IMG/VR virus record: IMGVR_UViG_3300031705_000016
Span: 1-37,021 of that record
Strand: one strand, 5' to 3'
DNA: 37,021 bases
Source: a virus
Shown here piece by piece: positions 1 to 37,021 of this stretch (positions are counted from its first letter, which is position 1; each line of letters begins with the position of its first letter). Under the pieces are notes generated by a model, which was not told where the DNA came from, did no database searches, and saw only the letters and a program-made list of their open reading frames with translations. The position numbers were made by a program, and so were the translations under genes.

Positions 1-900
1 CCACATAAGGTAAGTTTCAATATCAGTAGCAATCTTAGATAAGTGTGCCGCTTCCATGTTTGTGATAAATGTTCTTGTAAGAGATCCGCTTTCAAATGCT
101 TCTCTAGCTCCTGCTTTACCCATGTTAGCAACTAATCCTTCAATACTTGGTACAGATGGGTTGTTTGCGTCAGCGTTAAAGTTTCTCCAAATCTCAGTAA
201 CAGGTACAGTACCATCAGCGTTTAAACCACCTTTGATCATTAAATCTGCTCTAGAAGAAATTGAATAATGAACGTGTGCTTCAGCTCCACCTACAAAGTT
301 GTAGAATTCACGGAAACCAGATCCAGTTTCAATATCAGAGAAACGTTCTCCGTACTCACCTCTTGCAGAACCTTTTCTGAAGAACTTAGTACCTTTAGCT
401 AAATACTTATTATCTAAGCTAGCTGCGTTGTTGTTGTTTACTAATTGAACAGTATAGATAAAACCGTCACCAGCTGGAATGATATCATCCGCTGTAATGT
501 AAAGTTCTAAACCATTGTATTTATCATAAGTGATAATATCACCATGACCAAAAGTTCTTTTAGAAATTTTAATTTTGAATGTAGTACCGTCTACACCTTT
601 TGCTTCACTTGCAGGTTCAATATCCGCTACTATGTAGGGAAGATCTTGTGCAATTGGAGTTTGCCATTTATACTCACCACGTGCATTGTCTACCATGATA
701 GTGTTCTTTCCACCGAATGATGCCATTTGATACAAAGGCATTTCTACCTTTTGTGTCATAGCCCATAAGTCTACTGGACCCATATCCATAGGCTCAGCGT
801 TACCCAACATCTGGGTAAGGTGATAAGAATCTACATGAGAACTAGCTTTGTAGCTTGTATCTCTTAGGAAAATTCCATTGTTTAATACTGGAGTTGCCAT
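1..900 (-). CDS. Major capsid protein, crAss-like, C-terminus beyond the window
   Basis: The reading frame starts with ATG at 900 and stays open for 300 codons to the left edge, so the C-terminus is missing. The protein begins MATPVLNNGIFLRDTSYK and has the look of a crAss-like HK97-fold capsid protein: no long hydrophobic segment, many short beta-rich stretches, and a middle part rich in Gly and Asn. It is the last gene in view of the minus-strand virion block, 45 bp after the scaffold-like gene. The order terminase, portal, acidic protein, this gene is the usual head-gene order of tailed phages. Codon use is smoother and slightly less AT-rich than its neighbours, as expected for a highly expressed protein. 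The family call rests on sequence character plus position. A different major virion protein is possible but less likely. Confidence 0.8.
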   Translation of the reverse strand, partial: MATPVLNNGIFLRDTSYKASSHVDSYHLTQMLGNAEPMDMGPVDLWAMTQKVEMPLYQMASFGGKNTIMVDNARGEYKWQTPIAQDLPYIVADIEPASEAKGVDGTTFKIKISKRTFGHGDIITYDKYNGLELYITADDIIPAGDGFIYTVQLVNNNNAASLDNKYLAKGTKFFRKGSARGEYGERFSDIETGSGFREFYNFVGGAEAHVHYSISSRADLMIKGGLNADGTVPVTEIWRNFNADANNPSVPSIEGLVANMGKAGAREAFESGSLTRTFITNMEAAHLSKIATDIETYLMW

Positions 901-945
901 AATTTTACTTGTTTTTAATTAATTAATTGTTTATATATTTGATTG

Positions 946-2250
946 TTAAATCCTTTTGAAAATGTTGTTGGTTCTTTGTAATTTCTTACCTGCTGGTTTT
1001 CTTTTCTCTTCACTTTGTACACCTAATGAAGATGCACTGTTACTTGCTGATGCAGTCTTCAGTTTTCTTACTGTAGATTCTACACTTTTTTGAGCTCCTT
1101 TATCCATAACCTTTGCCTTATATCCTGCTGGATCAGACAATAACCATAAAGCTTCAGAAATTAAAGTATAATTTGGTTCAACAAATTGGTACTTCTCTAA
1201 AAGGTGACCTAATAGATTTGTATTCTTTCCACTTACTGAAGGATAGCTAGGTTGAACTAAACCATTATATAACATGGCTTGTGTTTTTCTATCTACCTTG
1301 ATATCTCCTAAGTTACCTTCTTTAAGAGTTTCATATACATTTGTCATGTACTGTTTAGAAGCATGTTCTTGTTGCTTCTTCTTTAAGTCTTGCTCTTCAA
1401 GTTTCTTAAGTACAATTTTCTCTTGCATCTTATCTAACTTAGGCTTAAACTTAGCAGCTTGTTTTTCAAGCTTACCTAAATCTTTCCAGATTTCTATCTC
1501 TTCATCTATTTCATCTGAAGTTCCATAACCTGTAGCACCTAAATATTCTTTAATAATTGTTTCTTGATCTGACTCAGACTTAATACTTAATGATTTAGTT
1601 TCTTCAACACTACCTAAAGTATTAAATAATCCTTTTATATCAGTACCTCCATCTGCTACATATCTAGCAGCAACTTGTAATTCTTCTGGTAAACTTGCAA
1701 AAAACTGTTTAGGAGTTTCACGTCTTACTTGATTAGCTCTCTCTTCTAAGTTAGCTTCAATCAATTCTTCCCAGTCTTTCCCTGTGTACTCATCAAATGA
1801 CTTACCGTCATCAAAAGGTACAATTTTTTCAGATTTAACAAGTTTGTCAAATACATCAGAAATACCAGATATAGATTTTCTACCTCTTTTTTCTTTCTTT
1901 TCAATATCCTCATCAGATTCTTCATCTAAAGCATCTAAGATATCATTTGCATCTTCCTTTACTTCTCCTTTTTTTTCACCCACTAACTCATCAAGAGTTT
2001 CAGTTGATGAAGCATCAGGCGCATCTGCTTTAGCTTCCACTTTTGCATCCAAGTTGTCTACACCATCATCATCAGCATCTGCAAAAGAGAAGTCTGCCTT
2101 CTTACTTAATCCAGATAAAATGTTTGGTTTAGACTCATCTTCAGTAGGCAATGTGATATCACTGCCGCTTGGAGCGCCATTGAAGATCTCATCTAAGTTT
2201 ACATCTAATGTTTCTACGTTGCTGTTCACTGTAGTTTCTTTTGTGTTCAT
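946..2250 (-). CDS. Acidic scaffold-like head-assembly protein
   Basis: This 434-residue protein has a very acidic N-terminal third (to about residue 120, many Asp and Glu runs). A Lys/Glu-rich stretch with coiled-coil character lies at about residues 245-310, and the C-terminal tail is short and basic, ending NNIFKRI. That architecture, together with a place between portal and major capsid genes, is typical of phage internal scaffolding proteins, whose basic C-terminus binds the capsid protein. No protease motif is visible. It starts with ATG at 2250 after a 147-bp non-coding stretch, so it may begin its own transcript. It could instead be a structural protein kept in the virion. The scaffold role is inferred from composition and position. 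Confidence 0.6.
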   Translation of the reverse strand: MNTKETTVNSNVETLDVNLDEIFNGAPSGSDITLPTEDESKPNILSGLSKKADFSFADADDDGVDNLDAKVEAKADAPDASSTETLDELVGEKKGEVKEDANDILDALDEESDEDIEKKEKRGRKSISGISDVFDKLVKSEKIVPFDDGKSFDEYTGKDWEELIEANLEERANQVRRETPKQFFASLPEELQVAARYVADGGTDIKGLFNTLGSVEETKSLSIKSESDQETIIKEYLGATGYGTSDEIDEEIEIWKDLGKLEKQAAKFKPKLDKMQEKIVLKKLEEQDLKKKQQEHASKQYMTNVYETLKEGNLGDIKVDRKTQAMLYNGLVQPSYPSVSGKNTNLLGHLLEKYQFVEPNYTLISEALWLLSDPAGYKAKVMDKGAQKSVESTVRKLKTASASNSASSLGVQSEEKRKPAGKKLQRTNNIFKRI

Positions 2251-2397
2251 AATATTGTTGGTTTTAATATTTAGTTCTAAGCCCTATACATACAATATAA
2301 TAAAAGTTTATACATGATCCAACATATTAAACTTATAATATTTGGTATTTATGCAAACTTTTTTGCAGTATATAGCTAACGGTGTTTATTTTTTATA
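2251..2397 (-). other. Non-coding spacer with GTTAGCTATATA motif, hairpin and weak promoter-like boxes
   Basis: This is one of the few gaps in the minus-strand block. Read on the minus strand after the portal stop it contains GTTAGCTATATA (2380-2369). Next comes an inverted repeat TGCAAA/TTTGCA with a 4-nt spacer (2352-2367). Then come a TTTG (2357-2354) and, 18 nt on, TAAGTTTA (2335-2328), which misses the Bacteroidota -7 consensus TAnnTTTG only at the last base. The leader to the ATG at 2250 would be long. A separate transcript for scaffold and capsid is plausible; the promoter assignment is weak. Confidence 0.4.
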
Positions 2398-5142
2398 TTA
2401 TTTATCAGGTTTTTTCACATCATACTTGTTTTTATTCTCTCTGGCAATCTCTAGATCCTTAGAAGCAACGTCTCTTGTTGCTGCTATTTTCTCTCTTTCA
2501 ACCTGGAGTCTTTCTTTCTCCATACTTCCTTTCATTGCCATTTCATCACGCTTCAAATTAGTTTGCTCTCTATATTGAGTAGTCTCTCTAATATCTTTCA
2601 TAGCGTCTTGATAATCAGATACTTTATTCTCATTTACATCTGACATAGAACCATAACCAGCAGCTTTAATCTCTGCTAGCAAGACATCATTCTTTCTATC
2701 TTTATCATTCTCTTGCATTTCAACTTGTAATTTTTGTTGATCCTCTTGTGCCTTAGCAGCAAGTGCATCTTCTTGCATTTTACGTTGTTGTTGCATATCC
2801 TCTGATCTTTGCTTCTCAACTCTTGCTTCTGCATCTTTTAAGATATCAGTCACTTCAGATATAGAATCAGCTTTAACAATGTTACCAAGCTCATAAATTG
2901 ATGCTCCAGTAGTGTTGTTAGTTACTGCCATCTGCTTTAGTTGTTCTAATATAGCTCTGTGGTTAGTTTTAGTGGTTGCAAAGACATTAAAATCTCTAAG
3001 TAATAGATCAGTTCCATTAATGGTAAAATTAACCTTCTGAGCCTCTGTAGAGATGTAAGACAATCTTACACTTGGATTAGTACTATTATAAAATTGTGCA
3101 AGATCAGTTCTCATTTGGTGAACTCTTGGCATCAAGTGATCTGAATGTTGTACAAAATAAACCTCTGTTTGAGCATATGATTGCTGCATAGCATTAACAA
3201 CACCCGTTGCTGTTTCTGCAGATACTGCTCCACCTAAACGTTGTGGATTAATACCAATAGAATCAAAACATTGTTGTTTGAAATGATTTGCTAAAGAAAT
3301 TCTACCCATTAATCTACTAGTCTGCTCCATGTTAAGAGTTTGATAGTGATTAAAGTTTGTAGCGTTTTCTGTATTTGTAATAGATGTATCTAAAGGAAGC
3401 ATTGAAAAATCTTTCATTGCTGTATACGCTTTAGCATAATTGTTCTTACCCCAATCTTCACCCATTGAATGACGTGGTAAAGCATTTTGATCAAACATAA
3501 TCACAGTACCTAATTCATCAATAAGGATGTCAGCTATCTGATTATTAACCATGTTGTAACCTACTTGGTATGCTTTCATTAAATCTACTAAAGAAGTAGA
3601 CCTTGTATTTCTGTCAGAGAATACTCTTCCTTCTACAGGTAATTTACAACCATATAAAGAATTCTCCCCTTTAAATTGGAAAGGAAGTCTTCCCGGTTTC
3701 TCTCTATTAATACCTAAGTAAATAGGATTAACATTATCACCCATTGATGTTCTCCACATTGCAGGAACATTAGGTCCTACTTTAACACCACCCCAAGTTT
3801 CATTGATCCATATCCATTCAATATGTTCTCCTTGTAATAATGTATCTTTTGATCTATTCTTAAATATAGATGTATCATAAACTGGTTTTTCAGTTATTTT
3901 AAATGATTCATCAATTATTTCTTGAGTTACTTCACCATCAAATTCTATCTTAGTTAAATGACCAACTCTTCTTTGAGTCTTCCAATAGATTGTTGATACT
4001 CTCATCAAGTTACCATCACCATGCTGTTCTAAGTCTTCACTTTGAGAAAGTATCTCTGTTAATATATCTCCACCACGCGCTGGGTCTGCTGTTGTATTGC
4101 TTACATATTGTCTGTATGCTAAACCAGGAGCATTTGTATTCCAATCATGTGATCTTGAAGGATCATAATGGGAACCATCATTCTGATAACCATTAACTTG
4201 ATATTGTGCAGATCTTGCAGGATATATTCTTTGTAATGATTCAAGTTGTTTCTCATTCATTAAATATCCGTATTTATCCACCACATCAGATACAGTCATA
4301 AGATCCACTTTACCTACGTAATTTGAATCTGATATATATCTTTGATCTGGAGATTTTTGATAGAATGTTAATACTGGATTCCACAACTCTACATCATAAT
4401 CATCTTCTAACATTCTGAAATGCCAAAACTCTCTATCAGCAATAAGCATATCTCTAAACCCACGCTCTTCAAGTTCTTGCATTCTAAACCTTTCCTCATC
4501 CACATTTAATTGGTGAGTTGCCCATTCTTCCACACTACTTCTATAAGACTTACTAAAATAATCTTCTATTTCTGGTAAACTCTTTAAGTTATCTGGTGCA
4601 AGTTGTTGTTGAGCTTCTTCTGAAGCTGGATCCATACCAGCCTCAATCATTTTTTCAATCAGGCTTCTTTCAGCATCTGCCAACAATACATCTTCAATTT
4701 CTGCTTTCTTCTGTTCAAGCATTTCATTGTATGACTTATCATCCACAGCTCTGAACTGTACTTTATTATATCTCTTGGTGAATTCACCACTCAATACATT
4801 AATAACATTTGGTATAATAGGATAGAACTTTAATTCTAACGCGGAATCATTTTCCTTTGTTAAAACATCCATCATTTCCTTATAATCATTATCTTCCTCA
4901 ACTATATAATCAGTCTTGTCAATAATACCTTTTGCTAACTTGTAATTTTTTAAAAGTCTTCTGGCATTGATTCTTAAGAATTCAACACCTTGTAATTCTA
5001 ACCAATCTAAATTCCATGCTGCCCAATCATCAGTTTTTTCTGAAGAAGGTAAAAACTGTACTGGTTGAGTTAAACTAGAGTAAGTAGGGCCTCCCTCTGC
5101 CTTAGCTCCATTTTTTAACTGCATTGCATTTAATACTTTCAT
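2398..5142 (-). CDS. Portal protein, crAss-like
   Basis: This 914-residue protein directly follows the terminase in the direction of transcription (21 bp gap). Long size, high Asn/Gln/Tyr content and the N-terminal stretch around residues 105-125 (FYPIIPNVINVLSGEFTKR) resemble crAss-like portal proteins, which form the dodecameric DNA gate at one capsid vertex. From about residue 770 to the end the protein is a Gln/Glu/Lys-rich, almost hydrophobic-free segment with strong coiled-coil character, longer than expected for a minimal portal. It probably extends into the head or the barrel. The ATG at 5142 leaves room for an A/T-rich leader. Portal identity is supported by order and length as well as sequence. 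Confidence 0.82.
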   Translation of the reverse strand: MKVLNAMQLKNGAKAEGGPTYSSLTQPVQFLPSSEKTDDWAAWNLDWLELQGVEFLRINARRLLKNYKLAKGIIDKTDYIVEEDNDYKEMMDVLTKENDSALELKFYPIIPNVINVLSGEFTKRYNKVQFRAVDDKSYNEMLEQKKAEIEDVLLADAERSLIEKMIEAGMDPASEEAQQQLAPDNLKSLPEIEDYFSKSYRSSVEEWATHQLNVDEERFRMQELEERGFRDMLIADREFWHFRMLEDDYDVELWNPVLTFYQKSPDQRYISDSNYVGKVDLMTVSDVVDKYGYLMNEKQLESLQRIYPARSAQYQVNGYQNDGSHYDPSRSHDWNTNAPGLAYRQYVSNTTADPARGGDILTEILSQSEDLEQHGDGNLMRVSTIYWKTQRRVGHLTKIEFDGEVTQEIIDESFKITEKPVYDTSIFKNRSKDTLLQGEHIEWIWINETWGGVKVGPNVPAMWRTSMGDNVNPIYLGINREKPGRLPFQFKGENSLYGCKLPVEGRVFSDRNTRSTSLVDLMKAYQVGYNMVNNQIADILIDELGTVIMFDQNALPRHSMGEDWGKNNYAKAYTAMKDFSMLPLDTSITNTENATNFNHYQTLNMEQTSRLMGRISLANHFKQQCFDSIGINPQRLGGAVSAETATGVVNAMQQSYAQTEVYFVQHSDHLMPRVHQMRTDLAQFYNSTNPSVRLSYISTEAQKVNFTINGTDLLLRDFNVFATTKTNHRAILEQLKQMAVTNNTTGASIYELGNIVKADSISEVTDILKDAEARVEKQRSEDMQQQRKMQEDALAAKAQEDQQKLQVEMQENDKDRKNDVLLAEIKAAGYGSMSDVNENKVSDYQDAMKDIRETTQYREQTNLKRDEMAMKGSMEKERLQVEREKIAATRDVASKDLEIARENKNKYDVKKPDK

Positions 5143-5163
5143 TCCGTATTTATTTAGTTAAGT

Positions 5164-7353
5164 CTATTTATAATTTTTGAATCCAGACCTTCTAGGTCTA
5201 TTACTATCAGGCTTGCCAGCACGTCCAATATTTTTGAACGGACTATACTTTAATTTACTGATTTTTTCTGAATTTACCAAAGAATCACCCTCTGATTCTC
5301 TTCTTTTTGTGTATCCTCTGTTTGACTGTTGTATTTTTACAAAGGCAATTAGTGCACCAAAGGCAACCAATCTATCAACATTCAGTCCAGGGTAGTATGC
5401 CAACATTTCCGTTATCAACATAGGATCAGGAACTCTTTCCACACCTAATGTCTGATTTGTAACAACACCATTGATATCAGTTTCTTCATCAATAACCTCT
5501 CTTAGAAATTCTATTGCATAAGAAATTAAGTGACTCTTAAATAGTGTTCCTGTATTCTTCCATCCATATTCCTGATAAACAGTTCTATTAGAACCAAGAT
5601 CTTTAAGGAATAAGATTTGTTGTTTTGGAACCAGGTATCTTTGTTTCTTTCTAGCAATCATATGTTGAATGAATAGAGAAATATTATTCTCAACAAGTGT
5701 CCATGCGTTATACCACTCAATTATCAACTCTAATCTTTCATGTGTTCTGTTGATATCATCAAATCTACCACACCAAGCAGCAACAATCTTATCTTTCTCT
5801 AAGAATTGTTCTACATCACCTGCAGCAGTTGTTCTAGTAACTTCAGTTGCATTCTTGTATACAAAAATACTACATAATGAATCTGAAGTAGTTGTCTTTC
5901 CTTCTGATACTGGATCAATAGAGGCATAATAAGCACCAAATTCAGGTCTCTTAGCAGCTGGTCTTTCCCATACCACTATTGTTCCTGTTTTATCAACTTG
6001 CTTCTTATCTACAGGGAATTTAGTGATTGGAAGTTTATTTGTTCTCTTAGCAAATATTCCTTTCTCATCTCTGTCTAATTCAATCAGCTCATAAGGGTAT
6101 TCCTTTTCCTCAATTCTTTTCTTCTGTCTTGTAAGTATACCTTGAGGGAATATAGATTCTTTTCTATAAGCAAATGCCTCAGCAATATTCATTGGTTTCT
6201 GAGAAATTCTTAATTGGTATGCTTCTCCATTTAATTCATTTTTCCAACGGGATCTTTCTTCAATGATTGCTATAACTGCCTCTTCAACTTTAGAGTTTCC
6301 AAACTTATCTATAAATGGAGGCATAGACCATTGCTCCGGAATAAACAAACCTGCCATTCCAATAGTACCATCCTTATCCATAAGATTGGTTTCTACAGAA
6401 TATATGTCATTTGCTTTAGGGTTTAAGATCATCTCTTTCAGTGGATTACATTGTTGTAAATCCCCCACTGATCCTGCTGCAATAAACATACCTGTAGTCA
6501 TCATCCCTGAAGACATTGCTGGACGTAAGTATTCATATGTCTCACCCATCTTAGGAGCAATACCTGCTTCTTCATGGAAGAATATTGTACACGGTCCACC
6601 TACTCCTGTAGTTGCATTTTTCTCAAATGAACCACCTTGTATTTTAGACTTTAATCCTCTGGCTGTTTTTCTATTACCTATCTTAACTTCAATTTGCTGT
6701 TGCCATAATAACACCTTTTCTGGATTACTAGGTCTATACCAAGCAGTATGTTCATTAAGAAACGTTTTATATTCATCTAAGAATTTCCAAGAACCTTTAT
6801 CATTGATAAAATCTTTCAAAGAGGCCCCTATCTTACAGATACTACCTTCTTCAAACCAATATGTATTAATGATCTTTCCCATATGGAAATATGAGGAAGC
6901 TATCTGACGTTTTTTTAATATTGCTGCATGTTGATTATTCAATTCAGCTAATAGTTCATACAAAGCCATGTGATACTGAGCATCTCTTACTTTTGCAAAA
7001 CCATATTTCTTTTCTTCCTTGTCAAATATAGGTAGAAAGTTTAACCACATATAATAATCTCTGGTTAGGAAAAAACTCCTCCCCTTATCATTATATATTA
7101 CACCTTCTCTACACTTAGTCTTCTGATCTTCCCAGTAATTAGTAAAATCTTTTGACCTGAAAGGGCTATTACAATAAAAACCTTGGTCATTAAACGCTTT
7201 AGCCTCTGCATTGAACTCATAGGCCATGTCTGTAAATCCATAAAGACCAGGTTCACTGAATATACTTAATATATATTCAATGAAATCTGATTCTTCTTTA
7301 AACTCAGTTGTTTCCCACTTGCCATTATTATATGTAGGTACAATCTTATACAT
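5164..7353 (-). CDS. terL: Terminase large subunit
   Basis: This is the 729-residue packaging motor. The ATPase half shows a deviant Walker A-like segment, KKRQIASSYFHMGK (about residues 147-160), and a clear Walker B, TIFFHEEAG (about 256-264) with adjacent acidic residues. The RNase H-fold nuclease half has the motif ASIDPVSEG (Asp480) and a late Asp in GLNVDRLVAF near residue 690, the usual metal-binding positions. The length fits crAss-like terminases. Its start overlaps the end of the GroES-like gene by 8 bp, so the two are translationally coupled. It cuts and threads the concatemeric genome into proheads through the portal encoded next. No small terminase is recognised nearby, although one of the unknown small proteins upstream could fill that role. 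Confidence 0.93.
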   Translation of the reverse strand: MYKIVPTYNNGKWETTEFKEESDFIEYILSIFSEPGLYGFTDMAYEFNAEAKAFNDQGFYCNSPFRSKDFTNYWEDQKTKCREGVIYNDKGRSFFLTRDYYMWLNFLPIFDKEEKKYGFAKVRDAQYHMALYELLAELNNQHAAILKKRQIASSYFHMGKIINTYWFEEGSICKIGASLKDFINDKGSWKFLDEYKTFLNEHTAWYRPSNPEKVLLWQQQIEVKIGNRKTARGLKSKIQGGSFEKNATTGVGGPCTIFFHEEAGIAPKMGETYEYLRPAMSSGMMTTGMFIAAGSVGDLQQCNPLKEMILNPKANDIYSVETNLMDKDGTIGMAGLFIPEQWSMPPFIDKFGNSKVEEAVIAIIEERSRWKNELNGEAYQLRISQKPMNIAEAFAYRKESIFPQGILTRQKKRIEEKEYPYELIELDRDEKGIFAKRTNKLPITKFPVDKKQVDKTGTIVVWERPAAKRPEFGAYYASIDPVSEGKTTTSDSLCSIFVYKNATEVTRTTAAGDVEQFLEKDKIVAAWCGRFDDINRTHERLELIIEWYNAWTLVENNISLFIQHMIARKKQRYLVPKQQILFLKDLGSNRTVYQEYGWKNTGTLFKSHLISYAIEFLREVIDEETDINGVVTNQTLGVERVPDPMLITEMLAYYPGLNVDRLVAFGALIAFVKIQQSNRGYTKRRESEGDSLVNSEKISKLKYSPFKNIGRAGKPDSNRPRRSGFKNYK

Positions 7354-7717
7354 CTTCTATTTCAAGTATAATTGCATATACGTCACCTTCTTGAATTAGC
7401 AAATGATCCTCTCCATCATGCTGCATTGTAGTTGGTAAACAATGTTCAGTGTATTGAACAATATCACCTACATTGATCTCCTCCACTAATTGTCCTTTTG
7501 CCATCACAACTCCTTTATACTCAGTCTTTTGTGCCATCTCTGGTACATATAATCCTGAAGTAGTTTTTGTTTTAGCTTTCTTCTGTTTGATTAGAATCTT
7601 CTTTCCTGTTGGTTTTACTTGTTGTATCATCTTCTTTTGATTTAGTTTTTGTTTTGTCTTCATTAAATATTGGCTCTTCCCAGTAGCAAAAATACCAATC
7701 ACTACTTTCATTATCAT
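7346..7717 (-). CDS. GroES-like co-chaperonin (Cpn10)
   Basis: The 123-residue product matches the GroES fold from about residue 33 to 118. It begins VKPTGKKILIKQ, where GroES has its N-terminal RPLxDRVxVKR strand. A polar, Thr/Lys-rich mobile loop (47-56) then leads into SGLYVPE, with LYV where GroES has the GroEL-binding IVL. YKGVVMAKG, INVGDIVQY and the final DHLLIQEGDVYAIIL match the rest of the barrel. About 30 residues at the N-terminus are extra; starts at Met19 or Met30 would give a standard-length GroES. Phage co-chaperonins such as T4 gp31 replace host GroES so that GroEL can fold the capsid protein. The position between small head genes and terminase fits that use. It overlaps terL by 8 bp. 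Confidence 0.85.
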   Translation of the reverse strand: MIMKVVIGIFATGKSQYLMKTKQKLNQKKMIQQVKPTGKKILIKQKKAKTKTTSGLYVPEMAQKTEYKGVVMAKGQLVEEINVGDIVQYTEHCLPTTMQHDGEDHLLIQEGDVYAIILEIEDV

Positions 7718-7720
7718 TCA

Positions 7721-8239
7721 CTAGAGTTGATCATAGGCTAATCCGGCTCCTCCACGTACAGAACTTTCTTGTTCTTGTTTCATATCAGTGAACGCACCTT
7801 TGTATGATTGTCTAATTTGATCAAACTTTGCAGCAGCATTAACCATTGAGTTAATGTTACCGTCTCTCCCGTGTTCTATGGCCGTAACTTGCATATATGC
7901 AGCTAGTCTATCAAGCATGGATTTAATCCCCACATAAGCCCTGTATGTAGGTGTCTCATATAACTTCTTACACATCTCCAATGCGTATCTGATCTTACCA
8001 TCTTCAGGAGACTCTTCTAAACCTACTTCTTCAATAATTATATCCTCCTTTTCATGTTCAGGTAGATTAAAGAATGGATTAAGATCTGGATTAGGGCAAC
8101 TCATGTAAAATATATACTGATATACTTGCATATTTGTATCAGGATATGAATCCATTATTGCTTTTAAAAAGGGTAATGCATAACAGTGTTCTGTAGGTAT
8201 AACCTTACTGTTTTGTATATCAAATAATCTAACTATCAT
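7721..8239 (-). CDS. Conserved-looking protein of unknown function in the head operon
   Basis: I choose the ATG at 8239 (172 residues, MIVRLFDIQNSK) because a longer in-frame start at 8290 would overlap the previous gene. The 8239 start leaves a 10-bp gap and has an A/T-rich leader. The protein is soluble, mixed alpha/beta, with an acidic middle (EHEKEDIIIEEVGLEE) and a helical C-terminal half; the end is Gly-rich (RGGAGLAYDQL). It lies two genes before the terminase, where some phages carry a small terminase or head-completion protein. Nothing in the sequence proves either role. Confidence 0.75.
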   Translation of the reverse strand: MIVRLFDIQNSKVIPTEHCYALPFLKAIMDSYPDTNMQVYQYIFYMSCPNPDLNPFFNLPEHEKEDIIIEEVGLEESPEDGKIRYALEMCKKLYETPTYRAYVGIKSMLDRLAAYMQVTAIEHGRDGNINSMVNAAAKFDQIRQSYKGAFTDMKQEQESSVRGGAGLAYDQL

Positions 8240-8249
8240 ATAATTTTTT

Positions 8250-8528
8250 TTAAAGGTTGGCTTCCATGTATCCAATAATTGTTTCAGCACTATCAGTCAC
8301 TGTAATTGGTACAGGTTGAGGTTGCGTTCCTATATATAAAACAGATATACCAGGAATAATTTTTTTAGTTGTTACATCCCAGTAGGGACCAACACCTATT
8401 ATATATTTTCTATCAACATTTAAAGGTTGTTCTGAACCTCTAACCCAATCAACCCCTGTTGGACCTCCTCCATTACCACCATATGTTGGTGCTAATTGTA
8501 CTTGTGTTAATTCTACTACTGTTGCCAT
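8250..8528 (-). CDS. Small Gly/Pro/Thr-rich protein, unknown
   Basis: The protein has 92 residues and starts MATVVELTQVQLAPTYGGNG. The first 25 residues are rich in Gly, Thr and Pro, followed by alternating hydrophobic residues that suggest a small beta-sheet domain (KYIIGVGPYWDVTTKKIIPG). There are no Cys, no transmembrane segment and no signal peptide. The start shares one base with the stop of the upstream nuclease gene (TAATG), so the two are probably co-translated. Composition and location suggest a minor virion or decoration protein, but this is only an inference. Confidence 0.7.
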   Translation of the reverse strand: MATVVELTQVQLAPTYGGNGGGPTGVDWVRGSEQPLNVDRKYIIGVGPYWDVTTKKIIPGISVLYIGTQPQPVPITVTDSAETIIGYMEANL

Positions 8529-9340
8529 TATTTATTTTCTTTTAACCATATCATAAGAGAAGCCACTTCATCTTTTAAATATGGGAGTTCATATATTTTA
8601 ACTTCCTTTAAAACAGGTTCACCATTTAGTATTTTACTAATAGGATAACCATTTGAGTCTTCACCTACAGTTTCAAACTTAACATGTTGTATTGTTAATT
8701 TACCAATCTTTAATTTGGGGTTATGCTTCTTAATAATATACGCATAAATACTCAGTTGTAGGTTATAATGCTTGATATTACAATCATCTAAGTGATTAAC
8801 AGGCTTATACAATTTGTTTGTAATACCCTCCCAATTAGTGTATCCTTTCTCTTTGATTTCCTTATTTGTTTTGTAATCATGAATGTTAATATACCCATCA
8901 ACTACTTCAACTAAATCAGCTTGACCACATAGTGCCATTGATTTTAAATACACCATGTGTTCCGGGTATACTCCTTCTTCAAGCTTTTGCTTAGGTGCAT
9001 ATTTCACACCATCTACATCAATATCAGGCTTAATAATAGGTACTTCAATTCCATTACGTTCAATGGTTGTAAAGTCTAGCATATCAGCCTCTCTTTGGTT
9101 ATGATACCAATTACCTAATTTAATAGCTCTATTAGTTTCATTATCCCAAGCAGTAAGTATTTCTTTTGGTGTCATACCATGCCACTTTGAACGCTTATTC
9201 TTTGATGATCTTTTTGCTTGACCATCTCTATCAAATTTAGGTTTGAATTTCCCTATGAAAGATGTTACACTAGTCCAATCAATTTTATCTTGATCATTAC
9301 TTTCATAAATGTGCCCTTCTTCTTTAAAAATTATTGCCAT
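8528..9340 (-). CDS. PD-(D/E)XK nuclease, RecB/Cas4-like
   Basis: The 270-residue protein carries the ordered motifs of RecB-family exonucleases. GNWYHNQRE supplies an early His (His80). CGQADLVEVV provides Asp142, and INIHDYKTN the Asp155-x-Lys157 core of the PD-(D/E)XK fold. HYNLQLSIYAYI (Gln195, Tyr199) is the QxxxY helix. No iron-sulfur Cys cluster is visible, so it is RecB-like rather than Cas4 proper. It probably trims or degrades DNA, either host DNA or phage recombination and packaging intermediates. It is unusual in sitting inside the virion block, whereas the second such nuclease in this window (from 36564) sits in the replication block. Confidence 0.85.
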   Translation of the reverse strand: MAIIFKEEGHIYESNDQDKIDWTSVTSFIGKFKPKFDRDGQAKRSSKNKRSKWHGMTPKEILTAWDNETNRAIKLGNWYHNQREADMLDFTTIERNGIEVPIIKPDIDVDGVKYAPKQKLEEGVYPEHMVYLKSMALCGQADLVEVVDGYINIHDYKTNKEIKEKGYTNWEGITNKLYKPVNHLDDCNIKHYNLQLSIYAYIIKKHNPKLKIGKLTIQHVKFETVGEDSNGYPISKILNGEPVLKEVKIYELPYLKDEVASLMIWLKENK

Positions 9341-9343
9341 GAT

Positions 9344-9436
9344 TTAAGATATTGTGCTATACCAATAACCACCCTCTTGGTTGGTTGTGATACTGCTTGT
9401 TACACCATTACATATGTAATTAATTTGTATGCTCAT
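9344..9436 (-). CDS. Possible 30-residue peptide
   Basis: A short frame exactly fills the gap between the Cys-rich gene and the nuclease gene. It starts with ATG at 9436, overlaps the upstream gene by 17 bp, and ends with TAA at 9344, three bases before the nuclease start. It encodes MSIQINYICNGVTSSITTNQ followed by ten residues ending WYSTIS. The tight fit in an otherwise gapless operon favours a real peptide, but the length is too short for certainty and no function can be read from it. Confidence 0.4.
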   Translation of the reverse strand: MSIQINYICNGVTSSITTNQEGGYWYSTIS

Positions 9437-9755
9437 TGTTTTTAATTTGTAGGTTAATTAGTGATTCTGTTTCTTCTGAAGTTACTGTTGGCCAATTACC
9501 TTTAGGGCATTCAGAAGATAAAGATCTTAATTTAAAATCTAAACTGCAACCACAGTCAGAACAACAAGGTTGAGTTCCGGGAGCTAAACAACTAGTTCCC
9601 TCAAGATCTAAAAGAGGACATTTTGCACAAATCTGATACCTGTCTGTAAATATAGCTTCTATATGTTCCTTCTTGAACATATTGTTTTTTATTCCTTCAG
9701 CAATTTTATCTACATTCTTGAAAGCATCAAGATATTTTGTCCATGGTTTAATCAT
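9420..9755 (-). CDS. Cys-rich zinc-binding-like protein
   Basis: The 111-residue protein has a cluster of eight cysteines between residues 43 and 83: CAKC (43, 46), C56, CC (64, 65), CGC (68, 70) and C83. These look like one or two zinc sites, with a helical N-terminus and a polar tail. Proteins of this kind recur in phages of Bacteroidota, but I do not recognise a defined function. The start overlaps the end of the IHF-like gene by 8 bp, so it is co-translated with a DNA-binding protein; a role on DNA or RNA is conceivable. The ATG at 9755 is the only start that keeps the full helix. Confidence 0.72.
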   Translation of the reverse strand: MIKPWTKYLDAFKNVDKIAEGIKNNMFKKEHIEAIFTDRYQICAKCPLLDLEGTSCLAPGTQPCCSDCGCSLDFKLRSLSSECPKGNWPTVTSEETESLINLQIKNNEHTN

Positions 9756-10110
9756 CTTTTTTCTTTTTGAACTCTGTTTTGTTTAATATATTCTGCTCCA
9801 TTTGTATAAGAGCAGTTGACATCTGATTTATGTTTTCAGTTATAGTTTCACTTTTAGCATAACCATTATAAGTTGTTTTAGCAATGTTTCCTAACATGCT
9901 TTTATTTCTTTTTATTGCTGCTTCAAGTCTACCCTTTCTTAATTCAAATGTACCTAATCCTTCCACATTGATCTTAGTATGAGCCAATTGAGATAATTTC
10001 TTTCTTAGCTTAGCATAGTAAAAAGATATAAAGTCATCCACCACTTGAGGGTGAACACCAACTTCTTCTGCTATACCAGCTTTAAATTCTTTATGCTTCT
10101 TTGGATTCAC
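9748..10110 (-). CDS. IHF/HU-like DNA-bending protein
   Basis: The 120-residue protein has an HU/IHF-like core. A helical N-terminus includes VDDFISFYYAKLRKKLSQ, and then comes the signature strand turn KINVEGLGTFELRKG (about 46-60), equivalent to the bacterial vvlxgfGtFxvrer segment. Basic residues follow where the DNA-binding arms lie. The C-terminus is lengthened by a Gln/Lys-rich helix ending in KKKKDD. crAss-like phages commonly carry IHF-subunit homologues near their virion genes. Likely roles are genome compaction, packaging or transcription control. It overlaps both neighbours (20 bp upstream, 8 bp downstream). Confidence 0.82.
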   Translation of the reverse strand: MNPKKHKEFKAGIAEEVGVHPQVVDDFISFYYAKLRKKLSQLAHTKINVEGLGTFELRKGRLEAAIKRNKSMLGNIAKTTYNGYAKSETITENINQMSTALIQMEQNILNKTEFKKKKDD

Positions 10111-10462
10111 TTCCTAAAATTTTATAGTCTAATAACACCAATCCGTTTGTTTGTACATTTATAACCTTATTCAAAACAATAGTTTTTTTATTACTACCCA
10201 TCTTTAGAACTAGGTTTTTCTTTTCAGCCTTTGATACTGCATTCCTTGCTGATTGTGCACTTTTAAAAATATTCAAGTCTGTTAATAAAATACAAAACTT
10301 AGCAATTTCCATTTTGGGATTTCTAGACAATACAGTCAAGAACTCTAAATCAGAATTGCTTATGATTATGTTTTCAAAGAAACAATATGTTATTATCTGG
10401 TATTTAATTGAGTTATTTAAACTAACTTTTAGTTTTAAATCTACTTTGTTTACTATTGCCAT
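10091..10462 (-). CDS. Putative winged-helix protein
   Basis: The 123-residue protein has predicted helices in SNSDLEFLTVLSR, KMEIAKFCILLTDLNIF and SAQSARNAVSKAEKKNLVLK. They are followed by a beta-hairpin-like stretch (KTIVLNKVINVQTNGLVLLDYKIL). This helix-helix-helix-strand pattern suggests a winged helix that could read DNA or mediate protein contacts. It overlaps the IHF-like gene by 20 bp and lies 2 bp after the endolysin gene. A regulatory or architectural role beside the IHF-like protein is plausible but not shown. Confidence 0.65.
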   Translation of the reverse strand: MAIVNKVDLKLKVSLNNSIKYQIITYCFFENIIISNSDLEFLTVLSRNPKMEIAKFCILLTDLNIFKSAQSARNAVSKAEKKNLVLKMGSNKKTIVLNKVINVQTNGLVLLDYKILGSESKEA

Positions 10463-10464
10463 GA

Positions 10465-11382
10465 TTACAAACTTAATATCATATCAACCAAGTTTGGATC
10501 AGGATGACAATCTGATTTATCCATTCTTACATTGGTATGGGTTAATAGTCCTTTTACTTTACCTTGGGCAGCTTCCATATGAAAACCAAAACCTTTAATT
10601 GGACCATATTTCTGAATGAATTGTTTTAATCCAATTCTAACATCAATACCATCTCTCTCACCAATATATCTAATCCACTTTTCAGTTTCTATAAGTTGTT
10701 TTTCAGAGTATTTGTGATAGTTTAGGTATCCTTTAAACGGTTCCTTCAATCTTGTTACTTCAGATGCAATAGCTTTACTTCCAATATAGGTTTTATCAGC
10801 ATCATCTAAATAACCAAAAGAACATATCTCTAATCCTACTGAATGTCTATTCATCCATCCAGAATGAGTTTTTCCTAAGTGCCATGCTTGACACCCTTCT
10901 GGGAATGCCTGAACCATAACACCATCATATTCATCACTACCGTCTTTATGGTTTCTTCCACCTAGAACAAATTCAGTTCCCACTCTACCTCTAGAATCTC
11001 TACTCCAGTGATCAATAGTGTTGTATGGATTGTGCCAACCTGCCGTATGATGTATGAACATATATTCATTCTTGATGGGTCCTTTAATGTACTCATCTTT
11101 AGGCATATAATGCTTATGAATTAACTGCTCATAACTTGTAGTAAAGTATTGTCCAGATATATCATTGTCTTCATCAATTGCCTCATCCTCATTATTAGGC
11201 TTATTAAATAGCAGCACCCACATTTCACTCTCAACAATTCCAGTAACTTCTAAATCATTAGTAAGTTGATATCTGATGACAGCCTTTTCAGTCATAGGAC
11301 CAAAGTGACCATCTTCTTTTAAACCAAGTTTTTGTTGAAGGTGTTTTACATTAAGACTTTTATCTCCTCTTTTAATTAACAT
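10465..11382 (-). CDS. Endolysin: N-acetylmuramoyl-L-alanine amidase with peptidoglycan-binding domain
   Basis: The 305-residue protein has two domains. Residues 1-60 match the PG_binding_1 fold (SLNVKHLQQKLGLKEDGHFG, then TEKAVIRYQ). After an acidic linker (65-75), residues about 105-300 match Amidase_2: FIHHTAGWH holds the first zinc His (111), and THTNVRMDKSDCHPDP gives His282 and Cys292 (or Asp291) at the usual spacing. It hydrolyses the amide bond between N-acetylmuramic acid and L-alanine for host lysis. No signal peptide is seen, so release needs a holin or similar. The 99-residue three-helix membrane protein at 12235-12534 is a candidate. A PG-binding domain at the N-terminus is an unusual but known order. 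Confidence 0.92.
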   Translation of the reverse strand: MLIKRGDKSLNVKHLQQKLGLKEDGHFGPMTEKAVIRYQLTNDLEVTGIVESEMWVLLFNKPNNEDEAIDEDNDISGQYFTTSYEQLIHKHYMPKDEYIKGPIKNEYMFIHHTAGWHNPYNTIDHWSRDSRGRVGTEFVLGGRNHKDGSDEYDGVMVQAFPEGCQAWHLGKTHSGWMNRHSVGLEICSFGYLDDADKTYIGSKAIASEVTRLKEPFKGYLNYHKYSEKQLIETEKWIRYIGERDGIDVRIGLKQFIQKYGPIKGFGFHMEAAQGKVKGLLTHTNVRMDKSDCHPDPNLVDMILSL

Positions 11383-11399
11383 AATAATGAGTTTAGGGA

Positions 11400-11705
11400 T
11401 TAGTCTATTTTACTTGCTGCAGCTTCCATAGCTTGTTTGAAAGCAACTGCTTCTTCTGAGTCAGCGGGTACACCACCGTCTTTCTGGTCAGCATATTGCT
11501 GTGCCATAAACATTTGAGCTTGCATTCTTTCTGCTCTAGCCTTTTCAATAGCAGCTAATAGCATTTCATACTCAGCTTGTACTTCTAAGTGAGGTAAGTT
11601 CTCCTTGTAAAAAGCAGTGATCTCTTCTCTTCTTGCGTTAAGCTGTTCCTTTGTAAGTTCAGGTTGCTTGTCTTCTAAATTAGAATTGTTTGTTGGTTCT
11701 TGCAT
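11400..11705 (-). CDS. Small helical, Ala/Glu/Gln-rich protein, possibly structural
   Basis: The 101-residue protein is almost entirely helical by composition (LTKEQLNARREEITAFYK, then VQAEYEMLLAAIEKARAERM) with a Gln/Ala/Met-rich second half. It has no Cys and no transmembrane segment. It could be a small head or tail accessory protein or a chaperone. A TATATTTG box lies 26 nt before its ATG, so it is probably the first gene of a transcript running through endolysin, IHF-like protein and terminase. Confidence 0.7.
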   Translation of the reverse strand: MQEPTNNSNLEDKQPELTKEQLNARREEITAFYKENLPHLEVQAEYEMLLAAIEKARAERMQAQMFMAQQYADQKDGGVPADSEEAVAFKQAMEAAASKID

Positions 11706-11731
11706 TGTATTTTTTTTAGTTAAACATTAGA

Positions 11732-11739
11732 CAAATATA
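11732..11739 (-). promoter_or_regulatory. Bacteroidota-type promoter -7 box (TATATTTG)
   Basis: The minus strand reads TATATTTG, an exact match to TAnnTTTG, in the 72-bp gap upstream of the gene starting at 11705. It lies 26 nt before the ATG. No exact TTTG -33 box is visible at the expected distance; the region there is T-rich. The gap also carries two copies of AAACTTT (minus strand). It would drive most of the lysis and head genes using the host sigma factor. Confidence 0.55.
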
Positions 11740-11777
11740 TGTATAAAGTTTAAATAAAAAAAGTTTATGCACTCTTT

Positions 11778-12026
11778 TTAAAGTTTTTTATTTATTTCCA
11801 TCAACTCTATTACGATTTTAAGTTCTTTTATTCTATGGAATTCTATTCCACCCTCTAGTATTTCAATTGACCAATCAGTAGGTTTCTCCACCTCTGTATC
11901 TGCACTACTAATTAATTCTATGTTGCCAATCTTATACACATAGTAATAAAACTTCTCTGCACCAGATTCCTCTGCGCTTACTTTTACTTTCTCAAATCCT
12001 AACTTGGTTATTTCTTGTTCAGTCAT
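11778..12026 (-). CDS. Small acidic protein, unknown
   Basis: The 82-residue product begins MTEQEITKLGFEKVKVSAEE and continues with FYYYVYKIGNIELISSA. It is a compact alpha/beta protein with no signal or membrane segment. The ATG at 12026 shares bases with the TGA of the upstream 59-residue gene (TGATG), which fixes the start over a GTG three bases earlier. Similar short phage proteins with the FxKVxVSxEESG opening seem common in Bacteroidota phages, but no function is known to me. Confidence 0.7.
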   Translation of the reverse strand: MTEQEITKLGFEKVKVSAEESGAEKFYYYVYKIGNIELISSADTEVEKPTDWSIEILEGGIEFHRIKELKIVIELMEINKKL

Positions 12027-12205
12027 CACTCTTGTTCTGTTATGTTAATTTCAATTTTATCTGCCAGTTCTTGATCTGGTTGAACTACATCATTAGAAGA
12101 ATTATTCTCTCCAATAAATAAAAGGAGTATGAGAAACAATACCCAAATTCCAAATATCTTTTCTGCTGTGTAATCTCTTTTCAATATGTCTTTTAGTTTT
12201 ATCAT
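12026..12205 (-). CDS. Small single-pass membrane protein
   Basis: The 59-residue frame runs from ATG at 12205 to TGA at 12026. The N-terminus is basic (MIKLKDILKRDYTAEK), followed by one hydrophobic segment (IFGIWVLFLILLLFIGE) and a polar, acidic C-terminal half. The topology is probably N-in, C-out or a spanin/holin-like single pass. The stop overlaps the next start, and a three-segment membrane protein precedes it, so this may be a lysis accessory gene near the endolysin. Confidence 0.65.
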   Translation of the reverse strand: MIKLKDILKRDYTAEKIFGIWVLFLILLLFIGENNSSNDVVQPDQELADKIEINITEQE

Positions 12206-12234
12206 ACGTGGTGGGCTAATAAGTGCACGGCACT

Positions 12235-12534
12235 CTAGGCTATTAAATATTGTGAAATGAAGTAAGCTATCTTATATCCGGTGAATCCACCCAACGCTGT
12301 TGGTATTGGAAACAAAATAAACTTTGCCAGACTAGTTACATACTTAGGTCTGTTAATCACCTTACTGATATAGAAGTAATGAACCATATATCCTATGAGA
12401 ACTGCTACATCCATTCTCAATGCAATAAAAGGAACTATCAGTGCTCCACTCATTCCAAAAAAGTAATTCTCCATTATTGCGTTACGGATCTCTCTTGAAT
12501 CCGCTTCTTTAAACTCTTTTACTATCTTACTCAT
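12235..12534 (-). CDS. Membrane protein, holin candidate
   Basis: The 99-residue protein has a charged N-terminus (MSKIVKEFKEADSREIRN) and about three hydrophobic segments: near residues 25-42, 43-58 and 70-97 (FILFPIPTALGGFTGYKIAY). Basic residues sit between the second and third. Size, topology and location 850 bp upstream of the endolysin in the same transcriptional direction fit a holin. No family signature proves it. It begins 5 bp after the stop of the upstream acidic gene. Confidence 0.6.
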   Translation of the reverse strand: MSKIVKEFKEADSREIRNAIMENYFFGMSGALIVPFIALRMDVAVLIGYMVHYFYISKVINRPKYVTSLAKFILFPIPTALGGFTGYKIAYFISQYLIA

Positions 12535-12539
12535 CTAAT

Positions 12540-12860
12540 CTATTCAGTTATTACGCTTTCAGGAAACGCTTCATTCATTATCACCTTTATCTTACCACAC
12601 TTCTCATACTCTTCAAATTCTATATAATAATCTATCATGGCTTCTAGTTCTCCCAACTCAGGTCCTTCATCAGGATCATAAGTTAATACTGCCGCGTACT
12701 GATCATCAGTCTCCTTCTCTAGTAATTCATCAAAGGTCAACTCTTTTGTTAAGAGTCTGTAGGAGTTACTGAATGCCTCAGCAAGTACCATTTCATCTAT
12801 TTCCCTTTGTTTTATTTCCTCCATGAAACTATCTCCATCATCTTGCTCTTCATTATTCAT
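12540..12860 (-). CDS. Acidic protein with UVR-like helical hairpin, unknown
   Basis: The 106-residue, very acidic protein is the first minus-strand gene after the divergent junction. Its end, LEAMIDYYIEFEEYEKCGKIKVIMNEAF, shown here only by its flanks LEAMIDYY and CGKIKVIMNEAF, resembles the UVR helical hairpin (E-x-YEkaaxlkxxi) used for protein contacts in UvrB/UvrC and Clp-type partners. The first 50 residues are helical and Glu-rich. Function is unknown; its position suggests it may be expressed first of the virion block. Confidence 0.65.
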   Translation of the reverse strand: MNNEEQDDGDSFMEEIKQREIDEMVLAEAFSNSYRLLTKELTFDELLEKETDDQYAAVLTYDPDEGPELGELEAMIDYYIEFEEYEKCGKIKVIMNEAFPESVITE

Positions 12861-13093
12861 ATACAGTGTGTGTTAGTGATACCCTCTATGGCAATATACA
12901 AAATATAAAGAATATGAAGAAGGAAAATCCCTCTAACATTACATAATTGGGTTATTAAAAAAAATTTTTACTACCAAAAAAATGTATGTTTTAAGTGCTT
13001 GAGAGGTCCTATAGTTCTGATCCCCAGCAAATTTTTGAGGCAGGGGGTCCCCCCAGTAAGTAATCCTCATCAATTTATTTAAATATTTATATT
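12861..13093. promoter_or_regulatory. Divergent intergenic region separating virion and replication blocks
   Basis: The minus-strand block starts at 12860 and the plus-strand block at 13094, so both must be transcribed outward from this 233-bp region. It holds an A/T tract (12955-12985), the structured G/C-rich element described separately (13004-13069), and an AT-rich leader before the ATG at 13094. No exact TAnnTTTG box is found in either direction. Phage-specific RNA polymerase or other signals may therefore be used here. Confidence 0.6.
13004..13069 (+). promoter_or_regulatory. Structured leader with two mutually exclusive stems
   Basis: GATCCCC (13019-13025) can pair with GGGGGTC (13043-13049, one G-U). 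The same G run can instead pair with CCCCC just after it (13050-13054). A third pair, TGAGG (13036-13040) with CCTCA (13065-13069), encloses the second stem. The two arrangements exclude each other, as in attenuators. No plus-strand gene lies upstream, so it is a leader element for 13094 rather than a terminator of an earlier gene. The G5-C6 block stands out sharply from the AT-rich surroundings. Confidence 0.5.
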
Positions 13094-13423
13094 ATGAGTG
13101 TATTCTTTAGAAAAGTAAACATCAACACAGGAAGAAACAGTGCAACAGTGATAGTATCATCTGCACCATTGTCTAACAAAGTGTCATCACTAGCTGGAAT
13201 GGCTGTGGCAACCAGAACTCAAAGTAATATTGTATTTGGAGTCTTGAGTCTATTAGACCCTGAAACCAATGAGACAATGAGAGCTGACCATCCAACAATT
13301 GCTGCAATTAAAAAGCAGTATAATGTAGGAGATGAATTGGAAGGATTCCAAATGACTGACAACTATGTGAAAGACATGGAGACAGGAGAAGCAACTACTC
13401 TAGTATGGGTGGAAGCTGTATAA
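13094..13423 (+). CDS. Small early protein, unknown, possible ssDNA/OB-fold type
   Basis: The 109-residue protein opens the plus-strand block (MSVFFRKVNINTGRNSATVI). It has alternating hydrophobic and polar residues, suggesting mainly beta structure. The motifs LLDPETNETMRADHP, VGDELEGFQMTDN and TGEATTLVWVE look conserved. There is no Cys, membrane segment or signal peptide. It stands alone between a structured leader and a strong hairpin terminator, a layout typical of abundant early proteins. A nucleic-acid-binding role is possible by analogy with the gene at 16506, but is not shown. Confidence 0.8.
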   Translation: MSVFFRKVNINTGRNSATVIVSSAPLSNKVSSLAGMAVATRTQSNIVFGVLSLLDPETNETMRADHPTIAAIKKQYNVGDELEGFQMTDNYVKDMETGEATTLVWVEAV

Positions 13424-13430
13424 ATATAAT

Positions 13431-13461
13431 GGAGGAGGGTGTAAAAGCTCTCCTCTTTATT
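13431..13461 (+). terminator. Rho-independent terminator
   Basis: GAGGAG (13432-13437) pairs with CTCCTC (13450-13455), extended by a G-U and a G-C pair, with a loop of about 8 nt. It is followed by TTTATTT. It lies right after the stop of the first plus-strand gene and should insulate it from the rest of the block. Confidence 0.75.
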
Positions 13462-13471
13462 TAACATTGGA

Positions 13472-13510
13472 GTTACTTGATTGTTACTTGATGTCTTTCT
13501 TTACAATCAA
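13472..13510. repeat. Tandem 10-bp repeat overlapping an inverted repeat
   Basis: GTTACTTGAT occurs at 13472-13481 and again at 13483-13492, one helical turn apart. The inverted repeat TTGATTGT (13477-13484) and ACAATCAA (13503-13510) overlaps it. Such spacing is typical of cooperative protein-binding sites, either operator or iteron. Confidence 0.6.
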
Positions 13511-13563
13511 ACTAGCAAGACATAACAAAAAGGAGGGCAAGAGTTATAACATATCTTATCTCT

Positions 13564-13611
13564 CTGCTCTCCAGCTGCTCCTTTCAGTCGCTTTCTGTCT
13601 GCTCCCCAGCT
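13564..13611. repeat. 13-bp imperfect direct repeat
   Basis: CTGCTCTCCAGCT (13564-13576) and CTGCTCCCCAGCT (13599-13611) differ at one position and are 35 bp apart. They lie in a G/C- and pyrimidine-rich patch within AT-rich DNA. Confidence 0.55.
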
Positions 13612-13939
13612 AATTCATGCACTGTTACTCATAAACAGTAATAAAATATTAAATACGCACACAAAAGTTATTTATATTCAAGTGTGTGATACAATGTGAA
13701 GGTGAGGTCTCATACACCACATATACCCATAAATCATCACACTTATAATTACTCTTATCCTATTGGTTATATATAGCTAACACTAGAGCAACTACAAGAG
13801 ATACTCACTAAAAAACACATTAAGTATTAGTAGTCTCTCTCTCTATAGGAATAGTATCATATTATCCGTAATCTTTAAATTATTAAACATAAACAAAATA
13901 CTAAAACCACATAACACTTACTAAAACAAAAAACAAACA

Positions 13940-14224
13940 ATGGAAAACACACATGTAGTATCAGCAGAATCATTTGCTCAGTATAAATCCTTAATAGGTA
14001 TAATACTATATAGCACAGATGATCAACAAGTAGTTAACTTTCACACAGGTGACAGACAACTCAAAGTAAATCGTGATGACTTAAGTACTCCTACACTGGA
14101 AGCAATTGAAAAAGCAATCAGTCGTAATGAAGAACTAAAAGAAATTGCATTTGAAAACAATCTAATTGAATTACATACTCAAGACGTGAAATCGTATATG
14201 AACTATGTATCAACTTATAATTAA
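13940..14224 (+). CDS. Small early protein, unknown
   Basis: The 94-residue soluble protein starts MENTHVVSAESFAQYKSLIG. Helical segments lie around residues 48-78 (LEAIEKAISRNEELKEIAF). No Cys pairs, membrane segment or known motif is visible. It starts right after the repeat-rich non-coding region, preceded by an A/C-rich leader lacking G, and is followed 4 bp later by a lipoprotein gene. It is likely the first gene of an early transcript. Confidence 0.7.
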   Translation: MENTHVVSAESFAQYKSLIGIILYSTDDQQVVNFHTGDRQLKVNRDDLSTPTLEAIEKAISRNEELKEIAFENNLIELHTQDVKSYMNYVSTYN

Positions 14225-14228
14225 ACAT

Positions 14229-14465
14229 ATGAAAAAGTATATACTAATGCTATCAGTAATTGGATTAACAATCACAAGTTGTGGTTCAAGATCTAGTGAC
14301 TTAGCAAAAAGAAGTAAAACCGTAAGAGTAAAACAACTTACGTATAATAGAGTATCTGAATCTTTTCAACCGTCAATAGGTACTAAACTAATGGCTGTTG
14401 ATACACTATACAGACAAGGAGACACTATTTCAAACATAAAAGGACTATTCATAATAACACCATAA
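14229..14465 (+). CDS. Small lipoprotein
   Basis: I choose the ATG at 14229 (78 residues) over an in-frame upstream start because it yields a clean lipoprotein signal. The signal is MKK, then a hydrophobic stretch (YILMLSVIGLTI), then the lipobox ITSC with Cys18. The mature part is short, basic at first (LAKRSKTVRVKQ), then polar. It should be lipid-anchored in the host envelope. Phage lipoproteins often block the receptor (superinfection exclusion), and that is one possible role. It forms a cluster with a membrane protein (14477) and a second lipoprotein (14958). Confidence 0.78.
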   Translation: MKKYILMLSVIGLTITSCGSRSSDLAKRSKTVRVKQLTYNRVSESFQPSIGTKLMAVDTLYRQGDTISNIKGLFIITP

Positions 14466-14476
14466 ACTTACTAATC

Positions 14477-14797
14477 ATGAAAAAAGCATCAAAGTACATT
14501 ATCAAATTAATCTTTGTGGTAATCTTACCACTAATTAACTTAGGCCTATGGATAGGTCTATTTACACAAATGACAAGTTCAGTATCACTAACACTCGTGA
14601 TGGCTCTTCTTTCATTAACAACATTATTAAATGCAGTCTTTTTCAATTCACATATGAAAAATACTAATCTATTACCTGAAATCAATTTTCAAGTAATGCC
14701 TATAATTGGCTTTGCAATAGGTGTAGATTCAAATGCATTTACAGTTATCATAGTAGTACCATTTTGTGCTATAGAAATAACACCAAGAAAAAAATAA
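14477..14797 (+). CDS. Membrane protein, three hydrophobic segments
   Basis: The 106-residue protein has a basic N-terminus (MKKASKYIIK) and hydrophobic segments at about residues 9-29, 36-56 and 71-98, ending in a basic tail (TPRKK). A Bacteroidota-type inner-membrane location is likely. It sits 11 bp after the lipoprotein gene and is probably co-transcribed. No known family is recognised. A role in altering the host envelope early in infection would fit the company it keeps. Confidence 0.68.
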   Translation: MKKASKYIIKLIFVVILPLINLGLWIGLFTQMTSSVSLTLVMALLSLTTLLNAVFFNSHMKNTNLLPEINFQVMPIIGFAIGVDSNAFTVIIVVPFCAIEITPRKK

Positions 14798-14957
14798 ATA
14801 GTGCCATACCTGACACCCTAACAACACCAGTAATTATATACTATAATAACACTAGGTAGTATGGCTAAGAAAGATTAGGTTAAGTAAGTGGTAACCAGAG
14901 ATATAGTAGTTCTGATCGTAAATGGTCAGACTACTCTATTTCACAATACTCAAACAA
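14798..14957 (+). promoter_or_regulatory. Structured non-coding leader before second lipoprotein gene
   Basis: GCCATAC (14803-14809) is complementary to GTATGGC (14859-14865). Downstream, GTAGT-T-CTGA (14906-14915) pairs with TCAG-A-CTAC (14926-14934) with one bulged base and a 10-nt loop, followed by a short T-rich run (TCTATTT). The stretch ATAGTAGTTCTGATC resembles TATAGTTCTGATC in the leader at 13004-13069. It may combine termination of the upstream genes with a start signal for 14958. Confidence 0.5.
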
Positions 14958-15062
14958 ATGAAAAAACTAATTGTAATTATACTACTTGGAATATTCTTTA
15001 CAGGATGTACCTCAACACGTAGTACATGTAAAAAACTGCCAACATATGGTTGGTATAAGTAA
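14958..15062 (+). CDS. Very small lipoprotein (34 residues)
   Basis: The frame begins MKKLIVIILLGIFFTGCTST and ends with YGWYK and a TAA at 15060-15062. The signal is a textbook lipoprotein one: two Lys, 12 hydrophobic residues and the lipobox FTGC with Cys17. The mature peptide is only 18 residues. The last base of the stop region is shared with the next ATG (TAATG at 15060-15064), which supports real translation and coupling. It might act like other tiny phage envelope lipoproteins, in exclusion or lysis. Confidence 0.72.
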   Translation: MKKLIVIILLGIFFTGCTSTRSTCKKLPTYGWYK

Positions 15063-15598
15063 TGGGAAAGACATATAACTTATCAGCAGAAGCTGTCAGA
15101 GATCACCTAAGCAATCTTTATAACGCAAAGAAGTTAGGTAATGAAAAGAATATAGAACACCTCTTAAACTTGATGTTAACACTTCCAGAACATTCTATCA
15201 ATGCTATGTTAATGATCTCTATAATAAAGGAGGAACATAAACCATTAAGTGTTGGTTGTCATGTAAAATATAAACCATCAGAATACTCATCATCATTTGG
15301 TGATAGAGATATTTTAATGGATAAAGGATTGATGACTCAAGATGGATTTGTCTTTGGTACAGTAGAAATGGATGGTTCATGGAATAATCATGATAGCTTT
15401 GATCCTTACTATGTCAATATGAAGGTTAAGTTTCTTATATGGAATGGTAAAGAAATACATCATTATGAAGAGAAAGTAGATACATTCTCATTAAAGCGTA
15501 TAGATGAATTACCTGAATTCAATTTAACAGATGTCACTGACTTTATTGTCATTGATGAAGAAGAAATAACTCCAGAGAAAATAGTTCTCAAGGAATAA
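15062..15598 (+). CDS. Protein of unknown function
   Basis: The 178-residue soluble protein has a helical N-terminal third (LSAEAVRDHLSNLYNAKKLG) and a beta-rich rest with DGFVFGTVEMDGSWN and YYVNMKVKFLIWNGK. The C-terminal 30 residues are acidic. There are no membrane segments and no metal-binding clusters except scattered His. Translationally coupled to the 34-residue lipoprotein. No family is recognised. Confidence 0.75.
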   Translation: MGKTYNLSAEAVRDHLSNLYNAKKLGNEKNIEHLLNLMLTLPEHSINAMLMISIIKEEHKPLSVGCHVKYKPSEYSSSFGDRDILMDKGLMTQDGFVFGTVEMDGSWNNHDSFDPYYVNMKVKFLIWNGKEIHHYEEKVDTFSLKRIDELPEFNLTDVTDFIVIDEEEITPEKIVLKE

Positions 15599-15616
15599 CC
15601 TAAAAAATCAATTATT

Positions 15617-15841
15617 ATGGCAAAATTAAGCATGGAGCTGCTAAAACAAGAGTTTAGCAAGTGGTCAAATTTAAAAAAAGCAATAGATAAAGTACATAAT
15701 GGTAAATTAACACCATTTGGATTGCAGATGGTTAATGCATATCATTTAAATGATAAAGAACTTGAAGAAGAACTTGATCATAACACAGCTCTATTGCGTC
15801 TAATGAGTAAGCATGTCCAAAGATCTGAAGACAAACTATAG
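15617..15841 (+). CDS. Small helical protein, unknown
   Basis: The 74-residue, highly helical protein (MAKLSMELLKQEFSKWSNLK) has a charged middle (KELEEELDHNTALLRLMSK) suggesting a coiled coil. It overlaps the following HTH gene by 29 bp, so the two are translated together and may form a complex. No motif identifies it. Confidence 0.65.
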   Translation: MAKLSMELLKQEFSKWSNLKKAIDKVHNGKLTPFGLQMVNAYHLNDKELEEELDHNTALLRLMSKHVQRSEDKL

Positions 15842-16073
15842 GTTTGGAATTGTATCACGTGATATAATACTTGCTCCAGATGTATCATTACAATCAAAGG
15901 CATTATATGCTGCGTTAGCATGTTATGCCAATAAACAAAGATCCTGTTTTCCTTCTATATCAACACTGTCCAATGACTTGAATGTTAGTGAAAGAACTAT
16001 CAAAAGGTTGATTAAAGAACTGAAAAGTAAGAATCTTATACAAAGAATAGGCAGAAAGTTAGTTATAAAATAA
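15813..16073 (+). CDS. Helix-turn-helix (HTH_36-like) DNA-binding protein
   Basis: The 86-residue protein matches the N-terminal winged-helix domain of phage replication initiators and replisome organisers. It has SLQSKALYAALACYAN, then CFPSISTLSNDLNVSERTIK, then RLIKELKSKNLIQRIGRK. The serine-threonine turn NVSERTIK is the recognition helix. The usual downstream replication domain is absent, so it is a short stand-alone regulator or initiator. It is encoded with the preceding helical gene. The motif GTTAGCTATATA begins 5 bp after its stop codon. It may bind one of the repeat clusters upstream. Confidence 0.8.
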   Translation: MSKDLKTNYRFGIVSRDIILAPDVSLQSKALYAALACYANKQRSCFPSISTLSNDLNVSERTIKRLIKELKSKNLIQRIGRKLVIK

Positions 16074-16077
16074 TGAC

Positions 16078-16089
16078 GTTAGCTATATA
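16078..16089 (+). repeat. GTTAGCTATATA motif, plus-strand copy
   Basis: The motif is an exact 12-bp match to minus-strand copies at 2380-2369 and 13781-13770. It begins 5 bp after the HTH gene stop and lies upstream of the promoter at 16132-16165. All three copies are outside genes. Confidence 0.6.
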
Positions 16090-16131
16090 TATGCCTATTA
16101 TTTGTTGAATTTAGAGAAATGAATTAAGATA

Positions 16132-16165
16132 TTTGACTATTAGTGCAATATTATTTATATTTTTG
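16132..16165 (+). promoter_or_regulatory. Bacteroidota-type promoter
   Basis: TTTG at 16132-16135 and TATTTTTG at 16158-16165 are separated by 22 nt, matching the TTTG/TAnnTTTG pattern used by the main sigma factor of Bacteroidota. The -7 box ends 23 nt before the ATG at 16189, the same distance as in the promoter before 22946. Confidence 0.6.
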
Positions 16166-16188
16166 TTAGACTTACTAGCATAAATAAA

Positions 16189-16458
16189 ATGATAATACAA
16201 TTGCCAAGCGGTAGAATAATTGAATGTTCAGTTGAACAGTATCTGTCTTTTTCTGACCAAGAAATCCAGGACCTCAACGGTCTAAGTTCAGCATATACCA
16301 AAGAAGTGGGTGACCCTTTTTACAACAAGTACTCACATAGATCCAATAAAGTTGATCCAGATCTCTCAGATTATATAATAGAGAATGAACCAGCATTGGA
16401 TGAAATTGAGTCTTTTGAAAAAATGGATGACCCGTATTTTCACTCGGATGATACCTAA
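16189..16458 (+). CDS. Conserved-looking small acidic protein, unknown
   Basis: The 89-residue protein starts MIIQLPSGRIIECSVEQYLS and has a strongly acidic, Asp/Glu/Pro-rich second half ending FHSDDT. The QLPSGRIIExSVEQYL opening looks like a recurring domain of Bacteroidota phages, though I cannot attach a function. It has its own promoter upstream and a hairpin over its stop codon, so it appears to be a single-gene transcript. Confidence 0.72.
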   Translation: MIIQLPSGRIIECSVEQYLSFSDQEIQDLNGLSSAYTKEVGDPFYNKYSHRSNKVDPDLSDYIIENEPALDEIESFEKMDDPYFHSDDT

Positions 16459-16494
16459 GAGATAGGTACTCCAATCATTTTATTAATTACACAA
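16452..16494 (+). terminator. Hairpin followed by conserved T-rich leader sequence
   Basis: TACCTA (16452-16457) pairs with TAGGTA (16463-16468) around a 5-nt loop; the stem includes the stop codon at 16456-16458. After it comes CATTTTATTAATTACACAA (16476-16494), nearly identical to CATTTTTATTATTACACAA (17154-17172), which follows the structured element before 17203. It could be a weak terminator, a processing site or part of a promoter for 16506. Confidence 0.45.
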
Positions 16495-16505
16495 AAAACA
16501 AAATT

Positions 16506-17078
16506 ATGCAAAGTAAAGTAAACATCTTAGCGGATGACATGGGAAATGTTGTGCGTCAATCTAACTCAAACCCTGAATTTGGTCATGTAAGACTACAACA
16601 AACAAGAGTAACTTTTGGTAACTCAGGTTGGGTAAAAAAATCAAACATTAGTACATTATTACATGGTAAGTTAGAAGATTTAAAAGACATGGGTCTTGAA
16701 TCAATGGACTCACTACCAGGAAAAATCATTATCAAAGAACAGTTAGAAGCATTTAGTGCTAATGACGGTGATAGAGATTACAAAATGGCAGGTCAAACAG
16801 GTATAGTATGCTGTGTTGATGGACAACCTATTTATAGGAAAACATTCTTTGTAGCAGATGCTACCGCTCAGGATGTATTAGTTGCTCATAATAATGGTTC
16901 TGCCATTAAAGAAGCAAACGGTCTAGACAACAACACAATACAAAACATAGCTCCTGCACCTAAAGCAGAAGCATTTGGATTTGATGATAGTGAAGAAGGA
17001 GATACTGACAATGTAACTGATGAAGTTACAGATGAAGTTGAAATAGAAGAAGAAGTTGAAGAAACTTTTGAACTATAA
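16506..17078 (+). CDS. Putative ssDNA-binding protein with acidic tail
   Basis: The 190-residue protein has a beta-rich core (about 1-135: FGHVRLQQTRVTFGNSGWVK, SLPGKIIIKEQLEAF, GQPIYRKTFFVAD). After a Pro/Ala linker it ends in an acidic tail of about 33 residues finishing EETFEL. A folded core, flexible linker and acidic tail with a hydrophobic tip is the layout of phage and bacterial ssDNA-binding proteins, where the tail recruits partners. The core is not clearly an OB fold by eye. It is transcribed alone, flanked by hairpin elements, consistent with high early expression. A DNA-mimic or inhibitor role is an alternative. Confidence 0.62.
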   Translation: MQSKVNILADDMGNVVRQSNSNPEFGHVRLQQTRVTFGNSGWVKKSNISTLLHGKLEDLKDMGLESMDSLPGKIIIKEQLEAFSANDGDRDYKMAGQTGIVCCVDGQPIYRKTFFVADATAQDVLVAHNNGSAIKEANGLDNNTIQNIAPAPKAEAFGFDDSEEGDTDNVTDEVTDEVEIEEEVEETFEL

Positions 17079-17100
17079 CACTAATTTCTAAAGAATGCTT

Positions 17101-17150
17101 GAGGTTTCCCTATAGGGAATTAATTACTGATGGGACCATACAGTAGCCTC
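17101..17150 (+). promoter_or_regulatory. Three-way-junction RNA element, possible terminator/leader
   Basis: Three stems fit together. P1 is GAGG (17101-17104) with CCTC (17147-17150). P2 is the perfect palindrome TTCCCTATAGGGAA (17106-17119). P3 is TACTG-ATGG (17125-17133) with CCAT-a-CAGTA (17136-17145), with one bulged A. A T-rich run (TCTCATTTTTATTATT) follows. It lies between the SSB-like gene and the gene at 17203. The start TGCTTGAG and the later CTGAT match the leader at 13004-13069. Confidence 0.5.
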
Positions 17151-17202
17151 TCTCATTTTTATTATTACACAATCACCAAAATCCAATTAAAACACATGTA
17201 TT

Positions 17203-17745
17203 ATGTTAACTCAAAACCAAATAACAACACTCAAAACAGCAGAAACTAAAACTTTATTATCTCAAACACTCCAACGTTACCACTATTACGGATTATTGGA
17301 AGAATACCAGTTACACCCAACCTCTATAACAAACAATTTTGAATATACAAGGTTAAACTCCTATCAGCATTTCTTATTTAAAAGAGTGTTGCATGGACTT
17401 AACGTTTATAGCAAAGAAGAAGTGGAGAAATTACACTGGGATAAAAAAAGAAGAATTTCAAAGGTCTGGAAAAGATCTCAAAGAGAAATCAATGCTTGGA
17501 AGCAGATGATATGCAATAAAAAGGTTAATGATTATTTTAAAAGAACATTCAAAGGCCCTACAATGGAGTATATTACATCAGTGCCAGCAACTGAAGTACT
17601 TGATGATTACAAAAACACCTTAACATTTAAAGAATTAAACATACAATATGAAGATGTAATACTACTCTTCATGTCTAAAGGTTTACTTCCTAAAAATTAT
17701 TTGACTTTAGAGCCAAATGATCAACAACAAGGTCTGACTGTATGA
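17203..17745 (+). CDS. Protein of unknown function
   Basis: The 180-residue basic, Tyr/Lys-rich protein (MLTQNQITTLKTAETKTLLS) has a helical middle (KVWKRSQREINAWKQMI) and an acidic-polar C-terminus. The composition (many Lys, Arg, Trp, Tyr) could suit RNA or DNA contact. It overlaps the HNH-type gene by 4 bp (ATGA). No known motif is visible. Confidence 0.72.
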   Translation: MLTQNQITTLKTAETKTLLSQTLQRYHYYGLLEEYQLHPTSITNNFEYTRLNSYQHFLFKRVLHGLNVYSKEEVEKLHWDKKRRISKVWKRSQREINAWKQMICNKKVNDYFKRTFKGPTMEYITSVPATEVLDDYKNTLTFKELNIQYEDVILLFMSKGLLPKNYLTLEPNDQQQGLTV

Positions 17746-18146
17746 TTCAGCAGAAAAGAAAACTATGTAATAATTGCAATACTGAACAATTTATCTGGAA
17801 AAATGATAAAGGAAGCCGGTATTGCAAGAATTGCTGGTATAAATCTAAAGAACCTTCTACTAAACCATTACAGAGGAAACCAATCAACAAGAAGTCAAAG
17901 AAAATGCAGTTCATTGATCAAGCTTACACTAAACTAAGAAAACCGTTTATGGAAGCAAACCCAATGTGTCAAGCATCTTTGCATTGTTGTTCAGGTTCTT
18001 CAACAGATGTTCACCACAAAAAAGGACGTGGGGAATATCATCTGGTGGTTAGTACTTGGTTATCAGTATGCAGATCTTGTCATACTTGGATAGAAGAACA
18101 CCCAAAAGAAGCAATAGAATTAGGATATTCATTAAAAAGAAATTAA
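17742..18146 (+). CDS. HNH-type endonuclease-like protein with zinc ribbon
   Basis: The 134-residue protein has two parts. At the N-terminus, CNNCN (about 9-13) and YCKNCW form a zinc ribbon. The C-terminal part has the HNH/His-Me signature: TDVHHKKGRG, WLSVCRSCHTWIEEHP, then an Ala/Gly helix. The middle is Lys/Pro-rich. Related zinc-containing HNH proteins in phages act in recombination (NinG/Rap-type) or as free homing-type nucleases. The position among early genes and stable overlap with the upstream gene favour an integral phage gene rather than a homing invader. Confidence 0.78.
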   Translation: MIQQKRKLCNNCNTEQFIWKNDKGSRYCKNCWYKSKEPSTKPLQRKPINKKSKKMQFIDQAYTKLRKPFMEANPMCQASLHCCSGSSTDVHHKKGRGEYHLVVSTWLSVCRSCHTWIEEHPKEAIELGYSLKRN

Positions 18147-18147
18147 C

Positions 18148-18390
18148 ATGGAACATAAAACACCCCCAACATCAATCTTCAATGAAATGAAGGAAGCATC
18201 AAAAGTAGTATGGAATACTATGGATGATACATATGGATATGTAACTGGAAAACTTGAAAGAGTTGACTCAATAGAAAACCATGCAGATAATGTAATGGTG
18301 TGCTATAGAATGTTTGATATGCAAAATCAACGTTTAATGAGAGCAGTACTATCAGTTGAATCATTAGAATATATTGATAACAACTTATAA
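18148..18390 (+). CDS. Small protein, unknown
   Basis: The 80-residue soluble protein is encoded 1 bp after the HNH gene. It begins MEHKTPPTSIFNEMKEASKV and has a beta-rich middle (TYGYVTGKLERVDSI, DNVMVCYRMFD). No motif recognised. Confidence 0.68.
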   Translation: MEHKTPPTSIFNEMKEASKVVWNTMDDTYGYVTGKLERVDSIENHADNVMVCYRMFDMQNQRLMRAVLSVESLEYIDNNL

Positions 18391-18441
18391 GAACTTAATG
18401 TGGCCAGCTGAAAACACAATTTAGAGTAAGCTTTACTAATT

Positions 18442-18555
18442 ATGAAAAATCATTGTTGTAGTAAATGTAAAAAGAAAACAATTGCAAGTTCATTCCCTAC
18501 TTGGGTGTGTTTAAATGATAAATGTAGTAAATACTTACTACCTCAAGTTAAATAA
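18442..18555 (+). CDS. 37-residue zinc-ribbon-like micro-protein
   Basis: The frame starts MKNHCCSKCKKKTIASSF and ends with TAA at 18553-18555, 6 bp before the next gene. Cysteines are arranged CCSKC and, after a 13-residue spacer, CLNDKC, which can form one zinc-ribbon site. Its fit in the gap between two genes and the Cys spacing argue for a real gene. It probably binds nucleic acid or a host protein. Confidence 0.6.
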   Translation: MKNHCCSKCKKKTIASSFPTWVCLNDKCSKYLLPQVK

Positions 18556-18561
18556 AAGATT

Positions 18562-18798
18562 ATGAATTACGATAAGTTTAAAACTGATGAGTTAGTAGAA
18601 ATAGTAGTTACCAAGACTGGACTACCTTTACCTACATACTACTATAATAATTACGGAAAGTATATTACTGTTGTACCTGAGAATATACCTTTTGGTAATG
18701 GTGTAACTGGTATAGAAAATGCTGATATGCACGATACTTTTAGAGAGGGATGCATAAGGCTAATCAATTGGTATAGTAAAGAAATAAGTAAAATATAA
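18562..18798 (+). CDS. Small protein, unknown
   Basis: The 78-residue protein has Tyr-rich segments (TYYYNNYGKYITVVPENI) and a helical end (CIRLINWYSKEISK). It has no metal site or membrane segment. It is packed between two micro-genes in an array of short early genes. Confidence 0.65.
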   Translation: MNYDKFKTDELVEIVVTKTGLPLPTYYYNNYGKYITVVPENIPFGNGVTGIENADMHDTFREGCIRLINWYSKEISKI

Positions 18799-18804
18799 TG
18801 TATT

Positions 18805-18882
18805 ATGAAAAAGTTTAAAAAGACAGTAATGGATGTGACTGTGGACAAGTTAATTGTGGGACTTGTGGTTAATAACGCATAA
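18805..18882 (+). CDS. Possible 25-residue peptide
   Basis: The frame ATG 18805 to TAA 18882 encodes MKKFKKTVMDVTVDKLIVGL plus five residues. It is amphipathic with a basic start. It fills part of a 170-bp gap and has an AT-rich leader like its neighbours. Coding status is uncertain because of its length. Confidence 0.3.
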   Translation: MKKFKKTVMDVTVDKLIVGLVVNNA

Positions 18883-18967
18883 CACACTACTAAGGTGAGT
18901 TTCAATGCACTTTAATAATAGTTATACGGAAACTAACCCGGAAATTACCGGATATACAATAATAACC

Positions 18968-19129
18968 ATGACTAAAAAAGAAAAAGTATTAGCATGCTAT
19001 GGATTTGTTAATATGAGATCTGCAGCTAAACTATGTGATGTGACTCCAGCTTATGTATCTGTATTATGGAGTAGAGAAGGTTTTCCTTATAAAGAAGAGC
19101 TTAGAAATAATTTAAAATACCCTTATTAA
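18968..19129 (+). CDS. Small helix-turn-helix protein
   Basis: I choose the ATG at 18968 (53 residues, MTKKEKVLACYGFVNMRSAA), not the in-frame ATG at 18905, because the extra 21 residues look unfolded and the HTH domain is complete without them. VNMRSAAKLCDVTPAYVSVLW reads as a helix-turn-helix (AAKLCDVTPAYVSVLW), similar to short phage regulators. It may repress or activate neighbouring early genes. An extended start is possible. Confidence 0.65.
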   Translation: MTKKEKVLACYGFVNMRSAAKLCDVTPAYVSVLWSREGFPYKEELRNNLKYPY

Positions 19130-19136
19130 AGAAAAT

Positions 19137-19334
19137 ATGCAAAAAACAACATACCACATTAGAAAAACAGTCCTTGAGAAAGGTTACTCAGTAATATTAA
19201 ATGATAGTCTTGGTTCTGTATTAGAACTATCTAACTTTGATGAGGCTTCACAGTTATGTCAAATAATGAATTCAAATACAGATAGTAATTGTAAATATGA
19301 ACTGATAGTAGTTCAAGAAAGAATTAAAGATTAA
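19137..19334 (+). CDS. Small protein, unknown
   Basis: The 65-residue alpha/beta protein runs MQKTTYHIRKTVLEKGYSVI, then FDEASQLCQIMNSNT, then a beta strand (YELIVVQE). This strand-helix-strand pattern is common among tiny phage proteins of unknown role. It is 7 bp after the HTH gene. Confidence 0.65.
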   Translation: MQKTTYHIRKTVLEKGYSVILNDSLGSVLELSNFDEASQLCQIMNSNTDSNCKYELIVVQERIKD

Positions 19335-19338
19335 TCAA

Positions 19339-19560
19339 ATGGGAAAAATAATAATTGACATAAGAAATGATATTACAGATGAAGATGCAATGAGTGCAGT
19401 ACTTGCAGTTGTTAAAGAAGGTCAAGTATCAATTGGAGCAAAAAACAAAAAACATTACTGCTGGCTATCTATTCTTAATAATGGAATTCATGTGTCAGTA
19501 TCACCAAAGTATAACTCAGATACAAATAAATTTATTGTATACTTAAACAAACCTAGATAA
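19339..19560 (+). CDS. Small protein, unknown
   Basis: The 73-residue protein (MGKIIIDIRNDITDEDAMSA) has alternating hydrophobic strands and one helix. It ends on the same base that starts the helicase gene (TAATG at 19558-19562), so the two are translationally coupled; it may be a helicase partner. Confidence 0.65.
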   Translation: MGKIIIDIRNDITDEDAMSAVLAVVKEGQVSIGAKNKKHYCWLSILNNGIHVSVSPKYNSDTNKFIVYLNKPR

Positions 19561-20663
19561 TGAAAAGAGATGAAATTCAAAAAGAAGCATTAGATATTGC
19601 CTTAAATAATAGAAGATGTGGATTAGCAATTTCTATGGGTGTAGGTAAAACCAGAATAGCAATACAGCATTTACAGTATTGTTACAACCCATTAGTAGAA
19701 GTCTTAGTAGTAATACCAAAGCATTCTGTATCTCAAGCATGGATAGATGAGTTAGGAAAGATGAACTTAGAAAGTTTAGTTAAACATATAACGTTTACTA
19801 CCTACTTATCAATCAATAAACACAACCCTAATGACTATGATGTAGTTTATTTAGATGAATGTCACAGTCTTTTAGACTCACATGACAAGTTTCTAAGTAG
19901 GTTTACTGGTAAAATCCTTGGATTAACTGGTACACCACCTAAACATCAAGATTCAGAAAAAGGTAGAATGGTCAATAGATATTGTCCAATTAAATACACA
20001 TTTACAGTAGATCAGGCAACTGACTCTAACATTTTAAATGATTATAGGATTATAGTTCACCAGTTACAATTATCAAAAATACCTGCTCTTAAGAAAAAAA
20101 AGAAAGATGGTGGTCATTGGTACACTACTGAACAAAAAGATTATGATTATGTAAGTGGAAGAGTAGCAGACGCTCAAACACCAAAGCAGAAACAATTTGC
20201 TGCAATTATGAGAATGAGAGCATTAATGGATTATAATACTAAAGAACTATATGGTAAATCATTATCAAAAAGTTTAGGTACTAAATGCATTATATTTGCC
20301 AATACTCAAAAGCAAGCAGATGTACTATGTAAACATAGTTACCATTCTGGGAACAAGAAATCTGATGAAAACTTAGAATTATTTTCTGATGGTAGAATAG
20401 ATAGACTATCATGTGTGCTACAATTAAGTGAAGGTATTACTATACCAAAACTTAAACAAGGAATAATACTCCACGCATATGGTAATGAAAGAAAATCTGC
20501 ACAGAGAATTGGAAGATTACTTAGATTAAACCCAACAGAGACAGCAGTATGTCATATACTATGTTACACAAACACCCAAGATGAAGTCTGGGTAAAGCAA
20601 GCTTTAAAAGACTTTGATCAAACAAAAATTACATTTTATAACCCTTTAAACAAACAAAAATAA
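19560..20663 (+). CDS. SNF2/DEAD-type superfamily 2 helicase
   Basis: The 367-residue protein has the SF2 motif set. Motif I is SMGVGKTRIA (26-34). Motif II is YLDECHSL (DECH, residues 99-102), motif III LTGTPP (122-127), and motif VI SAQRIGRLLR near residue 325, with the arginine finger. IPKHSVSQAW (52-61) is motif Ia. A short SNF2-family helicase of this type is a common replication-block gene in crAss-like phages. It translocates on double-stranded DNA with ATP and could support replication, repair or removal of host proteins. Starts inside the TAA of the upstream gene. Confidence 0.92.
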   Translation: MKRDEIQKEALDIALNNRRCGLAISMGVGKTRIAIQHLQYCYNPLVEVLVVIPKHSVSQAWIDELGKMNLESLVKHITFTTYLSINKHNPNDYDVVYLDECHSLLDSHDKFLSRFTGKILGLTGTPPKHQDSEKGRMVNRYCPIKYTFTVDQATDSNILNDYRIIVHQLQLSKIPALKKKKKDGGHWYTTEQKDYDYVSGRVADAQTPKQKQFAAIMRMRALMDYNTKELYGKSLSKSLGTKCIIFANTQKQADVLCKHSYHSGNKKSDENLELFSDGRIDRLSCVLQLSEGITIPKLKQGIILHAYGNERKSAQRIGRLLRLNPTETAVCHILCYTNTQDEVWVKQALKDFDQTKITFYNPLNKQK

Positions 20664-20665
20664 CC

Positions 20666-20845
20666 ATGGAAATAGCATTAGTAATATTAGGTATAGCATC
20701 AGCAGTAATAATTTCAATATTCACTTACCACATTGGTAAAGAAGTTGGAAGAAACAAAGGTAAAAATACCTTAAAAGCAGACATCAATAGAATGACTGTG
20801 CGTACCATGTTGGTACACAAAAGAGATAACCTTAAAAATTTATAG
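20666..20845 (+). CDS. Small single-pass membrane protein
   Basis: The 59-residue frame has an N-terminal hydrophobic helix (ALVILGIASAVIISIFTY, about 4-21) followed by a basic, polar cytoplasmic tail. It fills the gap between the helicase and the zinc-ribbon gene, 2 bp after one and 2 bp before the other. It includes a perfect GTACCA/TGGTAC hairpin at 20802-20816 that probably reflects coding sequence. Confidence 0.65.
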   Translation: MEIALVILGIASAVIISIFTYHIGKEVGRNKGKNTLKADINRMTVRTMLVHKRDNLKNL

Positions 20846-20847
20846 TC

Positions 20848-21087
20848 ATGGGTAAAATGAAAGAATTATTTATAGAACAACAAGATGAACTAATGTACAG
20901 AGGATCTCAAGATCCACGTATAATAGCATTATTTAGACCAGATGTAGAAAGTACTTTTATTAAAGTAGATAATCATCCATGTCCTAATTGCAATCAACCT
21001 GCAATAATGCGTAATGAATCTGAGGCATGTTGTGAAGCATGTGGTCAATCATATGTATACGTAGGCTCATCATTAAGATTTAAATGA
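20848..21087 (+). CDS. Zinc-ribbon protein
   Basis: The 79-residue protein ends in a four-Cys ribbon: CPNCN at about 47-51, then CCEACGQ near 66-71. The N-terminal half is helical and polar. It may bind nucleic acid or act as an adaptor. It overlaps the next gene by 4 bp (ATGA). Confidence 0.7.
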   Translation: MGKMKELFIEQQDELMYRGSQDPRIIALFRPDVESTFIKVDNHPCPNCNQPAIMRNESEACCEACGQSYVYVGSSLRFK

Positions 21088-21359
21088 TGAGAGCATATAC
21101 ATACAGCATTGATGATGATACAGATGTAGAATTCATATACAGTTATGATCCAGGAGAAGAAGAAGTTCATACTGAATCAAATGGAGATCCAGGAACACCA
21201 GGTTCTCCTTCAACTATAAACATAACAAGAGGTTGGGTGACATTAGAATCATCAACACCGGGTGAAATGGTAGAGGTTGATATACTACCATTATCAGATC
21301 AATTAGACATAGATCTTGAACATATTGAAGAACTAATACGTGAAGAACATGAAGGATAA
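21084..21359 (+). CDS. Small acidic protein, unknown
   Basis: The 91-residue, strongly acidic protein has a Gly/Pro/Ser-rich centre (NGDPGTPGSPSTINI) linking an acidic beta-rich N-terminus and a helical acidic C-terminus (LDIDLEHIEELIREEHEG). The charge distribution could suit DNA mimicry or partner binding. It is translationally coupled on both sides. Confidence 0.65.
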   Translation: MMRAYTYSIDDDTDVEFIYSYDPGEEEVHTESNGDPGTPGSPSTINITRGWVTLESSTPGEMVEVDILPLSDQLDIDLEHIEELIREEHEG

Positions 21360-21732
21360 TATATTTGTTACAGCATCAATAAAGAATGGAAGAATTCACT
21401 TCCCTATAAAAGCTACAGGAACTAAATTTACAAGTTTCCTGAGTCAGTTACCTGATGACTCTAAATTAGAGATCTTTATAGGAGTGGGTGGTGAAAAAGG
21501 GAGTAATCCTCAATTAGCTAAGATACATGCAATGATTAAAGAAATAGCACAAGAAATTGGCTATACTTTTGAAGAAGCAAAATCAGTTGTGAAAGAAAAA
21601 TCAGGACTTTGTTTTTTAAAAGAAGGTAAAGAGTCTTGCAAGTCATTTGCAGACTGTGATAAAGATGAATTAAATCTTGTAATTCAAGCATGTATAGAAA
21701 TTGGTGACTTTAGTGGAATGAACCTAAGATAA
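21349..21732 (+). CDS. Phage protein with NinB-like helical core, unknown
   Basis: I use the ATG at 21349 (127 residues, MKDNIFVTASI) rather than a GTG nine bases earlier. The middle, QLAKIHAMIKEIAQEIGYTF followed by EEAKSVVKEKSGLC, resembles the helical core of NinB-type recombination proteins, which bind ssDNA. The rest is small beta strands with Cys residues. The match is loose. It ends at 21732, facing a minus-strand gene. Confidence 0.65.
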   Translation: MKDNIFVTASIKNGRIHFPIKATGTKFTSFLSQLPDDSKLEIFIGVGGEKGSNPQLAKIHAMIKEIAQEIGYTFEEAKSVVKEKSGLCFLKEGKESCKSFADCDKDELNLVIQACIEIGDFSGMNLR

Positions 21733-22158
21733 CTATTTAACTATAGTCATCTTAGCATTCAATTCTTTAAGTTGTTCAGTTACATTTTCACCCTTGTTAA
21801 TTGCTTGAGTTAAAGCTTCAATTTCAGCTTTAGTAGCTGTAGTTTCAGTTTCAATCTCCAATCCTTGCTCATGAGCTTTGAATTTAAATAACTGTATTAG
21901 TGAAAATAAAGTATAGATGTCTGATTCAAATTCATCTAATTGAATATTTTGTTTTTCACCTTCAGGAAGTTCATGTTCTGTTACTATTGTATCAAACTTA
22001 GAAAAAATAACAGGCATTTCACCAGCTCTATCAGAGTTAATGATCATTTTGTTAGTAATTCTTTGTAAACCATGAATATATGCAGGGCTAATTATAAGAC
22101 CTTCCATGTTTTTATTGAAATCATAAGTAATAGTAGTGTGTAATTTATCGTCAGCCAT
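21733..22158 (-). CDS. Lone minus-strand gene in the plus block, unknown
   Basis: The 141-residue protein is predicted to be beta-rich at first (DKLHTTITYDFNKNMEG) and helical/coiled-coil later (TETTATKAEIEALTQAINK). No enzyme motif. It stands between convergent NinB-like and divergent UDG genes, and its stop codon abuts the plus gene stop with no spacer. A TATCTTTG box lies 22 nt before its ATG, so it is transcribed separately and against the surrounding genes. A late virion or regulatory role would explain its own promoter, but that is inference. Confidence 0.78.
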   Translation of the reverse strand: MADDKLHTTITYDFNKNMEGLIISPAYIHGLQRITNKMIINSDRAGEMPVIFSKFDTIVTEHELPEGEKQNIQLDEFESDIYTLFSLIQLFKFKAHEQGLEIETETTATKAEIEALTQAINKGENVTEQLKELNAKMTIVK

Positions 22159-22180
22159 AATGTTAATTTATTTATAATAA

Positions 22181-22188
22181 CAAAGATA
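22181..22188 (-). promoter_or_regulatory. Bacteroidota-type promoter -7 box (TATCTTTG)
   Basis: The minus strand reads TATCTTTG, matching TAnnTTTG, 22 nt before the ATG at 22158. No clear TTTG -33 box is seen. The box sits in the 38-bp gap in front of the divergently oriented UDG gene, so expression of the two could interfere. Confidence 0.55.
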
Positions 22189-22196
22189 GTAAAAAT

Positions 22197-22907
22197 ATGC
22201 AAGAAAGTATAAACATCATAAAGAAAATGTTGCTATCAGATTTTAAAACATCTGGTTGGAATGATATATTAAATCCTTTTATAGAAAGTGAAGCCTTTGA
22301 AAGCATCACAGAAACACTAAGTAATTTAGTAGAACAGGATAGAAGATTTACACCAAAGTTTAAAGAGGCATTTACACCTTTTCTAAAAACAAATTTATCT
22401 GAACTTAAAGTAGTAATAGTTAATCAAGATCCGTATCCACAATTTGGAGTTGCTGATGGATTAGCTTTTAGTTGCTCAAAAACAGGTAAAGCAGAAAAAT
22501 CTTTACAATACATACTGGAAGAAACAATAGGTAATTTCACTACTACAGGAAGAGTATTATATACTCCTGAAGAGTGTGATCTTAAACGTTGGGCAAACCA
22601 AGGTGTATTATTAATTAATACCTCACTTACATGTGAAATTAATAAAATGGGTTCACATACAACAATATGGAAACCATTCATTGAATATGTATTTGAAATG
22701 ATAAATAAAAATAACAAGGATATTATATTTATACTGATGGGAAGAAAAGCTGAACATTGGCAATTACGTTTACCAGGACAAAAGATTTTTAAATGCTCAC
22801 ATCCAGCATCTGCTGCATATAACGGTGGTGTTTGGAAGTCTGATAACATCTTTATTAAAGTAAATGAAGAATTAGATAGACAAGCTAAAACTTGTATATC
22901 ATGGTAA
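22197..22907 (+). CDS. ung: Uracil-DNA glycosylase, family 1
   Basis: The 236-residue protein has the family-1 motif order. The water-activating motif reads NQDPYP (76-81, catalytic Asp78) followed by GVADGLAFSCS, with the stacking Phe91. LLINTSLT holds the uracil-binding Asn141. The DNA-intercalation motif is SHPASAAYNGG with His202. Two changes are notable: the common GQDPYH is NQDPYP, so the first Gly and last His differ, and HPSPLS is HPASAA. It removes uracil from DNA, protecting the AT-rich genome. UDG is also a recurring gene of crAss-like phages. ThyX, encoded nearby, makes dTMP, so the two act on the same dU/dT problem. Confidence 0.9.
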   Translation: MQESINIIKKMLLSDFKTSGWNDILNPFIESEAFESITETLSNLVEQDRRFTPKFKEAFTPFLKTNLSELKVVIVNQDPYPQFGVADGLAFSCSKTGKAEKSLQYILEETIGNFTTTGRVLYTPEECDLKRWANQGVLLINTSLTCEINKMGSHTTIWKPFIEYVFEMINKNNKDIIFILMGRKAEHWQLRLPGQKIFKCSHPASAAYNGGVWKSDNIFIKVNEELDRQAKTCISW

Positions 22908-22922
22908 TAATACCTATATTTG
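22892..22922 (+). promoter_or_regulatory. Bacteroidota-type promoter
   Basis: TTG at 22892-22894 and TATATTTG at 22915-22922 are separated by 20 nt. The -7 box ends 23 nt before the ATG at 22946, the same distance seen at 16165/16189. It overlaps the end of the UDG gene and starts a new transcript with the DnaA-domain-like gene. Confidence 0.6.
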
Positions 22923-22945
22923 TAAATCCCAACAACCAATATTAA

Positions 22946-23467
22946 ATGACTAATAATCAAGAGATTAAACAAGAATTAGAGATAGAAGTATTCAAAGAAA
23001 GAATGCTTAAAGTCTATGGAGCAAATGTATTTGTATATACAAAAAACAATACAAAATTCAATATTGATCTTGAAACTATAGGTGCATGTGCACTACAAGC
23101 AGTAAAGAACAACAATCCAGAATTCAATCATATTAAATCTTTAAGTATAAGAAAGAGACCTAGACCCTTTTTAGTTTATGTTCAGGCTTTATCATATATA
23201 GCATATAAAGATGGACATAGCAAAACAAACATAGGTTTATATTTAAAAAGAACTCATGCTACAGTAATAAACTCAATCAAAATGGTTGAGAATGCTTTGT
23301 TTACCAAAGATAAATTGATACTTAAAGCAATAGATAACATATTAAAAGAAATAGAACATGTGGGAACTATTCCAAAAAATCTTAAAAGCAAACCTGAGCC
23401 CAAACCAAGCGTTGATATTATTTGGGATGAAGCAAGGCATTTCATTGCCTCAAATTTTAGAGAGTGA
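22946..23467 (+). CDS. DnaA domain IV-like DNA-binding protein
   Basis: In this 173-residue protein, the stretch at about residues 65-115 (RPFLVYVQALSYIAYKDG, then TNIGLYLKRTHATVINSIK) follows the DnaA C-terminal pattern. That pattern has a basic helix, a loop and the recognition helix (R-THATVINSIK for DnaA GRDHTTVxHAxxK). The ATPase domain of DnaA is absent. It may bind the phage origin or host DnaA boxes. It has its own promoter, and its final 110 bp are also coding in a second frame for the next gene. Confidence 0.8.
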   Translation: MTNNQEIKQELEIEVFKERMLKVYGANVFVYTKNNTKFNIDLETIGACALQAVKNNNPEFNHIKSLSIRKRPRPFLVYVQALSYIAYKDGHSKTNIGLYLKRTHATVINSIKMVENALFTKDKLILKAIDNILKEIEHVGTIPKNLKSKPEPKPSVDIIWDEARHFIASNFRE

Positions 23468-23948
23468 TAAGGAAGTATTATTAAAATTAGGTTATATAAA
23501 CCTGGAAGATAAAAGATACAAACTTACACCTCAAGCAAAAAAACTTATAGCACTCCTAGATAACTATTTTATAAAAGCAAAGAAGAAAACTAACATCCAA
23601 CTTATGGGTAAAGATTTTGCTGAACAAATAAACATCTATAGAGAGACATTTCCTAACAAAAGATTACCAAGTGGTAAACCAGCAAGAGTTAATGTTAAAA
23701 TGTTATCTGAATCATTTAGATGGTTCTTTGAAACATATGAATATGAATGGGCTGATGTAATAAAAGCCACTAAGATGTATGTAAATGAGTACAGGGATGC
23801 AGAATATTTATATATGCAGACCAGTCAGTACTTTATATGCAAGCAAGACAAGCATAGAGTTAAATCTTCAACATTAGCAGATTACTGTGATATGATTAGA
23901 GATGGTATAGATACAGAAGAACAAACCTTTAAAGAAAAAGTAGTATGA
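23358..23948 (+). CDS. Conserved-looking protein with N-terminal winged-helix
   Basis: In this 196-residue protein, residues 12-63 (LSPNQALILFGMKQGISLPQ, then LGYINLEDKRYKLTPQAKKL) look like a winged helix. The C-terminal half has KLPSG-type and aromatic-rich segments (LSESFRWFFETYEYEW, YLYMQTSQYFICKQ) that look conserved. The start at 23358 overlaps the upstream gene by 110 bp; the alternative at 23427 would cut the winged helix. I favour the longer form because the overlapping part carries a sensible fold. The context suggests a role in replication initiation. Confidence 0.75.
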   Translation: MWELFQKILKANLSPNQALILFGMKQGISLPQILESDKEVLLKLGYINLEDKRYKLTPQAKKLIALLDNYFIKAKKKTNIQLMGKDFAEQINIYRETFPNKRLPSGKPARVNVKMLSESFRWFFETYEYEWADVIKATKMYVNEYRDAEYLYMQTSQYFICKQDKHRVKSSTLADYCDMIRDGIDTEEQTFKEKVV

Positions 23949-23976
23949 TAGAAATTTTATTAAATAAATTATCATG

Positions 23977-24267
23977 ATGAACAAATGGATTAACCCAACA
24001 ATACTTTGGGACTGGGATGACTTTGGATTTGCTTTAATACTAAGAAGGCAGAATAGAATAGCAAACTATAAATTTGCAATAGATATTCAAATAGGATGGT
24101 TCAACTTATGGACACAATTCTGGAGAAAACCTATGACAAGTAAAGAATGGGTTGAAAGAGAAATGGCATCTGAATATGGATGTGACTGGCTTGAGCAAAG
24201 TCTTGAAGCTTTAAAAAACCCTGATGTAAGAGAGGACTTAAAAAAAACATTAAATAAAGAATCATGA
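23977..24267 (+). CDS. Small Trp-rich protein, unknown
   Basis: The 96-residue protein has many Trp in its first half (MNKWINPTILWDWDDFGFAL) and an acidic helical end. A second ATG lies immediately before (23974). The Trp/aromatic cluster IGWFNLWTQFWRK may contact a membrane or protein. It overlaps the next gene by 4 bp (ATGA). Confidence 0.68.
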   Translation: MNKWINPTILWDWDDFGFALILRRQNRIANYKFAIDIQIGWFNLWTQFWRKPMTSKEWVEREMASEYGCDWLEQSLEALKNPDVREDLKKTLNKES

Positions 24268-24587
24268 AAATATCAGTAGATGAAATAGTCAAGATGAAAA
24301 ATTTGACAAATGATGCCTTAGATAGAGCATATAAAAGAGGAGTTCAAGATGAAAGAGAAAGAGCATTGCCTAATACATTGTTTGATACATTGTTAAAATA
24401 TGGTATAGAATCTGAAACACTTCTTGAATCACATATAAGTAACGGACCTTCAGATGGTTGTCATTGGATACAATTAAAACCAACTAGAGATGGTAGTGAA
24501 GGAACAAAATATGTAGAAATTTCTTTTCAAGAGAATTTGATGGAAATAGATTTTGTTGGAATAGTAGATGTTGAGCCATGCAAGTAG
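24264..24587 (+). CDS. Small protein, unknown
   Basis: The 107-residue protein has a helical N-terminus (VDEIVKMKNLTNDALDRAYK) and a beta-rich C-terminus (KYVEISFQENLMEIDFVGIV). No known motif. Its end overlaps the ThyX start by 10 bp, so it is translated with that enzyme. Confidence 0.68.
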   Translation: MKISVDEIVKMKNLTNDALDRAYKRGVQDERERALPNTLFDTLLKYGIESETLLESHISNGPSDGCHWIQLKPTRDGSEGTKYVEISFQENLMEIDFVGIVDVEPCK

Positions 24588-25270
24588 ATTTAATATCAAA
24601 AACAACAGGTTTAGGTTCTTATAAGGATTTAGATCAGGCTGAAATAGTTGCAGCAATTGCAAGACATGGAACTATAAAAGAAGATAATGGTAAACTAATC
24701 AAGTATCTTATGAGCAATGCTCATTGGAGTCCATTACAGCATATATCATTTGGTTTTAAAATTGAAACCAGAAGAAGTATTTCTGCACAGATATTTAGAC
24801 ATAGAAGTTTGAATGGGCAGGAATGGTCTTTAAGGTATGCTGAACCTTTAGGTTTTGAAGAGATAGACATTAGAAGAGAACACCCTACTAATAGACAAAG
24901 CAGTACTGACACTTTTAATCCTGAATGGAAAGACATTCAATGGGGTGGAAGACATGATGGTGAAGAATATACAACAAACGCTAAAGCTGCAATTGAAGCA
25001 CTCTTTATAACAATAGAGAACCTATATGGTACTTTAATAGAAGAAGGAGTTGCTAAAGAATGTGCTAGAGATATTTTACCTTTATGTACAAAAACTACAA
25101 TTCATATTACAGCCACTTTAAGAGACTTATTAGGATTTCTTAACGTAAGATGTGATGATCATGCTCAGAAAGAAGTGAGAGACATTGCTGTAAGAATAGG
25201 TGAAGAATTAGAGAAAGAACTACCCAATGTTTTCAATAAATTAGATTGGAGAAATGGAATGTTCATGTAA
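24578..25270 (+). CDS. thyX: Flavin-dependent thymidylate synthase ThyX
   Basis: The 230-residue protein carries the ThyX signature RHRx7S: RHRSLNGQEWSLRY (Arg74, His75, Arg76, Ser84). It also has the upstream HWSPLQHISFGF segment, where ThyX has its conserved S-x-x-x-H and aromatic residues. DILPLCTKTTIHITATLRDLL, in the C-terminal half and here shown by its parts DILPLCTKTTI and TATLRDLL, contains the Arg that binds dUMP. It methylates dUMP to dTMP using methylene-tetrahydrofolate, NADPH and FAD. It supplies dTTP for an AT-rich genome, independently of host ThyA. Confidence 0.95.
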   Translation: MQVDLISKTTGLGSYKDLDQAEIVAAIARHGTIKEDNGKLIKYLMSNAHWSPLQHISFGFKIETRRSISAQIFRHRSLNGQEWSLRYAEPLGFEEIDIRREHPTNRQSSTDTFNPEWKDIQWGGRHDGEEYTTNAKAAIEALFITIENLYGTLIEEGVAKECARDILPLCTKTTIHITATLRDLLGFLNVRCDDHAQKEVRDIAVRIGEELEKELPNVFNKLDWRNGMFM

Positions 25271-25281
25271 ACTTAAAAATT

Positions 25282-25968
25282 ATGAAAAACTTAAAAATCT
25301 GGCACATAGGAGATACTCACACGTATCATGGACTATTAGAAATACCTGAAGGAATAGATATAGTCATCTTTAGTGGTGACTGTTCTAACCCTAGAGCTCC
25401 TTATACTAATGAACCTGAAGTTAGAAACTTTTTAGATTGGTTCAAAAATTTACCTATTAAACATAAAGTGTTTGTAGCAGGTAACCATGATTCAAGTATT
25501 GAGTCTAAACTTGTAACTAAAGAAGAATTCCATTTAATAGGAGTACACTATTTAGAAAATGATGATGTTACAATTGAAGGATTGAAAATATGGGGAAGTC
25601 CTCATACACCTACTTTTGGAACTTGGTCATTTATGAAACAAAGATCTAAGTTAGATAAGGTATGGAAAAGTATTCCAGATGATACAGATATTATAGTAGT
25701 TCATGGACCACCTAAAGGAGTCTTAGATTTATCCTATGATAGATATGGTACGTTAGAATTTTGTGGATGTTCAGCTTTAAAGAAAAGAGTGTTGAGTTTA
25801 CCAGGTTTAAAATTAGTTTGTTTTGGTCATATTCATAATAACAAAGATGTAATCAATGCGGGTACTATGAAACTAAGTGTACAAGATACTATTTTCAGTA
25901 ATGGTTCAGTATTAACAGACGGTAAGTTTGGTAGATTAAGTAGTAATGGTAATATCATAGAATTATGA
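25282..25968 (+). CDS. Calcineurin-like metallophosphoesterase
   Basis: I choose the ATG at 25282 (228 residues) over an in-frame ATG at 25246 that would overlap thyX. The start is MKNLKIWHIGDTHTYHG, giving the GDTH metal motif. The others follow in order: FSGDCSNPR (GDC), VAGNHDSSIE (GNHD), VVHGPPKGV and CFGHIHNNKD (GHxH). All five metallophosphoesterase motifs are present, so it should bind two metal ions. Substrate is unknown; nucleotides, 2'-3' cyclic phosphates or nucleic-acid ends are typical. Following ThyX suggests nucleotide processing. It overlaps the next gene by 4 bp. Confidence 0.9.
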   Translation: MKNLKIWHIGDTHTYHGLLEIPEGIDIVIFSGDCSNPRAPYTNEPEVRNFLDWFKNLPIKHKVFVAGNHDSSIESKLVTKEEFHLIGVHYLENDDVTIEGLKIWGSPHTPTFGTWSFMKQRSKLDKVWKSIPDDTDIIVVHGPPKGVLDLSYDRYGTLEFCGCSALKKRVLSLPGLKLVCFGHIHNNKDVINAGTMKLSVQDTIFSNGSVLTDGKFGRLSSNGNIIEL

Positions 25969-26297
25969 GTAAAATAAAACAGCCAAAAATACATTTAACT
26001 TTAGATGAGTTATTAAAGGAAACACTTGGACCAAATGAAGATAGTAAATGGAAGTTGGTAAGAGAACGTGATAATTTAACTAAATATTCAGATGATGTAC
26101 TATGGGTGGAGTGGAATGAAGATAGAACATTCAAAGCAAAGCATAAACACATTGATATTGGATATGCTCTACTGATGTCACCATTCAACGGTTCATTTAC
26201 ATGGCAAACTACACAAGTAACTGAGATTATAGAAGAGAAGGACTCTTATATAAAGTTTAAAACAAATAATAGCAATTATAAATTATACAGAATATGA
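25965..26297 (+). CDS. Protein of unknown function
   Basis: The 110-residue protein has a helical N-terminus and a beta-rich end with SPFNGSFTWQTTQVTEI and FKTNNSNYKLY, a segment that looks conserved. The stop TGA (26295-26297) overlaps the ATG of the split small gene (ATGA), so translation may continue into it. Confidence 0.68.
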   Translation: MSKIKQPKIHLTLDELLKETLGPNEDSKWKLVRERDNLTKYSDDVLWVEWNEDRTFKAKHKHIDIGYALLMSPFNGSFTWQTTQVTEIIEEKDSYIKFKTNNSNYKLYRI

Positions 26298-26417
26298 AAA
26301 TAGATGTAAAGAAAATAAAGTAGATTATTAACTTTGTATAAAGAATTAGAACACTTTGAAAAGTTGGAATTCTCAGTACAGGATGATGGTAAAACCTTAA
26401 AGATATTCTTAGATTGA
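26294..26417 (+). pseudogene. Small gene split by a +1 frame change (pseudogene, sequencing error or recoding)
   Basis: ATG at 26294 overlaps the upstream stop but meets TAG after nine codons (MKIDVKKIK, TAG 26321-26323). Skipping one base at the TAG opens a second frame ending TGA at 26417: RLLTLYKELEHFEKLEF and then SVQDDGKTLKIFLD. Joined, this gives a sensible 40-residue amphipathic protein. The second part has no ATG of its own. Frame loss by one inserted T is the simplest explanation. Programmed +1 shifting at a slow stop, as in RF2, is the interesting alternative. Confidence 0.5.
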
Positions 26418-26464
26418 TTTTACCCCAATAATTATATAAAAAATTAATTTTACCCTTAAAAGAT

Positions 26465-26689
26465 ATGAAAGCAATATTAAAATTTGATTTAGATAACATT
26501 GAAGATGAAAAAGATCACATGAGATGTATGAAATCATCTGATATGGCATGTTTTATTTGGGAATTAAAACACAATTTCTGGAGGAAGTGGAAACATGATG
26601 ATACAGATTTTACTTTAGATAATTATATGGAAGCACTTCATGACTTAATGGAGGAACACAATGTTCACATAGATGAATTAATTGATTAA
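26465..26689 (+). CDS. Small acidic protein, unknown
   Basis: The 74-residue, Asp/Glu- and Trp/His-rich helical protein begins MKAILKFDLDNIEDEKDHMR. It is similar in style to short phage proteins beginning MKAILxFxLxxxxxE that recur in many dsDNA phages. Function unknown. Leader contains two TTTTACCC copies (26420-26427, 26449-26456). Confidence 0.68.
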   Translation: MKAILKFDLDNIEDEKDHMRCMKSSDMACFIWELKHNFWRKWKHDDTDFTLDNYMEALHDLMEEHNVHIDELID

Positions 26690-26696
26690 ATAAACT

Positions 26697-26855
26697 ATGA
26701 CACAAAATGAAATAGACATATCACTTAGTAAGTTAAACTTAGTTCTTGAAGATTTTCAAATGCTTAGAGATGGAACATGGATTCCTGACACAGAAACTTG
26801 TGAAGCAAGCATGGAAAATATCACGGACATTATACAAATTATAGAAAATGAGTAA
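26697..26855 (+). CDS. 52-residue acidic peptide upstream of helicase
   Basis: The frame ATG 26697 to TAA 26855 encodes a protein starting MTQNEIDISLSKLNLVLEDF with two helical segments. It overlaps the helicase start by 8 bp. The fit between neighbours suggests a real, coupled gene, possibly a helicase partner, without a recognised motif. Confidence 0.6.
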   Translation: MTQNEIDISLSKLNLVLEDFQMLRDGTWIPDTETCEASMENITDIIQIIENE

Positions 26856-27804
26856 ACCAAAAGAAGGATGGGTAGGTCAATATGCTGCCTTTAATGAAGC
26901 ATTAAAATACATGCATGCCAGGCAAAATGGATTAGAGAAATCTATCTATACACCTTGGCCTAAATTTAATGATGCTGCAACTGATGGTTTAGAGTGGAAT
27001 ACATTAACTGTTATTGGAGGAAGACCTGGATCAGGAAAGACTTTAATTAAAGATCAAATTATTAGGGAGTCATTTGCACTCAATCCTAATGATAACTTTA
27101 GAGTATTAGAATTTCAATTTGAAATGGTAGGAAGAACTTCAGCCATTAGAGAGTTTAGTTCTTTTACAGGAAAAACATATAAAGAATTGTGTAGTGCAGG
27201 TAGTACTTTACAACCTGATATACTAAACACATGTCATCAATATGCTAAAGAAAGAGTTAAAAATCCAGTAGACATCATCAGTACACCATTAACAGTAAAT
27301 CAAATGCGTGAGCAAATTGATATGTATATGAATTTACACAAAGGAACAAAGACCATGATCACATTAGATCATACTATGTTGGTGAAAAGGGCCCCTTATC
27401 AGAACAATACATTAGATATGATGTTTGAATTAGGAGAGTTTTTTACACAGTGTAAAAGAGATTACCCTTGTCTGTTTATTGCATTATCACAGCTTAATAG
27501 AAATATTGATAGCCCAGACAGAGCAGTAGATGGTAAATATGGTAACTATATACTTGAATCAGATATATTTGGTTCAGATGCAATGTTGCAACATGCAGAT
27601 ATGCTGATAGGTATCAACAGGCCAGCCAAACAAAAGATTAGGTTTTATGGTCCGGATAGATACATGATTGAAAATGATAGAACTCTTGTACTACACTTCC
27701 TTAAAGCAAGGAATGGTGATGCAAGAATGAGTTTTTTCAAAGCTAAATTTGAACAAATGAAAATTGAGGAGATGGCAACTCCCGGACAACAAGAAAGAAG
27801 ATAA
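26848..27804 (+). CDS. DnaB-like replicative helicase (RecA core)
   Basis: The 318-residue protein has the DnaB/gp4-type RecA fold. Walker A is IGGRPGSGKT (58-65). EFQFEMVGRT follows, where DnaB has the conserved xSLEM segment. MITLDHTMLV is Walker B, IALSQLNRN carries the H/Q sensor, and LVLHFLKARNGDA is the arginine-finger region. The N-terminal DnaB collar domain is missing; the protein is about 130 residues shorter than bacterial DnaB and is a stripped-down ring helicase. It unwinds the phage fork 5'-3'; the primase follows three genes later. Confidence 0.92.
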   Translation: MSKPKEGWVGQYAAFNEALKYMHARQNGLEKSIYTPWPKFNDAATDGLEWNTLTVIGGRPGSGKTLIKDQIIRESFALNPNDNFRVLEFQFEMVGRTSAIREFSSFTGKTYKELCSAGSTLQPDILNTCHQYAKERVKNPVDIISTPLTVNQMREQIDMYMNLHKGTKTMITLDHTMLVKRAPYQNNTLDMMFELGEFFTQCKRDYPCLFIALSQLNRNIDSPDRAVDGKYGNYILESDIFGSDAMLQHADMLIGINRPAKQKIRFYGPDRYMIENDRTLVLHFLKARNGDARMSFFKAKFEQMKIEEMATPGQQERR

Positions 27805-27820
27805 TTAACAATATGAATCT

Positions 27821-28360
27821 ATGTCAATAACAACTGCAGTACGCAAGCAAAGAGTATCTACTCTAAAAGAAGAGCATGAAGCTTACTTTCAAACTGAAGG
27901 TAAAATAAATGCACTATATATTCCCAAGATGGCCTATAGACCGTCTGGTAAGGATGAACTACATGTTAGTTTCTTTCCTAGTGAATTAGAAAATGAAGAA
28001 GACATTTATACTGAATTTGTCAGTATAGATTATATAAGTGAAGACCCTAAACGGACTTTATATCTTGTAAACTATAACCCACACTGGAAATCAGAGTATG
28101 AATTAATAACTTCAAACTCAGGATTTCAAAGACATTTGATTCCAGTAAGTGAGTTGGTAGTTATAAGTGACGTTACTGATAGAAATAAAAAACTTTCTAC
28201 TTCAGGAATGATTACAGAAAACTTAGAGCAAACATTGTTTGAGCTACCAGATCCAGATGCAGGAACTGCAAATGAAAAATCATTACTGATAGATAAGTTA
28301 GAAGACATCAATCAAACATTAATAACATTAACAAAAGTAATCACTAAATTAACTAAGTAA
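27821..28360 (+). CDS. Protein of unknown function in replication operon
   Basis: The 179-residue protein has a beta-rich body (INALYIPKMAYRPSGKDELH) and a C-terminal coiled-coil helix (LIDKLEDINQTLITLTKVIT). No enzyme motif. Its position between helicase and Sak4-like ATPase (3 bp gap) suggests a replication or recombination accessory. Confidence 0.7.
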   Translation: MSITTAVRKQRVSTLKEEHEAYFQTEGKINALYIPKMAYRPSGKDELHVSFFPSELENEEDIYTEFVSIDYISEDPKRTLYLVNYNPHWKSEYELITSNSGFQRHLIPVSELVVISDVTDRNKKLSTSGMITENLEQTLFELPDPDAGTANEKSLLIDKLEDINQTLITLTKVITKLTK

Positions 28361-28363
28361 ACT

Positions 28364-29047
28364 ATGGCAACTTCAATTCTCATAATAGCAGACTCTGGTA
28401 CAGGTAAATCTACCTCTATCAGACATCTGAATCCTGATGAAACGTTCATCATTAACATTGCTAATAAACCTTTACCATTCAAAGGATGGAAAAAGAATTA
28501 CACAGCAATCAGTAAAGAAAATCCACAAGGTAATCTTGCATCAGCATCCTCTGCTGCAGGTATAATTAAAGCAATAAACCATGTAGATCAAAAAAGGCCA
28601 GCAATTAAAACATTAATAGTTGATGACTGGCAGTATATGAGTTCTTTTGAATATTTTGATAGAGCAAATGAAAAAGGTTATGATAAATTCACTCAAATTG
28701 CGGCTAATTTAGCAATGGTAGCTAAAATCCCTAAAGATTTGAGAGATGACTTAACTGTAATTTTCTTAACTCACTCAGAAGATTCAACTGATATTAATGG
28801 AAATAGAAAAATCAAAGCAAAAACTATTGGTAAAATGATAGATAATACATTAACTTTGGAGGGTCTATTCTCAATAGTTCTATTTGGTAAAGTAAATAAA
28901 AATGATGATGGTGAACTTGAATATGGTTTTGAAACTCAGAACTCAGGAGAGAACACATGTAAATCACCACAAGGTATGTTTGAAGATTTCTTCATCCCAA
29001 ACAACCTGCAGTTTGTTAAAGACTGCATTAAGAAATATGAAGAGTAA
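28364..29047 (+). CDS. Sak4-like RecA-fold ATPase (single-strand annealing recombinase)
   Basis: The 227-residue protein opens with the Walker A IIADSGTGKST (7-17); the first Gly of the consensus is Ala. It continues with KTLIVDDWQYM (Walker B, about 85-95) and IFLTHSED, a sensor segment. The C-terminal half has the Thr-rich TIGKMIDNTLTLEG. This compact single-domain RecA/AAA_24 layout is that of phage Sak4 proteins, which work with a phage SSB in strand annealing. An SSB-like gene follows directly. An alternative is a general AAA ATPase of unknown target. Confidence 0.8.
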   Translation: MATSILIIADSGTGKSTSIRHLNPDETFIINIANKPLPFKGWKKNYTAISKENPQGNLASASSAAGIIKAINHVDQKRPAIKTLIVDDWQYMSSFEYFDRANEKGYDKFTQIAANLAMVAKIPKDLRDDLTVIFLTHSEDSTDINGNRKIKAKTIGKMIDNTLTLEGLFSIVLFGKVNKNDDGELEYGFETQNSGENTCKSPQGMFEDFFIPNNLQFVKDCIKKYEE

Positions 29048-29079
29048 ACAATTAATAAATCAATAAAAAAAGCAAAAGT

Positions 29080-29754
29080 ATGTTAAACACTAGCGGAATG
29101 TCAGCGGGAAGCGGCAAAGAAAAACCAGTAATTGGACCAGGAAATCAACTTGTAAAAATCAATTCAATCTCATTTGATCAAACACCATATGATGCATCAG
29201 CATTCAATATTATGGTACATGTAGAGTCTGAACCAATGGAAGGTGAATTTCAAGGATTCTTGAAAGATGTAAATCAACCAGAAGGTGCACGTTATGCAGG
29301 ACAGGTTGGAAGAGTTAGATATGCTCCATATCCTTATAAAGATGCAACCTTACCAAATGGTAGTGAAATCAGTAGAGATACTGAAGTGATGAAAGCAATG
29401 ATTGCTTTATCAGAACAACTAGGTAAAAGAACAGAGTTAGATGCTATCCAGGCAAATACTATTGAAGAATTCATGGACAAATGTAATGGTATATTTTCAT
29501 CACCATTGTTTGTTAATATGTGTCTTGGTACTCGTGAGTGGGAGAATAAAGATGGTTATGTAAATAATGATCTATTCTTACCAAAGATGAGTAAAGATGG
29601 TATTCCTGTAGAAGCAGTTGATGCACCAAACTCAAGATTATTGAAGTATGATACTAATAATAAGAATCATTACAGACCAGTAGTTAAGAAGGATGCACCA
29701 TCAACAAATAGTTTTGAACCGGCTACAACAGCAGGTGATGATTTTGATTTGTAA
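29080..29754 (+). CDS. Putative ssDNA-binding protein with acidic C-terminal tip
   Basis: The 224-residue protein has a beta-rich core (GPGNQLVKINSISFDQT, FNIMVHVESEPMEGEF, ARYAGQVGRVRYAPYPY), consistent with an OB-type fold. A Ser/Thr-rich linker follows, and the tip is TAGDDFDL. The acidic, hydrophobic tip closely matches the tails of phage T7 gp2.5 and bacterial SSB, which recruit replication partners. It lies right after the Sak4-like gene, which is expected to use an SSB, and a strong terminator follows. A second acidic-tailed candidate is at 16506. The fold is inferred, not demonstrated. Confidence 0.72.
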   Translation: MLNTSGMSAGSGKEKPVIGPGNQLVKINSISFDQTPYDASAFNIMVHVESEPMEGEFQGFLKDVNQPEGARYAGQVGRVRYAPYPYKDATLPNGSEISRDTEVMKAMIALSEQLGKRTELDAIQANTIEEFMDKCNGIFSSPLFVNMCLGTREWENKDGYVNNDLFLPKMSKDGIPVEAVDAPNSRLLKYDTNNKNHYRPVVKKDAPSTNSFEPATTAGDDFDL

Positions 29755-29773
29755 ATCATAATAATTAAATTAA

Positions 29774-29808
29774 AGGGGTTGGCTCATGGTCATCCCCTTT
29801 TTTTTATT
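29774..29808 (+). terminator. Rho-independent terminator
   Basis: AAAGGGG (29774-29780) pairs with CCCCTTT, with a loop of about 15 nt, and is followed by a run of eight T (TTTTTTTT). It is the strongest terminator-like signal in the window and ends the helicase, Sak4 and SSB-like transcript, 13 bp before the primase start. Confidence 0.85.
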
Positions 29809-29820
29809 TAATTTTAGCTT

Positions 29821-30798
29821 ATGTTTAATACAAAAAATTTAGTACTAGAAGAATCAGATATACCAAGCTACTGGGTATTTCAATATTACCTTAATTTACC
29901 TGATACATTAAGTGGTCAGGATGTTAAGCTTACATCAATATTTAATCCTAATGAGAAAACACCAAGCTTTTGTATTTATGTTGATAAAAACATAAACCAA
30001 TACAAGTTTAAAGATTTCTCAACTGGTAAAAATGGTAACAAAGTAGATTTAGTCAAGATGTTATTCAATGAAGCATACCCGGCAGCGGCTATGAGAATTG
30101 TAAAAGATTATAATAAGCACATCAAAACTGATGGTTTTAAAACTGTAGACTTTAAACCTGAAGCAAAGTGGGAAGTAGATTTTGTCAAGACAAGGAATTG
30201 GAATGAAAATGATAGCAAATATTGGTTATCATTCAGAATTGGAATGACTATACTAACAGAATTCAATGTTAAACCACTTGAATATTATAACCTCTTAAAA
30301 TCTGATGAAGACCGTGTTAGCACATTAAGAATTGAAGGTATACCACTTTATGGTTACTTTGACAAACAAGGTGAGATATATAAAATATATCAGCCTACAA
30401 GCAGTAATCATAAATTTCATAAAGTAAAATCTTATCTGCAAGGATATGATCAATTGAAATTCAATCAACCTTACTTAGTAATATGTTCATCACTTAAAGA
30501 TGCATTATGTCTTAAAGGAATGGGTTATAACATAGAAGTTGTAGCTCCAGATAGTGAAAATGTAATGATTAAACCTCATATCATGGAACACTTAAAGAAG
30601 AAGTATAAAAAAGTTATTACTCTCTTTGATAATGATGAAGCAGGGACCAAAGCAGTAGATTCATATGCCAACGCATATAAAATCAATGGATTTGTACTAA
30701 CTATATGCAAAGACATATCAGACGCTATGAAAAAGTATGGTTTTGATAAAGTACATCAACACCTAAAACCTTTATTAAAAACAACATTAAATAAATAA
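29821..30798 (+). CDS. DnaG-like primase with TOPRIM domain
   Basis: The 325-residue protein has a DnaG-type N-terminal RNA-polymerase region (NPNEKTPSFCIYVDKN, then YKFKDFSTG, residues 42-69). The TOPRIM fold follows: LVICSSLKDALCLKGMG (219-235) and VITLFDNDEAG (265-275). The usual catalytic Glu of TOPRIM (EGxxD) is Ser here (SSLKD); Glu246 in APDSEN could substitute. The zinc-binding N-terminal domain of DnaG is missing. It primes lagging-strand synthesis with the DnaB-like helicase. The motif change is worth checking for activity. Confidence 0.88.
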   Translation: MFNTKNLVLEESDIPSYWVFQYYLNLPDTLSGQDVKLTSIFNPNEKTPSFCIYVDKNINQYKFKDFSTGKNGNKVDLVKMLFNEAYPAAAMRIVKDYNKHIKTDGFKTVDFKPEAKWEVDFVKTRNWNENDSKYWLSFRIGMTILTEFNVKPLEYYNLLKSDEDRVSTLRIEGIPLYGYFDKQGEIYKIYQPTSSNHKFHKVKSYLQGYDQLKFNQPYLVICSSLKDALCLKGMGYNIEVVAPDSENVMIKPHIMEHLKKKYKKVITLFDNDEAGTKAVDSYANAYKINGFVLTICKDISDAMKKYGFDKVHQHLKPLLKTTLNK

Positions 30799-30800
30799 AT

Positions 30801-31178
30801 ATGAAGAATAAAAAATGGTTCATCCCCGGATCAGTTCCCTCTTCTAAGAATGGAAGAAGATGGACTGGTAAATACTTTATAGCCAGCAAGGCTGTAATGA
30901 ATTATAGAAAAATAGCCAAAGACTATTATGCAAAATATGCAGATGAATTCAAAGCTGAATTAGCAAAGCATGAATTACCAGCAAGAATTGCATTTACATT
31001 TATTAGAGGTTCACGTCATAAATTTGATTATTTAAACCCTGCACAAACTGTACAGGATGATATGGTTAAAGCAGGATGGATAGAAGATGATAACGCTGAA
31101 TTTATAAATCCAGTATTTGTACAATATATTTATGATAAAGAAAGCCCAGGTGTTTATATAGAAATATTAAAAGACTAA
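30801..31178 (+). CDS. RusA-like Holliday junction resolvase
   Basis: The 125-residue protein fits RusA: N-terminal FIPGSVPSSKNGRRW, then the basic helix, and the Asp cluster FDYLNPAQTVQDDMVKAG with WIEDDNAEF. These Asp residues (about 75, 88 and 98-99) bind metal in RusA, which cuts four-way junctions in late replication and recombination. The standard length is about 120 residues. Located immediately after the primase (2 bp gap). Confidence 0.88.
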   Translation: MKNKKWFIPGSVPSSKNGRRWTGKYFIASKAVMNYRKIAKDYYAKYADEFKAELAKHELPARIAFTFIRGSRHKFDYLNPAQTVQDDMVKAGWIEDDNAEFINPVFVQYIYDKESPGVYIEILKD

Positions 31179-31181
31179 CTG

Positions 31182-31487
31182 ATGAGTGATATCACATTTG
31201 ATGAATTTTTTACATTAAGGAGTCTATTGAATGGCTCTGAAGAAGATTATCAAATTGCTATAAGTAATTTAGATAACTTAGTATATAATGATAAAAAGAT
31301 AGTTGACATATTATTTATTAAATCACTGTACGCTGAGAAGAGACAATCTTTTCTAAAATGTGGTGCTTTAGAAAATGAAATTATGTACAGACCAATCTTA
31401 TTAATGGGAAAGGCTATCTACTCCCGTATCTTAAAAGAAGCAGATAAAAAAGTATATAAACAAATACTCAAGGAAATAATGAAATAA
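31182..31487 (+). CDS. Small helical protein, unknown
   Basis: The 101-residue all-helical protein (MSDITFDEFFTLRSLLNGSE) is rich in Lys and Leu. It sits between the RusA-like gene and the VWA/metallopeptidase gene, 3 bp after the former and 11 bp before the latter. It is possibly the first member of the MoxR-VWA module. No motif identifies it. Confidence 0.68.
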   Translation: MSDITFDEFFTLRSLLNGSEEDYQIAISNLDNLVYNDKKIVDILFIKSLYAEKRQSFLKCGALENEIMYRPILLMGKAIYSRILKEADKKVYKQILKEIMK

Positions 31488-31498
31488 ATTAAAGAAAT

Positions 31499-32662
31499 AT
31501 GCAGAACATACAAGACTTAGTTGCTAAGACAACTAAAGAATTAATTTTAGATGAGCCTTTTTATGGGCTCTTTTTAATTGGTATCAATAAGCAATACAGT
31601 GATAAGATTCCTACAGCAGGGGTTAGTAAACATGGTATTGGTATGCAGTTAACTATAAATCCAGAGTTCTATATAAACTTAAGCTTGCCTCACAGGGTAG
31701 GATTAATTAAACATGAACTGTTGCACATTGCATTTGGACATTTATTAATGAGAGATTTATACTCAGATTTTAAACTATTTAATATAGCAGCGGATCTAGA
31801 AATAAATCAATATATAGACAGTGACAAGCTACCAGAAGGTGGTTTATTACTATCAAGTTTTCCAGAATTAAATCTTCCTACTAAGGCAGGGACAAAAGTT
31901 TATTATAATCTTTTGGAACAAGCACAAGAAGATGGTACATCACCTTCATTAGATAACCTAATGGATAGTATGAACGGAGAAACTGAATATGATCACTCTA
32001 CATGGGCTGATTTTGATGACTTATCTGAACCAGATAAAAAGCTAATGCAAAAACAAGTTGAACACCAGTTAAAAGACGCTGCTGAAACAACTATTAAAAA
32101 GCAAGGGCATATACCTGGAGAATGTAAGGAGTTAATTGATAGATTATTCCATGTTGAACCTGCCAAATTTGATTGGAAACAATATTTAAGAAGATTTGTG
32201 GGTAATTCTAGTATAGTATATACAAGAAAGCTGAGACGTAAGTATAACAAACGTTATGCTGAGAATCCTGGCCTTAAGATCAAATTTAAAAATCACATAC
32301 TTGTTGGTATAGATACATCAGGATCAGTTAATACAGATGAGCTCAAAGAGTTTTATAATGAGCTACATCACATGTCTAAGACAGGACATAAAATAACTGT
32401 TGCACAATGTGATACAAGTTTGAATTCTGTTAAAGAATTTAATCCAAAACAAGCATGGGAAATTAACGGAAGAGGTGGAACATCATTTCAACCAGTAATT
32501 GATCATTTCAATGAAAAGAAAGGGACATACACGGCCCTTATCTATCTAACTGATGGTGAAGCATATCCACCACATAATTGCCCATCAAATACTTTATGGG
32601 TGTTAAGTAGCATCTCTGACATGAATGATGATTTACCAGGTAAAGTTATAAAATTAAACTAA
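31499..32662 (+). CDS. VWA-domain protein with HExxH metallopeptidase-like domain (CobT/ViaA-type)
   Basis: In this 387-residue protein the N-terminal half has the zinc motif LIKHELLHIAFGH (HELLH, His72, Glu73, His76), followed by AADLEINQYI, where a third ligand is usual. The C-terminal half is a VWA domain: LVGIDTSGS (272-276, MIDAS DxSxS), GGTSFQPV and IYLTDGEAYPP. This combination (a DUF2201-type peptidase-like domain plus VWA) normally works with a MoxR-type AAA ATPase. One is encoded two genes later. It may unfold or remodel protein complexes with metal-dependent binding. Phage function is unknown. Confidence 0.9.
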   Translation: MQNIQDLVAKTTKELILDEPFYGLFLIGINKQYSDKIPTAGVSKHGIGMQLTINPEFYINLSLPHRVGLIKHELLHIAFGHLLMRDLYSDFKLFNIAADLEINQYIDSDKLPEGGLLLSSFPELNLPTKAGTKVYYNLLEQAQEDGTSPSLDNLMDSMNGETEYDHSTWADFDDLSEPDKKLMQKQVEHQLKDAAETTIKKQGHIPGECKELIDRLFHVEPAKFDWKQYLRRFVGNSSIVYTRKLRRKYNKRYAENPGLKIKFKNHILVGIDTSGSVNTDELKEFYNELHHMSKTGHKITVAQCDTSLNSVKEFNPKQAWEINGRGGTSFQPVIDHFNEKKGTYTALIYLTDGEAYPPHNCPSNTLWVLSSISDMNDDLPGKVIKLN

Positions 32663-32664
32663 AC

Positions 32665-33051
32665 ATGGGACGTTATTATAGTGGAGACATTGAAGGGAAG
32701 TTTGCCTTTGGTGCTCAAAGTAGTGGTGCAGCAGATAGATTTGGTGTATCAGGTGAAAGTCCTGGTTATATTGAGTATTTATATACTGAAGATAACTTAA
32801 CAGCTCTTGAAGCTGAACTTAAAGCAATTGAAGCTTCATTCAAAGAGTATAAAACACCTCTTTTAGCTTATTATGATTTATTTGGTGTAGAAGATGATGT
32901 TGAAATAACATTTGAATCTTACATTGAAAAAGGTGATTTTAAACCTATGGGTCCTATTATGCAAGATGATTTCAATGATTATAGAATAGGTAAAAAAATA
33001 CAAAACTGCGTTATAAAGCATGGAGAATGCTCATTCACTGCAGAATTATAA
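32665..33051 (+). CDS. Protein of unknown function in the MoxR-VWA module
   Basis: The 128-residue protein starts MGRYYSGDIEGKFAFGAQSS and has a helical centre (LTALEAELKAIEASFKEYK). The opening MGRYYSGDIEGKF looks like a recurring phage protein of the Bacteroidota. It lies 2 bp after the VWA gene and just before the AAA ATPase, so it may be a substrate or adaptor. Unrecognised function. Confidence 0.75.
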   Translation: MGRYYSGDIEGKFAFGAQSSGAADRFGVSGESPGYIEYLYTEDNLTALEAELKAIEASFKEYKTPLLAYYDLFGVEDDVEITFESYIEKGDFKPMGPIMQDDFNDYRIGKKIQNCVIKHGECSFTAEL

Positions 33052-33076
33052 ACAAAAACAAAAATTAATTAAGAAT

Positions 33077-34345
33077 ATGGCACAAGTAAATTTAAACGTA
33101 ACAGAATTAAAAGGTTTTGTAAACCACATCATTAAGAACAACAGATACTTACAGGAAAGCGGAAAGAGCCCTGTATCAGTAGAAGTAGTTGGTGAATCAG
33201 GGATTGGTAAAACTTCAACTATTGTTGAGTTGGCTGAAGAAAACAAATTAAATTTTGTAAAGTTAAACTTAGCACAGATTGAAGAACTTGGAGATTTAGT
33301 AGGATTTCCTGTTAGACAATTCCAAATGTATAAAGAGACAAAAGTTTCAACAAAAACAAATGATATATCCTATACAGCAGCACAAAGATCAGCTGCCTCA
33401 TCAAGTCTAGCGGCTATGCCTCAAACAAAAACTAAAAAAGTTGGTTTGTGGGTTGATGAACTTGCAGTACAAGAATACCTAAAGAATGGGTATAAAATGT
33501 CAGGTAAGAACAGGATGTCATATTGTCCACCAGAGTGGATTGCAGATGCAAAAGATGGTGGTATTTTATTATTGGATGACTGGAATAGAGCTGATACAAG
33601 ATTTATCCAAGCAGTAATGGAATTAATTGACCGTCAGACTTACATCTCATGGAAATTACCAAAAGATTGGCATATCATCTTAACAGCAAATCCAGATAAC
33701 GGAGACTATATGGTTAACAGTGTAGATAGTGCACAGAAAACTAGATATGTAACTGCTAATCTTAAGTTTGATGTAAACATCTGGGCAGAATGGGCTGAGT
33801 CAGCAGGGATTGATACTAGATGTATTAACTTCTTATTACTTCACCCGGAGCTTGTAACACAGGAAACTAATGCAAGATCAATAACAACGTTCTTTAATTC
33901 AATCTCAAGTTTTGATAGTTTTGAAGAGAACTTATCATTAATTCAAATGATTGGTGAAGGATCTGTTGGAGATGCATTTGCTTCTATGTTTACTACATTT
34001 ATTAATAACAAACTTGATAAATTAGTTACACCAAAAGATTTATTGACTCATGACAGTGAATCATATATCTTAGGAGAACTAAGAAGTTGTATTGGTAAAG
34101 ATGATACATACCGTGCTGATATTGCAGCTACATTAGCAACACGTTTGGCTAATTACTCTGTAGTATATTCTAAGGAAAACACAGTTAGTCAGAAGATTAC
34201 TGATAGATTAAAAGCACTTTGTACTAAAGATTACTTCACAAATGATCTTAAGTATTTAGTTGTTAGAACAATATTTAGTGGAAATAAACAAAAGTTTAAT
34301 AAACTAATGATGGTTCCTGAAATTATCAAAATGACAATGAAATAG
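33077..34345 (+). CDS. MoxR/CobS-like AAA+ ATPase
   Basis: I choose the ATG at 33077 (422 residues, MAQVNLNVTELKGFV) rather than one at 33020 that would overlap the previous gene. Walker A is VVGESGIGKTSTI (residues 37-49). Walker B is GILLLDDWNRAD (about 162-173), and HIILTANPDNGDYMV carries sensor 1. A regulatory helical C-terminus follows. This is the MoxR/AAA_5 layout, acting as a chaperone with a VWA partner; the VWA gene precedes it. CobS-like ATPases occur as accessory genes in several marine phages without a proven role. Confidence 0.9.
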   Translation: MAQVNLNVTELKGFVNHIIKNNRYLQESGKSPVSVEVVGESGIGKTSTIVELAEENKLNFVKLNLAQIEELGDLVGFPVRQFQMYKETKVSTKTNDISYTAAQRSAASSSLAAMPQTKTKKVGLWVDELAVQEYLKNGYKMSGKNRMSYCPPEWIADAKDGGILLLDDWNRADTRFIQAVMELIDRQTYISWKLPKDWHIILTANPDNGDYMVNSVDSAQKTRYVTANLKFDVNIWAEWAESAGIDTRCINFLLLHPELVTQETNARSITTFFNSISSFDSFEENLSLIQMIGEGSVGDAFASMFTTFINNKLDKLVTPKDLLTHDSESYILGELRSCIGKDDTYRADIAATLATRLANYSVVYSKENTVSQKITDRLKALCTKDYFTNDLKYLVVRTIFSGNKQKFNKLMMVPEIIKMTMK

Positions 34346-34356
34346 AATTTAAAATT

Positions 34357-35403
34357 ATGGCAAATAAATCAGTTTATCAAGATTTTGATACTGATGCATT
34401 AAACCACTATGGTCTAGCAGCAGCTCCTAAATTAGGAGTTGTTGTTGGTTCTATAGTAGAAGATGTATTGGTTACTCAAGATCAAACAACATTTGAAAAA
34501 ATACAAAGGTCTCTATCAGTTCCAACTGAATCAGGGACTACGTTTATAAATAAAAAGAAAGCATTCATTCTACCAAGATGTGACGTATCACAAGACAGGT
34601 TGAAAGCAGCTTTGAAAGAACATGGAATTGCTGTTACAAATGATTATACTTTAGCAGATCTTATTGTAGGTCATGAAGATATATACAGAAGATTTGAGAA
34701 CAGTGAGAATATCATGAGTTCAATAATGATGTCTAAACTTTGGAACTATGAAACAACTAGTGGTGCAGGGGGAAGCAGTCTTCCTTTAAACACCATAATT
34801 GAAAATCATGGAAAAGTAATTGTAACTCATAAAATAACTGAAAAGATCAGATACTATGATTTGAATATTGAAACTTCACTTTATGATGAATGGTTGATTA
34901 CAGGATTGGCATTAAACTTAGCTTATCTAATTGATACAACTGGAGGAGATATTTCAGTTATAGATCCTGAAACCGTATTGCATAGTTCTGCTAATAAGGT
35001 AGTTATGGATGAAGAACTTTTAAGTGATTTATCTAGACAGCTTCAGGCATATGGAGATGATAATAAAGCAATGGCTGCTAAAATGATTCCATGTATTGAT
35101 TACACTAAAAATTTTCATTTACTATGGAGGTTTGCACAAGATAATGATGGCAATATGTACTCCTTTAATAGGGATAAAGATATTCAATATTGGTTATCAG
35201 TATCAAACTTTAATAAATTCACTAGACTATCTGCACAGGATATGATATTGTGGTTAGAAAAGAAAGAGTATTTGAATGCAGTATCATTTAGATATTTAGA
35301 GCCTATAGTTAGAAGAGAAATAAGCATACACAACAGAGATCTTTATACATTTAAAGTGGCTGTAAAAAAAGAATACCAACAATATTTAGGTACTAAAACT
35401 TAA
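34357..35403 (+). CDS. Unknown protein A, paralogue of the next gene
   Basis: The 348-residue protein of unknown fold has a segment at residues 68-114 (KAFILPRCDVSQDRLKAALK, then TLADLIVGHEDIYRRF) that aligns with residues 71-118 of the following gene. So does a later stretch (SRQLQAYGDDNKAMAAKMIP with NDKDNRSLALEMLA there). The 68-114 region resembles a strand-helix-strand with a cluster of acidic and hydrophobic residues. No known motif. It begins 11 bp after the AAA gene and is likely the substrate or partner of that machine. Confidence 0.75.
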   Translation: MANKSVYQDFDTDALNHYGLAAAPKLGVVVGSIVEDVLVTQDQTTFEKIQRSLSVPTESGTTFINKKKAFILPRCDVSQDRLKAALKEHGIAVTNDYTLADLIVGHEDIYRRFENSENIMSSIMMSKLWNYETTSGAGGSSLPLNTIIENHGKVIVTHKITEKIRYYDLNIETSLYDEWLITGLALNLAYLIDTTGGDISVIDPETVLHSSANKVVMDEELLSDLSRQLQAYGDDNKAMAAKMIPCIDYTKNFHLLWRFAQDNDGNMYSFNRDKDIQYWLSVSNFNKFTRLSAQDMILWLEKKEYLNAVSFRYLEPIVRREISIHNRDLYTFKVAVKKEYQQYLGTKT

Positions 35404-35407
35404 AACA

Positions 35408-36571
35408 ATGAAAAAAAGATATCAAGTAAACTGGAACCAATCAGAAGAAAATGTCACAATAGTGAATGGTAAATGTAAATTAAAAGCATCAGCGTTTGAT
35501 GTTCTATCTGCAGGTACATGGGTTGGGCATAGTAATGATTATGCTATAACAAAAGCAGATAAAGTAAGAATTGGTGTTGATTTTAAAACACCAGATACAT
35601 TTACAATACAGGATAAAACCATATATAGATTTCCTAAGTTGGATTTACCTAGACAAAAGGTGGATTTACTTAAAGAAAAATACAATGTCAAAGTAATTAG
35701 AGACCCAAATAAAGCAGATATTCATGTAATTTCAGATAAGTTATTTGATAGCATATTTGATTACAATTGGCAAACATCATCAACGTTTCTACACTTCTTT
35801 AAGGTATTAAAAAAACTAAAAGAAGATGATCACCTAACTGTAGGTGCATTAGAAAAAGTTAAAGATATAATGGAAACTGTTGGTGTAGACTCAATGGTTA
35901 AATTAGAAAATAAGTATAGTTATAGACACAACAGTTATTCCAATCCAGATGCAACTTCTATATTTTTAGATATTATAAATGGATTATGGTTAAATGAAGA
36001 AGTTAATATGAATAAGGACATCATCATTGATGATAAAAATATTCAAGATTTCTTAGACATTAAAAACAGTAGTGCTACAGTTCTTTATGATACTGATGTT
36101 ATAGGTATTATAGATGGCCAACTTGCTGTAATTGATAATGTAGAGTATGAAGGTATCCGCAAAATGATAGTTAGTAATGATAAAGACAATAGGTCATTAG
36201 CATTAGAAATGCTAGCAAATTGTAATGTGGATAAATCATATGATGTAGTCTCAAGTATTTTTTACTGGGAATACAACTGGCTAAAAGATACCAATAACTG
36301 GAATAGTGTAAATGTTAAAGCATTAAGAAAAAGACTAAAGGAATACCAAGGTGGACCTTGTACTTCTAATATATATGCTTATAATAAATACATTAATAAT
36401 TTGGTTAAAGATGATAAATTAACTGAATATGCAGTAAATGAAACAAGAAAGAAACTGTATCATGAAGTTTTAGGAAACCTTGTTGGTACTACTGCAGATG
36501 TTTTTGAAGTAAAATTTGAGAACTTGGAATTAAAAGAAAAATTAATACAAAAAATAAAAACAGATGAATAG
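35408..36571 (+). CDS. Unknown protein B, paralogue of the previous gene
   Basis: The 387-residue protein is related to protein A in two segments: FPKLDLPRQKVDLLKEKYNV (75-94) with ADIHVISDKLFDSIF, and LALEMLANCNVDKSYDVV near residue 260. The rest diverges, with a Lys-rich N-terminus and a helical C-terminus (FEVKFENLELKEKLIQK). The tandem duplication followed by divergence suggests two related subunits or adaptors of the MoxR-VWA module. Its stop (TAG, 36569-36571) overlaps the start of the final nuclease gene by 8 bp. Confidence 0.75.
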   Translation: MKKRYQVNWNQSEENVTIVNGKCKLKASAFDVLSAGTWVGHSNDYAITKADKVRIGVDFKTPDTFTIQDKTIYRFPKLDLPRQKVDLLKEKYNVKVIRDPNKADIHVISDKLFDSIFDYNWQTSSTFLHFFKVLKKLKEDDHLTVGALEKVKDIMETVGVDSMVKLENKYSYRHNSYSNPDATSIFLDIINGLWLNEEVNMNKDIIIDDKNIQDFLDIKNSSATVLYDTDVIGIIDGQLAVIDNVEYEGIRKMIVSNDKDNRSLALEMLANCNVDKSYDVVSSIFYWEYNWLKDTNNWNSVNVKALRKRLKEYQGGPCTSNIYAYNKYINNLVKDDKLTEYAVNETRKKLYHEVLGNLVGTTADVFEVKFENLELKEKLIQKIKTDE

Positions 36572-37021
36572 AGACTTAGAGAAAGAAAGGATATTTTATG
36601 CAAAAAAAGGTTTTTGCTTTAGTTACTCCTCACTAAACAAATTATTATTTTCACCATCCTTATTTTATAAGGAATATATTATGTTTGACCGTGAGGTTAG
36701 AACAGACACCCACCTTGTTGAAGGTAAACTTGTGCATTGCTTATTGTTTGAACCAGAAAAGGTATTGGAGAAATTCAATCTTGTTCCTGGTAGAGCACCA
36801 AGTGATAATATCAAAAAAGTAATGAAAGATATGTCTCTCTTTACTGATGCAGAATCATTAGCTGATTGTTCAGAACAAGCTCTTGAATCATTAAAAACTT
36901 TAAATCTTTTCCAGTCTCTTAAAACAGATGAGCAAAGAATTAAAAAAGTTATTACTGAAGATAATGAACCATATTGGAGTTTCTTAAGTAACACTAACGT
37001 TGATGTTGTAGATCATGATAC
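36564..37021 (+). CDS. PD-(D/E)XK nuclease, N-terminal part, continues beyond the window
   Basis: An open frame of 152 codons runs from ATG at 36564 to the right edge. Its start shows the hallmarks of RecB/Cas4-type nucleases: FSYSSLNKLLFSPSLFYKEY (S-x-S-x-L-x-x-L-x-x-S-P, residues 19-38) and LVEGKLVHCLLFEP, with His58. The catalytic D...ExK core would lie beyond the edge. It overlaps the upstream gene by 8 bp. It is probably the replication-block nuclease for recombination, unlike the copy in the virion block. Confidence 0.85.
   Translation, partial: MNRDLEKERIFYAKKGFCFSYSSLNKLLFSPSLFYKEYIMFDREVRTDTHLVEGKLVHCLLFEPEKVLEKFNLVPGRAPSDNIKKVMKDMSLFTDAESLADCSEQALESLKTLNLFQSLKTDEQRIKKVITEDNEPYWSFLSNTNVDVVDHD

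Follow-up and report, generated by a model that had tools for sequence, protein, structure and literature searches.

Conserved linkage of a MoxR-VWA pair to duplicated companion genes

In the window analysed here (37,021 nucleotides, positions 1 to 37,021 of IMG/VR virus record IMGVR_UViG_3300031705_000016), the genes of a MoxR-type AAA+ ATPase and a VWA/HExxH protein are tied to a family of companion proteins, A101, PA and PB (Table 1). The core MoxR-VWA pair is known from other phages, and its tie to this family is new here. VWA, MoxR, PA and PB, which a first-pass annotation had grouped in one cluster, do co-occur elsewhere: wherever the contig of a relative covers the interval, all four were present, and this holds for 33/33 loci located via Sak4, a search gene outside the cassette (distinct phages number ~91, counted by proxy). 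Of 258 loci, 250 have an A101-type gene immediately before VWA. The MGRYYSGDIEGKF protein at 32665 (p128), previously listed as a cluster component, was ruled out as a core part because it is present in only 9 of 80 loci, and is instead an optional passenger.

All ORFs in the interval 31182–36571 were found at the coordinates in Table 1, in the order A101, VWA, optional p128, MoxR, PA and PB. They lie within a + strand replication block, which houses the cassette in all spanning relatives. The flanking resolvase and nuclease genes were correctly recognised at first pass as RusA upstream and a PD-(D/E)XK exonuclease downstream; a full-length copy of the latter in a relative (L001) matched PDDEXK_1 at 1.6e-7. 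Promoter-like sites were fewer in the scan than in shuffled sequences, and terminator-like sites were within the shuffle range.

Table 1. Features of the cassette and its neighbours in the window
Feature	Coordinates	Strand	Assignment and remarks
RusA-like Holliday-junction resolvase	30801..31178	+	PF05866 1.6e-5; phrog_1682 2e-19; conserved upstream neighbour
A101, ~100 aa	31182..31487	+	~40-residue helical module common to PA and PB; directly upstream of VWA
VWA	31499..32662	+	DUF2201 zinc-metallopeptidase-like domain (HELLHx4H) and VWA domain, complete MIDAS
p128, MGRYYSGDIEGKF protein	32665..33051	+	phrog_33624 9.9e-12; optional passenger
MoxR-type AAA+ ATPase	33077..34345	+	phrog_1297 9.6e-35; ATG start at 33077
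PA, paralogue 1, candidate adaptor	34357..35403	+	BRCT-like N-terminal segment (weak), helical C-terminal half
PB, paralogue 2, candidate adaptor	35408..36571	+	Fold and profile relation to PA
PD-(D/E)XK exonuclease	36564..37021 (cut by window end)	+	phrog_412 0.0017; conserved downstream neighbour

As judged from its genes, the phage is a marine, Crassvirales-like relative of crAssphage. Among the terminase tblastn matches listed, the best were mostly to Crassvirales (22–26% identity), and the gene blocks are divergent and bipartite by strand, as in Crassvirales. The portal (phrog_6547, 1.2e-85), terminase (phrog_6681, 2.6e-63) and head protein genes occupy a separate block on the opposite strand (1–7353). 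A PA scan of a genome collection returned a single match, on a contig of 114.7 kb from a Pseudomonadales MAG. This contig carries a replication block of the present phage type, so the match gives no host information.

Median identities among relatives were 90% for the replicative helicase, 87% for MoxR, 85% for Sak4, 80% for VWA, 64% for PA, 43% for PB and 34% for A101. Hence, MoxR and VWA are conserved on par with the replicative helicase and Sak4, whereas PA and PB diverge, PB being the fastest evolving among the cassette genes VWA, MoxR, PA and PB.

The ATPase and its metallopeptidase-like partner

The assignment of MoxR as a MoxR-type AAA ATPase, made at first pass, holds on the basis of its phrog_1297 match and motifs rather than Pfam, where it fell below cut-offs (AAA_5, 20.9 bits vs 22; AAA_3, 15.6 vs 27). 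It has a Walker A motif (GESGIGKT), a Walker B motif with DD where DE is usual (LLLDDWNRA), a sensor 1 N and a conserved R (candidate arginine finger), and the closest solved chains are those of Midasin (E 9.4e-6). The Walker motifs are kept in 48–49 of 49 clade members, and the DD form of Walker B in 49/49. With aspartate standing in for the Walker B glutamate throughout the clade, ATP hydrolysis may be slow or have a regulatory role.

The VWA/HExxH partner was also correctly read. VWA matched DUF2201_N (PF13203, 1.4e-16, 61.4 bits vs a cut-off of 23.2), DUF2201 (PF09967, 2.9e-16, 60.1 bits vs 26.4) and phrog_1314 (3e-63), and carries HELLH at residues 72–76 and the MIDAS motif DTSGS at residues 272–276. 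By these matches it belongs to the DUF2201 metallopeptidase-vWA family (phrog_1314), with putative zinc binding and peptidase activity. Residues H72, E73, H76, D272, S274, S276, T328 and D352 are kept in 52/52 clade members. VWA relatives in ten further phages of several lineages also retain HExxH and the MIDAS D-x-S-x-S, and in eight of the ten a MoxR partner aligned too. MT836813, listed as a phage, was set aside as a relative because its gene content is that of a bacterial MoxR-DUF2201 locus. In relatives of the present phage, MoxR is split by group I introns at its Walker B codons and VWA at those for HExxH. Group I introns typically choose such sites in functionally constrained genes.

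A CobS/CobT identity was rejected, as MoxR matched phrog_249 at just 4.1e-5 vs 9.6e-35 for phrog_1297 and a Pfam CobT family match was absent; a RavA/ViaA identity was rejected because the Pfam and NCBIfam matches included no RavA/ViaA-specific family. The pair fits phrog_1314/1297 and not phrog_249, and the misnomer that we found in PHROGs and RefSeq is "HNH endonuclease" for VWA rather than the cobalt chelatase label suspected in the first-pass annotation. This exposes a naming error on the zinc-peptidase/VWA protein in many phage records.

A family of duplicated companion proteins

The paralogy of PA and PB extends over most of both proteins. Pairwise comparison was not significant (phmmer, 2–3 bits; BLASTP, E 1.7), and paralogy was settled by profiles, folds and a bridging copy. 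Profile-profile alignment of PA with PB gave E 8e-4 (local) and 8.6e-5 (global), with E 0.015 or worse for the PA profile against nine other proteins of the block as a control. AlphaFold2 models (pLDDT 86.6 for PA and 87.7 for PB) had identical top-four BFVD matches, all viral proteins, and a third copy, X, in relative L398 matched the PA and PB profiles at 1e-33 and 3e-8. The tandem paralogy proposed at first pass is thereby established; the shared segment described there is real by profile and fold, is weak pairwise, and extends beyond a segment. A101 also carries the ~40-residue helical module of PA and PB (PB-A101 profile-profile E 7.5e-4; PB-module HMM matches to A101 relatives at 3.1e-6 and 2.4e-5), a module sharing absent from the first-pass annotation.

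Profile searches and structure prediction for PA and PB brought up no known unrelated enzymes. PA, PB and A101 had no credible match in Pfam, PHROGs, NCBIfam or PADLOC, and tblastn searches of 50,697 phage records, in which PA, PB and also two divergent PB members served as queries, gave no match or chance matches. PDB profile searches with PA and PB returned none, a PDB fold search with PB nothing below E 0.001, and profile searches no PA in ten phages and no PB in five reference phages. Readings of PA and PB as BRCT-like or HEAT-like are weak (E 0.05–0.2). PF00533 (BRCT) matched 5 of 30 PA members weakly (best E 0.048) and no PB members, the PA fold matched a phage BRCT protein weakly (E 0.18), and the PB fold matched the PARP1 BRCT with a probability of 0.97 over 50 columns, yet at E 0.13. 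One PB member had a weak nSTAND_NTPase4 match (E 0.025). The duplicated companions thus constitute a new protein family, whose members may be the targeting subunits of a remodeler, and a role in target recognition, as first suggested from the sequence, is plausible.

Possible function of the cassette

With close to even confidence, we propose that the cassette specifies a remodeler/peptidase that is powered by ATP, has adaptor subunits particular to the clade and would act on replication or recombination complexes. By analogy to its family, MoxR would form an AAA+ ring, on which VWA would dock, its MIDAS gripping an acidic ligand of the target as in CbbQO and Rea1. The N-terminal HExxH domain, given its conserved zinc motif, could then cleave or trim the target or a partner. 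PA, PB and probably A101 would serve as adaptors choosing or holding the target, a role suggested for PA and PB by obligate linkage and fast divergence. The fixed position of the cassette between primase/RusA and the exonuclease points to phage DNA replication or recombination complexes as the likely targets. We count strict linkage, constraint on MoxR and VWA, active-site conservation, intron sites, paralogy, the cr10_1 context and the motor-adaptor precedent of CbbQO in support of such a machine. In phi14:2, RusA and the exonuclease are separated by one small gene and there is no DUF2201 match; hence, crAss-like replication in general can proceed without the machine, and the position in the replication operon may be historical. 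As a far more speculative and very doubtful extension, PA and PB might found an adaptor family (A101, PA, X and PB, with BRCT-like and helical-repeat modules) through which a MoxR-driven zinc protease would reach DNA ends or intermediates of recombination and there strip or digest DNA-stuck proteins, resembling SPRTN/p97 in working, with unrelated parts.

The position of the cassette also bears on a role in virions, in which MoxR-VWA would help in the assembly or processing of proteins of the capsid or tail, with PA and PB as co-factors. A virion role has been proposed for the homologous pair of group 2.2 jumbo phages, in the account given by Iyer et al. 2021 (PMC7824862), and reported for Acidianus two-tailed virus, but here the structural genes are on the other strand and the cassette is in the replication block of all spanning relatives, which makes such a chaperone or peptidase unlikely. 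Low median identities of PB and A101, far below the motor pair, could alternatively mean that they track host targets, with the remodeler removing a host protein (an RNA polymerase partner, nuclease or defence sensor). Family duplication, with the third copy in L398, fits such takeover or counter-defence, as does the tie of cellular MoxR-vWA pairs and a third subunit to conflict systems (PMC7159879). PADLOC, however, gave MoxR just a weak, partial DolB match (E 0.0021). Counter-defence genes are usually patchy in distribution, and this cassette occurs throughout the clade at a fixed place; we thus find a host-directed role improbable. PA, PB and A101 might instead be accessory factors in replication or recombination, operon-mates of MoxR-VWA that form no machine with it. 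RusA, primase, Sak4 and the exonuclease keep just as constant an order, and linkage is therefore not enough to set the cassette apart; PA-like structures also exist in ctz6O13 and ctYsL76, which may or may not carry MoxR/VWA. This reading is nevertheless very unlikely, as A101, PA and PB, as one family, directly bracket VWA-MoxR with short gaps or overlaps.

The proposed remodeler/peptidase matters because MoxR-VWA machines are widespread in phages, and no phage target was found in the literature outside an archaeal virus. In the marine crAss-like clade the pair is universal, at one replication-block site, with an unannotated family of duplicated partners. This offers a concrete test system of four to five genes whose catalytic residues are known, with a candidate adaptor family for pull-down.

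Comparison with known systems

The machine was called undescribed at first pass, a label that does not apply to its core pair. Group 2.2 jumbo phages carry an adjacent MoxR and vWA protein with an N-terminal metallopeptidase domain, for which virion assembly was proposed (Iyer et al. 2021, PMC7824862, in its treatment of these phages), and we found VWA relatives in 557 phage records and the pair in further phage lineages. Unlike the jumbo-phage pair, the present one is firmly tied, within a replication block, to A101, PA and PB, partners that go unmentioned in the part of that paper describing the pair. Phage N4 gp24/gp25 (Schitoviridae) and other phrog_1297/phrog_1314 pairs are likewise adjacent genes of the same two families, those of Schitoviridae type being annotated "ATPase" and "HNH endonuclease"; profile searches of N4, AD45-P1, S-TIM5, MTATph1 and PBS1 detected no PA/PB relatives. 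In the gut Crassvirales cr10_1, an AAA ATPase (gp10, phrog_249) lies beside a DUF7192 protein (gp09), also in a crAss replication block. Unlike in the present cassette, the two belong to different families and are placed between Sak4/gp11 and primase, and a profile search of cr10_1 found no PA/PB.

Cellular MoxR-vWA-centric ternary systems (VMAP, iSTAND and FtsH types) combine MoxR and vWA with a system-specific third component, proposed to be a sensor or adaptor (Kaur et al. 2020, PMC7159879). These are biased to multicellular bacteria and have a single third component. PA and PB had no VMAP, iSTAND, FtsH or beta-propeller Pfam match besides the nSTAND_NTPase4 match above, although Pfam may hold no VMAP model. 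The CbbQO rubisco activase and Midasin (Rea1), the latter being the nearest solved sequence, share a working model with the proposed machine: in CbbQO, as outlined in PMC4660213, a MoxR-type AAA+ motor works together with a VWA whose MIDAS binds an acidic ligand on the target. Unlike the present pair, neither has an HExxH domain in the descriptions given in those sources; their targets are rubisco and pre-ribosomes, and Rea1 is one fused protein.

Genomic setting and gene order

In the window, a 37-kb virus record, structural genes occupy the minus strand from 1 to ~12 kb, replication genes are encoded on the plus strand, and the skew switches at ~12-14 kb. For its terminase, identity to phage records is 22-26%, with mostly Crassvirales among the top matches, and its portal and head proteins match phage families for head and packaging. 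Within the structural block, at 8528-9340 on the - strand, is a second gene of an exonuclease family (phrog_298, 5.1e-22).

Genes of the replication block of the window
Gene	Start	Strand	Remark
DnaB-type helicase	26848	+	
g179	27821	+	
Sak4	28364	+	
224-aa protein	29080	+	SSB by position only; without family match
Primase	29821	+	
RusA	30801	+	
A101	31182	+	
VWA	31499	+	
p128	32665	+	
MoxR	33077	+	
PA	34357	+	
PB	35408	+	
Exonuclease	36564	+	

PA and PB are separated by 4 bases and PB overlaps the exonuclease gene by 8, which is consistent with a single transcription unit; promoter and terminator scans gave sites in no clear excess over shuffled sequence. The first-pass annotation had called the cluster an undescribed phage machine; however, the motor pair of MoxR and metallopeptidase-vWA protein is already known from phages (Iyer 2021, PMC7824862). 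What appears new is the tie of this pair to the duplicated, unannotated PA/PB family in a crAss-like replication block, a combination that searches of family libraries and of open-access papers did not turn up.

Co-occurrence in related phages

Loci were gathered with four anchors, the contigs overlapping between sets. VWA, MoxR, PA and PB were all present in every interval-covering locus (PA anchor, 68/68; PB, 146/146; Sak4, 33/33; MoxR, 59/59). Because Sak4 is not part of the cassette, its set (the best 80 matches of Sak4, same clade only) gives the fairest count. There were 91 distinct exonuclease C-termini, which serve as a rough proxy for distinct phages. An A101-type gene directly precedes VWA in 250 of 258 loci. 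The originally proposed five-gene cluster holds for four members, the 32665 protein (p128) being present in only 9 of 80 loci. L001, a 107-kb IMG/VR contig, carries 100% identical copies of PA and PB. In Cellulophaga crAss-like phage phi14:2, a single small gene separates RusA from the exonuclease downstream, and there is no DUF2201 match, PA or PB. A Pseudomonadales MAG contig (WLWP01000004.1, 114,697 bases) holds a full replication block of the window's phage type, probably as phage contamination of the bin.

PA and PB belong to one family

Pairwise sequence comparison of PA and PB found no significant likeness. Profile-profile comparison gave E 8e-4 (local) and 8.6e-5 (global), against 0.015 or worse for PA with nine control profiles of the same block. 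AlphaFold2 models (pLDDT 86.6 for PA, 87.7 for PB) matched the identical four viral proteins (E 5.7e-6 to 3e-10), beyond which these searches gave nothing below E 0.1. One phage, ctz6O13, supplies two of the four and may therefore have the pair as well; TM-scores of only 0.3-0.46 with large rmsd indicate that domain arrangement differs. In the relative L398, a gene between PA and PB (6977-7996) matches both the PB (1.4e-33) and PA (2.6e-8) profiles. PA, PB and this bridging gene are therefore one family, of which L398 has three or more members in tandem, upholding the earlier proposal that 34357 and 35408 are related. A101 shares a ~40-residue helical module with PA/PB. At L125:4955-5902, three overlapping ORFs make up PA, perhaps through frameshifts or assembly errors.

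Neither PA nor PB has a credible match in Pfam, PHROGs or NCBIfam, or any match in PADLOC or PDB sequences. At the N terminus, the conserved segment (KKAFILP...ALKEH...TNDY..ADLI) shows a beta-alpha-beta topology. Weak matches to Pfam BRCT (5/30 PA members, best E 0.048), of PA to a phage BRCT protein (fold, E 0.18) and of PB to the PARP1 BRCT domain (prob 0.97, E 0.13) make a BRCT-like segment a lead rather than a result. Helices make up the C-terminal half, and weak matches to helical-repeat proteins are likewise no more than a lead.

Active sites of the motor pair

Within the clade, HELLHx4H and a complete MIDAS are present in 52/52 VWA proteins. HExxH and MIDAS D-x-S-x-S are kept also in those of N4, SP-058, MTATph1, AD45-P1, S-TIM5, PBS1, FV3, Va1, K64-1 and Madawaska; a gut bacterial relative has HMLLH in place of HExxH. 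MT836813.1 (L087), filed as 'Bacteriophage sp.', has HMLLH and has lost the zinc motif; its ABC transporter, sortase-like, sirtuin-like and S6/SSB-like genes make it read as a bacterial MoxR-DUF2201 locus. In PHROGs (phrog_1314) and in RefSeq records, the metallopeptidase-VWA protein (window 31499-32662) goes under the name 'HNH endonuclease'; Pfam found no HNH domain in the window protein. The Walker A of MoxR (33077-34345) is GESGIGKT; its Walker B, LLLDDWNRA, carries aspartate at a position that is glutamate in most relatives (DD not DE in 49/49 of the clade), a substitution that suggests altered ATP hydrolysis.

Mobile introns often insert into those codons of needed genes that are under the strongest constraint. 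In relatives, GIY-YIG group I introns interrupt MoxR (L064:3444-4510, L368:4500-5572, L398:4131-5138) at or just after the Walker B codons (LLLDDWNRA|D), and one is inferred in L365, whose split and exon ends match. In L363 (3231-4328), an element resembling a group I intron (40 bits vs Rfam cut-off 50, E 1.5e-8) and bearing a LAGLIDADG endonuclease lies inside the VWA HExxH codons, and the same split position points to introns in L366 and L367. These placements support both active sites being in use.

Working model and comparison with known systems

By analogy to CbbQO (PMC4660213) and Rea1, MoxR would be the motor and the VWA MIDAS would grip the target, the zinc domain being a putative added cutter. 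Median identity falls from MoxR (87%) and VWA (80%) to PA (64%), PB (43%) and A101 (34%). The motor stays fixed and its partners diverge, the pattern that contact of PA, PB and A101 with variable targets would be expected to leave. Replication or recombination complexes may be those targets, the weakest step of the model; it draws on the cassette lying, in every relative, within the replication/recombination block and on an AAA ATPase of gut crAss-like phage cr10_1. Virion assembly, proposed for the related pair by Iyer 2021 (PMC7824862), and host takeover are both live alternatives for the machine's role. As for replication or recombination targets, cr10_1 (NC_055875.1) encodes, at 6796-8926 between gp11 and primase, a CobS-like AAA ATPase (phrog_249) together with a DUF7192 protein that may be a divergent VWA; an analogous AAA ATPase thus sits inside a crAss replication block, as MoxR does in the window.
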